From: Kiloniella spongiae
GTDB lineage: Bacteria; Pseudomonadota; Alphaproteobacteria; Kiloniellales; Kiloniellaceae
NCBI RefSeq assembly: GCF_001026905.1
Contig: NZ_LAQL01000007.1
Coordinates: 186,001-250,000, forward strand
Direction: 5' to 3'
DNA length: 64,000 bases
Shown here one piece after another: positions 1 to 64,000 of this stretch. The translations under genes were made by a program, and so were the position numbers. Below the pieces are notes generated by a model. The model did not search any database, was not told the DNA's origin, and worked only from the letters and a program-made list of their open reading frames with translations. How positions within the stretch are numbered: the first letter of the stretch is position 1; each line of letters begins with the position of its first letter.

Positions 1-1
1 T

Positions 2-2692
2 TATTTCGCGGACAAGCGCGCGGAACGAGGGGCCGGGATTACATCACACCCCTATATCTACGCGCTTTCTCTAGGGGTCTATTGTACATCCTGGACATTT
101 TACGGGTCGGTTGGCCGCGCGGCTTCAAGTGGTTTGGATTTTCTGCCCATTTATCTGGGACCTACCCTTGTTTTTGTTTTGTGGTGGCTGGTTGTTAAAA
201 AGATCATCCGAATAACAAAGGCCCATCGTATAACATCAATTGCCGACTTCATATCTTCCCGGTACGGGAAAAGTACGCCTTTGAGTGCTTTGGTGACAGT
301 GATCGCAGTTGTGGGAATTGTGCCCTATATATCCCTTCAACTTAAGGCGGTTGCCACCAGCTTTAATGTTTTAAAGCAATACCCCGAGGTGATCGCGCCT
401 CTTAATTCGCCCCCAATCGCCACTGTTGCGGATACAGCCTTTTGGGTGGCATTGGTTCTGGCAATCTTTGCGATCCTGTTTGGGACGCGCCATATTGATA
501 ACAGTGAACATCACGATGGTGTCGTGGTGGCGATTGCCTTTGAATCCGTTGTGAAGCTTCTTGCCTTTTTAGCAGTCGGGATTTTTGTGACCTTTGGGCT
601 TTATGACGGTTTTGGTGATCTCTTTCAGCAGGCGTCACGTGTACCGGAGCTTCTACAGTTGATGACCTTTGAAAAGGAGGGCGCCTATACAACATGGGTG
701 ACGTTGACGACCTTATCCATGGTTGCTGCGGTGTGTTTGCCGCGACAGTTTCAGGTTATTGCTGTCGAGAACGTTAACGAACCCGAGCTTCGAAAAGGCG
801 TATGGCTTTTCCCACTCTACCTGCTTGCCATTAATATTTTTGTTTTGCCCATTGCGTTGGGCGGGATGCTCCAATTTCCGCGCGGGGATGTAAACGCAGA
901 TACTTTCATCCTCACCCTTCCCATGGCTCACGAGCAAGAGATGTTGGCCCTGTTGGTGTTTTTGGGGGGACTCTCTGCTGCGACCTCTATGGTGATTGTT
1001 GCGACAATTGCCCTCAGCACGATGGTTTGTAATGATTTGGTGATGCCAGTGCTCTTGCGGTGGAACTGGCTTGGCCTGAAGCGAAAAAGTGATTTTACAG
1101 GCGTCCTGCTTTTTGTTCGTCGCAGTAGTATCATTCTTATTCTCTTGTTTGGATATGCCTACTTCCGCTTCTTGGGCGAGAGTGACGCGCTTGTCACCAT
1201 TGGCTTGATTTCCTTTGCCGCAGTTTTCCAGTTTGCGCCAGCTATGATCGGGGGAATGTTCTGGAAAGGCGGAAATCGTAAAGGAGCGTTGGTTGGACTG
1301 TCTTTGGGATTTGTTGTTTGGGCCTATACGCTTCTTCTACCTGCTTTTGCGAAATCAGGACTATTGCCCATTACGTTTATTGCCGCTGGTCCCCTGGGCA
1401 TTGAACTATTCAGGCCCTATGAGTTATTCGGATTGCAGGGATTGGATCATTTAACCCATGCGCTTTTCTGGACGACGGTCTTTAACGCCGGTGCATATGT
1501 GTTTGTATCGCTCTATACACGACACTCTGCGATTGAGCGTGTACAAGGGGCGCTATTTGTCGATGTCTATCGGTATGCCGACCAAGGACCGCGTTCGCAG
1601 TTATGGCAGGGATCTGCCTCTGTAGAAGACTTGTTCAACCTTCTTGTTCGTTTTTTAGGGCGAGCCAGAGCAGACAGAGCTTTCAGCGGATATTTTAGAG
1701 ATCGAGGTTTGGAACGCAGGCGTGTTATTACGGCTGATGCAGACTTGGTTCACTTAACAGAACGTCTTCTTTCCGGTGCCATTGGTGCAGCGTCTGCCCG
1801 TGTAATGATTTCTTCAGTTGTGAAGGGGGAAGTTGTCCGCCTTGAAGAGGTCATGACTATTCTGGATGAAACTTCACAGGTTATTGAATATAGCCAAAGC
1901 CTGGAGCAGAAATCCAAGGAACTGGAAAGCACGACGGCGCAGTTACGAGCTGCAAATGAACGCCTGCAGGAGCTTGATCGCCTAAAAGATGAATTTTTAT
2001 CGACAGTTAGTCATGAGCTCAGAACACCGTTGACTTCAATTCGATCTTTCAGTGAAATTTTGAGCGATCATCCTGACCTGGAAGACGAGGAGAAAAGCAG
2101 ATTTTTAGAAATCATTGTTAAAGAGAGTGTTCGATTAACGCGTCTTATAAATCAGGTTCTTGATCTTGCAAAAATAGAAGCGGGACAAATGGAATGGATC
2201 TTTGAAGATCTGGATATCCCACAAGTTGTTGAGAACTCGATGGATACGATGTCTGCAATTCTGAGTGAGAAAGAGATCGTTCTTGATGTTGATTTTGCGA
2301 CTGATTTACCTATGATCAGAGGGGATCGAGACAGACTGATGCAGGTGTTTGTGAACTTGCTGTCCAATGCCATCAAGTTTTGTGATGAGGAGCGCGGATG
2401 GGTTAAGGTTTCTGTATTCCTGCAAGGGCAAGAAATTGTGATTACCGTCGCTGATAATGGGCAAGGAGTGCCTTGGCAAGCGCGTGAACGTATCTTTGAA
2501 AAGTTTCACCAATCCCGCGAAGGGTTAGCTGATAAGCCTCATGGAACTGGATTGGGCTTGAGCATTTCGCGTCAAATTGTTGAATATTTTGACGGGCGTC
2601 TAGAGTTGGTTGACACAAGCAGTAAGGGATCTGTTTTTGGCGTCTTTTTGCCTCTACAAGCTGAGCAGGTAATCGCGAAAGCTGGTGAGTAG
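2..2692 (+). CDS. SLC5-type transporter / sensor histidine kinase fusion (CbrA-like), 5' end cut by window
   Basis: The frame is open from base 2. The codons before the internal TTG at 134 encode HPYIYALSLGVYCTSWTFYG followed by SVGRAASSG, the conserved start of the SLC5-like domain of CbrA-type kinases, so the gene runs off the left edge and TTG 134 is not its start. About the first 460 codons form a multi-spanning sodium:solute symporter-like domain. A linker with the ERLLSGAIGAASARV signature follows, then a coiled coil (SQSLEQKSKELES onward), a HisKA domain with SHELRTPLTS (phosphoacceptor His near codon 671 of the visible part) and a HATPase with N box NLLSNAIKF, G1 DNGQGVP, F box IFEKFHQ and G2 GTGLGLSIS. 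Family members sense or transport a nutrient at the inner membrane and phosphorylate a response regulator. No regulator gene is visible here, and it may lie upstream. The ligand is unknown. Confidence 0.9.
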   Translation, partial: YFADKRAERGAGITSHPYIYALSLGVYCTSWTFYGSVGRAASSGLDFLPIYLGPTLVFVLWWLVVKKIIRITKAHRITSIADFISSRYGKSTPLSALVTVIAVVGIVPYISLQLKAVATSFNVLKQYPEVIAPLNSPPIATVADTAFWVALVLAIFAILFGTRHIDNSEHHDGVVVAIAFESVVKLLAFLAVGIFVTFGLYDGFGDLFQQASRVPELLQLMTFEKEGAYTTWVTLTTLSMVAAVCLPRQFQVIAVENVNEPELRKGVWLFPLYLLAINIFVLPIALGGMLQFPRGDVNADTFILTLPMAHEQEMLALLVFLGGLSAATSMVIVATIALSTMVCNDLVMPVLLRWNWLGLKRKSDFTGVLLFVRRSSIILILLFGYAYFRFLGESDALVTIGLISFAAVFQFAPAMIGGMFWKGGNRKGALVGLSLGFVVWAYTLLLPAFAKSGLLPITFIAAGPLGIELFRPYELFGLQGLDHLTHALFWTTVFNAGAYVFVSLYTRHSAIERVQGALFVDVYRYADQGPRSQLWQGSASVEDLFNLLVRFLGRARADRAFSGYFRDRGLERRRVITADADLVHLTERLLSGAIGAASARVMISSVVKGEVVRLEEVMTILDETSQVIEYSQSLEQKSKELESTTAQLRAANERLQELDRLKDEFLSTVSHELRTPLTSIRSFSEILSDHPDLEDEEKSRFLEIIVKESVRLTRLINQVLDLAKIEAGQMEWIFEDLDIPQVVENSMDTMSAILSEKEIVLDVDFATDLPMIRGDRDRLMQVFVNLLSNAIKFCDEERGWVKVSVFLQGQEIVITVADNGQGVPWQARERIFEKFHQSREGLADKPHGTGLGLSISRQIVEYFDGRLELVDTSSKGSVFGVFLPLQAEQVIAKAGE

Positions 2693-2819
2693 GATTATGG
2701 AATTTAGATCTGGATAATCTTTGACGGGCGATGATTGCTTCTGGCTGTTCAATAGGGTAAAACCGCATCAACGCAGGGCTGCCTGTACTTATACAATAAG
2801 CATATAATTGGAGCGCCGA

Positions 2820-4496
2820 ATGGCATCATATCAGTATATCTACCAAATGGATGGGGTATCTAAAACTTTCCCCGGTGGAAAACAGGTTCTAAAAAACATT
2901 CATTTGAACTTTCTTCCTGGCGCTAAGATCGGTGTTCTGGGCTTGAACGGTTCAGGTAAATCTACCCTGATGAAAGTTATGGCGGGTCTTGATAACGAAA
3001 TTAATGGTGAAGCGCGGGCTGCCGACGGCGTAAAGGTTGGGTATCTACCTCAGGAACCTCAACTTGATCCTGATAAGGATGTTGCTGGTAATGTTTTTGA
3101 GGGCGTTGCTGAAACGAAAGCATTACTTGAAAACTTTGAAGCCCTGAGTGCGAGATTTGCCGAAGTTGATCCAGATGAAATGGATGATCTGATTACACAA
3201 CAAGGTGAGCTTCAGGAAAAAATCGATGCACTAGATGCATGGGATCTGGATCGTCAGGTTGAAATTGCGATGGATGCACTACGCTGTCCGCCAGGTGATG
3301 CCGATGTAACAAAGCTGTCTGGTGGTGAGCGTCGCCGTGTTGCGCTGTGCCAATTGCTTTTATCTAGCCCGGATATGCTTCTTCTCGATGAGCCAACCAA
3401 CCACTTGGATGCTGAGTCCGTATCATGGCTGGAACGATTCTTGGAAGATTATAAAGGGACTGTTGTTTGCGTAACGCATGATAGATATTTCTTGGATAAT
3501 GTTGCCGGCTGGATTTTGGAACTCGACCGTGGTGAGGGAATTCCGTACGAAGGAAACTACTCAAGCTGGCTGGAGCAAAAACAGAAACGTCTTGCTATTG
3601 AAGAAAAGCAAGAGAGTTCAAAGCAGAAGTTCCTGAAAGATGAATTGCAATGGGTGCGTCAGGGGGCCAAAGCGCGCCAGACTAAATCCAAAGCGCGTCT
3701 ACAAGCTTACGAGACGTTGGTGCAGGAAGAAAGTTCCCGTGCTCCTGATCCTGGTCGTATTGTGATCCCGCCGGCTCCTCGGTTGGGAGATCTTGTTATC
3801 GAAGCTAATAACCTTTCAAAGGCTTTTGGTGACAAGCTTCTTATCGAAAATCTGAATTTCAAAATTCCGAAAGGGGCTATCGTTGGTATTATCGGTCCCA
3901 ATGGTGCTGGTAAAACAACCCTGTTCAGAATGATTACAGGGCAAGAGCAACCAAATGAGGGGGCGCTGAATGTCGGTGAAACCGTAGAAATCGGTTATGT
4001 TGACCAAAGTCGTGATGCGCTTTCTGCTGATAAGAATGTGTGGGAAGAAATTTCTGACGGTCTTGATGTCATCGAAATTGGCAAACATACCTATCAATCC
4101 CGTTCTTATGTTGGGGCTTTCAACTTTAAAGGTGGTGATCAGCAGAAGAAGGTTGGTCAACTTTCCGGTGGTGAGCGAAATCGTGTGCATCTTGCAAAGA
4201 TGTTGCGTAAGAGTGCGAACGTTATTCTTCTTGATGAACCAACAAACGATCTGGATGTGGATACATTGCGCTCGCTTGAGGAATCAATCCTCGAGTATAG
4301 TGGCTGTGTTCTGGTGACATCGCATGACCGTTGGTTCCTCGATCGTATTGCAACTCACATTCTCGCCTTCGAAGGGGATAGTCAGGTTGTCTGGTTTGAA
4401 GGTAACTATGAAGACTATGAAGCTGATCGTAAGCGTCGTTTGGGTGCTGAAGCTGATCAACCGCACCGTATTAAATATAAGCCACTTAAGCGCTAA
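2820..4496 (+). CDS. ettA: Energy-dependent translational throttle protein EttA (ABC-F ATPase)
   Basis: A cytosolic ABC-F ATPase of 558 residues, about the size of E. coli EttA (555). EttA binds the ribosomal E site and gates the first peptide bond according to ATP/ADP level. Two nucleotide-binding domains are visible: Walker [10 protein letters not shown] at 41-49 and GPNGAGKTT near 358, signatures LSGGERRR near 165 and LSGGERN near 446, and Walker B motifs ending DEPTNHLD and DEPTNDLD. A charged helical ABC-F linker ([14 protein letters not shown] onward) lies between them. I chose ATG 2820 (MASYQYIYQ) because GGAG lies about 7 nt upstream and family proteins start here; an upstream in-frame TTG at 2808 is less likely. 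The gene is monocistronic and followed by a strong terminator. Confidence 0.95.
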
Positions 4497-4522
4497 GATC
4501 ATTCGCATTTAGATCTGATTAT

Positions 4523-4562
4523 AAAAAGCGCTGAAGCATTTATTGTTTCAGCGCTTTTTTGT
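4523..4562 (+). terminator. Rho-independent terminator of ettA
   Basis: A perfect 13-bp stem (AAAAAGCGCTGAA at 4523-4535 with its complement at 4547-4559) and 11-nt loop, followed by a T run. It starts 26 nt after the ettA stop. The A tract on the left arm means it may also work on the minus strand. Confidence 0.9.
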
Positions 4563-4610
4563 TTCTTTTTTCTATATTGGAAAGTGCGAGAGTGTGGGGT
4601 GCTTACATAA

Positions 4611-4641
4611 AAAAGCCCCGGTTTTGATGCCCGGGGCTTTT
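4611..4641 (-). terminator. Rho-independent terminator of the mlaA-mlaC pair
   Basis: An 11-bp perfect stem AAAAGCCCCGG / CCGGGGCTTTT with a 9-nt loop. On the minus strand it is followed by TTTTTT, and it sits 32 nt past the mlaC stop. Confidence 0.9.
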
Positions 4642-4673
4642 ATCGTTATTTCTAAGAGATATTTGATTACTTC

Positions 4674-5321
4674 TTAGCTATTTTCTTTTGGTGCAAAATC
4701 ACCTGATTGTACTTTTTCGCGAAGTTTTGTGTTGAGTTCAGATAGATCACCACCCAAGCTTTTTAGTGCTGATGTGTAATCTGATCGATAGGTTGATCGT
4801 AGGCTGATGCCTTCAGCAGCTATATCCGTAATAATATAATCTGATGAATCATCTTTCTTTTCTATCCGCCATAAGATTTGCGCGGGTTCACCGTTTTCAG
4901 TTTTAACTTTACTAAAAACAATGAAGAAAGATTTTTTTGGAACAACCTTTGTAACTCTGAACTCTGAACCAGCGTACTGAGAGAAGGTGGGTAGAAAGCG
5001 TTGAACCATGACATCTTCAAAGATTGTTGTGAATTCTTTGCGATGGTCAGTTTCAGCTTTTCGCCAGTATTTCCCAATTACAAAACGAGCAATCCCTTCA
5101 ACATCAAAGTTTTCATTAAGTAGTGCGCGGAATTGTTTTTCGCGCTCTTCTACTGAGACGTCTTCATTTGATAGCTGAGTGATTGCTTTTTCTTGCAGGG
5201 CTTTGAGAAACTGTCCTGCATCATCATCTGCGTTTGCTACGCCATTAAATGTAGCTAAACAGAAAACAGCCCCCACAAGGAGGGCTGCAATATTTTTTAT
5301 AAAGCCTGTAACTCGCTTCAT
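4674..5321 (-). CDS. mlaC: MlaC/Ttg2D-family periplasmic phospholipid-binding protein
   Basis: A 215-residue protein with an N-terminal signal peptide (hydrophobic IAALLVGAVFCLATFNGV, cleavage probably after VANA). The rest matches the MlaC / toluene-tolerance Ttg2D family: FDVEGIARFVIGKYWR, the FLPTFSQYAG stretch, and the tail block DIAAEGISLRSTYRSDY. MlaC proteins ferry phospholipids across the periplasm between the outer-membrane MlaA-porin complex and the inner-membrane MlaFEDB complex, usually to keep the outer leaflet free of phospholipid. It lies 3 nt after mlaA, in the same transcript, and ends in a terminator. The mlaFEDB genes are not in this window. The family is secure; lipid specificity is inferred. 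Confidence 0.92.
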   Translation of the reverse strand: MKRVTGFIKNIAALLVGAVFCLATFNGVANADDDAGQFLKALQEKAITQLSNEDVSVEEREKQFRALLNENFDVEGIARFVIGKYWRKAETDHRKEFTTIFEDVMVQRFLPTFSQYAGSEFRVTKVVPKKSFFIVFSKVKTENGEPAQILWRIEKKDDSSDYIITDIAAEGISLRSTYRSDYTSALKSLGGDLSELNTKLREKVQSGDFAPKENS

Positions 5322-5324
5322 GAC

Positions 5325-6218
5325 TTATTCCGCAAAAGACACTTGGTCATCATCTTCTGGGAAGATGTCGGTTAGTCCTGGAGCCAGTGTAGGTTCTGCT
5401 TCACCGTCATTGATCTCGTTTTCACGTTTTTGATGATAAAGCGAGCGAACACGTGCGTAAAAATCAACAGAATCACGTTTTAGCTCATCAACGGTTTCAA
5501 TGTTACGCGATCGCTTGTCTATACCATCAGTAACTTTACGACCAATCAGAACTTCTGTTTTAGCAACATAAGTCAGCGGGTCGAGAAGAGCGTCACCAAT
5601 CAGGCCAACACCATCGCGAACATTTGATGGGCCAAGGATTGGAAGGACAAGGTATGGACCTTCAGGAACACCCCATGTGCCCATAGTTTGTCCGAAGTCT
5701 TCTGAGTGATATTCTAGGCCTGTTTGGCTGGCAACATCAGCCAAACCACCAGCACCAGCAATGGTGTTGATGAGGAAGCGGGCGAAAGTATTTTCAGCCT
5801 TCTCAATATCACCTTGAAGCAGGTCGTTGGCAAGAATAACAGGCGTGTACGTATTTCTGATGAAATTTCGAACAGAATCCCGAATTGGAGAAGGAACCAA
5901 GAAGCGGTATCCCTCTGCAACAGGACGGAAAATGATTGTATCCGCAGCATCGTTAAACGCAAAAATAAAGCGGTTAACGGTCTCAATTGGATCATTGTCA
6001 CCTTCGTCAACTGCGGTTGAGCCTTCGGTTTGCGCCCACTGGTCATCAGTGCTCGCATTGGCTTCGTCTTGCAGCGTTGAATTTGGTTTACTCGCACAGC
6101 CTGTTACAAAAATAGCAACAGCTGTAAAAGCCACCAAACGTTTAATCAGTCGAGAATTAATCTCGGACAAAATACCTAACCCCACGACATTTCGCCTATC
6201 ATTTGTTTCTACGGTCAT
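5325..6218 (-). CDS. mlaA: MlaA (VacJ) family outer-membrane lipoprotein
   Basis: A 297-residue lipoprotein with lipobox VTGC; the Cys near residue 41 would be the lipidated residue. The MlaA core DPIETVNRFIFAFNDAAD, the NTYTPVILANDLLQGD block, DFGQTMGTWGVPEGPYLVLP and the SNVRDGVG element are all present. MlaA sits in the outer membrane and takes mislocalised phospholipids from the outer leaflet to hand to MlaC, encoded next. The start at 6218 has GGTGAG 8 nt upstream, but this makes a long n-region; a TTG about 17 codons in would give a more typical 24-residue signal, so the start is uncertain. The C-terminal tail beyond about residue 265 is acidic and low complexity. Confidence 0.92.
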   Translation of the reverse strand: MTVETNDRRNVVGLGILSEINSRLIKRLVAFTAVAIFVTGCASKPNSTLQDEANASTDDQWAQTEGSTAVDEGDNDPIETVNRFIFAFNDAADTIIFRPVAEGYRFLVPSPIRDSVRNFIRNTYTPVILANDLLQGDIEKAENTFARFLINTIAGAGGLADVASQTGLEYHSEDFGQTMGTWGVPEGPYLVLPILGPSNVRDGVGLIGDALLDPLTYVAKTEVLIGRKVTDGIDKRSRNIETVDELKRDSVDFYARVRSLYHQKRENEINDGEAEPTLAPGLTDIFPEDDDQVSFAE

Positions 6219-6601
6219 AACACTTGCTCACCAGAGACCCCCCTGACATTTGCTGACAATACAATAATATTGCAACACAAATGAATGTGAACAAAACAAA
6301 ATATTTAAATGCTCTTTAAGGTAAAGACAGTACTTATCCTTAAAGACACTAAAACTTAGTATGGTTGATTATCACAGGCTTGATGGCAAAACCAGCCATA
6401 AGAGTAATTAAATGTGGTTGAAGAAATATATTGTTGTATTTTTGCACCACCCACGCTTGATTTGTTTCAGATTTTAAAGAATAAGTACGGACGAATCTTC
6501 CATAGAGTAATGTTTTTTTAATCTTTTTTTCTTCTGTGGTTTTTCGTTGGATTCGCTGAAATTGTGTTGTTTTGTTGTTCTTCATTATAGGGAATAGTGT
6601 C
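6219..6601. other. Divergent intergenic region with a CTTTAAGG inverted repeat
   Basis: 383 bp, AT-rich, between mlaA (minus) and the thioesterase gene (plus). The clearest structure is CTTTAAGG at 6314-6321 mirrored by CCTTAAAG at 6338-6345, separated by 16 nt and 96-127 bp upstream of mlaA. That geometry suits a dimeric regulator or a leader hairpin. T-rich stretches precede the thioesterase gene. An open frame of 78 codons on the minus strand (6349-6585) lacks a ribosome site and recognisable sequence, and I do not call it. Confidence 0.4.
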
Positions 6602-7099
6602 GTGATTCATCCCCGAAAGGTAGCGCCCTTGATCAGTTTTGAGGGCTGTGTGCCATCAGAATGGCTTGATTATAACGGGCATATGAACGTCGCTTATTAC
6701 ATGCACGTTTTTTGTGATGCGACAGATGCGTTCCTAGAATTTTTTGGTGTAACTGAGAGCTATCGACAGGAAATGAATTGTTCAACTTTTGTGGTCGAAA
6801 ATCATGTGAACTATATGAAAGAGCTTCATCATGGTTCTGATATGAGAGTAGAGACCAGGTTACTCGGCTATGATCGCAAGAAGATGAGTTACCATCACTC
6901 TCTTTATAATGTTGACGAAGGTTATTTGGCTGCGACGTCTGAGTGGATATCTCTTCATGTGGATTTGAAAAAACGTGGGTCGTGTGAAATGCCGAATGCT
7001 CTGGTTGATAATTTAAAAGATATATACGAAGGTCAAAAAGACTTACCCTTGCCTGTTAATATAGGGCGATCAATAATGACGTGGAATAATAATAGCTGA
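6602..7099 (+). CDS. Hotdog-fold thioesterase (4-hydroxybenzoyl-CoA thioesterase-like)
   Basis: About 165 residues. The block DYNGHMNVAYYMHVFCDATD near the start is the hotdog helix signature of the acyl-CoA thioesterase family, with the catalytic acidic residue before NGHMN; ENHVNYMKELHHGSDMRVET is the next conserved strand pair. Family members hydrolyse small acyl-CoA or betainyl-CoA thioesters in the cytosol; the substrate is unknown here. I prefer GTG 6602 because AGGGA lies 8 nt upstream and the fold starts soon after; a TTG at 6572 would add ten residues without a ribosome site. It stands alone, with the pentapeptide gene downstream on the same strand. Confidence 0.8.
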   Translation: MIHPRKVAPLISFEGCVPSEWLDYNGHMNVAYYMHVFCDATDAFLEFFGVTESYRQEMNCSTFVVENHVNYMKELHHGSDMRVETRLLGYDRKKMSYHHSLYNVDEGYLAATSEWISLHVDLKKRGSCEMPNALVDNLKDIYEGQKDLPLPVNIGRSIMTWNNNS

Positions 7100-7109
7100 T
7101 CCAATCATC

Positions 7110-7154
7110 CTGATAATTTTGTTATCAGATAATTTGTTACCAGATAATTTGTTA
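7110..7154. repeat. Three 15-bp tandem units
   Basis: Three adjacent 15-bp units, CTGATAATTTTGTTA, TCAGATAATTTGTTA and CCAGATAATTTGTTA, start 11 nt after the thioesterase stop. The last two differ by one base. The array ends where the AGAGG ribosome site of the next gene begins. It may be a regulatory repeat or a replication-slippage tract. Confidence 0.8.
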
Positions 7155-7166
7155 GAGGCAAAACGA

Positions 7167-7718
7167 GTGAGCGTAAATTTACTTGAAGTTAAGAAGTTGA
7201 TTTCTAACATTAAGATTATGAACAAAAGCCTTTGCCTTGCGGTTGTTGCTCTTTTCTGCGTTCAATTTTCTTCTACCGTTCTCGCAGCTTGTACAGATCC
7301 GGCTGGTGTTGATGTGAACTGGCAACGCTGTAACATGGATGGATTGAATCTGGATGATGTTCAGCTTTCGGGTGCTCGCTTGAGAGATACCAGTTTCTTA
7401 CGCGGGTCGCTTAATCAAGCTGACCTGAAGAATGTTTCTGGCTTTAGAACTAAGTTTGTCAGTGCTTCATTAGTGGAGGCCGATTTCACAAAGGCTTCTT
7501 TGCCCGAAGCCGATTTTACTAAAGCTAAGTTACAAGGCGCTGATTTTACCAAGGCAAATTTAAAACGTGCGCGCCTTTTCAAAGCAATCCTGCGTGGGGC
7601 GAACCTGACGAAAGCAAAAATTGAAGGGGCGGATTTAACGGAAGCCGATTTATCTGGTGCTACATGGATTGATGGTAAGAGAATTTGTGCAGAGGGTTCA
7701 ATTGGTCGCTGTATGTAA
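7167..7718 (+). CDS. Secreted pentapeptide-repeat protein
   Basis: A 183-residue protein of pentapeptide repeats: from about residue 60 on, runs such as ADFTKA, ADFTKA, ANLTKA, ADLTEA, ADLSGA fit the A(D/N)LXX pattern that folds into a right-handed quadrilateral beta helix. An N-terminal signal (LCLAVVALFCVQFSSTVLA, cleavage before ACTDPAG) predicts export. The tail WIDGKRICAEGSIGRC is a cysteine-bearing cap common in such proteins, and with Cys at ACTDP and QRCNM it may form disulfides. GTG 7167 has AGAGG 8 nt upstream; ATG 7218 (MNKSLCL) gives a shorter signal peptide but lacks a ribosome site, so the start is a choice between these two. No specific function can be given. Confidence 0.78.
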   Translation: MSVNLLEVKKLISNIKIMNKSLCLAVVALFCVQFSSTVLAACTDPAGVDVNWQRCNMDGLNLDDVQLSGARLRDTSFLRGSLNQADLKNVSGFRTKFVSASLVEADFTKASLPEADFTKAKLQGADFTKANLKRARLFKAILRGANLTKAKIEGADLTEADLSGATWIDGKRICAEGSIGRCM

Positions 7719-7983
7719 TTTCTAAGTCGCAGTAAATTTTATGAGCGATTTTAAAAGATTGCTCTCGGTAATTTTACAAAAAAATACACTGTTCTTGTGG
7801 AACTATAATTTCCATAACGTTATAACGATTATTAGAACTATTAAATGCTATAGCTATGGATGGCGATCCTGCTTAATACAATTTGCACTTCTGATTTGCC
7901 TCAAAGGCTTGATAACTGCGGACTCTGGAAAGAGGGTTTGTACCCTAAGATTATTTTCAGTGATGCCACGCGCTGGAGGCGTT

Positions 7984-9762
7984 ATGTCTGAGGATAAAGG
8001 CGCTCGGTTATCGCCATTGCAACAAATCCGGCAATTCATACAAAATGAACAGGTTATCTTATCGTCTTTGGCGGTAATTATTGGCGCGGCTGCGGGTCTT
8101 GCAGCCATGGCATTCCGTCATTTTATTGATCTTGTTCAGATGTTTTTTTATGGCTTTCAAGGTGAGAAGGTCTCTGTTGGTATTTCTGGATTACCGTGGT
8201 GGCAGATTGTTCTGGTCCCTGTCATTGGTGGTGGGATCGTTGGGTTATTTATTCGTTACTTCTTACCTGATGGTAAGCCACAGGGTGTTCCCCACGTGAT
8301 TGAAGCAACAGCGCTCAAAGGCGGGCGTATGTCTTTGAAAATTGGCGTCAGGGCTGCAATTGCATCGGCTTTTTCCATCGGCGTTGGAGCCTCGGTTGGG
8401 CGTGAAGGGCCTGTTGTTCACCTGGGTGCGTCAATTGGCGCTTGGCTTTCCAAAAGATTGCATCTTGGTTATTCGCTTTTCCGAACGCTTTTAGGCTGTG
8501 GAGTTGCCGCAGCTATTGCTACCTCTTTTAATGCGCCTATTGCGGGGGTCTTTTTTGCGCTTGAGGTTGTTGTTGGTCACTACGCGCTTTCGGCATTTGC
8601 CCCGATTGTTATTGCTTCTGTTGTGGGGACGATTATCAGCCGTATTTATTATGGTGATTTTCCTGCCTTTATTTTGCCCAAAGCGATGTCTTTATCATCG
8701 TTCTGGGAGTTTCCCGCCTTTGCTATTCTGGGAATTATCTCGGCATTGGCGGCAATTGCCTTTATGTGGTCTGTAATTTTTGCTGAAGACACCTTTAAGA
8801 AACTGAATATCCCCTTTTGGTGTAAGCCAATGATCGGGGGACTGGCTTTGGGCGTCATGGCCCTTGTTTTTCCTCAAGTTCTTGGGGTGGGGTATGAGGC
8901 AACCGATGCGGCTTTGTCCGAGCTTTATCCCTTGTGGCTGTTATTGGCTCTGATTGTGGTTAAAACGATTGCAACGGCTGTTTCCCTGGGATCAGGATTC
9001 TCGGGTGGTGTCTTTTCACCGTCGATTTTCCTCGGGGCTATGGTTGGTGGTGCTTATGGAATTGTTGCGACCAGTATTTTTCCTGAACTTTCTTCCGGAA
9101 CAGGCGCCTATACCGTTATAGGTATGGGAGCGGTTGCTGGCGCAGTGCTTGGTGCACCCGTTTCAACCATTTTGATGATATTCGAGCTGACAAACGATTA
9201 TGCCTTAACCATTGCCGTCATGATCGCGACGTCTCTTTCAAGTGTGATCACACAGCAGGTTCATGGACGCTCTTTTTTCATGTGGCAACTTGAAAGGCGT
9301 GGGGTTGAAATTCGGGGCGGGCGTGAGGCCAGTCTGATGCGGTCTATTACAATATCGCATATGGTGCATTGTGAAGTTTCGACTGTTGATACGACTGCGG
9401 ATTTACAGCATGTCAGGGAAGAGATCAGGAAAACGCGACTGGGGCAGATCTTCGTTATTGATGAAGAGGAACGGCTTAAAGGCTCGATCACCTTTATCGA
9501 GCTAGCTGATGGATTGGATTTGCAAGAAGAAAAGGGTGTTGCCTTAACCGCATTGGATATTGCGCGAACCAAAGCTGTTCAATTGGAAGAAGATTCCAAT
9601 ATCGAGCAAGCACTTCAGGCACATGGCGCAAGTGGGGAAGTTTATATCCCGGTGATTGATGAAGAAGGTATTCTTAAGGGTGTTTTGCATGAGCACGACG
9701 TGGCGCTGGCCTATAAAAAGGCCATGGAACAAGCCCGGGCAGAAGAACGTGGTGACATGTAA
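7984..9762 (+). CDS. ClC-family chloride channel/transporter with C-terminal CBS pair
   Basis: A 592-residue protein: ClC membrane domain (about 1-430) followed by two CBS domains (about 440-590), which usually bind adenine nucleotides and gate transport. The gate motif GREGP has its Glu at 141 and the ion-binding loop GSGFSGGVFSPS lies at about 336-347. The first ion-binding motif is QGVP rather than GSGIP. In SFNAPIAGVFFALEVVVG the position of the E. coli proton glutamate E203 is Val195, following Glu194. Start: ATG 7984 (MSEDKG) has GGAGG just upstream and precedes the first helix; the open frame extends to 7741 but its extra residues do not look like the family. A strong terminator follows. 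Confidence 0.9.
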   Translation: MSEDKGARLSPLQQIRQFIQNEQVILSSLAVIIGAAAGLAAMAFRHFIDLVQMFFYGFQGEKVSVGISGLPWWQIVLVPVIGGGIVGLFIRYFLPDGKPQGVPHVIEATALKGGRMSLKIGVRAAIASAFSIGVGASVGREGPVVHLGASIGAWLSKRLHLGYSLFRTLLGCGVAAAIATSFNAPIAGVFFALEVVVGHYALSAFAPIVIASVVGTIISRIYYGDFPAFILPKAMSLSSFWEFPAFAILGIISALAAIAFMWSVIFAEDTFKKLNIPFWCKPMIGGLALGVMALVFPQVLGVGYEATDAALSELYPLWLLLALIVVKTIATAVSLGSGFSGGVFSPSIFLGAMVGGAYGIVATSIFPELSSGTGAYTVIGMGAVAGAVLGAPVSTILMIFELTNDYALTIAVMIATSLSSVITQQVHGRSFFMWQLERRGVEIRGGREASLMRSITISHMVHCEVSTVDTTADLQHVREEIRKTRLGQIFVIDEEERLKGSITFIELADGLDLQEEKGVALTALDIARTKAVQLEEDSNIEQALQAHGASGEVYIPVIDEEGILKGVLHEHDVALAYKKAMEQARAEERGDM

Positions 9763-9804
9763 TTTCTGCTAGAAGAGATGATTAGGTTCAAATTGTGTTG
9801 ATAT

Positions 9805-9846
9805 AAATAAAGGCTGAGAACGGTATATCGTTCTCAGCCTTTATTT
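9805..9846. terminator. Bidirectional terminator between convergent genes
   Basis: A perfect 18-bp stem AAATAAAGGCTGAGAACG / CGTTCTCAGCCTTTATTT with a 6-nt loop, A/T-rich at both ends. It serves the ClC gene (plus) and the deacylase gene (minus). Confidence 0.92.
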
Positions 9847-9870
9847 TTAGCGAGTTTCTCTGAAAGAGAT

Positions 9871-11004
9871 CTAATCTTCCAGAAGATATCCAGCCTTTAG
9901 GGGCTTATTTCCCGCAACTTTCCCTACGACGAGGCCAGGTTTCACAGCTTTATGCTGTCGGCGCGTAAAGAAAATTCCATCTGTTCCAGCATAGATTGGT
10001 GTGCGTGATTGGGTTGGGTCTTCTGTTGCGGGATCAATCAAGGTTGCGATCTGATCGCCCTTTTTCACGATTTCCCCCAGCTCTTTACAATAGGTTACAA
10101 AGCCTGCACCCGGTGAGGGAATGATTTCGCATGCGTCTGTACCAGTTGCTTCACACAAAGGAGTAGGTAGAGGACCTGCATCGCCTTCGATCAGACCACG
10201 GCGAACAAAGAATTTATAGAGCGCGTCAGCATCCTTTGCCGCTATCTCGTCCGATACATCAGGGCGACCTCGATGTTCAACAGTCATTGACATGGTTGCT
10301 TGTGGAATTGCTGCATCCGGGAAAAGGCGAGAGAGTTCAGCCCATGGGCGGGTATATACTTCGTCGAAGCTCCCGCCACCTGAATTTTCAGCCATCATGA
10401 TAGCTCTTGCGCCAAAGTCGGCGGCAAAATCCTTACAATCCGGCCAGTTGAGATCAGAGATATAAAGATAGGGTAGAGATTCGTCATCACAATGCAGATC
10501 GAATACATAGTCAGCGCGGGCGGCTTCTTTTGCTAATATTTTACGAAGGCTGGCAAACTCGCTCGTTGGTGTGATCTCGGCTAGAGCGTCCTGCATAACG
10601 GTGCGGATCAGCTTTACATTGTCTTCTTCATCTTTACCGAGTTTCCCTACAAGGCGATTTTGCGTCATCGCTGTCAGATCATACCACCCCCGGTTAAAGT
10701 TACCATCGCCGCCACGATGAACACGACCAAGAAGCATGTCATCTTCAAATTGATCGAGTCCAATCGGATTGGCAAAGGGAACGACGACGATTTCGCCTTT
10801 TAGTAATCCTTGTTGATCCGCTTCTTCAAGGCGTTGAAGTAGATGGTGGGTACAGGCCATGGCCGGCGTTTCATCGGCATGTAGACAGGCCTGAACATAG
10901 GCAATTTTACCATTAGTGCCTGCACCGTAACGATGCATGATGACGACCCGTTGTGTACTTGGTGTTTCAGAAAGTAGCGCGTGGCGCTCTGTAATACGGG
11001 CCAT
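9871..11004 (-). CDS. Succinylglutamate desuccinylase/aspartoacylase-family zinc deacylase
   Basis: 377 residues of the AstE/AspA zinc carboxypeptidase-like family. Zinc ligands are seen as HADE (H and E in CLHADETPA) and the His of DLHCD; NFNRGWYD is the conserved substrate-side block, and the catalytic Glu is probably in TVEHRGRPD. The C-terminal third (from about 285) resembles a lipoyl/biotin-like barrel common in this subgroup (ATGTDACEIIPSPGAGFV, then GEIVKKGDQIATL). Members remove acyl groups from amino acids or related compounds; the substrate here is unknown. I start at MARITER because AGGAAAAAAC directly precedes it; the frame is open 13 codons further upstream. It is monocistronic and divergent from uvrD. 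Confidence 0.85.
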   Translation of the reverse strand: MARITERHALLSETPSTQRVVIMHRYGAGTNGKIAYVQACLHADETPAMACTHHLLQRLEEADQQGLLKGEIVVVPFANPIGLDQFEDDMLLGRVHRGGDGNFNRGWYDLTAMTQNRLVGKLGKDEEDNVKLIRTVMQDALAEITPTSEFASLRKILAKEAARADYVFDLHCDDESLPYLYISDLNWPDCKDFAADFGARAIMMAENSGGGSFDEVYTRPWAELSRLFPDAAIPQATMSMTVEHRGRPDVSDEIAAKDADALYKFFVRRGLIEGDAGPLPTPLCEATGTDACEIIPSPGAGFVTYCKELGEIVKKGDQIATLIDPATEDPTQSRTPIYAGTDGIFFTRRQHKAVKPGLVVGKVAGNKPLKAGYLLED

Positions 11005-11083
11005 GTTTTTTCCTGTATATTCTTGTGATCTAGAGTTTTGCATAACATAAAGAGTTGTTTGATCTTTAGGTCAAGAGGTAAAA

Positions 11084-13399
11084 GTGGATGAGCTTGCTGA
11101 GAAGCTGCGCTATAAACCAATCATGATAGACGAATCGCAAATGCAAAACGACGGGCTGTCGCCCTATCTTACCGGTCTTAATGAATCGCAGATGGATGCG
11201 GTTCAGACCACGGATGGACCTGTTCTTGTTCTGGCTGGCGCCGGAACGGGGAAAACGCGTGTTCTAACCACGCGGCTTGCTCATATTTTGGCAACGGGGA
11301 AAGCTTTCCCCGGTCAGGTTCTGGCTGTGACCTTTACCAACAAAGCCGCGCAAGAGATGAAAGAGCGTGTTGCTTCGATTTTGAATGAGCCAACTGTTGA
11401 GCGCTGGTGGTTGGGAACTTTCCATGCCATCGCGGTTCGTATGCTGCGGGCCCATGCGGAGAAGGTTGGTCTTGGGTCTGATTTTGCTATTATCGATACA
11501 GATGATCAGCTTCGTCTCGTCAAACAGTTGCTGAAAGAAAGTAACCTGGATGATAAAAAATGGCCGCCCAAATCAGTACTTGGGGTGATCCAACGCTGGA
11601 AGGACCGAGGTCAAACGCCTGATCATGTTTCTGCCAGTGAAGCCAAAGAGTTTGCTGGCGGGCGTATTCATAAAATTTACCAGAGTTATCAACAGCGAAT
11701 GAAAGAGCTCAACGCCTGTGATTTTGGTGATTTGCTGTTGCATACCCTGGTGATATTCCAGACATATCCTGATGTACTGGCGGATTACCATCGGCGTTTC
11801 CATTATATTCTGGTTGATGAGTATCAGGATACCAACGTGGCCCAATATCTATGGTTACGTCTTCTAGCGCAGGGGCATCAAAATGTGTGCTGCGTTGGGG
11901 ACGATGATCAATCCATCTATGGATGGCGTGGGGCAGAGGTTGGTAATATCCTCCGTTTTGAAAAAGATTTCCCCGGCGCAAAAGTGGTGCGTCTAGAACG
12001 GAATTACCGTTCGACCGGGCGCATACTTGCTGCGGCTTCTTCTGTCATCAGCCATAATGAAGGGCGTCTGGGCAAGACACTTTGGACGGATGATGACGAA
12101 GGGGAAATGCTTCGTGTTCGCGGACTCTGGGATGGGGAAGCCGAAGCCCGCTTTGTCGGCGAAGAAACGGAAAGCTTACAGCGTCAAGGGCAATCACTGG
12201 ATCAGATTGCTGTGCTTGTCCGAACGGGGGCAATGACCCGTGAATTTGAAGAGCGGTTTTTGACGCTGGGTATTCCTTATAGGGTGATTGGGGGCGCGCG
12301 CTTCTACGAGCGTCTGGAGATACGAGATGCGTTGGCATATCTGCGCCTTGTGAATTCTGCCGATGACAGTCTGGCATTTGAGCGTGTCATCAATACCCCC
12401 AAAAGAGGGCTTGGTCCTGCTGCGGTTAGTGTTGTTCACCAGCTAGCCCGCCAGATTGAAACATCGCTGTTTAAAGCTGCGCAGGAAATTGTTGAGACCG
12501 ATGAATTGCGCCCTGCTGCGCGGAAATCCATGGCAGGTTTTGTTGCGCAAGTTGAACGCTGGCAGAGTCTAAAAGGTGATATGCCACATCCGGAACTTGC
12601 TGATCTTATTCTGGAAGAAAGCGGCTATCTGGAATTCTGGCAGAATGATAAATCAGTTGAGGCCAAAGGGCGTGTTGAGAACCTGCGTGAATTGGTGAAT
12701 GCCTTGGGCGAGTTTGAAAGCCTTCCTGATTTTCTAGAACACGTCAGCCTTGTAATGGACACCAACAGCCAACAGAATCAAGAAATGGTTTCTATCATGA
12801 CCTTGCATGGTGCCAAAGGACTTGAGTTTGAAACTGTTTTCTTGCCCGGTTGGGAAGAAGGTCTCTTTCCGAACCAACGCGCAATGGATGAGCAAGGTCT
12901 TAAAGGGCTGGAAGAAGAGCGTCGATTGGCTTATGTGGGATTAACCCGTGCCAGAGAACGTGCTATCATTTCCTTTGCGGCGAACAGGCGTATGCATGGT
13001 TCCTGGGCCTCGGCAATCCCGTCACGATTTGTCGATGAGCTTCCTCATGAACACATTGAGCGGGAAAGTGATCGAGGTATCTACTCTGCGCCACTAGAGC
13101 CGTCTTATGGTGGTTTTGGCTCTGGTAGAGGGTGGCAAGATAATGATCGTGGAAGCCCAGGAATGCAGCGGGCCAGAAGTTATTCAGGCGGTGAATCTCA
13201 GCTTGTACGACAAGCGGCGCAGAAAGTTTCTGAAAGTAAAAGTGGTTTTGGGCGCGGAGAACGGGTTTTTCACCAAAAGTTCGGCTATGGGCTGGTCTCT
13301 TCGGTTGAAGGGGAACGCCTAACAATTTCATTTGATAAAGCTGGAAGCAAAAAAGTTCTGAGCAACTTTGTCGTTCCCGCCGAAAAAGCAGGTATGTAA
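11084..13399 (+). CDS. uvrD: UvrD/PcrA-type superfamily 1 DNA helicase
   Basis: 771 residues with all SF1A helicase motifs in order: Walker A AGAGTGKT at 51-58, Ia TFTNKAAQEM, II VDEYQDT near 244, III GDDDQSIYGWRGA near 271, IV LERNYRS, V MTLHGAKGLEFETV and VI RRLAYVGLTRARE. The C-terminal FHQKFGYGLVSSVEGE is the Tudor-like RNA-polymerase-binding module of UvrD/PcrA, after a glycine- and serine-rich linker. It unwinds DNA 3' to 5' in mismatch and excision repair and clears stalled polymerase. The GTG start at 11084 has AAGAGG 5 nt upstream. Its stop overlaps prmA by one base (TAATG), so the two are translationally coupled. Confidence 0.95.
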   Translation: MDELAEKLRYKPIMIDESQMQNDGLSPYLTGLNESQMDAVQTTDGPVLVLAGAGTGKTRVLTTRLAHILATGKAFPGQVLAVTFTNKAAQEMKERVASILNEPTVERWWLGTFHAIAVRMLRAHAEKVGLGSDFAIIDTDDQLRLVKQLLKESNLDDKKWPPKSVLGVIQRWKDRGQTPDHVSASEAKEFAGGRIHKIYQSYQQRMKELNACDFGDLLLHTLVIFQTYPDVLADYHRRFHYILVDEYQDTNVAQYLWLRLLAQGHQNVCCVGDDDQSIYGWRGAEVGNILRFEKDFPGAKVVRLERNYRSTGRILAAASSVISHNEGRLGKTLWTDDDEGEMLRVRGLWDGEAEARFVGEETESLQRQGQSLDQIAVLVRTGAMTREFEERFLTLGIPYRVIGGARFYERLEIRDALAYLRLVNSADDSLAFERVINTPKRGLGPAAVSVVHQLARQIETSLFKAAQEIVETDELRPAARKSMAGFVAQVERWQSLKGDMPHPELADLILEESGYLEFWQNDKSVEAKGRVENLRELVNALGEFESLPDFLEHVSLVMDTNSQQNQEMVSIMTLHGAKGLEFETVFLPGWEEGLFPNQRAMDEQGLKGLEEERRLAYVGLTRARERAIISFAANRRMHGSWASAIPSRFVDELPHEHIERESDRGIYSAPLEPSYGGFGSGRGWQDNDRGSPGMQRARSYSGGESQLVRQAAQKVSESKSGFGRGERVFHQKFGYGLVSSVEGERLTISFDKAGSKKVLSNFVVPAEKAGM

Positions 13400-14277
13400 T
13401 GAGAGAAGATAATTCCGCAGTTTGGGTTGTTGCCCTTGATATACAAGAGGTCAATTTACCTATTTATGAACTTGCTCTGGAACCACTTGATGGTGCGATT
13501 GTCACAACGAACCCTAACGAAGCAGGCATTGTTTCCGTTAAGGTATATGTTGATGGCAAACCATCTGATGAACAGGTGAACAACATTTTAACAAGCACTG
13601 CCGAAATTATTGGCGGCGATGTTCCTGAGATAACGATCGAGCAGCTACCCGATGTTGATTGGGTGACCGAAAGTCAAAAGGCTTTACCGCCAATTGTCGC
13701 GGGGAAGTTTTTTGTTCACGGATCACATGTAACAGAGCAGCCACCGGAAGGTTCTGTTCCTCTTTTGATAGAGGCAAACGTTGCTTTTGGTACGGGGCAG
13801 CACGATACGACAAAAGGTTGCCTGATTGCACTCACGGATTTGGCCGAGAACAAAAAAGTTGCCAATGCATTGGATATGGGGTGTGGATCAGGAATCTTGT
13901 CCATGGGAATCAAAATCTTGTGGGATTGTCCTGTCCTTGGAGTTGATATTGATGCTGATTCTGTTCGCGTTGCGCTGGAAAATGCCGACTTGAATAATGT
14001 TTCGGACATTACCGGTGTTTGCGGGGACGGCTATAATGCGCCGGAAGTCACTGCGCGTGGTCCCTATGATCTGATTGCTGCAAACATTCTTGCTGAACCG
14101 CTTTGCCAGATGGCGCCTTTGTTGGAAAAGAACTTGGCCGAAGGCGGTGTTGCTGTACTTTCCGGACTGTTGATCACACAGCAAGATAAAGTGGTGAAAG
14201 CGCATGAAGCTCTGGGGTTGAAAGTTATTCGTGAACTTCATTTAGGTGAATGGGCGACACTGGTTTTATCGCGATAA
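13399..14277 (+). CDS. prmA: Ribosomal protein L11 methyltransferase PrmA
   Basis: 292 residues, the normal PrmA length. The N-terminal substrate domain is followed by a class I SAM-dependent fold: AFGTGQHDTT (the PrmA hallmark), SAM loop DMGCGSG, acidic loop GVDIDADSV, and ANILAEPL, which corresponds to the NPPY-like catalytic element of this family. It trimethylates L11 on several amino groups in the cytosol. It shares TAATG with uvrD and ends in a hairpin terminator. Confidence 0.95.
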   Translation: MREDNSAVWVVALDIQEVNLPIYELALEPLDGAIVTTNPNEAGIVSVKVYVDGKPSDEQVNNILTSTAEIIGGDVPEITIEQLPDVDWVTESQKALPPIVAGKFFVHGSHVTEQPPEGSVPLLIEANVAFGTGQHDTTKGCLIALTDLAENKKVANALDMGCGSGILSMGIKILWDCPVLGVDIDADSVRVALENADLNNVSDITGVCGDGYNAPEVTARGPYDLIAANILAEPLCQMAPLLEKNLAEGGVAVLSGLLITQQDKVVKAHEALGLKVIRELHLGEWATLVLSR

Positions 14278-14305
14278 AAGCTTAGTCATATCATCTAAAG
14301 TTAAA

Positions 14306-14342
14306 AAAGCCCTCTGTTGGATGAACAGGGGGCTTTCTCGTT
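14306..14342 (+). terminator. Terminator of uvrD-prmA
   Basis: A 13-bp stem with one G-T wobble (AAAGCCCTCTGTT / AACAGGGGGCTTT), 5-nt loop, followed by TCTCGTTTT. It sits 28 nt after the prmA stop. Confidence 0.75.
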
Positions 14343-14368
14343 TTGACATATCTTTTGGAACAAACAAA

Positions 14369-14395
14369 AAACGCGCCGGATTTTCCGGCGCGTTT
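14369..14395 (-). terminator. Terminator of the DUF1127 gene
   Basis: A 12-bp GC-rich stem AAACGCGCCGGA / TCCGGCGCGTTT with a 3-nt loop. Read on the minus strand it is followed by a T run. Confidence 0.85.
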
Positions 14396-14425
14396 CAACA
14401 AGTAGTGCTGCAAGCAAAAGGGGGG

Positions 14426-14803
14426 TTATGCTGCGCGTACCACCTTGCTGTTGTTTTCAGCTTCTTTAGTTTCTTTTGTAGAAACGAAGTCTGAAGAAGA
14501 AAGGAAAGAGAAACCTGGCTCAAAAGTTTTGGTTTCTTTTTCTGCGGCTTCAGCATAAAGGCTGTTTACAGTTGCTTCGATGTTACCGCGGCTTAGGCCG
14601 ATGTCGTTCAATTCGCGATCGTTAAGATCCCAAAGCTGATTTACAGTTGCACGGCGTTCCATGTAGTTTTTGAAGTTCTGAACAAGGCCAGAAATAGCTG
14701 CATAGATGCGGTATGTTTTTGTATAGCGGTGTGGTGCCACAGTTACGAATACAGGCTGGTTAGCAATTTCGTTGGCCGCGAATACGAATTTATCTTCTCT
14801 CAT
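14426..14803 (-). CDS. DUF1127-containing small protein
   Basis: 125 residues. The central block LWDLNDRELNDIGLSRGNIE, preceded by the amphipathic helix around YMERRATVNQ, is the DUF1127 motif typical of alphaproteobacteria. In other species short DUF1127 proteins have been tied to RNA turnover and to carbon, phosphate or stress responses, but no molecular role can be assigned here. The protein is longer than the usual 45-70 residues, with extra flanks on both sides; the C-terminal part is rich in Ser, Lys and Glu. I prefer the ATG at 14803 (MREDKF) because AGGAG is 8 nt upstream; an ATG two codons earlier is too close to it. Confidence 0.85.
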   Translation of the reverse strand: MREDKFVFAANEIANQPVFVTVAPHRYTKTYRIYAAISGLVQNFKNYMERRATVNQLWDLNDRELNDIGLSRGNIEATVNSLYAEAAEKETKTFEPGFSFLSSSDFVSTKETKEAENNSKVVRAA

Positions 14804-15067
14804 GATCATTTCTCCTAGATCAGTTAATGCGGCCGACTATGTCTTTCTATTGCCGCTGTGTTGTTGCACTATATCTAGCTCATTAAAGTTTTTTCGGTAG
14901 CGGTGATTCTGCACCACAGCCATGCATTTTGAGCATAATTTCAATTTTTGTGATGTAAGCTTTTGAAAATAAATGATTTAGCATTATGCAAAAGCAAGTG
15001 TTGTTATGTTTTAGTGGCTCGGATAATCTGCTGAAAACCTGATTGTATATTGTATAAGGATTGTAAA

Positions 15068-16885
15068 ATGCCCGAAACGGCCACTCTTGACCATGCTGCT
15101 CGACTAAAAGCACTGCGCGACCAACTGGCATCAGAAGGTGTTGACGGCTTTATTATTCCCAGAACTGATGAGCACCAGGGAGAATACGTTCCGCCACAAG
15201 CCCAGAGGCTGGCATGGTTGAGCGGCTTTACCGGATCGGCTGGGCTTGCGACTGTTCTTATGGACCGGGCTGCAATCTTTGTAGATGGGCGCTATACAAT
15301 TCAAGTTCGCCAAGAGGTAAGTGAGCAGCTTTTTACCTATCAGCATTTGGTCGAAGAACCGGCGCATCAATGGCTGGAAGATAATGTGTCCGCCGGTATG
15401 CGTATTGCCTATGATCCTTGGTTGCAGAGTGAGAACCAAATCAAAGCCTTGCGCAAAGGCGTTGAAAAGGCAGGGGCGGTTCTGGTTCCTCTTTCGGAAA
15501 ATCCGCTTGATAAGGTCTGGCTGGACCAGCCTGCGCGACCTTGCACTAAATCCATGCCATACGATTTGAAGCATGCTGGGAAATCTTCACGCGATAAGCG
15601 GGAGGAGGTTGGCAAGCTGCTTACAAAATCAGATGCGGACTGCGCGGTACTGAGTTTACCCGACTCTGTCGCATGGCTTTTGAATGTTCGGGGCGAAGAT
15701 GTGGATCATACGCCGTTGGTTCTTTCCTTTGCTGTTGTGCATGTCGATGGTGCCGTCCAGTGGTTTGTTGATTCAGAGAAGGTAACAAGTGAAACCCTTT
15801 CAGCATTGGATAATCAGGTTGAGGTCGCTGAACCGGGAACGCTGGAAGCACGCCTCGAGGTTTTTGCTCGTGAGGGCAAGAAAGTTTTGGTTGATCCTGC
15901 AACCTGCCCGGAACGTATCACGGCCCTACTGGAAGAAAGCGGAGCTCAGCTTGTTCGCGACATGGATCCTGTCAGCCTGCCAAAGGCCAGAAAGAATACG
16001 TCTGAACTGGACGGTATCCGCGCTGCACATGTGCGCGATGGTGCGGCGATGGTTCGGTTCCTCAAGTGGGTAACGGAAACAGCGACAGAACGGGCAGGGA
16101 CTGATAACCCTGTGACCGAAATGGAAGCGGCTGAAAAACTCAGAGTATTCAGAGAAGAGGTGCCTTTATATAAAGATATCTCTTTCGATACGATATCCGG
16201 TGCTGGTCCCAATGGCGCGCTTTGTCACTATAAAGTAAGTGACGAGAGTTCTCTGCCGCTTAACAAGGATGAAATTTTCCTGATCGATTCCGGCGGGCAA
16301 TATCTGGATGGTACAACCGATATCACACGTACGGTTATTATCGGCACGCCGAACGCAGAAATGAAGGATCGTTTTACCCGCGTCCTGATGGGGCACATTT
16401 CGCTCTCAACGGCAAAGTTTCCGAAAGGGACAAACGGTATTCAACTGGATAGTCTCGCCAGGCGTCCACTTTGGGATGCAGGTCTGGATTACGATCATGG
16501 TACCGGACACGGTGTTGGCTGTTTTCTTGGTGTACATGAAGGCCCACAGCGTATTGCGAAAGCTTCATCACCAGTGGCTTTGGAGCCCGGCATGTTTCTG
16601 TCCAATGAACCCGGCTACTACAAAGCGGGGGAATATGGCATTCGTATTGAAAACCTGATGATCGTACGTGATGCGGGACAGATGGTTGGCTTGGATATAC
16701 CGCTATATGATTTTGAAACCGTCACCTTGTGTCCGATTGATTTACGTTTGATTGAGCCTGCCTTGATGAGTACGGCTGAGATTAAATGGCTGAATGAGTA
16801 TCATGCCTGGGTTCGTAAAGAATTGACGCCTTTGCTTGATGAAGAGCATGCGGCGTGGCTTGAAACTGTGACACAATCGATTTGA
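15068..16885 (+). CDS. Xaa-Pro aminopeptidase (M24B, aminopeptidase P family)
   Basis: 605 residues. Three parts are seen: two creatinase-like N-terminal domains (about 1-300), the pita-bread M24 domain and a C-terminal extension, as in eukaryote-like aminopeptidase P. Metal ligands of the M24 site are recognisable: DSGGQYLDGTTDITRT (two Asp), HGTGHGVGCFLGVHEGP (His), NEPGYY (Glu) and GIRIENL (Glu). It cleaves the first residue from peptides with proline in second place, in the cytosol, probably with manganese. ATG 15068 has AAGGA 7 nt upstream. It is convergent with the LysR gene, with a GC-rich hairpin between them. Confidence 0.93.
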   Translation: MPETATLDHAARLKALRDQLASEGVDGFIIPRTDEHQGEYVPPQAQRLAWLSGFTGSAGLATVLMDRAAIFVDGRYTIQVRQEVSEQLFTYQHLVEEPAHQWLEDNVSAGMRIAYDPWLQSENQIKALRKGVEKAGAVLVPLSENPLDKVWLDQPARPCTKSMPYDLKHAGKSSRDKREEVGKLLTKSDADCAVLSLPDSVAWLLNVRGEDVDHTPLVLSFAVVHVDGAVQWFVDSEKVTSETLSALDNQVEVAEPGTLEARLEVFAREGKKVLVDPATCPERITALLEESGAQLVRDMDPVSLPKARKNTSELDGIRAAHVRDGAAMVRFLKWVTETATERAGTDNPVTEMEAAEKLRVFREEVPLYKDISFDTISGAGPNGALCHYKVSDESSLPLNKDEIFLIDSGGQYLDGTTDITRTVIIGTPNAEMKDRFTRVLMGHISLSTAKFPKGTNGIQLDSLARRPLWDAGLDYDHGTGHGVGCFLGVHEGPQRIAKASSPVALEPGMFLSNEPGYYKAGEYGIRIENLMIVRDAGQMVGLDIPLYDFETVTLCPIDLRLIEPALMSTAEIKWLNEYHAWVRKELTPLLDEEHAAWLETVTQSI

Positions 16886-16890
16886 TTTTG

Positions 16891-16925
16891 TGCCGGCTCT
16901 TTGGTTTTGGACCAGAGAGCCGGCA
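16891..16925. terminator. GC-rich hairpin between convergent genes
   Basis: TGCCGGCTCT at 16891-16900 pairs with AGAGCCGGCA at 16916-16925, with part of the loop also able to pair. Neither side has a long T run, so termination is likely but not certain. Confidence 0.6.
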
Positions 16926-16927
16926 AT

Positions 16928-17815
16928 TTATATATGGCTGTCTTTGTTCTGATTTCGTAACCATGTCAGGAACTTCTTTAGATGCGGGGGAAGGATGCCT
17001 TGTTTGTAAACGAGGTGGTATCCGGTGAGTTTGTCTCCCGTGAGCGAGAATAGCTCGACTAGTTGATTATTTTTAATATCTTCCTGCACCCAATTAGAGG
17101 GTAACACGCCGACACCTTGTCCATCACGAATAGCATCCTTGGTAAGATATCCTGATAAGTGAATTTTTGCATGATGCGTGTGAAAATCAATTTTATGATG
17201 CTTAAGCCAAAGCTGCCATTCCGACTGTTGGTGATCTATATCGCACACCCAAGGTAATTTCATCAAATCTTTAGGTTCTTTGATCTGGATATCTTTCAGG
17301 AGTTCAGGCGATACAACGATACTGGTGTAACTGGGCATAAGTTGTTCGACGTTGAAACCGGGCCAATTTCCGGTGCCGTATCGTATCGCAAGATCGTAGT
17401 CATCCCGGCGAAGATCTACGACTTCGCTATTAGCATTTAGCAAAATTTCAATATCAGGATGTTGTTTGCGGAAATCCGCCAAACGCGGCATGAGCCAGAA
17501 ATTCACGAAGGTCGGCGTCATCGTAATACGCAAGGGGCGATCAGTTGTACTGTCTTTGAGATCTTTGACCGCATCATCAATGATATCAAAGCTTTTACCG
17601 AGTTCAGCGCCGAGACGGAGGCCAGACTCAGTAGGTACAACACCCCTGCCTTCGCGTTGGGTTAGCGTCGTGCCAAACCACTCTTCCAGTTTTTTTATTT
17701 GTTGGGCAACTGCGGCGTGAGTCACGTTCAACTCTTTGGCGGCGTGGCTTAGGTTGCGATGCCGTACGACCGCTTCGAAGGCGCGTAGACTGGAAAGAGA
17801 GGGAAAGTTACGCAT
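16928..17815 (-). CDS. LysR-family regulator, GcvA type
   Basis: 295 residues. The N-terminal winged helix-turn-helix (SLRAFEAVVRHRNLSHAAKE, then NVTHAAVAQQIKKLEE) is followed by a LysR effector domain that begins PLRITMTPTFVNFWLMPRL; the NFWLMPRL pattern and the NSEVVDLRRDDYDLAIRYG block are typical of the GcvA/AmpR branch. It probably binds the inverted repeat just upstream (17826-17848) and controls itself and the plus-strand genes beyond, which include the alpha/beta hydrolase at 18172. Effector unknown. Confidence 0.9.
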   Translation of the reverse strand: MRNFPSLSSLRAFEAVVRHRNLSHAAKELNVTHAAVAQQIKKLEEWFGTTLTQREGRGVVPTESGLRLGAELGKSFDIIDDAVKDLKDSTTDRPLRITMTPTFVNFWLMPRLADFRKQHPDIEILLNANSEVVDLRRDDYDLAIRYGTGNWPGFNVEQLMPSYTSIVVSPELLKDIQIKEPKDLMKLPWVCDIDHQQSEWQLWLKHHKIDFHTHHAKIHLSGYLTKDAIRDGQGVGVLPSNWVQEDIKNNQLVELFSLTGDKLTGYHLVYKQGILPPHLKKFLTWLRNQNKDSHI

Positions 17816-17825
17816 TAAATGTAAG

Positions 17826-17848
17826 AAAATCTAACATTGTAAGATTTT
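17826..17848. promoter_or_regulatory. Candidate LysR operator
   Basis: AAAATCT and AGATTTT form a perfect 7-bp inverted repeat around AACATTGTA, 11 bp upstream of the LysR start codon. A direct repeat TGTAAGA (17820 and 17838) overlaps it. The position and symmetry suit LysR autoregulation; binding is inferred. Confidence 0.45.
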
Positions 17849-17916
17849 TCCTGATTTGAATTGGAATTCATTTCGCCTGATATTTAAGATAATAATTATC
17901 TGGAAGGAATGGATCA

Positions 17917-18120
17917 ATGATAAATATTCTAGGAAAAACTTACATTTTAGCCACAAGATTAGAGAACCATGGTGTGTTTGCTGATCGCGGAAATTTTGAA
18001 CAAGAAACTATAAACCATAAGGTTGAGAGACCAAGGAAACTAAAAAAGGAAAACTTGAAGTTCAAAACAGGTAGCTTTTTCAAATTTCTAAATTCACCTT
18101 CTCAGTGTCCTTCTCATTAA
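17917..18120 (+). CDS. Possible small protein, unrecognised
   Basis: A 67-codon frame in the 356-bp gap between the LysR gene and the hydrolase gene. ATG 17917 has AAGGA 8 nt upstream, which is better than chance, and it lies divergent from the LysR gene. The product starts MINILGKTY and becomes very lysine-rich in the middle; I recognise no family, signal or membrane segment. It may equally be leader sequence. Apart from this frame and the operator candidate I see nothing else in the gap. Confidence 0.3.
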   Translation: MINILGKTYILATRLENHGVFADRGNFEQETINHKVERPRKLKKENLKFKTGSFFKFLNSPSQCPSH

Positions 18121-18171
18121 TTTCGGGGGGCATTAAGTTCAGGTCTTTGCATCGTATAAGGGAAACACATT

Positions 18172-18972
18172 ATGTTGGCGCTCGACCATCATTTTGATTT
18201 TAAAGGGCAGTCCGTGGCATGGGGTGTGATTGGTGATGGGGAGCCACTTGTTCTTATTCATGGTACACCCTTTTCATCGCAAGTCTGGCGCCGGATTGCT
18301 CCTTTACTAGCTCGTAAATGGCGAGTCTATTATTTCGACCTCTGTGGGTATGGGCAGTCTGAAAAAAGAGAGGGGCTGGATGTCTCTCTGGGGGTGCAGA
18401 ATGAGCTTCTATCAGCGCTGGTTTATCATTGGCAACTTGTTAAACCGGCTATTCTTGCACATGATTTTGGTGGGGCAACGGCTTTGCGTGCCCATTATTT
18501 AAATGGGCTGGACTATGCGCAATTGACCTTGGTCGATCCGGTGGCGCTGTCTCCTTGGGGATCTCCTTTTGTTCAACACGTGAGGAAACATGAAGCTGCC
18601 TTTGCGGGTAATCCAGACTATATTCATGATGCTGTTTTGCGGGCCTATATTCAGGGTGCTGCTTACAATAAGTTGGATGAAGAAGCATTGTCCGTCTATA
18701 TGGGGCCTTGGCAAGGTGATGTTGGGAAGGCGGCATTTTACCGGCAAATCGGGCAAATGGACCAACGTTATACTAATGAAATATCTGTTCAATATTCCCC
18801 TATGGAGTGCCCTCTTCACATTATATGGGGTGAAGAAGATACTTGGATACCGTTGTCTCAGGGCAAGAAGTTGGCAGAGGCTCTTAATAATGGCCGAATT
18901 TCCATTGTGCCTAGTGCTGGACATCTCGTGCAAGAAGATCGCCCAGAAGCAATCGTGGCTGCAATGTTATGA
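18172..18972 (+). CDS. Alpha/beta hydrolase with Asp nucleophile (dehalogenase/epoxide hydrolase-like)
   Basis: 266 residues of the alpha/beta hydrolase fold. The oxyanion loop is HGTPFSSQVW and the nucleophile elbow is AHDFGG, with Asp rather than Ser, as in haloalkane or haloacid dehalogenases and epoxide hydrolases. The acid is probably in WGEEDTWIP and the catalytic His in AGHLVQED. An Asp nucleophile forms an alkyl-enzyme ester, so ether, epoxide or carbon-halogen bonds are more likely targets than esters; the substrate cannot be read from sequence. AAGGGA lies about 10 nt upstream of ATG 18172. It probably belongs to the regulon of the divergent LysR gene. Confidence 0.82.
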   Translation: MLALDHHFDFKGQSVAWGVIGDGEPLVLIHGTPFSSQVWRRIAPLLARKWRVYYFDLCGYGQSEKREGLDVSLGVQNELLSALVYHWQLVKPAILAHDFGGATALRAHYLNGLDYAQLTLVDPVALSPWGSPFVQHVRKHEAAFAGNPDYIHDAVLRAYIQGAAYNKLDEEALSVYMGPWQGDVGKAAFYRQIGQMDQRYTNEISVQYSPMECPLHIIWGEEDTWIPLSQGKKLAEALNNGRISIVPSAGHLVQEDRPEAIVAAML

Positions 18973-19021
18973 TGACTCGGCGGCATTTTGATAGATTGAT
19001 CTCTATTCTGGGGCCTAAAGC

Positions 19022-19942
19022 TTAGTCATGTTGCGGCACTATATTCTCTTTGAGAGAAGGCTTTGATTTCAGCATTTTAGCTGAAGCGAGGAAGGCTCCA
19101 CCAACAATGAGCAGACAAGCGAGGGCAGTGATCCAGCTTGCATCGGCCAAACCGACAGAAATTAGCAATAAAGTGCTGAGAAGCGGAGCCCCATAAGAGA
19201 GGGCACCTAATACCTGAATATCACCATGCTTTGTACCGTAATCCCAGACAAAAAATGCGAGGCCAACAGGTCCTAACCCAAGGGCCAGAATTGCTAACGA
19301 TTGGGTTCCTGTCGGTGTCACCCACGTTTCTGTGCCGAGGTGGAAAATCAACCCAAGAAAAGCTGTCGCCCCGCAAAAACCGGTGACAGCATCGCTTGGA
19401 ACATCTTTGAATTTCCTGTTTATCACAGAATAGCCTGACCACGTCAGGGCACAGACGATTGCGGCTAAATAACCTATATAATAATCGCTATTCCAAGATA
19501 AACTTTGCCCTTTGGTGACGATCAGGATGGCGCCTGCCAGGCCGGTTAAAGTGCCAGCAATGTGGAACCAGTAAAGACGCTCGCCCGGCAGCAAGGTAGA
19601 GAAGAAGACAATAAGGAGTGGCCAGAGGAATGCAATCAGGCTTGCTTCAACTGCTGGGGCATTGTGTAGGGCAATAAAATAGAACAGGTGATAGCCGAAA
19701 AGGCCACTAACAGAGATGATCCATACAATTGGTCTTTGCTTTAAACTTTGAAAAGATTTTTTACCTTTACATGCCAGAACAATAAGACCGGATACAAAGG
19801 CAATAAAGAATGTGAGTGTTAAGAGTTGGAAGGTTGGAATACCTTTTGCCCAAGTTGTAAAAAGAGCCAAAAGCGCCCATAAAAGGATGGCAACCATACC
19901 GATAATCGTGGCGCGCATATTATGGTTAGATGAGGATGTCAT
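19022..19942 (-). CDS. DMT-superfamily (EamA) transporter
   Basis: 306 residues with about ten hydrophobic segments arranged as two EamA repeats, the second starting near residue 160 (YYIGYLAAIVCALTWSGYSV). Conserved EamA features include the ALLALFTTWAKG first helix region, EASLIAFLWPLLIV and LGLGPVGLAFFVWDYGTKHG. Members export amino acids or other small metabolites across the inner membrane. It lies downstream of and on the same strand as an AraC regulator, 123 bp away, which may control it. Confidence 0.88.
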   Translation of the reverse strand: MTSSSNHNMRATIIGMVAILLWALLALFTTWAKGIPTFQLLTLTFFIAFVSGLIVLACKGKKSFQSLKQRPIVWIISVSGLFGYHLFYFIALHNAPAVEASLIAFLWPLLIVFFSTLLPGERLYWFHIAGTLTGLAGAILIVTKGQSLSWNSDYYIGYLAAIVCALTWSGYSVINRKFKDVPSDAVTGFCGATAFLGLIFHLGTETWVTPTGTQSLAILALGLGPVGLAFFVWDYGTKHGDIQVLGALSYGAPLLSTLLLISVGLADASWITALACLLIVGGAFLASAKMLKSKPSLKENIVPQHD

Positions 19943-20065
19943 TTCTGTCTGGTTCCAAAAGTGTGTGGGCCAAAGATAAGACTTGGAATGTATAGATTTT
20001 AGCCGCGTTGTCTTGTCTCGGGTTCTGTTTATTTGGACCAGGATTCTGTTTTTCGGATTTCTGCT

Positions 20066-20836
20066 TCAGGTTTTATTGTGGAGTGTGCGGTCGTTACCAG
20101 GCGTGATCCCAAAGCTATTACGATAGGCACGGTTGAAACTGCTTTGGTCTGAATATCCTGTGTCCTGCGCTATTTCTATCAGAGAAAGCTTGGTATTTAA
20201 AACGAGTTGCCGGGCATGCTCCAACTTCAAGCCTGTTTGAAATTTTTGTGGTGAATACCCCAGATAATTACTGAAGAGCGCATGTAGATGGCTCACCGAG
20301 AGACAAGCCTGTTCAGCGATATCTTTTGAAGACAATTTTCTTGTGTGGTTCTGCTTGATGAACTTCAAAGCTTTTTGCAGTTTTTCTGGCAACTTGTTAT
20401 CTGCAGAATTATTTCTATCTGCAAGGGCCAGCAAAAACAGCTTAATACTTTGCTCTCCGATAGAAGTCATGGCCTGATCTTTTAATTCTCCTGTGTCTTT
20501 AAATTCCGAGGCCGTAAATAGGCTCAGATTTAACAGACCTTCGTCGAGTGGAAAAAGAATCTGATTGTGCGCACTATCCCATAGTGAATTGAGTTCAGGC
20601 ATGTAGTTGGCATCGGTAAAGTCAAAATCGACGACGGTAAAGCTGTTTGGATTAATACTTCTGAAAGCGTGGGTATCGTTGGCAGTTATAATGGCAACCT
20701 GATCTATTCTGGCAACACCTGAAGATTGCTCGGCCTCTAGCTCTAATTCACCTTTGTGCGGAATAATCAGTTGGTGAAACGTGCTGTGACTGTGGCTTTT
20801 TATATCACTTGTATAACTACGGCGGCTTGCTTTCAT
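20066..20836 (-). CDS. AraC-family transcriptional regulator
   Basis: 256 residues. A cupin-like N-terminal sensing half (HSTFHQLIIPHKGELELE, then DTHAFRSI) is followed by two helix-turn-helix motifs at the C terminus: KDIAEQACLSVSHLHALF and SLIEIAQDTGYSDQSSFNRA, ending in the FGITPG signature. Such proteins usually activate a neighbouring gene in response to a small ligand; the DMT transporter downstream is the best candidate target. No clear ribosome site is seen at ATG 20836. Confidence 0.88.
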   Translation of the reverse strand: MKASRRSYTSDIKSHSHSTFHQLIIPHKGELELEAEQSSGVARIDQVAIITANDTHAFRSINPNSFTVVDFDFTDANYMPELNSLWDSAHNQILFPLDEGLLNLSLFTASEFKDTGELKDQAMTSIGEQSIKLFLLALADRNNSADNKLPEKLQKALKFIKQNHTRKLSSKDIAEQACLSVSHLHALFSNYLGYSPQKFQTGLKLEHARQLVLNTKLSLIEIAQDTGYSDQSSFNRAYRNSFGITPGNDRTLHNKT

Positions 20837-20909
20837 TTTTGTATCTTAGCAGGGAGAATAACAAAGCCAAGAATATGCGGAGTTAAATTATAGATCTATG
20901 GTCTTCTTA

Positions 20910-20949
20910 ATAAGTTAGCCTCCACGTAAAAACGAAGAAGCTAACTTAT
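20910..20949. repeat. 10-bp inverted repeat after the chemoreceptor gene
   Basis: ATAAGTTAGC (20910-20919) and GCTAACTTAT (20940-20949) are perfect arms with a 20-nt loop. It lies 21 nt past the chemoreceptor stop and 74 nt upstream of the AraC start. No T run follows on the minus strand, so it could be a weak terminator or an AraC operator. Confidence 0.5.
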
Positions 20950-20970
20950 CTTGATAGTAATAGGTGTGAA

Positions 20971-23265
20971 TTAGGCAACGGCTTTTTGTTTTAATGTATC
21001 CTTTGTATGAATCGCAATGTATTCAACAAGAAGAGATTCTGTCTTAGGCGTGTGTTGAAAAACCAATCGCATTTCGCCTGATGAATTTAGCTCAACAATG
21101 TTAAAGTCGAACACTTCATTTAATCCAGAGAGCTTAATTTGTGATACATGGTCCGGGATGACTGATAACGGACTTACCTTGGCTCCACTCTGCGAGAGGT
21201 TTATCAATTCAACTTCAATCATTTCCTGCCCGTTTATTAAGGTTGCTGACCATGGACCCTCAAATCGTTCTGCTGAACGGCGGTTGCCAACTGCTGATTC
21301 CCTTAATTTTCTCAAAACACCAGCCATTCTGTTTTGCAGTTCCAAAATTTGGTCTGCGGTCTGATCGGCATTATCTCGTACTTGGGTTGAGATGTTTTTA
21401 ACTTCACTTGTTTCTATAGCAAGGTGGCTGACCTCGTTTGAAGCTTCAGTCGTGTTGATAGCTGTTTCTTGAACATTTTGACTGATCTCTCTGGTTGCCA
21501 GATCTTGTTGCTCAATAGAATCTCCAATAGTTTGAGCAATATCGTTAACCTGACTAATTGTTCCTGTGATTGAACGGATAGCCGTAACGGCCTTACCAGT
21601 TTCGTTTCTTATTGATGTGACTTGGTCGCTGATTTCTTCCGTAGCTTTTGCGGTTTGTGTCGCTAGGCTTTTGACTTCTGATGCAACCACAGCAAATCCC
21701 TTACCAGCATCACCTGCACGAGCAGCTTCAATTGTGGCATTCAGAGCGAGAAGATTTGTCTGCTCGGCAATATCCTGAATTAAATTCACAACATTGCCAA
21801 TCTTTTCGGCTGCTCCAGAAAGTTCGCTAATTGTTGTGTCAGTACTTTGTGCTTCTCCTACGGCTTTGAGAGTGATGGCATTCGATTGTTCCACTTGCCT
21901 CGTGATTTCTCCAATAGAAGAGGATAATTCTTCTGATGCAGATGCAACGGCTTGAATGCGTTCGCTGGCCTGCCCTGTACTAGTTGATACTGATGTCGTT
22001 CTATTCGTTAGCGATTCTACGATCTCATTCATGTTTCTGGATGCAGTTCTCATTTCAGTTGTTTTTGCATTGGCGTCTTCTACGGCATCCCTAACCTCTT
22101 GCCCCAGAGCATCTGCAATTGACAGAATTTCTGCTTTGAGACACGCTGCCTGTTCTTCTCTCCTTTTCGCGTTTTCAGCACGTGTCTGCGTAATTTCAAT
22201 TGAATTCTCTTTGAAAACCTGAACGGCGCGACTCATCTCGCCCATTTCATCTTTGCGATCCAAGCCGGTGAGTTCAATGGTTTGGTCACCTTTTGCAAGG
22301 CGCTTCATCGCAGAAATGATTTTACTGAGGGGTAATGTTATGCTGCGTGTGATAAGAATGCTGAGCAGGATGGAGCTAAATAATAGAACGAAACCAACTG
22401 AAATCGTAATTGAGTTAGTTTTTTCACGTACGTTGGTTAATTTGGTTTTGGCTTGAATTAATCCTGTGCCAGCTGTTTCAAAAAGGAGTTTGAAGTCAGG
22501 TTCCATTCGTTTGAATATGGCACTTAGGTTCTTTATTTCCTGTTGTGTTTCTAAATAAGTTTCTGCCCACAGAGTGAACTTGAGTTGATATTGGTTGATT
22601 AATTCAGTCAGTTTTTCTTTGTCTATGTTGGGCAGACTGGAGTTTTCAAGTAATTGTAAAAATTCTGCTCGGCGAGTTGCGACCTGTTTTATGTATTTAT
22701 GTTGTCCACGAAGCATGAAATCTTTTTCATGCCGACGCATCATGAGCATTTTAATCGTTAATGCTTCCTGCTTGTTAATTTTTAACTGTTCTTCAGCCTG
22801 ATGAACAGCTGCTCTCAAGTTCCCTTTCAACCCGCTTTTTTCATCCAGTCCCATTGTTGTTAAGAGGGTTACAACTTTTTCAAATTGTTGATAGTGTTGA
22901 TCTAAATTGTCTCTAAGTCGAATAATTTCAGCCTGCAAATTTTCTGCTACAGGAAGGTTTGAAAGTTCGGTTAGGGCGACAGAAATTTCTTTTTCTTGTT
23001 TGAAATAGAGATCTGCATATTTATGATCTTTACGCAAAAGGAAATCTTTTTCCCTCCGGCGCAGCTGTAAAACACCAATTTCTATATTTTTTGTAAGGGT
23101 AGCCAATTTTTCATTACTTTCCTGATCATTAAAGGCTCGTCCAACCAATTGATCGCCAGAAAAAAACGTGCCACCCAGAATAATGAGACTTGCAACGGCA
23201 AGAATAGCAATAAGGCTAATACGTAAACTGATTTTTGCGCTACGAAAGAAAGTAAGTTTCAGCAT
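20971..23265 (-). CDS. Methyl-accepting chemotaxis protein with HBM-like sensor and C-terminal PilZ domain
   Basis: 764 residues. Order: N-terminal membrane helix ([17 protein letters not shown]), a helical periplasmic sensor of about 270 residues with repeated [10 protein letters not shown] and [12 protein letters not shown] elements as in helical bimodular (HBM) receptors, a second membrane helix ([17 protein letters not shown]), HAMP, and a methyl-accepting signalling domain with the hairpin tip around [19 protein letters not shown]. From about residue 661 there is a PilZ domain: RSAER (RxxxR) at 663-667 and NLSQSG ([D/N]xSxxG) at 689-694, the c-di-GMP-binding motifs. HBM receptors bind organic acids; a PilZ tail would let c-di-GMP tune chemotaxis. 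It is a single gene; AGGAG lies 10 nt before ATG. Confidence 0.93.
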
Positions 23266-23518
23266 GACAGAACCGCTCCTGTGTAGGTGTTTCAGGCGGG
23301 AACCACAGTACTCAACCCAACCCAGAGGTTTTGTCTCGTGACCACGAAAAATGCCAACTCGGCAAAGCCTGGCAGTTATGTTGTTGTCGAAGACGAGCGG
23401 TTTTAAGTTTGAATTTTATTTACTAATAATATGTAAATTAAACAAAAATAAATCTTATGGCTGCTGTTTGGCTTGAGCTAACAAAAAGATGACAATAAAA
23501 ATGTGCACTGCTCTTAAT
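23266..23518 (-). other. Intergenic region between ligA and the chemoreceptor gene, with weak hairpins
   Basis: 253 bp. On the minus strand a TGCCA...TGGCA hairpin with an inner GGC-TTT-GCC pairing (about 23369-23391) is followed by TTTTT, a possible weak terminator for ligA; next to it TCGTG-AC-CACGA is a small palindrome. The chemoreceptor promoter must lie in the rest, but I see no clear -35/-10 pair. Confidence 0.3.
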
Positions 23519-27303
<3,785 letters not shown>

Positions 27304-27316
27304 TGAGCACCTATCA

Positions 27317-28156
27317 CTAGATAATGGAATCCCAGACTTCAGAAATCCAGGAACCTTCTTTTTCTTCAGGTTCCAGGTCCTGTCCAGTTAAGAGTGCGTA
27401 ACTGTCTTGATACCAGCGTTCACCCGGAAAATTATGTCCCAGAACGGAGGCTGTTGCCTGCGCTTCATCTATAATGCCAAGGGCTAGATAGGCTTCTACC
27501 AATCGGTGTAAGGCTTCAGGAACGTGAGTGGTTGTCTGGTATTGCCCAATTACGGTTCTGAAGCGGTTGATTGCTGCGAGGTACTCTTTACGGTTCAGAT
27601 AAAAGCGACCGATGGTCATCTGTTTGCCTGCGAGATGATCGTTTGCAAGATCAATTTTTAACTGGGCATCGCGTGCGTACTTGCTTTCGGGAAATCTGCG
27701 AACAACGTCCCGCAGAGATGACAGCGCATCCCGTGTCATTTTCTGATCGCGACCAACGTCAGAAATCTGTTCGTAGAAACAAAGGGCTTTTAGATAATAG
27801 GCATAAGGTGTGTCTCGGTTACCGGGATGGAGATCGATAAAGCGATCCAGTGCGCTGATCGCATCGTCATATTTATTGTCAGAGTAAAGCGCATAAGCCG
27901 CCATCAACTGTGCTTTTGATGCCCATACTGAATAAGGGTGCTGGCGTTCAACTTCATCAAAGAGCCTTGCGGCATCTTCGTTTTCACCAGCTTTCAAGGC
28001 GCTATTTGCTTCATTGTACAGCTCTTCAACCGGACGTTCTACGTAGGCTGGTCTGTCGTCTGAGCTACAAGCAGCCAAAGATACCAGTAAGGATACTGCA
28101 AGGATTGCTTGTTTGTAGGAATTATCAATTTGCTGTCCGAAGAGACGGAAGTTCAT
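27317..28156 (-). CDS. bamD: Outer-membrane assembly lipoprotein BamD
   Basis: 279 residues. An N-terminal signal ends in lipobox LAAC, and tetratricopeptide-like repeats follow (VEELYNEANSALKAGENEDA, then YSVWASKAQLMAAYALY, DAISALDRFIDLHPG). The block YYLKALCFYEQISDVGRDQ is characteristic of BamD/ComL. BamD is the essential lipoprotein partner of BamA in outer-membrane beta-barrel insertion. It starts a sub-operon with recN and ligA behind a probable promoter at 28267-28295. Confidence 0.95.
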   Translation of the reverse strand: MNFRLFGQQIDNSYKQAILAVSLLVSLAACSSDDRPAYVERPVEELYNEANSALKAGENEDAARLFDEVERQHPYSVWASKAQLMAAYALYSDNKYDDAISALDRFIDLHPGNRDTPYAYYLKALCFYEQISDVGRDQKMTRDALSSLRDVVRRFPESKYARDAQLKIDLANDHLAGKQMTIGRFYLNRKEYLAAINRFRTVIGQYQTTTHVPEALHRLVEAYLALGIIDEAQATASVLGHNFPGERWYQDSYALLTGQDLEPEEKEGSWISEVWDSII

Positions 28157-28180
28157 CTTAGGCTACTCTTTATCCAAAAC

Positions 28181-28220
28181 CAAAATACGCATCCCCAAAC
28201 CAAATTATGCATTCCTAAAT
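28181..28220. repeat. 20-bp imperfect direct repeat upstream of bamD
   Basis: CAAAATACGCATCCCCAAAC is followed directly by CAAATTATGCATTCCTAAAT: 15 of 20 positions agree, and four of the five differences are C/T. The copies lie two helical turns apart, 25-64 bp upstream of bamD, inside its leader. Confidence 0.6.
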
Positions 28221-28266
28221 GACTTATTTAAGCTTGTTCCATAGGCACGAAAACACCAACGGTAAG

Positions 28267-28295
28267 GGTATAACCAGAGCACTATAAGGCTTCAA
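28267..28295 (-). promoter_or_regulatory. Probable sigma-70 promoter of bamD-recN-ligA
   Basis: On the minus strand TTGAAG, a 17-nt spacer, then TATACC. It is downstream of the lpxC terminator and about 110 bp from the bamD start. Confidence 0.4.
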
Positions 28296-28375
28296 ACTCT
28301 TGTTCTCAAGCATCGTAAAGATAACTTGATCTCTTCTGAGTAAAAAAAATGTATCCTAGAGGACTCTAAATGCAA

Positions 28376-28398
28376 AAAGCCCAGCAAAACTGGGCTTT
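28376..28398 (-). terminator. Terminator after lpxC
   Basis: AAAGCCCAG / CTGGGCTTT with a 5-nt loop, followed on the minus strand by a T run. It ends the upstream dcw transcript 24 nt after the lpxC stop. Confidence 0.88.
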
Positions 28399-28422
28399 CA
28401 CAATCTTTTTATAGGGGCGAGA

Positions 28423-29376
28423 TTAAACGGATGCAGCGACAGCGCGTTCCGGAGCAACAAAGCTAGAGCTCTGAGTGACAGTATTTTCAGCGGGAAGAGT
28501 GGACCATTCCCAAGCGCTGTTGTCAGAAAGAAGCTTTTTCACCAAGCGATAGGTTTGTGCGTGACCGCTTTTGTTGCCGTGGTAATGACCAATGATTGGT
28601 GCGCCAGCAAGGAAGAGGTCGCCGATAGAATCCAGAATTTTGTGGCGAACAAACTCGTTTCCATAGCGAAGACCGCCTTCGTTCATCACTGTGTCGCCAT
28701 CAATAACAATGGCGTTGTCCAATGAGCCACCACGGGCAAGGCCCATTTTACGAAGCTGATCTGCTTCGTGAAGGAATCCGAAAGTACGGGCACGACTAAC
28801 TTCTTGTTTATAATGGTCAGGCCGAACTTCCATAAAGAGTTCCTGGTGACCGATAGCCTGTGTATCAAAGTCAATTTCGAAGCTGACAGAGAAGCCATCA
28901 GCAGGACTTAAGATGCCTGCACGTGTTTCTTCTTCGTCACGTACTTCTTTGAGGATACGAATGGCCCGCTTCGGAGCATTCTGTTCCACGACACCCGCGC
29001 ATTCGATTAGAAATACAAATGGCGACGAGCTACCGTCCATAACGGGAACCTCACAAGCATTGATGTCAATGCGGCAGTTATCAATGCCGAAGCCAGCAAG
29101 CGCTGACATAAGGTGCTCAATGGTGCCGATTTTAACATCTTCTTTAACAAGGGTAGTACAAAGAGGAGACTCAATGGCGTATTCCCAAGTTGCAGGAATA
29201 ACCGCTGCTTTCCCGGCGACATCGGTACGGTGAAAAACAATACCCGTACCTGGCTCTGCAGGGTGAAGCGTCATAACAACATTGTCACCTGAATGTAGTC
29301 CGACACCAGAGCAATTAATTGCGCTTTTGAGTGTCTTTTGTTTCAGTACACGATTGGCAGCAGTGTTGGTTTTCAT
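28423..29376 (-). CDS. lpxC: UDP-3-O-acyl-N-acetylglucosamine deacetylase
   Basis: 317 residues from ATG 29376 (MKTNTAANRV). LpxC carries out the committed deacetylation of lipid A synthesis. Zinc and catalytic motifs are visible: EHLMSALAGFGIDN (His), HKILDSIGDLFLAG (His and Asp) and HYHGNKSGH (catalytic His region); GFLHEADQLRKMGLARGG is another conserved block. The frame is open 17 codons further to 29427, but that extension (MNSSAAPGG) is not family-like. Neither start has a strong ribosome site. It follows ftsZ, as in many alphaproteobacteria, and ends in a terminator. Confidence 0.95.
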   Translation of the reverse strand: MKTNTAANRVLKQKTLKSAINCSGVGLHSGDNVVMTLHPAEPGTGIVFHRTDVAGKAAVIPATWEYAIESPLCTTLVKEDVKIGTIEHLMSALAGFGIDNCRIDINACEVPVMDGSSSPFVFLIECAGVVEQNAPKRAIRILKEVRDEEETRAGILSPADGFSVSFEIDFDTQAIGHQELFMEVRPDHYKQEVSRARTFGFLHEADQLRKMGLARGGSLDNAIVIDGDTVMNEGGLRYGNEFVRHKILDSIGDLFLAGAPIIGHYHGNKSGHAQTYRLVKKLLSDNSAWEWSTLPAENTVTQSSSFVAPERAVAASV

Positions 29377-29532
29377 GAGTACGCTTCGTTTGTTAGTTAA
29401 TCCCCCCGGAGCAGCCGAGCTGTTCATCCGATAAAGTGCAACAAAGGAACGATAGCTCGTCCCCCTGTCTCTAACAAATCACTGTTTGTTTCAATATGTT
29501 ACGAAATGTAACGTACTCTGAAATATTTGCCT

Positions 29533-31215
29533 TTAATTGGCCTGACGCCGCAGAAATGCTGGGATATCCAGCAGGTCTTCTTCGGAAGATGGTGTCTGAA
29601 TCCGGTCTTGAGGATCCAAACCTGTCAATCTGGGCTGTTGACTGTTACCAGCTGCAGGCGATTCGGATGGTGTTGCCGCCGGTGCAACAGCAGGTGCTGC
29701 AGGGGCGTTAACCGTTGCTTTTCCCATCTCAAGTTCTTCTTGCTCTTCTGACTGTGTGGCAGCTTGAAGAGCGCGTGCAGCACCGCCAGTGATGCGTCCA
29801 AACAGTCCTCGTCCCTTTTTGGATGGGTCTTCGTGTTTGTCAGTACCATTCGCCAGAGCAGCCGCCGCAAAAGGGTCCGCCTTTTGTCCTGTGACCTGAG
29901 GAGCCGCAGGTTTCTGGTTTGTAACAGTGGTTGGTGCAGGTGCAACAAAGGTATCGTTCTTGATTTCAGCCTGTGGAGCCATTGCGGATACAGGTTGAGC
30001 GTCTGCTTCACTACGAGTGATAGCAGATTCGATACTTGTTTGTGACGGCCCTGTTTCAATAATTGGTTGAGCAGCAGGCTCGGGGTTTGCAGCAGGTATT
30101 GCCGCAGGTGCCACAGTTTGAGGTGCTTGAGCAACTGATGCGACAGCTTGTTCTTGCTGAGGTTCTGGTGCTTCAGGGGTCACATCCAATGGCGCTGGTG
30201 GTGCTTTGAGCTCTTTCATCTCTGGTGGACGAATATTTTTCATTGATTCAGCATCAATGCCCGTAGCAACAACGGATACCCGCATGGTGCCTTCCATATT
30301 GGGATCGTAAGTAGAGCCAAAGATGATGTTTGCTTCAGGGTCAACTTCGTCACGGATACGGTTCGCGGCTTCGTCCACTTCAAACAAGGTTAGGTCCGGG
30401 CCGCCAGTGATGTTGATCAGAACGCCACGTGCGCCTTTCATGGATACTTCGTCAAGCAGTGGGTTGGAAATAGCTGCTTCGGCAGCATCCATCGCTCGAC
30501 TTTCACCATCGGCTTCACCAGTCCCCATCATCGCTTTGCCCATTTCGGTCATTACGGCGCGAATATCAGCAAAGTCGAGGTTGATGAGGCCAGGCATAAC
30601 CATAAGATCAGTGACGCCGCTAACACCAGAGCGCAACACGTCATCAGCCATTTTAAAGGCGTCTGCGAAGGTTGTTTTTTCGTTGGCAATTCTGAACAGA
30701 TTCTGGTTTGGAATGATGATCAGTGTATCAACGTATTGTGCCAGCTCTTCGATGCCTCTTTCCGCAAGGCGCATACGATGTACACCTTCGAAGTGGAAAG
30801 GCTTGGTTACAACGCCAACCGTCAAAATGCCAGCATCACGTGCTGATTTGGCAATAACAGGTGCTGCACCAGTTCCTGTGCCACCGCCCATACCGGCAGT
30901 GATAAAGACCATGTTAGAGCCTTCGAGGTGACCAAGGATTTCATCCATGGCTTCCTCAGCTGCAGCTTGCCCGATGTCAGGACGTGACCCGGCACCAAGA
31001 CCCTGAGTAATGTTTCTGCCAAGTTGGATCGTGCGATCACATGATGACTGTGCGATTGCTTGTGCGTCGGTATTTGCTATCAAAAATTCGACACCCTCCA
31101 GATTACTCTGGATCATGTTGTTTACAGCATTACCGCCTGCACCACCGACCCCTATAACCGTAATCTGAGGGGTCAGTTCGGAATCAACTGGTGGTACATC
31201 TAAATTTAAAGCCAT
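29533..31215 (-). CDS. ftsZ: Cell division GTPase FtsZ with long C-terminal linker
   Basis: 560 residues, long for FtsZ. The GTPase core (about 1-325) has the tubulin signature GGGTGTG at 110-116, the start of [13 protein letters not shown] and the T7 loop [12 protein letters not shown] linker of more than 200 residues rich in Pro, Ala and Gln follows, and the protein ends with the conserved alphaproteobacterial peptide [14 protein letters not shown] that binds FtsA and other partners. ATG 31215 has GGAGG 6 nt upstream; a GTG six codons earlier overlaps that site. FtsZ builds the division ring at midcell. Confidence 0.97.
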
Positions 31216-31308
31216 CACTAACCTCCGTTGCACGCCGACTCGGCGTATTCGTTTGTCAAGTTGTACTATAAAGTAGTGGAATCAGTCGAGCTAATTCCTA
31301 ACTTTTTC

Positions 31309-32580
31309 TTAAAAATTTTCACTGAACCACTTCCCAAACTTATTAATGAAGTTCTGAGGCTGAGTCTCCTCGGGGGTTTTCTCGGTTTGAACGTCATTAT
31401 GGGCAATGGTCGCATAGGTCAAAAGACCTGCGCAGGTCGAGAAGCTTGGCCCGCCTGTAGCGTCTGCCAAACCGTTTACACGTATGGGTCTGCCGATCCG
31501 AACTTGTTTGTCTAGAATTAAACTGGCGAGGTCGGGCAACCCGGGAAGTTGGCTGGCACCGCCTGTTAAGACAACGCGCCGACCCCCAACTTTATCGAAG
31601 CCACTCATTTCCAATTTAGAGCGGACAATCTCAAATGTTTCTTCTAGTCTTGGTTGTATTATGCCGACAAGAAGTGATCGCGGTACTTGTTGTGGTTGGC
31701 TGCCAGCTTCTTCACCAACCTGAGGGACATCAATCATTTCCCGTTCATCAGTTACTGTTGCGACGGCATGTCCGTACAAGGTTTTCATGCGTTCTGCTTC
31801 TGCAACGGGTGTGGAAAGTCCCCGGGCAACATCGTTGGTCACATGGTGACCGCCAACAGGTATGACATCACTGAAAACAAGCTTTCCTTCGCTGAAGACA
31901 GCGATCGATGTTGTCGTGCCACCCATATCGACAAGGGTGACACCAAGTTCCATTTCATCATCGACCAAACAGGCGAGGCCAGATGCGTAAGGCGTAAGTA
32001 CAAAATTTAAGGGGTCAAGATGGCAGCGTTTAACGCAGGTGGTCAGATTTCGCAAAGAGTTTGCAGCTGCTGTAATCAGGTGCATTGTTACGCCGAGCAT
32101 TTCCCCGTGCATTCCTCGTGGATCTTTGACGCCACGATTACCATCTAGAGTAAAGCCTGTTGGCAGGGAGTGAATCAGTTGACGACCTTGTTCGGCATTT
32201 CCTTCGGGACCTTGAATTTTGCTGGCGTGTTCAAGGGCCTGCTTCAAATCTGTTTCAGTAACCTCGTGGCCATTAATGGCAACTTCAAGATTGATATTGT
32301 GTGATGCTGGTGATCCGCCTGAGAGATTCACGAGTACTGTATTCACGGTTTCACTTGCCATCTGTTCGGCAGAATGCACGGCATTGAGAATGGAATCTTC
32401 CAACGCTTCCATATCAACAATGTTGCCACTCTTCATGCCATGGCTGGCCTGCTGACCAATGCCGATCACTTTCGGTGGGTTCTCACCATCCATTTGGGCA
32501 ATGAAACAGCAAATCTTGCTGCTGCCAACATCAAGGGCAGCAATTGTTCCATGTTTGATAGCCCCAGGGTTCCGCTTCAT
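31309..32580 (-). CDS. ftsA: Cell division protein FtsA
   Basis: 423 residues, an actin-like ATPase. Phosphate-1 motif ALDVGSSKICCFIA at the start, the SHUTLE-like 1C domain, LVDMGGTTTSIAVF (phosphate 2) and VLTGGASQLPGL (adenosine motif). The C terminus (NFINKFGKWFSENF) is an amphipathic membrane-targeting helix. FtsA anchors FtsZ filaments to the membrane. It lies between ftsQ and ftsZ in the usual order. Confidence 0.96.
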   Translation of the reverse strand: MKRNPGAIKHGTIAALDVGSSKICCFIAQMDGENPPKVIGIGQQASHGMKSGNIVDMEALEDSILNAVHSAEQMASETVNTVLVNLSGGSPASHNINLEVAINGHEVTETDLKQALEHASKIQGPEGNAEQGRQLIHSLPTGFTLDGNRGVKDPRGMHGEMLGVTMHLITAAANSLRNLTTCVKRCHLDPLNFVLTPYASGLACLVDDEMELGVTLVDMGGTTTSIAVFSEGKLVFSDVIPVGGHHVTNDVARGLSTPVAEAERMKTLYGHAVATVTDEREMIDVPQVGEEAGSQPQQVPRSLLVGIIQPRLEETFEIVRSKLEMSGFDKVGGRRVVLTGGASQLPGLPDLASLILDKQVRIGRPIRVNGLADATGGPSFSTCAGLLTYATIAHNDVQTEKTPEETQPQNFINKFGKWFSENF

Positions 32581-32647
32581 GATTGGCGGGTTCCTTGGAG
32601 TGAAGCCGTGATTGTTATGTTTGTCCTAGAACGAGGGGACAGTACCA

Positions 32648-33505
32648 TTAAGTTTTCTTTCCTTTTACTTTCTTGGTTTTGTTTTTTTCTGCGCCGCCCG
32701 ATGTTCTGACAATCAGGCGATCTCTCAGTCGTAGATCGACGACAATAACGTCACGTTCCAAAACACCTTCGTCACGTTCGATACGGGCAAAGAAAGACCA
32801 GGCGTCGTTTGCATCTTCTTCGGGAAGCTGCACATCAACACCATTGTTGAGACGGATGTTCCACCGACGCCCGCTGACACGAACGGCTGCCTTTACGCGG
32901 TTACCTAGTTCTGGTTCGCTCTGGATGAGAGCGAGAACTTCACGGGCGTGATCAGGGGCATCAGGCCCAACGATCAGAGGCAGTTTCGAAAACTTACTGG
33001 CCTTGGCTGATGCGATCACTTCACCGCTTTGATCAATGACGTGAAGAACGCCTTCTTCTTGCCAAAGTGCGAGAGGTTCTCTTTCTTCGAGTTTTACGTA
33101 AATCACATCGGGGAGGCGGCGTTCTACAATGGCTCTTTTAACCCAAGGCAGCTCTTCAAGATCTGCTTTCGCCTGTTCTGGGGAAAAGGATAAAATTGGT
33201 GTACCGCGTTCCACATCTAGTTTACTAAGGATTGCAGCTGCGTTGCTTCTTTTGCGTCCTTCGACAAGTACGTCTTCAACTGATAAGCCGGCATCGGCGG
33301 TCATGCCATGAAAATCTTCAACGCTCTGGTTGATTTTTTCAGGGATCCAGCCATTGGTCCATAAAACGGTAACAAGCCCAACAGTTGCAACAATGCTTCC
33401 CGCGGCTGTGCCCCAAAGAACTTTACGCCAGTTTGTATCCCGAAAAGGAATTTTACTTCTCTTCTGAGGTTTTTTACGTCTGCGTGTAGTCTTTTTATTA
33501 CTCAT
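32648..33505 (-). CDS. ftsQ: Cell division protein FtsQ
   Basis: 285 residues. A short, very basic cytoplasmic tail (KKTTRRRKKPQKRSK), one membrane helix (VLWGTAAGSIVATVGLVTVLW), then a periplasmic POTRA domain (FHGMTADAGLSVEDVLVEG onward) and the FtsQ beta domain with VERRLPDVIYVKLEEREP. It links the divisome FtsB/FtsL to early proteins. Its ATG overlaps the ddl stop as ATGA. The C terminus is again lysine-rich. Confidence 0.93.
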   Translation of the reverse strand: MSNKKTTRRRKKPQKRSKIPFRDTNWRKVLWGTAAGSIVATVGLVTVLWTNGWIPEKINQSVEDFHGMTADAGLSVEDVLVEGRKRSNAAAILSKLDVERGTPILSFSPEQAKADLEELPWVKRAIVERRLPDVIYVKLEEREPLALWQEEGVLHVIDQSGEVIASAKASKFSKLPLIVGPDAPDHAREVLALIQSEPELGNRVKAAVRVSGRRWNIRLNNGVDVQLPEEDANDAWSFFARIERDEGVLERDVIVVDLRLRDRLIVRTSGGAEKNKTKKVKGKKT

Positions 33506-34434
33506 AGCTCCTCCTTGTTCCCCAAGGCTTCTTGGACCATCCAGGAACAGAGTTCAGAGAAAGAAATACCGATATGTTTTGCTTGTTCTGGCACCAGGCT
33601 GAGATCTGTCATTCCTGGTTGAGTATTGGTTTCCAGATAATAGAGTTTACCGTCACCATTCGCCGTGTCGTCGTAGCGGAAGTCACTCCGGCTTACACCG
33701 GAACAACCAAGAATCTGGTGCGATTTCAACGCAGCGTCTAAGGCTTCTTGGTATATAGCTTCGGGAATTGGTGCGGGAATTATGTGATCGGTTTTGCCTT
33801 CGGTATATTTGGCTTCGTAATCATAGAATCCTTCTTTGGGCGAAAGCTCTGTCACAGCAAGCGGTTTGTTCCCCATCACGGCAACGGTTAATTCGCGCCC
33901 CGGAATATACCGTTCGACCATGATGTCGCCTGAAAAACCGAGTTCTTCCCGTGTTGTTGCGATATGATTGTCTCCTTCGGAAACAATATGAACGCCAACG
34001 GATGAGCCTTCGCTTAGAGGTTTGATCACATAGGGACGGGGCAGAGGATCACCTGCTGCCAGATCTGTAGCTTGAATGCTTTTACTCTCGGGAACACGCA
34101 CGCCAACTTGTTCAACCATCGCTTTTGCACGTTCTTTGTGCATGGCAAGGGCTGAACTCAAAACTTTTGAATGTGTATAAGGGATGGATAAAAGTTCCAG
34201 AAGACCCTGTACACAGCCATCTTCACCCCATTGTCCGTGAAGTGCATTGAAAACGACAGCGGCTTTGCTTTCTTGTAACTGAGAGATCAATGCTGGAATG
34301 TCTTGGCAAACATCGATTTCAGTTACATCATAACCTGCCTTGCGCAGTGCCTCAGCACAGGCAGCTCCACTGGCAAGAGAAACGTCCCGCTCAGCTGAGA
34401 AACCACCTTTTAATAATGCGACATGACAAGTCAT
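33502..34434 (-). CDS. ddl: D-alanine--D-alanine ligase
   Basis: 310 residues, an ATP-grasp enzyme that joins two D-Ala for the peptidoglycan stem peptide. N-terminal LLKGGFSAERDVSLASG, NALHGQWGEDGCVQGLLE, ATP-binding PYVIKPLSEGSSVGVHIV, and metal-binding YYLETNTQPGMTDLS are seen; the last has the NTxPGMT motif. It overlaps ftsQ by 4 nt (ATGA) and lies 23 nt after murB. Confidence 0.96.
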   Translation of the reverse strand: MTCHVALLKGGFSAERDVSLASGAACAEALRKAGYDVTEIDVCQDIPALISQLQESKAAVVFNALHGQWGEDGCVQGLLELLSIPYTHSKVLSSALAMHKERAKAMVEQVGVRVPESKSIQATDLAAGDPLPRPYVIKPLSEGSSVGVHIVSEGDNHIATTREELGFSGDIMVERYIPGRELTVAVMGNKPLAVTELSPKEGFYDYEAKYTEGKTDHIIPAPIPEAIYQEALDAALKSHQILGCSGVSRSDFRYDDTANGDGKLYYLETNTQPGMTDLSLVPEQAKHIGISFSELCSWMVQEALGNKEEL

Positions 34435-34457
34435 AAACGTTTATTCCTTTTTAATTT

Positions 34458-35396
34458 CTAGCGTTCGCCAGTTTTATTGCCGAGACGTTTTATTTCCCAA
34501 TGAAGCTCTATGCCGGAGGTTTCCTTTACCCGCTTTCTGACTTCTTCTCCGAGATTTTCCAGATCACTTGCGGACGCTTTGTCATTGTTAATCAGAAAAT
34601 TACAATGCTGTTCTGATACTTGAGCATCACCAATCTTGAGGCCTCGGCACCCGGCCTTATCGATTAATTGCCACGCTTTGTTATCGCCAGGGTTCTTGAA
34701 TGTACTGCCACCTGTTCTGGATTTGATAGGTTGTGTACTGCCCCGTGCATCCTGAATTTCTTTCATTCGGACGGCAATCTCGTCTTGGTCACCAGTGGTT
34801 CCGGTAAAGCAAGCGCTGATAAAGATCCATTCTTTTCCCAGATCGCAATGACGATAGGCATATCCCAATTGATCAGGAGTAAAGCGTTTAATGTTTCCGG
34901 CCATATCTATTGCTTCTGCCCAGACGAGGATATCTTTGGTCTCGCGACCATAAGCCCCGGCATTCATACGCAACGCACCGCCAATCGTGCCGGGTACGCC
35001 GCAGAGAAACTCCAGTCCGGTAATGTCGGCTTTCATGGCTGTTTTTGCGACTTTGACATCTAACGCAGCAGCACCTGCAATAATCTGGTTTTTGGTCTCA
35101 CTTGTCTCTTCTACTTTTGAAAATGCAGGGCCGAGGCGGATAACAACGCCAGGGATGCCGCCGTCGCGAATTAAGAGATTTGATCCAACCCCTATGACGA
35201 GAACCGGAATATCTATCGGTTTGTTCTTCAGAAAATGAACAAGGTCGTCGAGGTCTGCTGGTGTGTAAAGAACGTCTGTTGGTCCCCCAACCTTAAACCA
35301 GGTGACCTTTGCCAATTGAGCATCAGTCTTATAGCTGCCCCGAACCTGGGGTAAACTATGGATAAGATGGTTTTCTGGAAGGACCTGTTGAGACAT
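34458..35396 (-). CDS. murB: UDP-N-acetylenolpyruvoylglucosamine reductase MurB
   Basis: 312 residues, an FAD-dependent reductase that forms UDP-MurNAc. FAD-binding blocks VLVIGVGSNLLIRDGG and GVPGTIGGALRMNAGAYG are clear; RTGGSTFKNP holds the catalytic Ser (type I/II MurB); the last helix has IELHWEIKRLG. It begins 2 nt after the murC stop, so the two are translated in tandem. Confidence 0.96.
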   Translation of the reverse strand: MSQQVLPENHLIHSLPQVRGSYKTDAQLAKVTWFKVGGPTDVLYTPADLDDLVHFLKNKPIDIPVLVIGVGSNLLIRDGGIPGVVIRLGPAFSKVEETSETKNQIIAGAAALDVKVAKTAMKADITGLEFLCGVPGTIGGALRMNAGAYGRETKDILVWAEAIDMAGNIKRFTPDQLGYAYRHCDLGKEWIFISACFTGTTGDQDEIAVRMKEIQDARGSTQPIKSRTGGSTFKNPGDNKAWQLIDKAGCRGLKIGDAQVSEQHCNFLINNDKASASDLENLGEEVRKRVKETSGIELHWEIKRLGNKTGER

Positions 35397-35398
35397 GC

Positions 35399-36826
35399 TT
35401 ATTTATGGCCCCCGGATAGTGCGGCAGCGAGGTCATCAGGCAACGCATGTGCCCATGCTGATATTGACCCGGCTCCAAGACAAACGACGACGTCACCCTT
35501 GGTTGCCGTTTCCGCAACTAATTCTGCAAGCTTTTCTGGGGCGGAAAGAGGAATGGCGTTTCTGTGTCCACGGGTCAGAAGGCCTTTGACAAGGCTGTCA
35601 CGATCAGCACCTTCTATCGGATCTTCCCCAGCGGTGTACACATCAGACACGATGACTTGATCTGCGTCATTAAAGCAGGAACAGAACCCTTCAAAATGAT
35701 CAGAAAGGCGTGAATAGCGATGCGGTTGTACGACGGCGATAACTTTGGAATCTTCGTCAATCGCTTGTCTTGCAGCTTGTAGAACAGCAGCAATTTCGAC
35801 CGGGTGATGTCCGTAGTCATCAATAATAGTGATGCCGTTAACTTCACCTGTTTTGGTGAAGCGACGTTTCACGCCCTTGAAGTCTAAAAGCGATGCGCGA
35901 ATTTCATCGTCATTCATGCCGAGTTCACTGGCGACGGAAATCGCGGCAAGGGCGTTGAGAATATTGTGATTGCCCAGCATGGGTAACCGGCAATCGGTAA
36001 CGGTTCTGCTTTCGGTTTCGGTGCGCTTTGAAATAACGACATCAAAAACGTTACCAGTGATTTCGGTGCGAACATTTACGGCACGGAATTTGGCCTGGGG
36101 ACTAAAACCATAGGTGACAATTCTGCGATCTTCGATGCGTCCGATCAGCGATTGAACTACCGGGTGATCGATACACAGAACGGAAAACCCATAAAAAGGG
36201 ATGTTCTTAACAAAAGTCGCAAAGGCATCATGGAGGGCTTCAATGGAGCCGTAAAATTCCATGTGTTCCGGGTCAATATTGGTAATGACCGAGATTGTTG
36301 CGGGTAGCTTGATAAAAGTTCCGTCACTTTCGTCGGCTTCAACAACCATCCAGTCACCATCGCCCAAGCGTGCGTTGGTACCATAGGCATTGATGATTCC
36401 GCCATTGATAACGGTTGGATCAAAGCGTCCGCCATCGAGTAAAGCGGCAATCATGGATGTCGTTGTTGTCTTGCCATGCGTTCCGCCCACAGCAACACAG
36501 GATTTAAAGCGCATCAACTCGGCAAGCATTTCAGCACGACGAACAATCGGTGTCAGATTATTTCGTGCTTCTTCGATTTCGGGGTTATCAAGTTTAATGG
36601 CAGAAGATACCACCACGACACGGGCGTCTTTCACGTTTTCAGCCTTGTGGCCGATCATTACTTTAATACCCATATCGCGCAGACGGAGAACGTTGGCTGA
36701 TTCAGCAATATCACTGCCCTGAATCTGGTATCCCAGATTATGCAGGATTTCTGCAATTCCGCTCATTCCAATACCACCAATGCCAACAAAATGCAGAGGG
36801 CCTATGTCGAGTGGCATGCCTTTCAT
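35399..36826 (-). CDS. murC: UDP-N-acetylmuramate--L-alanine ligase MurC
   Basis: 475 residues. Mur ligase family: N-terminal [20 protein letters not shown] loop [14 protein letters not shown], central [12 protein letters not shown]-type block ([12 protein letters not shown]) and the C-terminal [10 protein letters not shown] motif. It adds L-Ala to UDP-MurNAc in the cytosol. I start at ATG 36826, which overlaps the murG stop as ATGA and has a GGGGGCGG stretch upstream; the frame is open to 36895 but that part is very basic and lies inside murG. Confidence 0.96.
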
Positions 36827-37977
36827 GCTGCCGCCCCCGTTGAAACGTTCTCGCTTGTTAATTTTTCGTCTCCGTTGCTTTCTTTTATGCCGCACACAAC
36901 ATCTGCTAGATTACTCGCGGCGCCAGTAATGGCACTGTTGCGGGCACAAGATGCTGATCTTTCGAGCAATTGTGTGTGTGAAAAAAGTGAAATTAATCTA
37001 TCGGCCAGTTTTTGTGGCTCCAAACAGCTCTGCGCCATAAGCCAGCCAGCCCCTGCATCTGTGAAATCACGCGCATTTTTAGTCTGGTGATCGTCCGTTG
37101 CATGAGGGTAGGGAACCAGAATAGCGGGGCGTCCCGCCGCAGCCAGTTCTGTCACTGTAGAAGCACCAGAACGGCAAATCGCAATATGTGCTGATGCAAG
37201 TCTTGCTGGCATGTCATCAAAAAAGGTTCTGAGATCAGCTTTTATGCTTTTGTCTTTATAGAGAGCTTCGATTGTCTCTGCCCCTTCTCCGCGCACTTGC
37301 TGTGAAATACGAAGGCGCGTCCGGATTTCTTTGGGGAGAAGAGCAAGGGCTTCTGGAACAATGGTATTAAATACTGTTGCGCCTTGGCTGCCGCCTGTGA
37401 CAAGGATACTTAATTCTGACTGTTCATCTGGTATTTGATAGCCTGTTTTCCGAAGCGTCAGAATTTCAGGACGTACCGGGTTGCCTGTCAGAGTGACTTT
37501 CTTCTCTAAACCTTGTGGTACGTGGCTGACGTTTTTGAACGAGGTACAAATGCCGCGGGCTTTACTGGCCATCAAACGATTGGCGCGACCAAGCACCGCG
37601 TTTTGTTCGTGTAGATAAAGAGGAATGCCAAGTTGTCCCGCGGCTAGTCCCGCAGGGACAGAGGCATAACCGCCAAAAGCGACGACAACATCGGATTTGA
37701 TGGATTTGAGCAATTTACGTGCTTTTAGGGTGCCAATGAAGATCTTACTCAAACTCAAAATTTTACGCACAATACCGCCGCCAGCAACACCGCCGGCTGA
37801 TACGCGATAGACTGTTACGTCTTTGAGATCATCGCCGAACCCGGCCCCTCTAAGATCTGTGATAAGGCTGACTTTATTGCCGCGGGCTAATAATTCTTCA
37901 GCAAGAGCGCGTGCTGGGAACATGTGTCCACCAGTTCCGCCGGCTGTTAGTACAATGTGCATTGGGTTCTTCGTCAT
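36823..37977 (-). CDS. murG: MurG: undecaprenyldiphospho-muramoylpentapeptide N-acetylglucosaminyltransferase
   Basis: 384 residues, GT-B fold. The N-terminal [19 protein letters not shown] loop binds the lipid diphosphate; [40 protein letters not shown] and the C-terminal [20 protein letters not shown] follow in order. It turns lipid I into lipid II on the inner face of the membrane. ATG overlaps the ftsW stop by one base (TAATG) and its own stop overlaps murC. Confidence 0.96.
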
Positions 37978-39110
37978 TATATGCCCCCGTCATAATCGCC
38001 ATGGGGGCGACGTCTGGTGAAGGCCAATACCATTCCCATACCGACAGCCAAAGCGAGTAGGGATGATCCGCCGTAGCTGATGAAGGGGAGTGTCATTCCT
38101 TTTGTCGGGATAAGGTGAATTGCTGATGCCATGTTGATGATGGCCTGCAGGCCAAATTGGACGAGTAAGCCTGTGCAAGCGAGTAGAACAAAAAGATTGT
38201 TCTCTTGTAATAAACGGCTGAATCCGCGCAAAACAACAAAAGCAAAGAGACTGACAATAATCAGGCAGGCAATCAAACCAAGCTCTTCGCCAGCAACAGA
38301 AAAGATAAAGTCAGAATGTGCATCGGGTAATTGAGACTTCACAGTGCCTTCGCCGGGGCCTTGTCCAAGTAGCCCGCCATTTTTAAAGGCTTCCATAGAG
38401 CGGTTGACCTGATAGCGACTTCCCGCTGCGGGATCAAGAAAGCCATCGATACGTGCTGTAACGTGCGGGAGGGTAAAGTAAGCCGCAATCAAGCCAAGTG
38501 CAGCGAAAAGAACAAGTCCGCCAACCAAAATCATTGGAAGTCCGGCTAAGAACAGTTGTACGCCACCAATGGCGGTCACAACAACTGTTTGCCCTAAGTC
38601 TGGTTGCATCAATAGAAGGCTGATCACGACCAACCAAATACCGATCGCAATCCATGTACCGGGAATGCCTTCGTCACTTTTTGCACTGGCAAGCATCCAG
38701 GCAATAGTGACGGCGAAAAAGGGTTTAACAAATTCTGAAGGTTGAAGAGAGAAACCGAGTATGTTGATCCAGCGTGTAGCACCTTTGATTTCAACGCCTA
38801 ATACAAGCGTTGCCAACAAGGCAAGGACTGTTAACCCCATGCCTATAACGGCAAAACGGCGCACTTTTTTAACGGGCATCAGCGAAATGCCGATCATGAA
38901 TGTCGCCGCTGCTGGGAGAAGCAAGAAATGACGTTTCGCGAGTTGAAAGGTGCCAACACCACTAATTCTATCAGCCGCTGCAGGAGAGGCCGCAAGAACC
39001 AAAAGCGCGCCAAACCCCATAAGAGCAAGTAATGCAGCAAGATTCCAGCGATCTACAGTCCACCACCAACGACCAAGAACAGATGTGTCTGTACGAGAAA
39101 AAGTGCTCAT
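37977..39110 (-). CDS. ftsW: FtsW, SEDS peptidoglycan polymerase
   Basis: 377 residues, about ten membrane helices. SEDS features include the GVEIKGATRWINILGFSLQPSE block, the GQGPGEGTVKSQLPDAHSDFIFS loop and TKGMTLPFISYGGSS near the C terminus. FtsW polymerises lipid II at the septum with FtsI. I start at ATG 39110 (MSTFSRTD), which overlaps the murD stop as ATGA; the open frame reaches 39155 but the extra residues come from within murD. Confidence 0.95.
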   Translation of the reverse strand: MSTFSRTDTSVLGRWWWTVDRWNLAALLALMGFGALLVLAASPAAADRISGVGTFQLAKRHFLLLPAAATFMIGISLMPVKKVRRFAVIGMGLTVLALLATLVLGVEIKGATRWINILGFSLQPSEFVKPFFAVTIAWMLASAKSDEGIPGTWIAIGIWLVVISLLLMQPDLGQTVVVTAIGGVQLFLAGLPMILVGGLVLFAALGLIAAYFTLPHVTARIDGFLDPAAGSRYQVNRSMEAFKNGGLLGQGPGEGTVKSQLPDAHSDFIFSVAGEELGLIACLIIVSLFAFVVLRGFSRLLQENNLFVLLACTGLLVQFGLQAIINMASAIHLIPTKGMTLPFISYGGSSLLALAVGMGMVLAFTRRRPHGDYDGGI

Positions 39111-40519
39111 GAGGCAATTTCCTTTACAGGCTGGAGTTTTAGCTTTGCCACACATTCTTTAAAATGATTGCCCCGAAGCTCAAAACCGCGGTATTGGTCC
39201 CAAGACGCACAAGCAGGGGATAGAAGTACAACGGGATTTTCTTCGGGTGATTGTGACGCGTCATTAGTTGCTTTTTCGACAGCAACATCCAATGTTCCGC
39301 AAATTTCATAAGGCAAAGAGCTGCCAATCTGATTTGCAAAGTCATTAGCACTTTCGCCAATAAGATAGGCTTTGCTAATACGAGTGTAATATGGTGACAG
39401 GCTTTCGATGCCGCCTTCTTTTGCTCGTCCGCCAGCTATCCAGAAGATATTGTCATAACTGCTGAGCGCACGTGCGGCGGCATCTGCATTGGTTGCCTTT
39501 GAATCATTGATATAGCGAACGCCATGTATTGCCGTAACCAGCTCTTGCCGATGTGCTAAACCAGGGAATGAGCTCATCCCGGCGATGATTTCATCGTCAG
39601 TTAATCCAACACGACGACATGCAGCAAAAGCAGCGGCAGCATTCTGGTGATTATGGTTGCCGGGCAATCGCTCTATAGAATTAAGATTGGTAACATCTTT
39701 TTCATCTGCAAAAGCATCGTCGACTAGGTGACCTTCAACGACAAACACGCCTTCAGCCAATCTGGTTGATCCGGAAATGGGTATCGTTTTAACTGTTCCG
39801 GTCTGGTTGATCGTATCAAAGACTTCGCGCGAATAATCGTCATCCATTCCAATAATGGCTGTATCGCTTTTTGTCTGGCGTTCGAAAATATGTTTCTTCG
39901 CTTTGATGTAGCCCTGTATATCGCCGTGACGATCCAGATGATCTGGGCTGACATTCATGAAGAGCGCAATATCGAAAGAGAGTTGCGATAAGAGGTCGAG
40001 TTGATAGGATGACATTTCCAGCACATAGATGCCTGTTGCATCCAACCGCGGTAATTCCAGCGCAGGTGTACCGAGGTTTCCCCCGACAGCAACATCGCGC
40101 CCTGCTGAGGTTAAAATGTGTGCAATCAGGCTTGTTGTGGTTGATTTTCCATTGGTACCGGTGATGCCAATGAATGTTGCTTTGGGAACTGCCCTGTATA
40201 GCAACTCAACTTCGCAAATAATTTCGACATTATTTTTTTGTGCGGCCTCGGCAACTGAATGTGGTGCAGGGTGGGTCAGGGGAATACCCGGTGACATTAC
40301 CAGAGTTTGAACCGCATCCCAATCGCAGCTATTCAAATCGACAAGTTCAAGACCTGCTTCTTCAGCTTTTTCACGACCTGTCGGATTGTCATCCCACGCC
40401 CAGACTTTTGCACCGGAACGCGTAAGCGCACATGCCGCAGTTAACCCTGAACGCCCCAGACCTAAAACGGCAAAGGCTTTTTCATTGGTTGTACTGATGT
40501 ATGTGCTTAGGTCGATCAT
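39107..40519 (-). CDS. murD: UDP-N-acetylmuramoylalanine--D-glutamate ligase MurD
   Basis: 470 residues. Mur ligase: N-terminal VLGLGRSGLTAACAL, ATP loop GITGTNGKSTTTSLI, NVSPDHLDRHG and YINDSKATNADAAARAL, then LLSPACASWDQYRGFE near the end. It adds D-Glu to UDP-MurNAc-L-Ala. It lies 8 nt after mraY and overlaps ftsW by 4 nt. Confidence 0.96.
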   Translation of the reverse strand: MIDLSTYISTTNEKAFAVLGLGRSGLTAACALTRSGAKVWAWDDNPTGREKAEEAGLELVDLNSCDWDAVQTLVMSPGIPLTHPAPHSVAEAAQKNNVEIICEVELLYRAVPKATFIGITGTNGKSTTTSLIAHILTSAGRDVAVGGNLGTPALELPRLDATGIYVLEMSSYQLDLLSQLSFDIALFMNVSPDHLDRHGDIQGYIKAKKHIFERQTKSDTAIIGMDDDYSREVFDTINQTGTVKTIPISGSTRLAEGVFVVEGHLVDDAFADEKDVTNLNSIERLPGNHNHQNAAAAFAACRRVGLTDDEIIAGMSSFPGLAHRQELVTAIHGVRYINDSKATNADAAARALSSYDNIFWIAGGRAKEGGIESLSPYYTRISKAYLIGESANDFANQIGSSLPYEICGTLDVAVEKATNDASQSPEENPVVLLSPACASWDQYRGFELRGNHFKECVAKLKLQPVKEIAS

Positions 40520-40527
40520 TTATTCTC

Positions 40528-41616
40528 TTATCTAAGTTTCAATGTGGCGAGGCCAATAAGGGCCAGGATCATAGAGATAATCCAAAAACGGATAACAACG
40601 GTCGGTTCTGCCCATCCCTTCTTTTCGAAGTGATGGTGCAAGGGCGCCATTCGAAAAACACGCTTACCCGTCGTTTTGAACGAAGCGACCTGGACGATCA
40701 CGGAAATGGTTTCAAGAACAAAAAGACCACCAATAATAGAGAGAACAATCTCGTGCTTTGTGATGACAGCAATGGTTCCGAGAGCTCCCCCCATGCTGAG
40801 AGAACCTGTATCGCCCATAAAGACCATGGCGGGTGGTGCGTTGAACCAGAGGAAGCCGAGACAGGCACCAACAAGCGCGCCACAAAATACAGTCAATTCG
40901 CCTGTGCCGGGTACATAGGAAATCTGAAGGTATTCAGCAAAAATGGTGTTGCCTACTAGGTACGAGATCAGGCCGAAGCAAGCACCGGCGATCATCACTG
41001 GAACGGTTGCCAGTCCATCAAGCCCATCGGTTAGGTTGACTGCATTTGATGCGCCTACCATCACGAAGACAGCAAAAGGAACGTAGAAAAGACCGAGGTT
41101 GAGCATAAGTTCTTTGAAGAATGGGATCGCCAGATGGGTTCCCATTTCCGGCGGACTGACAGCCATTGTGCCCGTTGCTGCGAGAACAGAGATTAGGACT
41201 TGCGCAAGTAGTTTGGCTTTTCCGGGAAGACCTTTGGTATTGCGTTGTGTCAGCTTGAGATAATCATCACCAAAGCCAATAAGACCAAAGCCAATGGTCA
41301 CGAGTAGAATGATCCAGATAAAAGGATTACTCAGATTTGCCCAAAGTAATGTGGAAACTGAAAGAGCGAGCAATATAAGGGCACCACCCATTGTCGGGGT
41401 GCCCTTTTTGGTCAAAAGGTGGCTTTCTGGTCCATCATCTCGGATTGGTTGACCTTCGCCCTGTTTTATCTTTAGCCAGCGAATAATTTTAGGGCCAAAG
41501 ATGAAGGAAATAAGAAGCGCAGTCAGAACGGCACCCCCGCTTCTGAAGGTAATGTAGCGGAAAACGTTGAAAAGTGAGTAGTCATCAGCCAGCGGAAGGA
41601 AGATTTCATACAACAT
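40528..41616 (-). CDS. mraY: MraY, phospho-N-acetylmuramoyl-pentapeptide transferase
   Basis: 362 residues, about ten membrane helices. [33 protein letters not shown] and [15 protein letters not shown] are the conserved cytoplasmic loops with the catalytic Asp residues; [14 protein letters not shown] near the C terminus is diagnostic. It makes lipid I. Its ATG shares one base with the murF stop (TAATG). Confidence 0.97.
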
Positions 41617-43037
41617 TACTCGTCTCCTCCAGCATTTTGTGCAGATAGAGATTTCAGAGCTTCTATAATCACGGACATCTTACTTCCCAATGATCCTTTA
41701 ACTGATACAACATCATCGGCCTGAAGTTCCGTGGCTAGAACGACGGCTAATTCTTGTGAATTTTCTGTGTGAGCACCGCGCAAATTCGCGGGCAAGGCCT
41801 CGTGTAAGGCTTTCATGTACTGCCCGCAAGTAAATACGAGATCTATTCCGGAATCATTAATCGGAGCAGCTAGATCGGCATGTATTTTTTTTGCTTTTTT
41901 GCCAAGCTCCAACATATCGCCAAGAACAGCTATTCGACGTCCGGAATTATCAGGAACAGCATTCGCTAATACATTTATGTTGGCTCGGACGGATGCAGGG
42001 TTCGCATTGTAACTGTCGTCGATAAGTTCGAAATGTTTACCATTGGCGAGCTTCTGAACCGATTTTTCTCCACGCCCGGGAAGTCCCTGCACGGTGCTTA
42101 AGTCTGCGGCGGCTTTTTTTACGTCAGCACCAATTGCATCAATAGCGGCAAGAGCGGCCAAGCTGTTTAAGATCCAATGGAAACCGGGATTGGAAATAGT
42201 GTAATCAATAATCTTTCCGCAAATATCGGCCTGAACTCGACTGTATTCGGCGAATAGCTCATAGCCGATCAATCTTGCTTGTGCTTTGGGATGTTCGCCA
42301 AAATTGATAATTTTTGTGATGCCATTTGTCTGTGCACGTTCGGCCATCAGGTCAAAAAGTTGATGGTCGCGGTTTAATATCGCAACGCCATCAGAAGACA
42401 TTGCTTCGAATATTTCACACTTTGCTTCTGCAATTTCTTCGAGTGATTTAAAAAACTCAAAGTGTGCGGCTTCGATCGTGCTAATGATCGCAACATCGGG
42501 ACGAACGAGTTTGGTCAGTTCGCGGATTTCACCTGTGCTGTTCATTCCCATTTCGTTGACGGCATAGACAGCATTTCGTTGCATGCGGGCCAGGCTGAGT
42601 GGGACGCCCCAATGGTTATTAAAGCTTGCGGCACTGGCCGCTGTTTCTGCTTGTTGGCTCAAACAGTGTCGCAGGATTTCTTTGATCGTAGTTTTGCCGA
42701 CCGACCCTGTGACTCCGATAAATTTAGCTGAACTGTTGGCACGGGCTGCGGCACCAAATCGGTTGAGAGCGCCGAGGGTATCATCAACAATCAAGAGAGG
42801 CGCATTGTCAGAAAGACGTTCTGGGCGGCGTTGAACGACTGCTGCAGCGGCACCTTCTTCAAAGGCCTTGGCAACATAATCATGACCGTCAAAGTTGGGA
42901 CCTTGTAGAGCGAAGAACAAGTCGCCCTTTTCCATGCTTCTGGTATTGAGGGACAGGCCTGTTGCTTGCCAGTCTTGTGTATTCTCACCACCCGTCGCAC
43001 TTGCTGCTTCTTCGGCTGTCCACAATATTTCACGCAC
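41616..43037 (-). CDS. murF: MurF: UDP-MurNAc-tripeptide--D-alanyl-D-alanine ligase
   Basis: 473 residues. Mur ligase ATP loop [43 protein letters not shown] and [13 protein letters not shown] are all present. It adds the D-Ala-D-Ala made by Ddl. The GTG start at 43037 has a full AGGAGG about 8 nt upstream and lies 8 nt inside murE. Confidence 0.95.
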
Positions 43038-44538
43038 GATCTGGACCTCCTATATTCCGGGTTTCTAGCGTATGATCTATTGCCTCTTTGGCAATGATGC
43101 GATCATCAAAGGGAAGAATCTTATTGCCGACAATTTGGCCGCTTTCATGACCCTTTCCGGCAATAATAAGGAGATCTCCGTCATGCAGATCTGAAACGGC
43201 TTTAAAAATGGCTTTTCTGCGATCATCGATTTCAATGGCATTTGGGGCTGCGGCCATTGCTTGCGCGCGGATCGTTGCGGGGTCTTCTGTTCTGGGATTG
43301 TCATCTGTAATGTAGGCCTGATCAGCCAATTTGTCTGCAATACCACCCATCAATGGACGTTTCCCCGGATCGCGATCACCGCCACATCCAACAATAATAG
43401 AAAGCTTGCCAGATGTGTGTGGGCGTAGTGCTTGAATAATAGTCTCTACAGCATCGGGGGTGTGGGCAAAGTCCACATAAACTGTGCCACCCTTGGCTGT
43501 TTTGCCAATTTTCTCGGCGCGCCCCGGAACACCTTTCAAAAAGGGAAGGATTGGAAGAATTTCTTTAAGCTTTGCGCCGCTGGCGAGGGTTAGTCCCACA
43601 GCAGCCATAATGTTTGAAGCCTGGAAGCTACCTGTCAAAGGAAGCGTGAGCTTATGAGTTTCGCCAAAAAGAGATAAGACCAGATCCTGTCCTTCAGTTG
43701 TCGGGCTTTGTTTGATGACCTGCAAATCGCTTGGATTATGTCCGTAGCTGATGACGTGGTGATTTCTCTTTGCACAAATTTTAGTAATTTGCGCATACTC
43801 TGGCATATCTGCATTGAGAACAGCGGTTGCGCCCACTGGCAACAAGTCATGGAACAACCTGAGCTTGGCGTCCAGGTAACTTGCCATATCCGGGTGATAG
43901 TCCAGATGGTCCTGAGAAAGATTGCTAAAGGCTGCTGCCTTTAGGCGCAAGCCGTCAAGGCGATACTGGTCTAGCCCGTGGCTGGATGCTTCAAGTGCCA
44001 GATGATCATACCCAAGGTCAGTAATGTTTTTGAGGCTGTTAAAAAGCCCAATTGAATCAGGGGTTGTTAGCGCAGCGGGCGCATTTGGGATTGGTGGATA
44101 AATTCCCAGAGTACCAAGGCTGGCAGCTTTATGTCCTAGTGCTTCCCAAATTTGTCGCGTGAAAGTCGCAATAGATGTCTTGCCATTGGTGCCTGTGATC
44201 GCAACCAGTGTTTCCGGTTGCTTTTGGCTAAAAGCAGCCGCCAGTAAGGATAATGCCTGTCGCGGATTATTGCTTTTCAGAACGGTAACTTTTGTTTCAA
44301 ACCCAGAAATATCTCTGTTTGAAGGGACCAGAACAGCTGACGCGCCTGATGCCAGCGCTTGAGGGATGAAGTCAAAGCCATCCGGACCACCTTCAACTGT
44401 TGAGGGCAGAGCGGCAAAAAGAGAGCCTGTTTCTATTTTTCTGCTATCAAGAGACAGAGCTGTTATTTCCCTGTTGTCATCGCTGCTTGAGGGACGAAAT
44501 TCTTCCGGTACTCGTGACAACAGTTTATCTAGCCGCAA
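43030..44538 (-). CDS. murE: MurE: UDP-MurNAc-dipeptide--diamino acid ligase
   Basis: 502 residues. ATP loop AITGTNGKTSIATF, NLSQDHLDYHPDMASY with the carbamylated-lysine region, and DDNPRTEDPATI. The DNPR motif is the sign of meso-diaminopimelate specificity. Its TTG start at 44538 lies 14 nt inside ftsI with GGAAGGA 7 nt upstream, so ftsI and murE are tightly coupled. Its stop lies 8 nt inside murF. Confidence 0.95.
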   Translation of the reverse strand: MRLDKLLSRVPEEFRPSSSDDNREITALSLDSRKIETGSLFAALPSTVEGGPDGFDFIPQALASGASAVLVPSNRDISGFETKVTVLKSNNPRQALSLLAAAFSQKQPETLVAITGTNGKTSIATFTRQIWEALGHKAASLGTLGIYPPIPNAPAALTTPDSIGLFNSLKNITDLGYDHLALEASSHGLDQYRLDGLRLKAAAFSNLSQDHLDYHPDMASYLDAKLRLFHDLLPVGATAVLNADMPEYAQITKICAKRNHHVISYGHNPSDLQVIKQSPTTEGQDLVLSLFGETHKLTLPLTGSFQASNIMAAVGLTLASGAKLKEILPILPFLKGVPGRAEKIGKTAKGGTVYVDFAHTPDAVETIIQALRPHTSGKLSIIVGCGGDRDPGKRPLMGGIADKLADQAYITDDNPRTEDPATIRAQAMAAAPNAIEIDDRRKAIFKAVSDLHDGDLLIIAGKGHESGQIVGNKILPFDDRIIAKEAIDHTLETRNIGGPDRA

Positions 44539-46291
44539 CCTTACGTCCTTCCATGCGGGCCTTTGCCTTTTTCAAAATTGTATTTCCTACGGTATCAGCA
44601 TCTTCAATATAAGCGGGTTCTATGCCCATAAGGGGCGCCATTCTCTCGACAACGCGTTTAACCACGGGGGCTGCTACCCAGCCACCTGTTGCAAATCCAT
44701 ATGTCTTCTTGGTGCCTTTGGGTTCATCCACCATGACATAAACGACATAGCGTGGATTGTTCATCGGGAAGGCCGCTACAAATGAGGAAACGCGTGAGTT
44801 TTTCACGTACCGTCCGCCTCTTAGTTTGTCTGCAGTGCCTGTTTTTCCGCCGACGAGATATCCTTTGGCATTGGCGTTTTTACCTGAACCGTGCAAAACA
44901 ACAAGTCTCATTAAATCGCGCATATAATCAGACGTTTTTTCACTCAAAATACGACGCCCGAGTGGAATATCATCTTCGGCACGCTTTATGAAAGTTGCTG
45001 GTTTTAATGTGCCGCCATTCACGAGACTGGAAATAGCTGAACTTAGCTGTAACGGGCTAACGGCAATACCATGACCGTAAGAGATGGTCATAGTGTTGAT
45101 TTCACGCCAGGGCGAAGGAACCAGTGGGGTGCCTACTTCGCTGATCTCGACAGATGCCGGGCGTAACAGGCCAAAGTTTGATAGATATTTACGCTGCCCT
45201 TCGGTACCAACTTCCATCGCCATCTGAACAGTACCGATGTTACTGGAATAGATAAGAATTTCGGGTACAGACAACCAACGCTTCAAGGGTGTGTAATCGT
45301 TAATGGTAAAGCGGGATACACGAATAGGCTTGCTAACGTCATAGCCGTCATAAACCGATGCAACGCCTTCATCCAAGGCCATTGCAGAGGTCAGTAGTTT
45401 AAACGTTGACCCCATTTCATAGATGCCCAGTGTGGCGCGATTAAAACGTGCGTCATCTGACGCCATTCCGGGATTACTTGGGTCAAAGCTGGGGAGTGAT
45501 ACAGAAGAAACGATTTCACCGGTGTTTGCATCCATAACAATGCCTGCGGCGCCAATGGCACTGAACTCTTTCATGGAACGCGCCATTTCTTCGCGCAGGA
45601 TATGTTGAACACGCAGATCCAGACTCAACTGAATAGGTTCAGGATTTTCACGTAACACTCTATCAAATGAACGCTCTATTCCGGCAAGGCCTTTGTTGTC
45701 AACGTTTGTGAAGCCAATAACATGGGCACCAAGATTGCCGTGAGGATAAAAGCGGCGCTGTTCTTGTTCAAACTCTAGACCGGGAATACCCAAATTGTTG
45801 ATTGCATATTGCTGGCGTGGTGTCAGGTTTCGTTTGATCCAGATAAAGCCACGGTTAGAGGAGAGCTTCTTTAAGAGCTTGTCCTGAGAAAGTTCAGGCA
45901 AAATATCGGCGAGAACTCTGGCCGCGGCTTCCGGATTTGGAATTTTTCTTGGCTCGGCGTAAAGCGATGCGGTTGGAAGTGTCGTGGCCAGAACAATACC
46001 GTTACGATCAACAATATCTGCGCGGGTCGTTTGAACCGGTGGCGCTTCATCAATCTCCTGCACCGTTTTGTTGCTTGTTTTTGGCCCCTGCAAAAGGGTC
46101 AAATCAACCAGGCGGATAGAGATGACCATAAAGGCCATTGCCATCAACGCACCGGAAACAATCAGGCGCGTCCGGCCAACTTCAAGAGCTTGTCGTAAAC
46201 GCCCATCCAGTGTGATCACCGACTTAGGCGTTTTGGGGTTGTTCAGATTAGTTAAACGGCCTTGTTGGTTATCATCGCGCCAATCACTCAT
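44525..46291 (-). CDS. ftsI: FtsI (PBP3), septal peptidoglycan transpeptidase
   Basis: 588 residues. A cytoplasmic tail, one membrane helix (LIVSGALMAMAFMVISIRLV), dimerisation domain and class B transpeptidase. Catalytic motifs are MGSTFK (Ser), SSN in IYSSNIGT and KTGT in GGKTGTADK. It crosslinks septal wall with FtsW. It overlaps ftsL by 4 nt (ATGA) at its start and murE at its end. The tail past about 555 is basic. Confidence 0.96.
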   Translation of the reverse strand: MSDWRDDNQQGRLTNLNNPKTPKSVITLDGRLRQALEVGRTRLIVSGALMAMAFMVISIRLVDLTLLQGPKTSNKTVQEIDEAPPVQTTRADIVDRNGIVLATTLPTASLYAEPRKIPNPEAAARVLADILPELSQDKLLKKLSSNRGFIWIKRNLTPRQQYAINNLGIPGLEFEQEQRRFYPHGNLGAHVIGFTNVDNKGLAGIERSFDRVLRENPEPIQLSLDLRVQHILREEMARSMKEFSAIGAAGIVMDANTGEIVSSVSLPSFDPSNPGMASDDARFNRATLGIYEMGSTFKLLTSAMALDEGVASVYDGYDVSKPIRVSRFTINDYTPLKRWLSVPEILIYSSNIGTVQMAMEVGTEGQRKYLSNFGLLRPASVEISEVGTPLVPSPWREINTMTISYGHGIAVSPLQLSSAISSLVNGGTLKPATFIKRAEDDIPLGRRILSEKTSDYMRDLMRLVVLHGSGKNANAKGYLVGGKTGTADKLRGGRYVKNSRVSSFVAAFPMNNPRYVVYVMVDEPKGTKKTYGFATGGWVAAPVVKRVVERMAPLMGIEPAYIEDADTVGNTILKKAKARMEGRKVAAR

Positions 46292-46638
46292 TCTGTCACC
46301 TCTGCACTGGCAGGGGTTGCAGACCCTGGTAATTTGATGCTGGTGCCGGGTGTTTTTTCCTGATTTTTATAAGGAAGATCCGATAGGGTTATAACTTGCG
46401 CCGGATCCAGTGGTTTTAGTTCCAGATATTGAGAAGACAGGCGGGCTAGACGCTCTGGACGGTTAAGATAGCTCCACTCTGCCTGTAAGATGCGAATAGC
46501 TTCCTTATCCCGTTTAATTTGAGATTCTACACTGGCCAATTGTCCTTCGAGCGCATTCACTTCTTCTTTGATTTGAAAAAGAACGATTGCACAGGCCGCG
46601 CCAACGACGATCCATATTGTGAGGCCGAGGTTCTTCAT
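46288..46638 (-). CDS. ftsL: FtsL-like cell division protein
   Basis: 116 residues. Short N-terminal part, one membrane helix (LTIWIVVGAACAIVLFQI), then a periplasmic coiled coil (EEVNALEGQLASVESQIKRD) and the LQAEWSYLNRPERLA motif that defines alphaproteobacterial FtsL. The C terminus is Pro/Ser-rich. It binds FtsB and FtsQ to activate FtsWI. ATG 46638 overlaps the rsmH stop as ATGA with AAAGGAG 7 nt upstream; seven more codons are open before it but lie inside rsmH. Confidence 0.92.
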   Translation of the reverse strand: MKNLGLTIWIVVGAACAIVLFQIKEEVNALEGQLASVESQIKRDKEAIRILQAEWSYLNRPERLARLSSQYLELKPLDPAQVITLSDLPYKNQEKTPGTSIKLPGSATPASAEVTE

Positions 46639-47723
46639 GCGACTTCTCCTTTTGTGCAAGGAGCATCTGTGCGGATTGCCACCCGCAGCTTTGCTGAACG
46701 GGAACGAGGATTTTCACTGCATTCTTTCTCGCTTGGGGCAATAGCTTTTTTTGTCGGTAGAGAGAACGGTGCTTTACGCAGAGCCGCGGGCTCGACCGTC
46801 GGAGAATGACGGGAGCCCTGCGGCGTCCCCCCACTGCGTTCGCGTAAGAAGTTTTTAACGATACGATCTTCCAGAGAATGGAAGGAGACAATTGCCATGC
46901 GACCACCTGGGTTCAAAAGCTGTTCCGCAGCTTCCAATCCACGTTCCAATTCGCCCAGTTCGTCATTAACGAAAATGCGTAAGGCCTGGAAAGAACGGGT
47001 GGCTGGATGAATGTTTTTTCCGTCTTTTCTGGGTTTTTGCCTGATTATACGACGAATGAGTTCGGCTAGCTGTAGTGTGGTTTCAAAAGGCTTTTCGATC
47101 CGATCTGTCACAATCGCGCGAGCAATTAGGCGTGATTTTTTCTCTTCCCCGTATTTGTAGAGAATATCCGCGATTTCTTTTTCTTCGTAGGTATTTACGA
47201 TGTGTGAGGCTGGTGGACGCTGGTCAGAATTTGGGCCGTCCATGCGCATATCGAGTGGGCCGTCTTCCTGAAAAGAAAAACCACGTTCAGCTTGATCCAG
47301 CTGCATAGAAGAAACACCAAGGTCCAGCGTGATACCATCAACCTTGTTGATGCCAGCCTCTTTTAAGAGCGCTTGCATATCACCAAAGCAACCGGAAAGA
47401 GTCGAGATTTTACCTGCAACCACTTCGGGTAGCTTTTTTGCATTTTCATGCGCTGTAGGGTCGCGGTCGATGCCAAATACTTTGCAATCAGCCTGTTGTG
47501 CAATCGCACGGCTATAGCCACCAGCACCAAAGGTGCCATCCACAAACACTTCGTTGTCCTGTGGGGTTAGGGCAGCGATGATTTCCGGTAACATGACAGA
47601 ATAATGACCGTCTTGCTGGGCATTCAGGTTGGCATCATGCGGTCCACCAGATGCCGTAGATGTCTGGTCGTGTGGGTTGAAAACAGGGTGTGGGATAGCA
47701 GATGGAGAAAGAGGAAGGGTCAT
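46635..47723 (-). CDS. rsmH: 16S rRNA (cytosine1402-N4)-methyltransferase RsmH (MraW)
   Basis: 362 residues, slightly longer than E. coli (313) because of about 40 unconserved N-terminal residues. HYSVMLPEIIAAL, SAM loop DGTFGAGGYSRAI, DLGVSSMQLDQAERGFSF, and the C-terminal SFHSLEDRIVKNFLRE are typical. It methylates C1402 in the ribosomal P site. Its ATG overlaps the mraZ stop as ATGA, and its stop overlaps ftsL. Confidence 0.96.
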   Translation of the reverse strand: MTLPLSPSAIPHPVFNPHDQTSTASGGPHDANLNAQQDGHYSVMLPEIIAALTPQDNEVFVDGTFGAGGYSRAIAQQADCKVFGIDRDPTAHENAKKLPEVVAGKISTLSGCFGDMQALLKEAGINKVDGITLDLGVSSMQLDQAERGFSFQEDGPLDMRMDGPNSDQRPPASHIVNTYEEKEIADILYKYGEEKKSRLIARAIVTDRIEKPFETTLQLAELIRRIIRQKPRKDGKNIHPATRSFQALRIFVNDELGELERGLEAAEQLLNPGGRMAIVSFHSLEDRIVKNFLRERSGGTPQGSRHSPTVEPAALRKAPFSLPTKKAIAPSEKECSENPRSRSAKLRVAIRTDAPCTKGEVA

Positions 47724-48187
47724 CCGTTTTCTCCTTCCCGATCCAGCGTAATCGTTAACTTTTTAGCTTTTGCGCGATCTCGTGCCTCTTGTTTTTTCTC
47801 TTCCAGAGTCGCAGGATTCCAAACTTGAAACAGATCTCCTTTTCCGACAAACGCAGCGCGATCGCTAATTTGGGCATGCGCGATCAGTGCGGGGGGTAAA
47901 AGAATGCGTCCGTCGCCATCAAAAGAAAGCTGGTGAGAGTCTGCAAGAATAGCTGTGGCAAGATCATCGTGCTCATCAGAGAAGAGGTCCAGATTTGAAC
48001 TCATGCTTTTGTGGAGGCGACGCATGAAATCCATACCAGCTGCTTCTAGGGCATCAGCACGATATGAGCGGAAAATGACTATTCCCTGAAAAGGTTGATC
48101 GGCGAGCATTTGGCGAAAAGTAGCCGGAACCGACACGCGGCCCTTCTTGTCTACCTTGTTTTCAAATGTACCTATAAAAAAGGTCAC
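47720..48187 (-). CDS. mraZ: Transcriptional regulator MraZ
   Basis: 155 residues with two SpoVT/AbrB-like half domains: GTFENKVDKKGRVSVPATFR and LSFDGDGRILLPPAL. MraZ forms a ring of subunits that binds DNA repeats upstream of its own operon and represses or tunes dcw transcription. It starts at GTG 48187 behind GGCGGA. The TGGGN array at 48280-48345 is the expected target. Confidence 0.95.
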   Translation of the reverse strand: MTFFIGTFENKVDKKGRVSVPATFRQMLADQPFQGIVIFRSYRADALEAAGMDFMRRLHKSMSSNLDLFSDEHDDLATAILADSHQLSFDGDGRILLPPALIAHAQISDRAAFVGKGDLFQVWNPATLEEKKQEARDRAKAKKLTITLDREGENG

Positions 48188-48227
48188 TGATTCCGCCCCA
48201 AAATGAATTGACCGATATTGGTCTCTT

Positions 48228-48249
48228 AAGAACGCACCCCTGCGTTCTT
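48228..48249 (-). other. Leader hairpin upstream of mraZ
   Basis: AAGAACGCA and TGCGTTCTT form a perfect 9-bp stem with a CCCC loop, 41 nt upstream of the mraZ start codon and downstream of the putative operator. No T run follows. It may stabilise the 5' leader. Confidence 0.6.
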
Positions 48250-48279
48250 GTCTCGCCCTGTTCCCTGTTTGGTCTGAAA

Positions 48280-48345
48280 TGGGTCGTTTCTGATCTCAAA
48301 TGGGATATTCTGGGATATCATGGGATTTGATGGGTGTCAATGGCT
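48280..48345. promoter_or_regulatory. MraZ operator: TGGGN boxes with 10-bp period
   Basis: On the plus strand TGGGA at 48301, 48311 and 48321, TGGGT at 48331 and TGGCT at 48341 are spaced by exactly five bases, and another TGGGT starts at 48280. MraZ is known to bind TGGGN direct repeats with 5-nt spacers. A minus-strand TTGACA (48335-48340) with a weak TATCCC 17 nt on (48312-48317) lies among the boxes, which would suit repression of the mraZ promoter. The array is 93-158 bp upstream of mraZ. Confidence 0.85.
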
Positions 48346-48722
48346 TCAAGCTGTGTCAAGGTATGGTTAAAACATAGTTAATTGCTTATTTTTTAAGGCA
48401 AAATTTCCATGAATACTTTGCTGAAGAATGAGATTTTGAATTGATTTTGTTGATAAAATTGTGTTGTTGAGTGAGGGTGATTCTAAATTAGTAGATCTTC
48501 GGTTTATCGGGTTTTTACCTGTCGTGCTCTGATGGCGGTAAGCTTTTAAACAAAATTCGATCAGTTTATCCGTATTTTGGTCGCTATCAGAAGCGATTTA
48601 TGCGTTAGATTTTGTTATTTAGATCCTGATCAGATTCTGGTTTTTGTTTTCGATTGGCTTTTAATTCTGAATTGAACTGACAATGTTTTTGCCTTTAGTT
48701 GATGAACGAAAGATGTGAACGG
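48346..48722. other. AT-rich intergenic region between the mraZ operator and the Lrp gene
   Basis: 377 bp, very AT-rich, with many GATTTTG/TTGATT-like runs but no clear repeats, hairpins or open frame that I can defend. A second TTGACA (minus strand, 48355-48360) is a possible further -35 for dcw. The promoter of the Lrp gene must be in its right part. Confidence 0.4.
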
Positions 48723-49214
48723 ATGAGTAGAATTGCTCTTGATGCTGCAGATATTCGTATTCTTGCCGCAGTGCAACAGAATGGGCAGCTCAGTAAATCG
48801 AGACTTGCAGATATTGTGAATCTCTCGCCCACTCCTTGCTGGACACGTTTGGGAAAACTCAAGAAAGCGGGATTGATTAAGAGGTATTCTGCTGAAATTG
48901 CGCTCGACAGTATTGTGAGCCTGTCCAAAGTTATTGTGACTGTTTCTTTAGCGAACCACCGCAAGCAGAATTTTGAGTGCTTTGAAGCCCATATTCGTGA
49001 TGAGGATGACGTTGTGGAATGTATCGCCACAGGGGGCGGTACCGATTACGTGATGAAAGTTGTCTCTAGGGATCTATCTTCTTTTCAGGATATGATGGAG
49101 GTCATGCTTTCTGCAGAATTGGGAATTGATCGTTACATGACTTACATTGTTACCAGAGAGGTCAAATCTGCTTCACCAAACCTCTCGCGATTGCTTCCTG
49201 AACCGAAAGGTTGA
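48723..49214 (+). CDS. Lrp/AsnC-family transcriptional regulator
   Basis: 163 residues. Helix-turn-helix near the start (LDAADIRILAAVQQNGQLSK, then IVNLSPTPCWTRLGKLKKAG) and a C-terminal RAM/ligand domain (VVECIATGGGTDYVMKVVSRDL, ELGIDRYMTYIVTREVK). Such proteins form octamers or dimers that sense amino acids or other small metabolites. It lies directly upstream of and on the same strand as the DmdA-like cassette, so it is the likely local regulator. ATG 48723 fits the family N terminus; ATG 48702 is possible. Confidence 0.9.
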   Translation: MSRIALDAADIRILAAVQQNGQLSKSRLADIVNLSPTPCWTRLGKLKKAGLIKRYSAEIALDSIVSLSKVIVTVSLANHRKQNFECFEAHIRDEDDVVECIATGGGTDYVMKVVSRDLSSFQDMMEVMLSAELGIDRYMTYIVTREVKSASPNLSRLLPEPKG

Positions 49215-49410
49215 AGCACTATCAGATACTTCAAAAATGCCGATCTAATGGCAAAAGACTAAATGGATTACATGGGCAAGTAATATTAGTCTGTTTGGTC
49301 TTTTAGATAGAAAAACTTAGACCGTTTTTTCCTGTAATCACTGTTAGCGTCTAATTGAATTTGATTTAGATGAAGCAGCGAAAAAAGCTGCTCAAACAAA
49401 GGTGAGCAGC
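49215..49410 (+). promoter_or_regulatory. Promoter/leader of the DmdA-like gene with repeated half-sites and competing hairpins
   Basis: Half-sites AGACTAA (49256-49262) and TTAGTCT (49286-49292) form a 7-bp inverted repeat, and related TTAGAC (49317) and GTCTAA (49349) follow at about 30-bp spacing, possible Lrp targets. Just before the start codon GCTGCTC (49387-49393) can pair with AGCAGC (49374-49379) or with GAGCAGC (49404-49410). The second hairpin puts AAAGG in its loop and ends at ATG 49411. Confidence 0.5.
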
Positions 49411-50556
49411 ATGGCGAACACTGACGATTTTGGTTTTGGTACACAAATCCGCAAATCCCCTTATTTTGATGCAACTGTCCGCTGGGGAGCAAAAGCATTT
49501 TCTGTATACAATCATATGTACATCCCCCGTGATTTTGGTAATCCGGAACAGAACTTCTGGAACCTGATAAATGATGCGATCTTGTGCGATGTGGCGGTTG
49601 AGCGGCAGGTCGAAATTACAGGCCCTGATGCGGGAAAATTTGTTCAGTTGTTAACCCCGCGAGATTTATCAAATCTTGCAGTTGGGCAATGTAAGTACAT
49701 TTTGATTACCAATGCTGATGGTGGGATCTTGAATGATCCGATTTTACTGCGCTTGGCAGAGAAGCATTACTGGATATCTCTGGCTGACAGCGATCTCTTG
49801 TTTTGGGCACAGGGGGTTGCAGTTCATTCGGGCTTGGATGTGAAGGTTCGCGAACCTGATGTTTCTCCTCTTCAATTACAGGGGCCCAAATCCGGTGAAG
49901 TGATGAAGGCGCTATTTGGCGAAAGTATTATGGATCTGCGTTACTATTGGCTGCGTGAAGTCAATCTTGATGGAATTCCATTGATCGTTTCACGGACAGG
50001 GTGGTCAAGTGAGCTTGGCTATGAACTTTACCTTCGTGATTCTGCAGATGGTAATGCGTTGTGGGAGAAGATCATGAAAGCAGGTGAGCCTTTGGGATTA
50101 AAGCCCGGACATACATCTTCAATTCGCCGGATAGAGGGTGGGATGCTGTCCTATCATGCAGACATGGATATTCTGACTAATCCTTATGAATTAGGATTGG
50201 ATCGATTAGTTGATTTAAACATGGAAGCAGAGTTTATTGGTAAAGATGCTTTAAAGGCAATCCATCGAAATGGTGTCGCCCGTAAACAGGTTGGCCTTCG
50301 AATTGAGGGGCCGGCACTTAAAGGTCCGAATACAACGTTTTGGTCTGTGCAAAAAGATGATCAAGTTGTGGGAAAGGTGACTTCAGCCGTTTATTCTCCT
50401 CGTCTTGAGCAAAATATTGCCTTGGCGATGGTCGCTGCTGAAGTGGGTGAGATTGGTGCTGTTTTTAGTGTTGAAATGCCGTCTGGGATTGTAAAGGCAA
50501 CTGTTGTAGACAAGCCTTTCTTTGACCCGAAAAAGAAGATTGCTGCCGCAGCCTGA
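49411..50556 (+). CDS. dmdA: DmdA-like GcvT-family protein (candidate dimethylsulfoniopropionate demethylase)
   Basis: 381 residues of the aminomethyltransferase (GcvT) fold. Features I associate with DmdA are VRWGAKAFSVYNHMYIPRDF, VERQVEITGPDAGKFVQLLTP, GGILNDPILL (Asn where GcvT has the catalytic Asp), SLADSDLLFWAQGV and IRRIEGGMLSYHADM. DmdA moves a methyl group from DMSP to tetrahydrofolate, giving methylmercaptopropionate, in marine bacteria. Other GcvT-like demethylases share much of this, so the substrate needs testing. ATG 49411 has AAAGG about 9 nt upstream; an in-frame GTG at 49402 is possible. It is followed by OsmC, crotonase-fold and acyl-CoA ligase genes. Confidence 0.75.
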   Translation: MANTDDFGFGTQIRKSPYFDATVRWGAKAFSVYNHMYIPRDFGNPEQNFWNLINDAILCDVAVERQVEITGPDAGKFVQLLTPRDLSNLAVGQCKYILITNADGGILNDPILLRLAEKHYWISLADSDLLFWAQGVAVHSGLDVKVREPDVSPLQLQGPKSGEVMKALFGESIMDLRYYWLREVNLDGIPLIVSRTGWSSELGYELYLRDSADGNALWEKIMKAGEPLGLKPGHTSSIRRIEGGMLSYHADMDILTNPYELGLDRLVDLNMEAEFIGKDALKAIHRNGVARKQVGLRIEGPALKGPNTTFWSVQKDDQVVGKVTSAVYSPRLEQNIALAMVAAEVGEIGAVFSVEMPSGIVKATVVDKPFFDPKKKIAAAA

Positions 50557-50599
50557 GTATACTTGAATATTCCGTACCACTAGCAATGGCTTAAAGATT

Positions 50600-51055
50600 A
50601 TGTCTGAACTTTCTATTGAACTTAGCTGGCGGCGCTCTGAAACAGAATTGCGTCCGGGCAAGTATTCCAATGCACATACCGTGCGCTACAATGATACTTA
50701 TGAGATGCAAGTTGACGCTGCACCTGATTGGGGTGGCGATGCAAGCAACACAAATCCGGAACAGGCTTTGGGGGCTGCTCTATCCAGTTGTCACATGATG
50801 ACCTTTTTGGCATTAGCTGCCAAAGCGGGCTGGCCTGTTGCAGGTTTTAAAGATCGTGCGGTTGCTTATTTAGGTAAGAACCCAAAAGGGCAAATGTCCG
50901 TTGTTAAAATTGATCTGCATCCTGTTGTTGCGTTTGACGCTGGCTTCACGGTTGCAGCAGAAGAACTGGACAAGATGCAACATCGTGCGCATCGGTATTG
51001 TTTTATTGCGAATACATTAGCTGATAACGTCGAAATCAACATTTGCACGATTTAG
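50600..51055 (+). CDS. OsmC-family protein
   Basis: 151 residues of the OsmC/Ohr fold. The two redox Cys are in ALSSCHMMTFLALA and AHRYCFIANTLAD, at family spacing, and NPEQALGAALSSC is the conserved helix start. OsmC/Ohr proteins reduce organic or fatty hydroperoxides using thiols. It lies 43 nt after the DmdA-like gene and 12 nt before the crotonase-fold gene, so it is part of the same operon. In a sulfur-methyl pathway it might handle reactive thiol or sulfur by-products, an inference only. Confidence 0.88.
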   Translation: MSELSIELSWRRSETELRPGKYSNAHTVRYNDTYEMQVDAAPDWGGDASNTNPEQALGAALSSCHMMTFLALAAKAGWPVAGFKDRAVAYLGKNPKGQMSVVKIDLHPVVAFDAGFTVAAEELDKMQHRAHRYCFIANTLADNVEINICTI

Positions 51056-51067
51056 GGAGAACGGGCT

Positions 51068-51880
51068 GTGCCAGAGATTGAATCTGATCAGGATATTCTA
51101 ATCAGTGAGAAAGATGTCACCGGGGTCTTGCGACTTACCTTGAATGATAACAGGCGGCGTAATGCGTTATCGGAAGAAATGTTGCGCGAGTTAGACGTCG
51201 CATTTTCCAGCGCAGCCGTGGATAGCTCGGTACGTGTTATTATTTTGGCGGCGAAAGGATCTGTGTTTAGTTCTGGCCATAACCTTAAGGAGATGACTTC
51301 TGCGCGTGAACATGATGATCGTGGTAGAGCTTATTTTGCCAAAATACTAGCATTATGTGCCAAGGTTATGCAGGGAATTGTCGCTTGTCCGAAACCTGTT
51401 ATTGCTGAAGTCTCTGGGGTTGCTACGGCAGCAGGCTGTCAATTGGTGGCAAGCTGTGATCTCGCCATTGCATCTCAAACAGCTCAATTCAGTACACCGG
51501 GCGTTCATATAGGGCTTTTCTGTTCAACGCCTATGGTCGCTTTATCGCGCAATGTATCAAACAAGCATGCCATGGAAATGCTTTTGACCGGGGATATGAT
51601 TTCTGCGGCCCGGGCTGCAGAAATAGGTTTGATTAACCGGATTACCTCTGAACAAGAATTAAGTGAAGCAGTACTAGCACTGGCGCACAAGATTGCATCA
51701 AAATCCAGTTTGACACTCGCGACTGGGAAACGCGCTTTTTACGAGCAATGTGAAATGAGCTTGTCGAAGGCTTACGAGTACGCATCGAATGTGATGGTTG
51801 AAAATATGCTGGCGTTTGATGCCGAAGAAGGCATCGGCGCTTTTGTTGAAAAGCGCACGCCACAGTGGCGAGATGAATAA
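51068..51880 (+). CDS. Crotonase-fold protein (ECHDC3-like), catalytic glutamates absent
   Basis: 270 residues. Enoyl-CoA hydratase/isomerase fold with the oxyanion-hole stretch FSSGHNLKEM and SGVATAAGCQLVASCDLAIA. The two catalytic Glu of hydratases are not seen: the first position is Gln (AGCQLV where GCELA is usual) and the second is Gly (TPGVHIG where PEI is usual). This pattern, with GLFCSTPMVAL, resembles ECHDC3-type proteins whose reaction is unclear. It is therefore unlikely to be the DmdD hydratase. The GTG start at 51068 has AGGGAG about 8 nt upstream. Confidence 0.87.
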   Translation: MPEIESDQDILISEKDVTGVLRLTLNDNRRRNALSEEMLRELDVAFSSAAVDSSVRVIILAAKGSVFSSGHNLKEMTSAREHDDRGRAYFAKILALCAKVMQGIVACPKPVIAEVSGVATAAGCQLVASCDLAIASQTAQFSTPGVHIGLFCSTPMVALSRNVSNKHAMEMLLTGDMISAARAAEIGLINRITSEQELSEAVLALAHKIASKSSLTLATGKRAFYEQCEMSLSKAYEYASNVMVENMLAFDAEEGIGAFVEKRTPQWRDE

Positions 51881-51902
51881 GCCCGAAATGAGTAGGTTGG
51901 AG

Positions 51903-53555
51903 ATGAGTAATCCCTATAACACCGATCTTGATCGTAATCCTGCTAACTATCAGCCTTTGACCCCTTTGAGCTTTCTCGAACGTGCGGCGAGTGTATTCCC
52001 GAAACATGTGGCAATTATTCATGGTGAATTGCGACGTATCTATGCTGATTTTTATACCCGCTCGCGCCAATTGGCTTCTGCGTTATCGCAACGTGGTATT
52101 AACCGTGGCGATACTGTTTCTGTTTTGCTGGCGAATACACCTGCTATGCTGGAATGTCATTACGGGGTGCCGATGTGCGGGGGCGTGCTGCATTCAATAA
52201 ATACAAGGCTGGATGCGGCGGTCATTGCATTCCAGCTGGATCATGCCGGGGCAAAGGTCGCAATCGTTGATCGGGAATTTATGCCACTGATGCAACAGGC
52301 ACTCGCTTTGGCGACCGTTGCCCCAACGCTTGTTCAGTATGACGATCCTGAATATTCTCAACCGGCGCAGTTGGTTGATAGCCTTGATGTCGATACTCTG
52401 GATTATGAGAAAATGTTATCGCAGGGAGATGCTGAGTTTGACTGGCTGATGCCCGAAGATGAATGGGACGCTATTTCTATAAACTATACGTCCGGTACAA
52501 CGGGTGATCCCAAGGGCGTGGTGTCTCACCACCGGGGCGCTTATTTGTTGGCACAAGGAAATGCTCTGACAACCTCAATGGCTAAACATTCTGTCTATCT
52601 GTGGACGCTTCCGATGTTTCATTGTAATGGCTGGTGCTTTCCTTGGACTCTCTCAGCCGTGATAGGAACGCACGTTTGTCTGAGACAGGTGCGGGCTGAG
52701 CCAATCTGGAATGCATTGGCAGATCACGGTGTGACGCATTTGTGTGGGGCGCCGATCGTTATGTCCTTGATGATTTCTGCTCCAGATAGCGAAAAGCGAG
52801 ATTTGGACCACGCAGTTCAGTTTTTGACTGCGGCGTCTCCTCCACCGCAAAAGCTGTTGGCGGATATGAAGTCTGCCGGATTTGATGTTACCCATTTGTA
52901 CGGTCTCACGGAAACCTATGGACCTGCTGTGGTGAATGATTGGCATCAGGAATGGTCAGATCTGTCGCCGGATCAACAGGCCAGTCTTAAGGCAAGACAG
53001 GGTGTCCGATATTTACCCTTGGAGCAATTGGATGTCATTAACCCGGAAACAATGACACCAGTACCTCGTGACGGCGAAACACTGGGGGAAGTGATGTTCC
53101 GCGGCAATGTTGTAATGAAAGGTTATTTTCGTAATCCAAAGGCAACGAAAGAGGCCTTCGCCGGGGGATGGTTCCATTCCGGTGATTTGGGCGTAATGCA
53201 CCCTGACGGATATATAGAGCTCAAAGACAGGTCGAAGGATATTATTATATCCGGGGGCGAAAATATTTCGTCAATTGAAGTCGAGGAAATTCTTTATCGA
53301 CACCCCGCGGTTGCCGTCGTCGCCGTCGTTGCAATGCCGCATAAAAAATGGGGAGAAACGCCCTGCGCTTTTGTCGAAGTTGCTTCAGATAAGAATGTGA
53401 ACGAAGAGACACTAAATGATTGGTGTCGAGCGCATCTGGCAGCTTACAAAGTTCCGAAAAAGTTTATTTTTACCTCTATCCCCAGGACATCCACAGGGAA
53501 AATACAGAAGTTTGTTTTAAGAGAGCAGGTCGTAAACCTGAATGATGAAGAGTAA
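51903..53555 (+). CDS. Acyl-CoA synthetase (AMP-forming), possible DmdB-type role
   Basis: 550 residues. ANL superfamily: P loop YTSGTTGDPKGV, A5 LYGLTETYGP, A8 hinge GWFHSGDLGVMHPDGY and SKDIIISGGENISS, and catalytic Lys in RTSTGKIQK. The N terminus (NPANYQPLTPLSFLERAA) is that of the AAE-like medium/short-chain group, which differs from the DmdB sequences I remember, so a methylmercaptopropionate ligase role rests on context only. The start is unclear: ATG 51903 (MSNPYNT) fits the family, with weak AGG spacing; ATGs at 51873 and 51888 are in frame. It faces rnpB 18 nt away. Confidence 0.88.
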   Translation: MSNPYNTDLDRNPANYQPLTPLSFLERAASVFPKHVAIIHGELRRIYADFYTRSRQLASALSQRGINRGDTVSVLLANTPAMLECHYGVPMCGGVLHSINTRLDAAVIAFQLDHAGAKVAIVDREFMPLMQQALALATVAPTLVQYDDPEYSQPAQLVDSLDVDTLDYEKMLSQGDAEFDWLMPEDEWDAISINYTSGTTGDPKGVVSHHRGAYLLAQGNALTTSMAKHSVYLWTLPMFHCNGWCFPWTLSAVIGTHVCLRQVRAEPIWNALADHGVTHLCGAPIVMSLMISAPDSEKRDLDHAVQFLTAASPPPQKLLADMKSAGFDVTHLYGLTETYGPAVVNDWHQEWSDLSPDQQASLKARQGVRYLPLEQLDVINPETMTPVPRDGETLGEVMFRGNVVMKGYFRNPKATKEAFAGGWFHSGDLGVMHPDGYIELKDRSKDIIISGGENISSIEVEEILYRHPAVAVVAVVAMPHKKWGETPCAFVEVASDKNVNEETLNDWCRAHLAAYKVPKKFIFTSIPRTSTGKIQKFVLREQVVNLNDEE

Positions 53556-53572
53556 GGTTTGGAGAGATAGAT

Positions 53573-54011
53573 GTCAGACGGTCATAAGCCGGGTTTTGTC
53601 GCTTGCCACAAAGCCGAAGCCCGTGACAACGGAAGGCTATTCATCTGGGATGCTCATTGCTGAGCACCTCTCGCAACTGACCCGGTCGACGATGCGGAAA
53701 AACACCTGATTCCTCAAAACAAAGTTTTGTGAATCTGCCGACCCTATTTAGTTTTGCTCCCGGTGGGGTTTACCATGCCGCTTCCATTTCTGGCCGCGCG
53801 GTGTGCTCTTACCACACCCTTTCACCCTTACCTGCTTGTTGCACTCCATAAAGAAATACAGCCTACAGGTGGTTTGCTTTCTGTGGCACTTTCCCTAGGG
53901 TCGCCCCCGCCGGGCGTTACCCGGCACCGTATTCCCGTGGAGCCCGGACTTTCCTCCCTTTCCGGTTCAGGTCAAACCTGCCAGAAAGAGCAGCCTGTCG
54001 GACCGTCTGAC
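53573..54011 (-). ncRNA. rnpB: RNase P RNA
   Basis: Read on the minus strand it has the conserved RNase P RNA features: GAGGAAAGTCCGGGCTCC near the 5' end, the block GGGTAACGCCCGGCGGGGG, the AGGGTGAAAGGGTG region, GTAAACCCCACC with GGAGCAA, GAGGTGCTC and the 3' part ATGAATAGCC. The ends GTCAGACGGTC and GACCGTCTGAC pair as P1, which sets the limits at about 54011 and 53573. It is the ribozyme part of RNase P that trims tRNA 5' ends. The open frame at 53754-54059 on the other strand is spurious. It lies 9 nt downstream of the amidase stop. Confidence 0.95.
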
Positions 54012-54017
54012 GCGCTA

Positions 54018-54046
54018 GAGTTAGGGGGCTTCCGGTCTGTCGTCAA
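54018..54046 (-). promoter_or_regulatory. Probable promoter of rnpB, overlapping the amidase stop codon
   Basis: Minus strand: TTGACG (54041-54046), 17-nt spacer, TAACTC (54018-54023), then six bases to the RNA 5' end at 54011 and a GC-rich discriminator (TAGCGC). The -10 element contains the amidase TAA stop. Spacing is ideal, though the -10 is degenerate. Confidence 0.55.
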
Positions 54047-54743
54047 GCCGGGAATGTAAATCGGCTAGAATTTGGCAACATTCCAGATCGATTTTCCCAT
54101 CTAGTTTGCTCTGTCGAAAATGTCTCTGGAAGGCAATGATGGCAGCTTTCGTGGTGACACCGGTGGGACTTTCTAGCTCGACCTGATAGCCGTACTCGCC
54201 AAGCTTAGCGATGAAATTCTCTTCTGAAATAGTTTTGCTTTGTGCTGTTGCACTGGGGAAAAAGCCGATGCCTTGTTTTGCTAAAAGTGCCCAATCAAAT
54301 AACTCTCCGGGGTCTTCCTTGCGTTCGGGGGCAATATCGGAATGGGCCAGCACTCGGTGTGCCGGAATAGGATGGCGCTCTAGGATTTCTTCGCTGAGGG
54401 CAGCAACAGCTTTCATCTGTGCAGGTGGAAAACCTCTATATCCCCATTCATGGCCGGGGTTGACGATTTCAATTCCTATAGAGCAGCTATTGATATCTGT
54501 TTCACCGCCCCAGTAAGCTACTCCAGCATGCCACGCACGCTGTTCTTCATGGACGAGTTGAAAAACCTCACCATCTTCTTCGATCAGATAATGGGCACTT
54601 ACCTGTGCTGCTGTACTACACAAGCGTTCAAGTGCGTCTTTGCTCGTTTGCATGCCAGTGTAGTGTAACAAGAGCATATTTATAACGGATCCCTCGGGGC
54701 GCGGGCCAAAGTTTGGAGACTGGAAAGTCGTATTGGTTTTCAT
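54021..54743 (-). CDS. N-acetylmuramoyl-L-alanine amidase, AmpD type with peptidoglycan-binding domain
   Basis: 240 residues. The amidase_2 fold has Zn ligands in LLLHYTG, VLAHSDIAPERKEDPG (His and Asp); VSAHYLIEEDGEVFQLV and WHAGVAYWGG complete the site, and NSCSIGIEIVNPG is a further hallmark. A C-terminal helical peptidoglycan-binding domain follows (about 175-235). There is no signal peptide, so it probably works in the cytosol on recycled anhydro-muropeptides. Its start overlaps the LysR stop as ATGA, and rnpB follows. Confidence 0.9.
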   Translation of the reverse strand: MKTNTTFQSPNFGPRPEGSVINMLLLHYTGMQTSKDALERLCSTAAQVSAHYLIEEDGEVFQLVHEEQRAWHAGVAYWGGETDINSCSIGIEIVNPGHEWGYRGFPPAQMKAVAALSEEILERHPIPAHRVLAHSDIAPERKEDPGELFDWALLAKQGIGFFPSATAQSKTISEENFIAKLGEYGYQVELESPTGVTTKAAIIAFQRHFRQSKLDGKIDLECCQILADLHSRLDDRPEAP

Positions 54744-55738
54744 AAAATACTTTCCATTTCTGCCATCAGTGTTTTGTGTGGTCTGGCTTCAAGCTTTTTC
54801 AAAATTGGATTATGGTCGACGATGTTCTGATTGACAGAGAGTAACCATTGCCTGAATTTTCGCAGGGCTGGTCTGTTTGCTTTGTTTTTGGGACTGACAA
54901 TATGGTAGCGGCCAATCAGGGACACGAGATGAGGAAAAGGCATGACCAGTCGACCAGAAGCTAAATCCTCTTCGGTCATCATCAAATCCCCAAGGGCAAC
55001 CCCGTATCCCATCGCTGCAGCCTGAAGAGCACTATCAGTTGTGTCAAAAGCTTCCCCATGGTTGGGGTCCAGAGATGTCGTTTTTGCTTCTTTGCACCAC
55101 TGTGCCCATTCTCTGTATTTGCTTTGGGAAGTCAGTTGACTCCCGTCTTTATGAGAGCTGCCACAATGTAGAAGCATTACTTCGCTGAGTGAATTCGGAT
55201 CTTGTGGGTTTGAGAGTTTTTGCAAAGTTGAAGGCGCGCAAACAGGCGTCATCCATTCATTTGTAACGACAGTATCGTGAAGCCCGGTTTGCATGCAGTG
55301 ACTATGCAGTATCCCTGCATCAAAATTTTCTCTGTCAAAATCAACCGGAAACCAAGCTGTGGTTAGCCGGATATTGATGTCTGGTTCAAGCTGCTGAAAC
55401 TCTGATAATCGGGGGATGAGCCATCGTACTGCAAAAGAAGGGAAGACTTTTATCGTTAATTCTTCGGATGTTCCGGTCAGTTCTTCGGATATCTCATGCA
55501 CGCGATCAAAAACATCGCTTAAAACGGGGAGAAGTTTTTGTCCGTTATTCGTAAGGCTTAAGCCACGATGTTCCCGTTCAAAAAGCTGGATTTGATAATA
55601 GTCTTCCAGTGTTTTTATCTGGCGGCTAATTGCGCCTTGCGTGACGTTTAGTTCGTCTGCGGCATCGGTAAAACTTAACCTTCTGGCCGCGGCTTCAAAA
55701 GCTTTGAGCGCATTAAGGGGCGGGAGTTGTCGACGCAT
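54740..55738 (-). CDS. LysR-family regulator, GcvA/AmpR type, coupled to the amidase
   Basis: 332 residues. Winged helix-turn-helix PLNALKAFEAAARRLSFTDA, NVTQGAISRQIKTLEDYY, then an effector domain with TIKVFPSFAVRWLIPRLSEF, the GcvA/AmpR pattern. Its stop overlaps the start of the AmpD-like amidase as ATGA, so the two are made together. AmpR regulators respond to muropeptides in other bacteria; here a link to cell-wall recycling is inferred from context. Confidence 0.9.
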   Translation of the reverse strand: MRRQLPPLNALKAFEAAARRLSFTDAADELNVTQGAISRQIKTLEDYYQIQLFEREHRGLSLTNNGQKLLPVLSDVFDRVHEISEELTGTSEELTIKVFPSFAVRWLIPRLSEFQQLEPDINIRLTTAWFPVDFDRENFDAGILHSHCMQTGLHDTVVTNEWMTPVCAPSTLQKLSNPQDPNSLSEVMLLHCGSSHKDGSQLTSQSKYREWAQWCKEAKTTSLDPNHGEAFDTTDSALQAAAMGYGVALGDLMMTEEDLASGRLVMPFPHLVSLIGRYHIVSPKNKANRPALRKFRQWLLSVNQNIVDHNPILKKLEARPHKTLMAEMESIL

Positions 55739-56024
55739 TCTTTTTCCTATGAGAAAAACTCATTCAAGTATGACAAATTCCAGTTTGAATAACAACCCTC
55801 AGTAATCTTAACTATTGATCAGAATTGGAAATTCAGATTTTTATGTGTGATGGAGTTTTGCTGTTATGAGAAAAAATCGACTTATTGCTCAATTTTTGCA
55901 GCGCTTCTCTATCAGTAAAGATGGCTGTGAACTTTATAGCTTGGGTGGCTTTCGTTTTGAGGGCAAAAGGACGAGTAGAGATTTTCTCGTCAAACCAACT
56001 TTACCAGATGTCAAACTTGATATT
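55739..56024. other. Gap between LysR and the FAD oxidoreductase gene
   Basis: 286 bp. It holds the LysR promoter region (AT-rich, with GAGAAAAACTCATTC near 55752) and a possible 81-codon plus-strand frame from 55866 that overlaps the end of the next gene; I do not call that frame. I see no terminator. Confidence 0.3.
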
Positions 56025-57128
56025 TTACCTCTGGATACTCAGAAGAACCTTTTCTGCGATTGCCATAGACGCGGTCAATCCCGGAGATTCAATCCCAAAG
56101 AGGTTTACTAAACCTGGAACGCCGTGGTTGTTTTGATCTTGAATGACAAAATCGACAGCCGGTTTGCCCGGGGCCTGTAATTTGGGGCGGATGCCAGAAT
56201 AATCGGGCGTTAAAGTACCGTCTTTGAGAGCAGGCCAGTACCGTCGAATTGCCTCATAAAAAGGCGTTGATCTATCGGGAGAAACTTCATAGTCCAGTGT
56301 CTCAACCCACTCCACATCGGGCCCAAATCTAATCTGCCCCTCCATATCCAAAGTAACGTGAACGCCGAGTCCTGCTGCTTCTGGAACCGGATATATCAGG
56401 TTAGAAAAGGGCGCTTTGCCGCTAAGACTAAAGTAATTGCCTTTTGCATAGAAAAGATCAGGGACACAGTTTTTGGGAAAATTAATAAGTTTTCCTGCCA
56501 ATATTGGTGCATAAAGTCCCCCTGCATTGACGACAGTTTTCGCGCGAAGAGTCATAGGGCTTTCACCGCCCGTATGAAGAATAATTCCCTGATCGCTGAC
56601 CTCTCCACCTGTAACGGGTGTGTTAAAGGCAATCATACCGCCGTAATTTTCCAGATCGCCCTGAAAAGCGAGAATCAAATTATGAACATCAAGAATGCCA
56701 GTTGATGGTGAATAGAGAGCTTTGGTTGCGTGAAGTTCAGGCTCGCGAGCTTTGATCTCTGATTCTGAAAGGTAATATAAATCATCAACGCCGTTTTTAA
56801 TCGCGCGCTTTCTAATATCTTCCAGCGTGTTTTCTTCTGCTGGGGTCGTCGCAACAATCAGTTTGCCGCAATTTTTATGAGGTACGGCATGATCATGGCA
56901 ATAGCTATAGAGAAGCTCTTTGCCTTTGACGCAAAGTTCTGCCTTTAGGCTGTTTTGAGGATAGTAAATACCGGCATGAATAACACCACTGTTTCTGGCC
57001 GAAATTTCGGATCCGGGCATGGACTCTTTTTCAATGACGATAACTTCGCGTCCAGATAATGCCAGCGCACGAGCACAGGCCATACCAACAACGCCTGCGC
57101 CAATGACAACACAATCAACTTGTTCCAT
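56025..57128 (-). CDS. FAD-dependent oxidoreductase, L-2-hydroxyglutarate oxidase (LhgO)-like
   Basis: 367 residues of the DAO/glycine oxidase superfamily. The N-terminal FAD loop is VVIGAGVVGMACARALA, followed by VIEKESMPGSEISARNSGVIHAGIYY, which is the LhgO-type block; KAKNY-like FYAKGNYFSL and GLGVHVTLDMEGQIRFGPDVEW support the same group. LhgO oxidises L-2-hydroxyglutarate to 2-oxoglutarate and passes electrons to quinone. Sequence alone does not exclude other hydroxy-acids. It lies 8 nt after the small membrane protein gene. Confidence 0.85.
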   Translation of the reverse strand: MEQVDCVVIGAGVVGMACARALALSGREVIVIEKESMPGSEISARNSGVIHAGIYYPQNSLKAELCVKGKELLYSYCHDHAVPHKNCGKLIVATTPAEENTLEDIRKRAIKNGVDDLYYLSESEIKAREPELHATKALYSPSTGILDVHNLILAFQGDLENYGGMIAFNTPVTGGEVSDQGIILHTGGESPMTLRAKTVVNAGGLYAPILAGKLINFPKNCVPDLFYAKGNYFSLSGKAPFSNLIYPVPEAAGLGVHVTLDMEGQIRFGPDVEWVETLDYEVSPDRSTPFYEAIRRYWPALKDGTLTPDYSGIRPKLQAPGKPAVDFVIQDQNNHGVPGLVNLFGIESPGLTASMAIAEKVLLSIQR

Positions 57129-57136
57129 AATTATTC

Positions 57137-57475
57137 TTACTCGCCGAGAAACATCCGAAAATTAACTTTTAAATCTCGTATATAATAGAGCAATGCTATT
57201 ATCGTTGTCGGGTAAAAAGCTAAATAAAATTCAGTGTAAACGTCTCTATATTCAACCTTTTCTCCTGCCGTATGTGATAGGATAGTGTCGAGGAGGTTTG
57301 GGAAGGAAGATACGGCGAGCCAAAGAGTAGTAGCAATTATCCATCCTGATAAAAAGGGCCGTATTCTTAGTAAAGGAGTTTTTTTAGCAAGCCAAATAAG
57401 AGCCCCTGTAATGAGACATGAGAGTATTAAAAGTATGGTGATTTCAAAAAATACATCAAGAACAACGTCGATCAC
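57137..57475 (-). CDS. Small membrane protein, unrecognised
   Basis: 112 residues from GTG 57475. Three hydrophobic segments are seen: ITILLILSCLITGALIWLA, WIIATTLWLAVSSF, and YLAFYPTTIIALLYYI. I know no family. The open frame reaches 57604 but that part overlaps the end of the Uup gene. GGAG lies 12 nt before the GTG, so the start is uncertain. It sits between uup and the FAD oxidoreductase gene, probably in the same transcript. Confidence 0.5.
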   Translation of the reverse strand: MIDVVLDVFFEITILLILSCLITGALIWLAKKTPLLRIRPFLSGWIIATTLWLAVSSFPNLLDTILSHTAGEKVEYRDVYTEFYLAFYPTTIIALLYYIRDLKVNFRMFLGE

Positions 57476-57512
57476 TTTAGTATCTTTCTCCAATGGTAAT
57501 AGATAACTTCCT

Positions 57513-59372
57513 CTAAAGCTTCCCAGCTTTGAGGTTCTCTTGTTTTTCTTCCAATTCCAGCCAGCGTTCTTCAGATGCTTCAAGTTCGCTTTGTGTTTTT
57601 TCAAGAAGTTTACTGGCTTCCTGAAAACGTTCCGGTTTTTTACTGTAGAGTTCCGGATCAGCCATTTCCACCTGAAGTTTTTCAGATTGCTCGGTTAGTT
57701 TTTCGATTATACCCGGTAATGAGTCGAGTTCCCGCTGTTCTTTGTACCCCAGCTTTGCAGAAGATTTTGCCCGCGGAGCGCTTTCTTTTTTGGATGTTTT
57801 GGATTTTCCTGAAGCTTTTTCAGATGAAGTGCCCGATACATCAGCTGCGTTATTGCTGAGCGCTTTCTGAGCACGGTAATCACTATAACCACCAGCGTAT
57901 TCGATAACGGTACCATCGCCTTCAACAACATAAATAGCTGTAGCAAGTCGATCGAGAAAATCGCGATCGTGGCTTACGAGTAAAAGTGTACCGTCATATT
58001 CATCAAGTACCTCGACCAATAGGTCAAGAGTATCCATGTCCAGATCGTTGGTAGGCTCGTCGAGGATGAGCAAGTTACTTGCCTGGGCAAACATACGGGC
58101 AAGTAACAGGCGGTTCTTTTCACCACCTGACAGGGTGTAAACGGGTTGACGGACTTGACCGTCGTCGAACAGGAAGTCTTTCAGGTAGCTAACAACATGT
58201 TTTTGTTGTCCGCGTACCATGATGGAATCTCCGCCACCGGGGGACATGGTTTCCCAAAGGGTGCTGTTCGGGTCAAGATCTTCACGCTTTTGATCAAAGT
58301 AGAGCATGGTCAGGTTTGTGCCCAGATCGACCTTGCCTGTGTCGGGTTCTATTTTCTCGACTAGCATTTTGACAAGGGTGGATTTCCCGGCACCGTTGGG
58401 GCCGACGATGCCAATACGATCACCGCGTTTTACCTTAGTACTGAAATCTTTGATGATTTCGCGAGTTCCGCCATCGGCCAAGGGATAGGATTTACTGATA
58501 TTTTCGGCGGTGATGACCTTGTCGCCGCCGGTATCAAGCGTTTCTACCTGAAGCTTGGCTGTTCCCGGACCTTTCATCCATTCCGCGCGCTTTTGTCTGA
58601 GATCTTGCAAGTTCCGCAAACGGCCCATGTTGCGTTTGCGTCGCCCGGTTACGCCGCGTTGGAGCCAATGTTCTTCCCGGACAATTTTTCGTTTAAGGCG
58701 ATGGAATTCCTGTTCCTCGTTTTCACGCATTTCTTCGGCCCAGGCTTCGTAATGTTCGAAACCTTTACCAAGTCGGTGGATGGTGCCGCGGTCCAACCAA
58801 AATGTCTGACGCGTGAGGTGATTGAGGAAGGCTCTGTCATGGCTGATAACCATCAGGGCACCACGGAAGTTTTTAAGTTCTTCTTCCAGCCACTGTATCG
58901 TTGGGAGGTCCAGGTGGTTGGTTGGCTCATCCATCAAGAGAACTTCCGGATCACTGATCAATGCCCGTGCCAATGCGGCACGACGGCCTTCGCCACCGGA
59001 CAGTTCGGTTAACCGTCTGTCGCCGGGGAGATTGACGTGATTGAGCATGGCATCGACCAGATAGTCTGCTTCGCCTGCATCTGGACGCAACCCGGCTTTT
59101 ACATGTTCAAAGACCGTTTCATCCTGATTGAAGACCGGGTCTTGTGGCAGATAAGCAACGGTTACACCGGGTTGAATAAAGCGTTGCCCTTCGTCCAGTT
59201 CCTGTTGCCCGGACATAATTTTTAACAGCGTGGATTTACCAGTACCGTTTCGGCCAACCAGACAGGCTTTTTCACCGCGAGCTAAACCGAAAGTAAGATC
59301 TTGAAAGAGCGTTTTTGTACCAAAACGCAATCCGGCGCTATTGAGAGCGACAAGATGAGAAGGAGGCGCCAT
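57513..59372 (-). CDS. uup: ABC-F ATPase Uup
   Basis: 619 residues. Two ATPase domains: Walker A GRNGTGKST and GPNGAGKST, signatures LSGGEGRRAAL and LSGGEKNRLLL, and DEPTNHLD / DEPTNDLD. A Uup-type C-terminal region follows: a Ser/Lys-rich linker (about 530-560) and a coiled-coil domain (LGYKEQRELDSLPGIIEKLTE onward). Uup affects ribosome function and precise transposon excision in other bacteria. It is on the same strand as djlA, 14 nt after it. Confidence 0.93.
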   Translation of the reverse strand: MAPPSHLVALNSAGLRFGTKTLFQDLTFGLARGEKACLVGRNGTGKSTLLKIMSGQQELDEGQRFIQPGVTVAYLPQDPVFNQDETVFEHVKAGLRPDAGEADYLVDAMLNHVNLPGDRRLTELSGGEGRRAALARALISDPEVLLMDEPTNHLDLPTIQWLEEELKNFRGALMVISHDRAFLNHLTRQTFWLDRGTIHRLGKGFEHYEAWAEEMRENEEQEFHRLKRKIVREEHWLQRGVTGRRKRNMGRLRNLQDLRQKRAEWMKGPGTAKLQVETLDTGGDKVITAENISKSYPLADGGTREIIKDFSTKVKRGDRIGIVGPNGAGKSTLVKMLVEKIEPDTGKVDLGTNLTMLYFDQKREDLDPNSTLWETMSPGGGDSIMVRGQQKHVVSYLKDFLFDDGQVRQPVYTLSGGEKNRLLLARMFAQASNLLILDEPTNDLDMDTLDLLVEVLDEYDGTLLLVSHDRDFLDRLATAIYVVEGDGTVIEYAGGYSDYRAQKALSNNAADVSGTSSEKASGKSKTSKKESAPRAKSSAKLGYKEQRELDSLPGIIEKLTEQSEKLQVEMADPELYSKKPERFQEASKLLEKTQSELEASEERWLELEEKQENLKAGKL

Positions 59373-59386
59373 TTTGTTTTTAATTC

Positions 59387-60112
59387 TTAGCTTCTGAGTT
59401 GTTTGATTTGATCGTAAGCAGCATTGATAGCAGCAAGTTTTTCATTTGCAAGATCAACAAATTCTTGCGGCATACCCTGCGCGACAAGTTTGTCTGGATG
59501 ATTTTCGATAACCAGTTTGCGGTGAGCAGTTTTAATCTCTTGATCGCTGCTTTCGCGGGTAATGCCGAGAATCTTATAAGGATCTGATTTGTCAGCTCCT
59601 ATATTGGATGCGTGCAAGCGGTCCCACTGGGTTTCGTTGAAGCCAAAGATTTCCGCGACACGCTGCAGATAGGTAACTTCTTCTGGGGAAACGTTGCCAT
59701 CAGCTTTAGCGATGTGGAACAGTCCGTTCAAGAGCTCTTCCAGAACGGCAGGATTGTCTTTGAAGGTTCGGCCAATCTGGTTTGCATAGGGCTCAAAACC
59801 CTCGGCATCTTGACGTGCACGGTCAAAAAGGCGGCCAACATTTTTCATTTCTTCAGGTGGAATTCGGAAAACCTGTTTAAAGGCAGCGACTTCATCCTTG
59901 GTTACGACACCGTCAGCTTTGGCCATTTTTGCACCAAGGACGATCACCCCAATTGTAAAGGTGATCTGCTTGGTGCTGTCGGTACCTTCCTCTTCTGTTT
60001 CCGAGCGCATACGATCAACCGCATGTCCTGCCATGGCACCCAAAAATGCACCAATAGGTCCGCCAAGTGCGAAACCGGCTGCTCCGCCAACAATTTTTCC
60101 CCAGATACTCAT
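59387..60112 (-). CDS. djlA: DjlA-like TerB-DnaJ co-chaperone
   Basis: 241 residues. The N terminus is a glycine-zipper hydrophobic stretch (IVGGAAGFALGGPIGAFLGA) likely to insert in the membrane; a TerB domain (about 50-165) and a C-terminal J domain (DPYKILGITRESSDQEIKTA, with HPD intact in ENHPDK) follow. DjlA-type proteins stimulate DnaK ATPase at the inner membrane. In related alphaproteobacteria this gene often lies next to the AmpD-like gene; here three genes and a LysR regulator separate them. Confidence 0.9.
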   Translation of the reverse strand: MSIWGKIVGGAAGFALGGPIGAFLGAMAGHAVDRMRSETEEEGTDSTKQITFTIGVIVLGAKMAKADGVVTKDEVAAFKQVFRIPPEEMKNVGRLFDRARQDAEGFEPYANQIGRTFKDNPAVLEELLNGLFHIAKADGNVSPEEVTYLQRVAEIFGFNETQWDRLHASNIGADKSDPYKILGITRESSDQEIKTAHRKLVIENHPDKLVAQGMPQEFVDLANEKLAAINAAYDQIKQLRS

Positions 60113-60240
60113 TGTCTGCTTATTATGCCCTTGTCTGTCCAGTGTTTGTCTTAGAGGCTTAGTCCTTATTCAAAAGGACATCTGAAAAGTACCGTAATAT
60201 AACTCTTTTGCACTAGCTTGCCACTGCCTGAGAGTCAATC

Positions 60241-60314
60241 CCTCTGATCTTTGGTCCCTGACCTCTGATCCAGTGACCTCTGATCCAGTGACTTCTGGTC
60301 CTGTGGTCTCTGAG
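60241..60314. repeat. 15-bp tandem repeat array
   Basis: Two identical copies of GACCTCTGATCCAGT (60260 and 60275), a variant GACTTCTGGTCCTGT (60290), a partial fourth (from 60305) and a diverged copy before (from 60241). The array lies in the 288-bp gap between djlA and the DUF3750 gene, upstream of djlA. No coding frame explains it; the rest of the gap shows nothing else. Confidence 0.85.
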
Positions 60315-60400
60315 AAGTGCAAACCAAAGTTATACAATTCAAGCAAGAGCGAAATTATGGCACTAATTCGTTCATGTGAAAATCATATCAAGGCTTTTTG

Positions 60401-61192
60401 TCAATTTTGAGATTGGGATGCAGAGGAGCTTTCGATGAAGCCAACTTTACCAATGCCGGGCAAGCGAAGGGCAATGTTGTTTGGGTCAACGCCTACGTTT
60501 AGGCCAAGGATGTTGATTTCCAACCCTTCTTCTTTGGCGAGTGTAACGCCCAATAATCCGTAGAGGGATAGTAGCATGCCAGTGTTACTCGGGGCGTCGG
60601 CAAGGAAGTTATCTTCTGCATCCAGATAATCTTTCCCAATGGCTGTTGGAGGGAGATCTGCGTTCAAAGAAGAAACTTGTCTGATGACATGGGCTGTGAA
60701 GGTATTGGAATTGGGGCCGGGCCAAGCTTTATATTGATCTGCAAAGCGGTAGGTATTCGCAGCATTTATTATTTCAGGAATAATTTTAGCGGCCTGTTTG
60801 CCACGAAGGTCATAGTAAATTTCTGGTTTAGATCCAAACCAGTTTCTGTCCGGCCATCCCGTCGATATAGATATAACAGGTAATCCCCGGTGGTGGCGCC
60901 AGCCAATGACTTCCAGTCGTGTGTATTCGCGGGCATTCTTTTCTTTAAAGGCAACCCAAGTGTGAATAGCAAACGCGCCACGCCAGTTAAAGGTCCGTGC
61001 GCCATAGATTTGAACGATTGCTTCGTGATTGAGCACAGGATCAGGAGCGATACCAGCCCTGTCATGATTAGCTTTGTTCCAAGAGGTCGTAAGGTCAATC
61101 TGCCCAGTAATAAGGACAAAAAACGGCCCCATAAGCAACACCATTAGTGTTATTGATGTTAAGCGTCTTATCGACCCAAATAAATATTTCAT
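60401..61192 (-). CDS. DUF3750 family protein
   Basis: 263 residues. An N-terminal hydrophobic segment (SITLMVLLMGPFFVLITG) is a signal anchor or uncleaved signal. The domain carries the DUF3750 blocks: AIHTWVAFKEKNAREYTRLE, PDRNWFGSKPEIYYDLRG, WPGPNSNTFTAHVIR and LPPTAIGKDYL. The WPGPNSNTF motif with the preceding conserved His suggests a papain-like or NlpC-like catalytic arrangement, but no enzyme activity is known to me. It acts at the envelope. Confidence 0.85.
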   Translation of the reverse strand: MKYLFGSIRRLTSITLMVLLMGPFFVLITGQIDLTTSWNKANHDRAGIAPDPVLNHEAIVQIYGARTFNWRGAFAIHTWVAFKEKNAREYTRLEVIGWRHHRGLPVISISTGWPDRNWFGSKPEIYYDLRGKQAAKIIPEIINAANTYRFADQYKAWPGPNSNTFTAHVIRQVSSLNADLPPTAIGKDYLDAEDNFLADAPSNTGMLLSLYGLLGVTLAKEEGLEINILGLNVGVDPNNIALRLPGIGKVGFIESSSASQSQN

Positions 61193-61274
61193 GCGCTATC
61201 CCTAAACAAACAATAGGGCATTCATGTGGCATATGATCAAAGAAAACTATATCACATAGCTGTGATGAGGTCGT

Positions 61275-62018
61275 TCATCCAAGCTGTTTTATGGGGGAAA
61301 TTCCTTCGGTTTTAGATTCTTGAGCGTTTAAACTTTTTATAATGTCAGCATATTCTTTGATGGCTTCGTGGCCTTTTGGGGAAAGCTCGTATATTCCTCT
61401 GTCAACGCGAATGAACCAGCCGTAAACATCGCGCTGTAGTATCGCAGCTGTTTTCTCTACTTGCGTGCTCTTTCTGATATTTGCAACCTTTGCTTTTTGA
61501 TGCCGATGCAGATAGTTCGCACAGCGCAGGGCGTCTTGACGATAGGCTGTAATGATTGGTCGTTTATTCGTACCTCCTTCGTTTGGATCTCCTACCCGCC
61601 GTTCAAACTCTTGAAGGAGTAACCCCTGGCGACGTTTGTTTTTCCGGGGTTGGTAGGGGCCGGGGTCTGCGTGAACCTGAATGTCTGTTGGCTTATTATC
61701 GCCCATACGTACTGTTATGAGGCCCAGCCCTAAACGACGGCAGAGCTTGATGATATCCTTTTGCTGGCGGAACCAGGGATTACTTCTCTTTAGCTTGTGA
61801 GGAATGGCAAAGGCTATATAGACGTCATCACTCAAAGCCTGTCGATCAATGCCTTGGAAAAGGAGCGTCAGGTTAAATCCGGTTTTGAGCTCAACGATAA
61901 CAGGTGTTTCATTGCCGCGTACAGCAATGACATCGCATCCTTTGATTTCCGATTTTACTTCATATCCCTGATTTTCAAGATATGCCTTTACTGGTGGATA
62001 TAGCTCTGTTTCGCGCAA
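61275..62018 (-). CDS. DUF2161 protein, PD-(D/E)XK nuclease-like
   Basis: 247 residues. The N-terminal half has the order ETELYPPVKAYLENQGY, CDVIAV, VIVELKTGFN, which fits the PD-(D/E)XK catalytic arrangement (Asp, then ExK). DUF2161 is sometimes annotated as a phosphodiesterase. The C-terminal half (from about 125) is basic and helical (RKNKRRQGLLLQEFERR, then a winged-helix-like stretch ending GWFIRVDRGIYELSPKG). The role is unknown; DNA repair or processing is plausible. Monocistronic, divergent from the flavoprotein gene. Confidence 0.82.
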   Translation of the reverse strand: MRETELYPPVKAYLENQGYEVKSEIKGCDVIAVRGNETPVIVELKTGFNLTLLFQGIDRQALSDDVYIAFAIPHKLKRSNPWFRQQKDIIKLCRRLGLGLITVRMGDNKPTDIQVHADPGPYQPRKNKRRQGLLLQEFERRVGDPNEGGTNKRPIITAYRQDALRCANYLHRHQKAKVANIRKSTQVEKTAAILQRDVYGWFIRVDRGIYELSPKGHEAIKEYADIIKSLNAQESKTEGISPIKQLG

Positions 62019-62187
62019 AGGATGCTCTTGCCTCTATGAAGTTAAAATAAATACACCTGTCAGGTGGCTGATGATTTCCGTCCATGGTAGGGTAATCATC
62101 TCATAATGTTAGTCCAGCATGATTTGTTTTCGATTTTGCTTTCTTCGGGACGTTAAGTCCGATCTTCATAATTTCGCAGGTGGTTGT

Positions 62188-63579
62188 ATGAGGAATAGAG
62201 TACGTCTTAATGATAGTTTGAAGGATTCTCTGGTTCAAATTCTGGGTGATAGGCTGGATTTTTCGACTGGGATTTGTGAGCGACACGGTAAAGGTGAGTC
62301 TCATCATCCTGTGATGCCGCCAGAGGCAGTTGCCTTCGTTCGTTCAACCGAAGAAGTTTCTGCCATTATGAAGTTGTGTTACGAACATGATTGTCCTGTT
62401 GTACCTTTTGGTGCAGGCACATCCCTAGAGGGACATGTCGCCGCCGTGGCCGGTGGGCTTTGTATTGATCTTTCAGAAATGGGAAATATTCTGGAAGTAA
62501 ATGATGAGGATCTGGATTGTCGGGTCGAGGCTGGTGTAACTCGTAAGCAGATTAATCATCATCTGCGGGATATGGGATTGTTTTTTCCAATTGATCCCGG
62601 GGCGGATGCATCCCTTGGCGGAATGGCTGCGACCCGTGCTTCGGGTACTAATGCAGTGCGTTATGGCACGATGCGCGATAATGTTCTTGGCCTAACTGTT
62701 GTTCTGCCTGATGGGGAAGTTATTCGCACTGGTGGACGGGCGCGCAAGTCTTCTGCGGGTTACGATCTTACAAGACTTATGGTGGGGTCAGAGGGAACAC
62801 TGGGTATTATTACAGAGTTACAGTTAAGGCTTTATGGTATTCCAGAGGCGATTTCATCTGCGGTCTGCTCTTTTGGTAATCTCGAGGCTGCTGTGGATGC
62901 GGTAATGCTGATCGTACAAACGGGTATTCCCGTGGCGCGGATTGAATTGCTGGATGATGTGCAGATGGATGCGGTTAATCGCTATTCCAAACTGAATTAT
63001 GCTGTTTTACCAACCCTTTTCTTTGAATTTCACGGAACACCTGCGGGTGTGGCCGAACAAGCCGAGCAGGTGGGCGAGATTATCAAAGACTATGGAGGCG
63101 GTGATTTCCAGTGGGCTTCGGAGCAGGAAGATCGCAATAAACTTTGGCAAGCACGGCATGATGCTTATTACGCCAGTATCAACTTGCGATCAGATTGTGA
63201 GGGGTGGCCAACGGATGTCTGTGTCCCCGTTTCTAAGCTTTCAGAGTGTATTCTTGAAACACGTAAGTTGATTGACGAAGCTGAACTGGTTGCCCCGATT
63301 ATCGGGCATGTGGGCGACGGAAACTTTCATGTGCTTTTTATTGTAGATCCTGAGAATCAGAATGAAATGGAGAGTGCGGCACATGTTAACAAAGCTATGG
63401 TGGATATGGCGATAGGCTTTGGGGGGACCTGTACGGGCGAGCATGGCATTGGTATGGGAAAGAAAAAATATTTGATAAAAGAGCACGGCGATAATGCTGT
63501 TGCTGTTATGCGTAAAATTAAAAACGCTCTCGATCCCAAGGGACTTTTAAATCCTGGAAAAGTTGTTCCCGAGATTTGA
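62188..63579 (+). CDS. FAD-linked oxidase, D-lactate dehydrogenase/glycolate oxidase GlcD-like
   Basis: 463 residues. FAD_binding_4 domain with VPFGAGTSLEGHVAAVAGG, PIDPGADASLGGMAATRASG, VGSEGTLGIITELQLRL, and a C-terminal FAD-oxidase cap with HVGDGNFHVLFI (catalytic His) and GTCTGEHGIGMGKKKYL. It resembles mitochondrial-type D-lactate dehydrogenase (LDHD/Dld), which oxidises D-lactate or other D-2-hydroxy acids. No GlcE/GlcF partner genes are here. ATG 62188 has AGGTGG 4 nt upstream; the frame is open to 62119 but that part is not family-like. Confidence 0.9.
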   Translation: MRNRVRLNDSLKDSLVQILGDRLDFSTGICERHGKGESHHPVMPPEAVAFVRSTEEVSAIMKLCYEHDCPVVPFGAGTSLEGHVAAVAGGLCIDLSEMGNILEVNDEDLDCRVEAGVTRKQINHHLRDMGLFFPIDPGADASLGGMAATRASGTNAVRYGTMRDNVLGLTVVLPDGEVIRTGGRARKSSAGYDLTRLMVGSEGTLGIITELQLRLYGIPEAISSAVCSFGNLEAAVDAVMLIVQTGIPVARIELLDDVQMDAVNRYSKLNYAVLPTLFFEFHGTPAGVAEQAEQVGEIIKDYGGGDFQWASEQEDRNKLWQARHDAYYASINLRSDCEGWPTDVCVPVSKLSECILETRKLIDEAELVAPIIGHVGDGNFHVLFIVDPENQNEMESAAHVNKAMVDMAIGFGGTCTGEHGIGMGKKKYLIKEHGDNAVAVMRKIKNALDPKGLLNPGKVVPEI

Positions 63580-64000
63580 TATTTTTTATCTGCTGAGGAA
63601 CTAGGATTTTGAGGTTAGCGTGATGTTAGAGTGTTTGTTGAGTTACCTAAGTTATTTAGGTTGTTGCATGTTTTGTATTAAAATTTGAAAGTTGACGATT
63701 TTAAAGATGAAAATGTCGCAATTGAATGAAAAATAAGTCATTATGTCTCAATCGTTCATGTTAATGTCACATCTATTCATGACAGTGTTCGGTTCGTGGG
63801 TCATCGTAGTTCTGGTAAAGGCATAAAGCTGAATTGATAATAATCCTCACTTAAGAAGGATACTGTTTTAGAAAAGCGTTTTTCTAAAATTATTCAGTAA
63901 AAGTAGTACAACGTTTGTTTGTGCTAATAAATGGGAGGCAAGGCTTGGTCAGCAAGTCGGATAAGATAAATCCAGCCATATAAAGTTAAGTGAAAACGAT
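63580..64000. other. Right-end intergenic region with inverted repeats
   Basis: 421 bp without a convincing gene. The best structure is a perfect 10-bp inverted repeat TTTTAGAAAA (63866-63875) / TTTTCTAAAA (63880-63889) with loop GCGT; it lacks a T run, so it may be an operator. A 6-bp repeat ACCTAA/TTAGGT lies at 63645-63661. Short direct repeats of TTCATG at about 63745 and 63775 are also present. The next gene is beyond the window. Confidence 0.45.

Follow-up and report, generated by a model that had tools for sequence, protein, structure and literature searches.

Does the gene cassette headed by an Lrp-type regulator and a DmdA-like protein in the genome of Kiloniella spongiae serve the breakdown of DMSP, or that of another methylated compound? 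The preliminary description of this locus had suggested a variant route for DMSP or for a related methyl-sulfur or methyl-amine compound. The window, that is, the whole stretch of 64,000 nucleotides analysed, contains the following features at this locus.

48723..49214, + strand: Lrp/AsnC-family regulator (Pfam PF13412, HTH_24, and PF01037, AsnC_trans_reg), presumed local regulator of DmdAL
49286..49303, - strand: 18-bp palindrome-like site, possible operator of DmdAL, with 13/18 matches to TCAGACCAAACGGTCTGA
49411..50556, + strand: DmdA-like GcvT-family protein, DmdAL (PF01571, GCV_T, and PF08669, GCV_T_C; NF009133; trees; residues)
50600..51055, + strand: OsmC-family protein with two conserved cysteines, C64 and C134 (PF02566)
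51068..51880, + strand: ECHDC3-type crotonase (PRK08139) without either catalytic Glu (NF006008; Pfam ECH_1; 88-row alignment)
51903..53555, + strand: acyl-CoA ligase of the PRK08162 type (NF006020; Pfam AMP-binding)

Arrangement and recurrence of the cassette

The five ORFs lie in this order on one strand at 48723-53555 of the window, as had been described. The likely starts are 48723 for Lrp, ATG at 49411 for DmdAL (GTG at 49402 is possible), 50600 for OsmC, GTG at 51068 for the crotonase and ATG at either 51903 or 51888 for the ligase. Out of 285 stretches encoding a relative, 79 distinct loci were retained, 59 of which are classed by record title as non-gamma and 20 as gamma (gammaproteobacterial). 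The Lrp gene is located immediately 5' of the DmdAL gene in 46 of the 55 non-gamma loci with room for it. When the 49 non-gamma loci with at least 3.5 kb downstream are compared, OsmC follows in 30, the crotonase in 28 and the ligase in 26, with all three present in 18 and none in 12. The arrangement of the cassette is not due to chance, because the order recurs among the 79 distinct DmdAL loci.

Many Rhodobacteraceae have the five-gene unit too, and it is also carried by plasmids of Phaeobacter, such as P. inhibens P51 and P88, and of Loktanella. Six plasmids carry a 60-80% DmdAL, and the block of five genes is intact on all four of these that were viewed. The cassette is a shared, sometimes plasmid-borne (mobile) unit. 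The six plasmid copies of DmdAL are annotated merely as 'glycine cleavage T C-terminal barrel domain-containing protein', and no paper describing an Lrp-DmdAL-OsmC-crotonase-ligase cassette was found among the titles and abstract openings searched.

Relation of DmdAL to DmdA

The best NCBIfam model for DmdAL is the DMSP demethylase model NF009133, and its best solved relative is DmdA (3tfh). The score of 377.7 bits is under the curated cut-off of 410. This cut-off is not decisive alone, because the Marivivens protein at the head of dmdBCD, the only one of seven sister-group rows seen in such an operon, also falls under it (360.5 bits). DmdAL does not reach the cut-offs of the GcvT aminomethyltransferase models either (188.2 against 300 for NF001567 and 158 against 235.85 for TIGR00528). 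The preliminary description had called for a phylogeny against the DmdA clades, and its outcome goes against a DmdA assignment: DmdA and its sister group form a clade to which DmdAL does not belong, and a single clade of the DmdAL rows and DmdA is rejected (AU p 0.0002). Five residues, A154, S195, Q200, G201 and E238, are common to 15/15 DmdA and 7/7 sister-group rows and are replaced by Q158, T199, E204, L205 and R242 in DmdAL; in the GcvT row, too, the first two of these positions are A and S.

The residues of the folate site and of the DMSP site were assigned after the available part of PMC7487153. S126, E208 and Y210 at the folate site are kept in 96/96 core DmdAL rows, and so is W201, the counterpart of the DMSP-contact tryptophan W197 of 3tfh. 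W197 was dropped as a marker for DMSP, because this position is W in only 6/15 DmdA rows and Y in 9/15, Kiloniella's own DmdA included. The Kiloniella genome encodes a separate true DmdA in addition to DmdAL. Eleven of the 26 DmdAL genomes searched have an additional DmdA above the cut-off; the 15 without it include all 11 gamma genomes, and every DmdAL listed in the 26 genomes is below the NF009133 cut-off. Identification of DmdAL as DmdA was rejected on account of its clade, its score below the cut-off and the five differing positions. DmdAL is probably a tetrahydrofolate-dependent demethylase other than DmdA, as judged from its sequence. A role in DMSP breakdown is not supported, because DmdAL lies outside the DmdA clade, a separate true DmdA is present and five residues differ. 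The part of the preliminary description that proposed a variant demethylation cassette, distinct from dmdABCD, is well supported, whereas DMSP as its substrate is not; 'related methyl-sulfur or methyl-amine compound' is the better half of that reading.

Accessory genes, regulation and neighbours

An acyl-CoA dehydrogenase (DmdC) is absent from the cassette, in agreement with the preliminary description. The best matches to Marivivens DmdC and DmdD in the Kiloniella genome have identities of only 35% (a short ACD) and 34%, so that there is no clear sign in this organism of an ordinary dmdABCD route. A long DmdC-type dehydrogenase (43-66% identity) is encoded in 24 of the 25 other cassette genomes searched, K. 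majae being the only one without it. The earlier statements that the crotonase lacks the catalytic Glu and that the ligase belongs to a different group are both borne out. The two Glu positions are replaced by Q125 and G145 in 88/88 alignment rows. The ligase scores 899 bits with the PRK08162 model NF006020 (cut-off 677), as against 298 bits, below the cut-off of 822, with the MMPA-CoA ligase model PRK07008. The crotonase contains the AAGCQ and GLFCSTP motifs and scores 391.9 bits with the PRK08139 model NF006008 (cut-off 313), and human ECHDC3 (2vx2) is its second-best PDB match. To our knowledge, no function is known for this ECHDC3/PRK08139 family. The two cysteines of OsmC are conserved at the 97% level (53 rows), and its nearest solved chain is VCA0330 (2d7v); none of the OsmC/Ohr peroxidase subfamilies TIGR03561-03563 is reached (best 36.4 bits, cut-off 166.15).

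The crotonase-ligase pair also occurs without DmdAL. It is located at the same chromosomal spot as the cassette in genome G003 and elsewhere in genome G008, is preceded by a LysR gene in Paracoccus seriniphilus, and is arranged as ligase-crotonase behind two glutathione-transferase-type genes in Caballeronia. A single pathway is not compelled, because this pair occurs without DmdAL and DmdAL occurs without the trio in 12 of the 49 non-gamma loci.

The 18-bp palindrome is conserved before many DmdAL genes, with at least 13 matches in 14/29 held-out DmdAL upstreams as compared with 47/1580 in the background. It is not clearly above this 3% background before the other cassette genes (Lrp 2/64, OsmC 2/42, crotonase 0/42 and ligase 0/37) or before the neighbour genes (PurU 2/18, FolD 1/18, BCCT 1/10 and DLD 0/9). 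A riboswitch search with Rfam gave only RNase P above the gathering score; a weak match to Streptomyces-metK (25.8 bits, against a required 44.2) falls within the crotonase gene, on the opposite strand. The window has a hairpin spanning the start of DmdAL, which is not repeated in any of the 15 loci inspected; a sigma-70 scan is uninformative (4 found, 9.3 expected).

The 20 gamma DmdAL loci contain FolD in 17, PurU in 17, the MTHFR C-terminal domain in 10, MTHFR in 6 and BCCT in 7; in 9 of them, a diverged OsmC-crotonase-ligase set (about 35/48/51%) is found in the vicinity of DmdAL. PurU, FolD and MTHFR adjoin a 58% relative in Lichenihabitans, and on two haloarchaeal plasmids relatives lie beside MTHFR together with FolD or dihydrofolate reductase genes. 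No PurU above the cut-off is found in the Kiloniella genome. A single BCCT neighbour was compared; its best match is a trimethylamine transporter (480 bits), followed by BetT/BetP, and it scores 200 bits with DddT. Sulfur-related genes are found near relatives of the crotonase. The Kiloniella genome encodes a crotonase paralogue (58-63%) within an ACD-crotonase-SBP56-Fer2-CoA_binding-rhodanese run, which is preserved in genomes G018 and G069, the latter of which we take to be that of R. pomeroyi DSS-3. Against the methanethiol oxidase model, the SBP56 encoded in the Kiloniella run reaches a score of 155 out of 650. SBP56-Fer2-CoA_binding-rhodanese adjoins the cassette at locus L099, and an SBP56 of about 40% is present in three further DmdAL loci. 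In S. meliloti, a crotonase relative lies near CoA-binding and O-acetylhomoserine sulfhydrylase genes.

Proposed function and comparison with known systems

We tentatively propose, as a reading with a little under an even chance, that these genes together form a catabolic module under regulation, which acts on a zwitterionic methylated osmolyte (an onium compound) and activates the product with CoA. The substrate would most likely be a sulfonium compound, though not DMSP. DmdAL would take a single methyl group off this substrate and pass it to tetrahydrofolate, so that 5-methyl-THF and an acid with a methylthio (or dimethylamino) group are formed. In the gamma versions, the adjoining BCCT transporter would import the substrate, and the methyl group would then be oxidised to formate via the neighbouring MTHFR-type, FolD and PurU proteins. 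The PRK08162-type ligase would convert the demethylated acid to its CoA thioester, which would be processed by the Glu-less crotonase, and OsmC may perform or protect thiol chemistry. The Lrp-type protein would control DmdAL via the upstream palindrome. We infer tetrahydrofolate as the methyl acceptor from the DmdAL family and the neighbour genes; the substrate class, the pairing of Lrp with the palindrome and the steps assigned to ligase, crotonase and OsmC are likewise inferred. The recurrent order, on plasmids as well, the C1 partners, the folate residues, the separate DmdA and the sulfur-gene hints count for this proposal. The similarity of the BCCT neighbour, which suits N-compounds as well as short sulfonium compounds, the few SBP56 links (4/79 as a raw count) and the lack of PurU above the cut-off in Kiloniella count against it. 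If it is right, marine bacteria would possess a second, mobile demethylation system beside DmdA, missed or misnamed by DMSP surveys, and the cassette would be a candidate for how further dimethylsulfonio osmolytes are degraded, and would help to work out what ECHDC3-type crotonases do.

A specific, and rather improbable, version is a route of demethylation and demethiolation for dimethylsulfonioacetate (DMSA) or a similar short sulfonium compound. DmdAL would produce methylthioacetate, which the ligase would convert to the CoA thioester; the crotonase would hold the enolate of this thioester while a thiol, linked to OsmC or a dithiol reductase, attacks the methylthio sulfur to give acetyl-CoA and a methyl disulfide or methanethiol. 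The ECHDC3 crotonase family, present in humans too, would thereby gain its first reaction. R. pomeroyi DSS-3 releases methanethiol from DMSA, according to the accessible portion of PMC7221440. The tie between this release and the cassette is weakened, because genome G069 encodes no core DmdAL (nothing above 42% at E 1e-100), only a relative of the sister-group type and a true DmdA.

The substrate may instead be a quaternary ammonium betaine, from which DmdAL would transfer an N-methyl group to tetrahydrofolate, the ligase activating the demethylated amino acid and the crotonase removing the amine. The BCCT neighbour, whose closest counterparts transport trimethylamine and betaine, the Lrp-type regulator, the FolD, PurU and MTHFR neighbours and the two haloarchaeal plasmids are consistent with this possibility. 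However, we know of no precedent for cobalamin-free methyl transfer from quaternary ammonium to tetrahydrofolate, and some other neighbours of the crotonase family indicate thiols. In addition, glycine betaine in R. pomeroyi is assigned to MtgBCD in the consulted text of PMC12478193, and Kiloniella has three MTTB-family genes, possibly its other glycine-betaine route. Such a substrate is unlikely.

It is also unlikely that the cassette is an isozyme route for DMSP, with the ligase and crotonase as stand-ins for DmdB and DmdD and a dehydrogenase from elsewhere. The best-scoring model and structure, the retained tryptophan and the long DmdC-type dehydrogenase of the other cassette genomes fit such a route, but the tree position and five differing residues of DmdAL, and the presence in Kiloniella of a true DmdA and the absence of a close DmdC, do not. 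Furthermore, the crotonase lacks the Glu pair that is conserved in DmdD according to the part of PMC5395565 available, and Amphritea is judged an unlikely DMSP demethylator in the corresponding part of PMC9327192. Least well does the view survive that a folate-linked Lrp-DmdAL unit, a separate crotonase-ligase acyl-CoA unit and an OsmC stress gene are merely adjacent; the solitary crotonase-ligase pairs, the loci without the trio and the palindrome, clearly above background only before DmdAL, favour it, but it is quite unlikely given the operon order that recurs in alphas, the diverged gamma set (a second arrangement that chance would hardly produce) and the blocks intact on plasmids.

The dmdA-dmdB-dmdC-dmdD operons of Phaeobacter DSM 17395 and Marivivens LCG002 likewise combine a GcvT-like demethylase with a ligase and a crotonase, whereas the cassette lacks DmdC, has a ligase and a crotonase of other families and contains OsmC and Lrp in addition. 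The ligase is a full member of the PRK08162 acyl-CoA synthetases, distinct from the MMPA-CoA ligase model, and the crotonase is a full member of the ECHDC3/PRK08139 family, but here shares its operon with genes for a demethylase and a ligase. DmdAL shares with DmdA the GcvT fold family, the folate-site residues and, with part of the DmdA rows, the DMSP-site tryptophan, at 39% identity to the two DmdA rows compared, but differs from it in its own clade, its score under the curated cut-off, the residues at five positions and its operon.

Layout of the cassette and identity of its DmdA-like protein

The five-gene cassette of the preliminary description is borne out, with all five open reading frames (ORFs) in place on one strand.

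The cassette and its surroundings in the window
48723-49214, + strand: Lrp-type regulator, ORF with domain match
49286-49303: palindrome site upstream of DmdAL, match to TCAGACCAAACGGTCTGA
49411-50556, + strand: DmdAL, the DmdA-like GcvT-family protein, ORF with both GcvT domains found
50600-51055, + strand: OsmC, ORF with domain match
51068-51880, + strand: crotonase, ORF of the PRK08139/ECHDC3 type
51903-53555, + strand: acyl-CoA ligase, ORF of the PRK08162 type
53570-54010, - strand: RNase P RNA, bacterial class A, 296 bits, directly 3' of the ligase gene

A small ORF listed across the RNase P RNA is unlikely to be a gene. The window lies on contig C66 of its genome, and Kiloniella majae is the nearest named relative (85% for DmdAL).

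The closest solved relative of DmdAL is 3tfh (P. ubique DmdA). With the DMSP demethylase model DmdAL reaches 377.7 bits, short of the curated cut-off of 410; a second gene in the same genome (C13:938-2041, on contig C13) scores 554.8 bits and is a true DmdA. The preliminary description had asked whether DmdAL groups with DmdA, and this check was run with two trees, one of 65 rows and then one of 57 rows with eight long or outgroup rows taken out; the 3tfh row is flagged as a long branch. DmdAL lies outside the DmdA clade in both: its own clade, with 20 to 22 rows, is supported and separate from the 15 DmdA rows (100/100). A single clade of 21 DmdAL rows and 15 DmdA rows is rejected by the AU test (36 rows versus 21, p 0.0002); this union was picked once the first tree was known, the question itself having been posed earlier. 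The position of the haloarchaeal relatives and other groups is unlike between the two trees.

The closest kin of DmdA is a seven-row group, one member of which is encoded on a Marivivens plasmid at the head of a dmdB-dmdC-dmdD run; such neighbours are seen with this one of the seven rows, and not with the other six. The head protein of this operon (L113 9977-15136), a DmdA relative of 360.5 bits and thus below the NCBIfam cut-off, is probably of an unlabelled DMSP demethylase type. In G069, a genome that we take to be probably R. pomeroyi DSS-3, the gene of a similar protein and an SBP56 gene are about 6 kb apart.

The folate residues S126, E208 and Y210, together with W201, are invariant in 96/96 core rows, the close relatives of DmdAL, which include a few same genes fetched twice. 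This tryptophan was dropped as a diagnostic mark, because 9/15 DmdA rows carry tyrosine there. The 3tfh positions 154, 195, 200, 201 and 238 are A, S, Q, G and E in 15/15 DmdA and 7/7 sister-group rows; their counterparts in the core rows are Q, T, E, L (95/96) and R. Positions 200, 201 and 238 weigh most, because the single GcvT row also has A and S at 154 and 195. The residue roles follow passages of PMC7487153.

Recurrence, upstream palindrome and mobility

Out of 285 stretches encoding a DmdAL relative, 79 distinct loci were kept and divided by record titles into 59 non-gammaproteobacterial and 20 gammaproteobacterial loci. Lrp is directly 5' of DmdAL in 46 of the 55 non-gamma loci with room. 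Forty-nine non-gamma loci have 3.5 kb or more downstream: 30 of them contain OsmC, 28 the crotonase, 26 the ligase, 18 the whole trio and 12 none of the three. The 20 gamma loci contain FolD (17), PurU (17), the MTHFR C-terminal domain (10), DLD-like protein (8), BCCT (7) and MTHFR (6). Directly 3' of DmdAL in the 19 gamma loci with room, OsmC is found in 0, crotonase in 1 and ligase in 0; anywhere in the gamma loci, OsmC (8/20), crotonase (10/20) and ligase (9/20) are found, mostly diverged. Most or all of a diverged trio is present in nine (L035, L038, L039, L043, L044, L049, L050, L068 and L090), some of them cut at the contig or locus end. The Sedimentimonas locus L061 unites Lrp, FolD, PurU, DmdAL, OsmC, crotonase, ligase, MTHFR and BCCT.

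Three Amphritea loci (L043, L044, L050) encode DmdAL, in one or two copies, together with FolD, PurU and an unassigned conserved protein; a passage of PMC9327192 describes this genus as without dmdA. In six gamma loci a further conserved protein (L062 1733-2668) is encoded close to DmdAL; it gives no NCBIfam or Pfam match, and its place makes it a possible stand-in for MTHFR. DmdAL relatives on haloarchaeal plasmids (L200, L201) adjoin MTHFR and FolD or dihydrofolate reductase genes.

The palindrome TCAGACCAAACGGTCTGA was proposed because 8-mers are enriched 5' of DmdAL. With at least 13 of 18 matches, it is found in 32/55 training upstreams versus 7/550 shuffles and 7/275 random windows, and, among DmdAL upstreams that were held out, in 14/29 versus 47/1580 background windows; some of these upstreams belong to tandem copies within one genome. 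At least 12 matches are found in 55/63 loci with Lrp in the fetched stretch versus 6/15 without (Fisher p 0.0003), and at least 13 in 39/63 versus 3/15 (p 0.004); one of the 79 loci had too short an upstream, and related rows are not independent. The nearest relative, L029, has only 11 matches.

DmdAL of 60-80% is encoded on six plasmid records, and the five genes are intact on all four of these plasmids that were viewed.

Plasmids with the five genes intact
Phaeobacter inhibens pP51_d
Phaeobacter inhibens pP30_b, between tyrosine recombinases
Phaeobacter inhibens pP88_b, next to a conjugation gene
Loktanella plas1

Another Kiloniella genome, G003, has only crotonase (80%) and ligase (84%) at the same chromosomal spot. 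Both flanks align, and the extra block in the window is Lrp-DmdAL-OsmC. The right-hand alignment starts within OsmC, at 50963 in its final 93 bases, a possible sign of a remnant. Crotonase-ligase without DmdAL is also present in G008.

Partner proteins, genome context and sulfur-related neighbours

Human ECHDC3 is the second-best PDB match of the crotonase. The claim that this protein lacks catalytic Glu stands: both positions of the pair are replaced, by Q and G, in 88/88 rows. Its cysteines C97, C124, C130 and C152 are kept at the 97% level in the same alignment; two cysteines of OsmC are kept at this level in 53 rows.

Twenty-six loci were chosen from the 79 and 25 of their genomes were searched, giving 26 DmdAL genomes with that of the window. 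DmdA is over the cut-off in 11 of these and not in 15, including all 11 gamma genomes. A DmdC-type dehydrogenase (43-66%) is found in 24 of the 25 other genomes, and not in that of K. majae; the best DmdC match of the window genome is 35%. The window genome also has three MTTB-family genes, two MTHFR matches, of which one is strong and the other weaker, and no PurU over the cut-off.

On C13, the contig of the true DmdA, a run of ACD-crotonase-SBP56-Fer2-CoA_binding-rhodanese (L148 421-5112) adjoins a LysR gene. Its crotonase is 58-63% identical to that of the cassette and, by eye, lacks both Glu. The activity of its SBP56 is uncertain, because the score of this protein with the methanethiol oxidase model is 155 of 650. 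The ACD-to-rhodanese run is also kept in G018 and G069. In G069 (L225 7767-8559), the crotonase of the run is split between two frames and the rhodanese is broken into three; these are pseudogenes or sequencing errors. SBP56-Fer2-CoA_binding-rhodanese adjoins the cassette in L099, and SBP56 of about 40% is found in L060, L079 and L105, all as raw counts. A crotonase relative in S. meliloti is near CoA-binding and O-acetylhomoserine sulfhydrylase genes; the neighbourhood in G018 looks the same, the sulfhydrylase gene being named by eye.

Proposed route and comparison with known demethylation

The demethylation cassette is real, widespread and sometimes mobile. DMSP, its suggested substrate, is not supported, with DmdAL outside the DmdA clade. 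DmdAL would transfer a methyl group to THF, as its protein family and C1 neighbour genes suggest, and the ligase points to a putative step of CoA activation; we infer the steps of crotonase and OsmC.

Core DmdAL is not found in G069, taken as R. pomeroyi DSS-3, and the activity of this strain therefore matches the cassette by kind only. According to PMC7221440, DSS-3 releases methanethiol from dimethylsulfonioacetate, a compound that, as cited there, is not taken by DmdA. This release shows that such routes exist.
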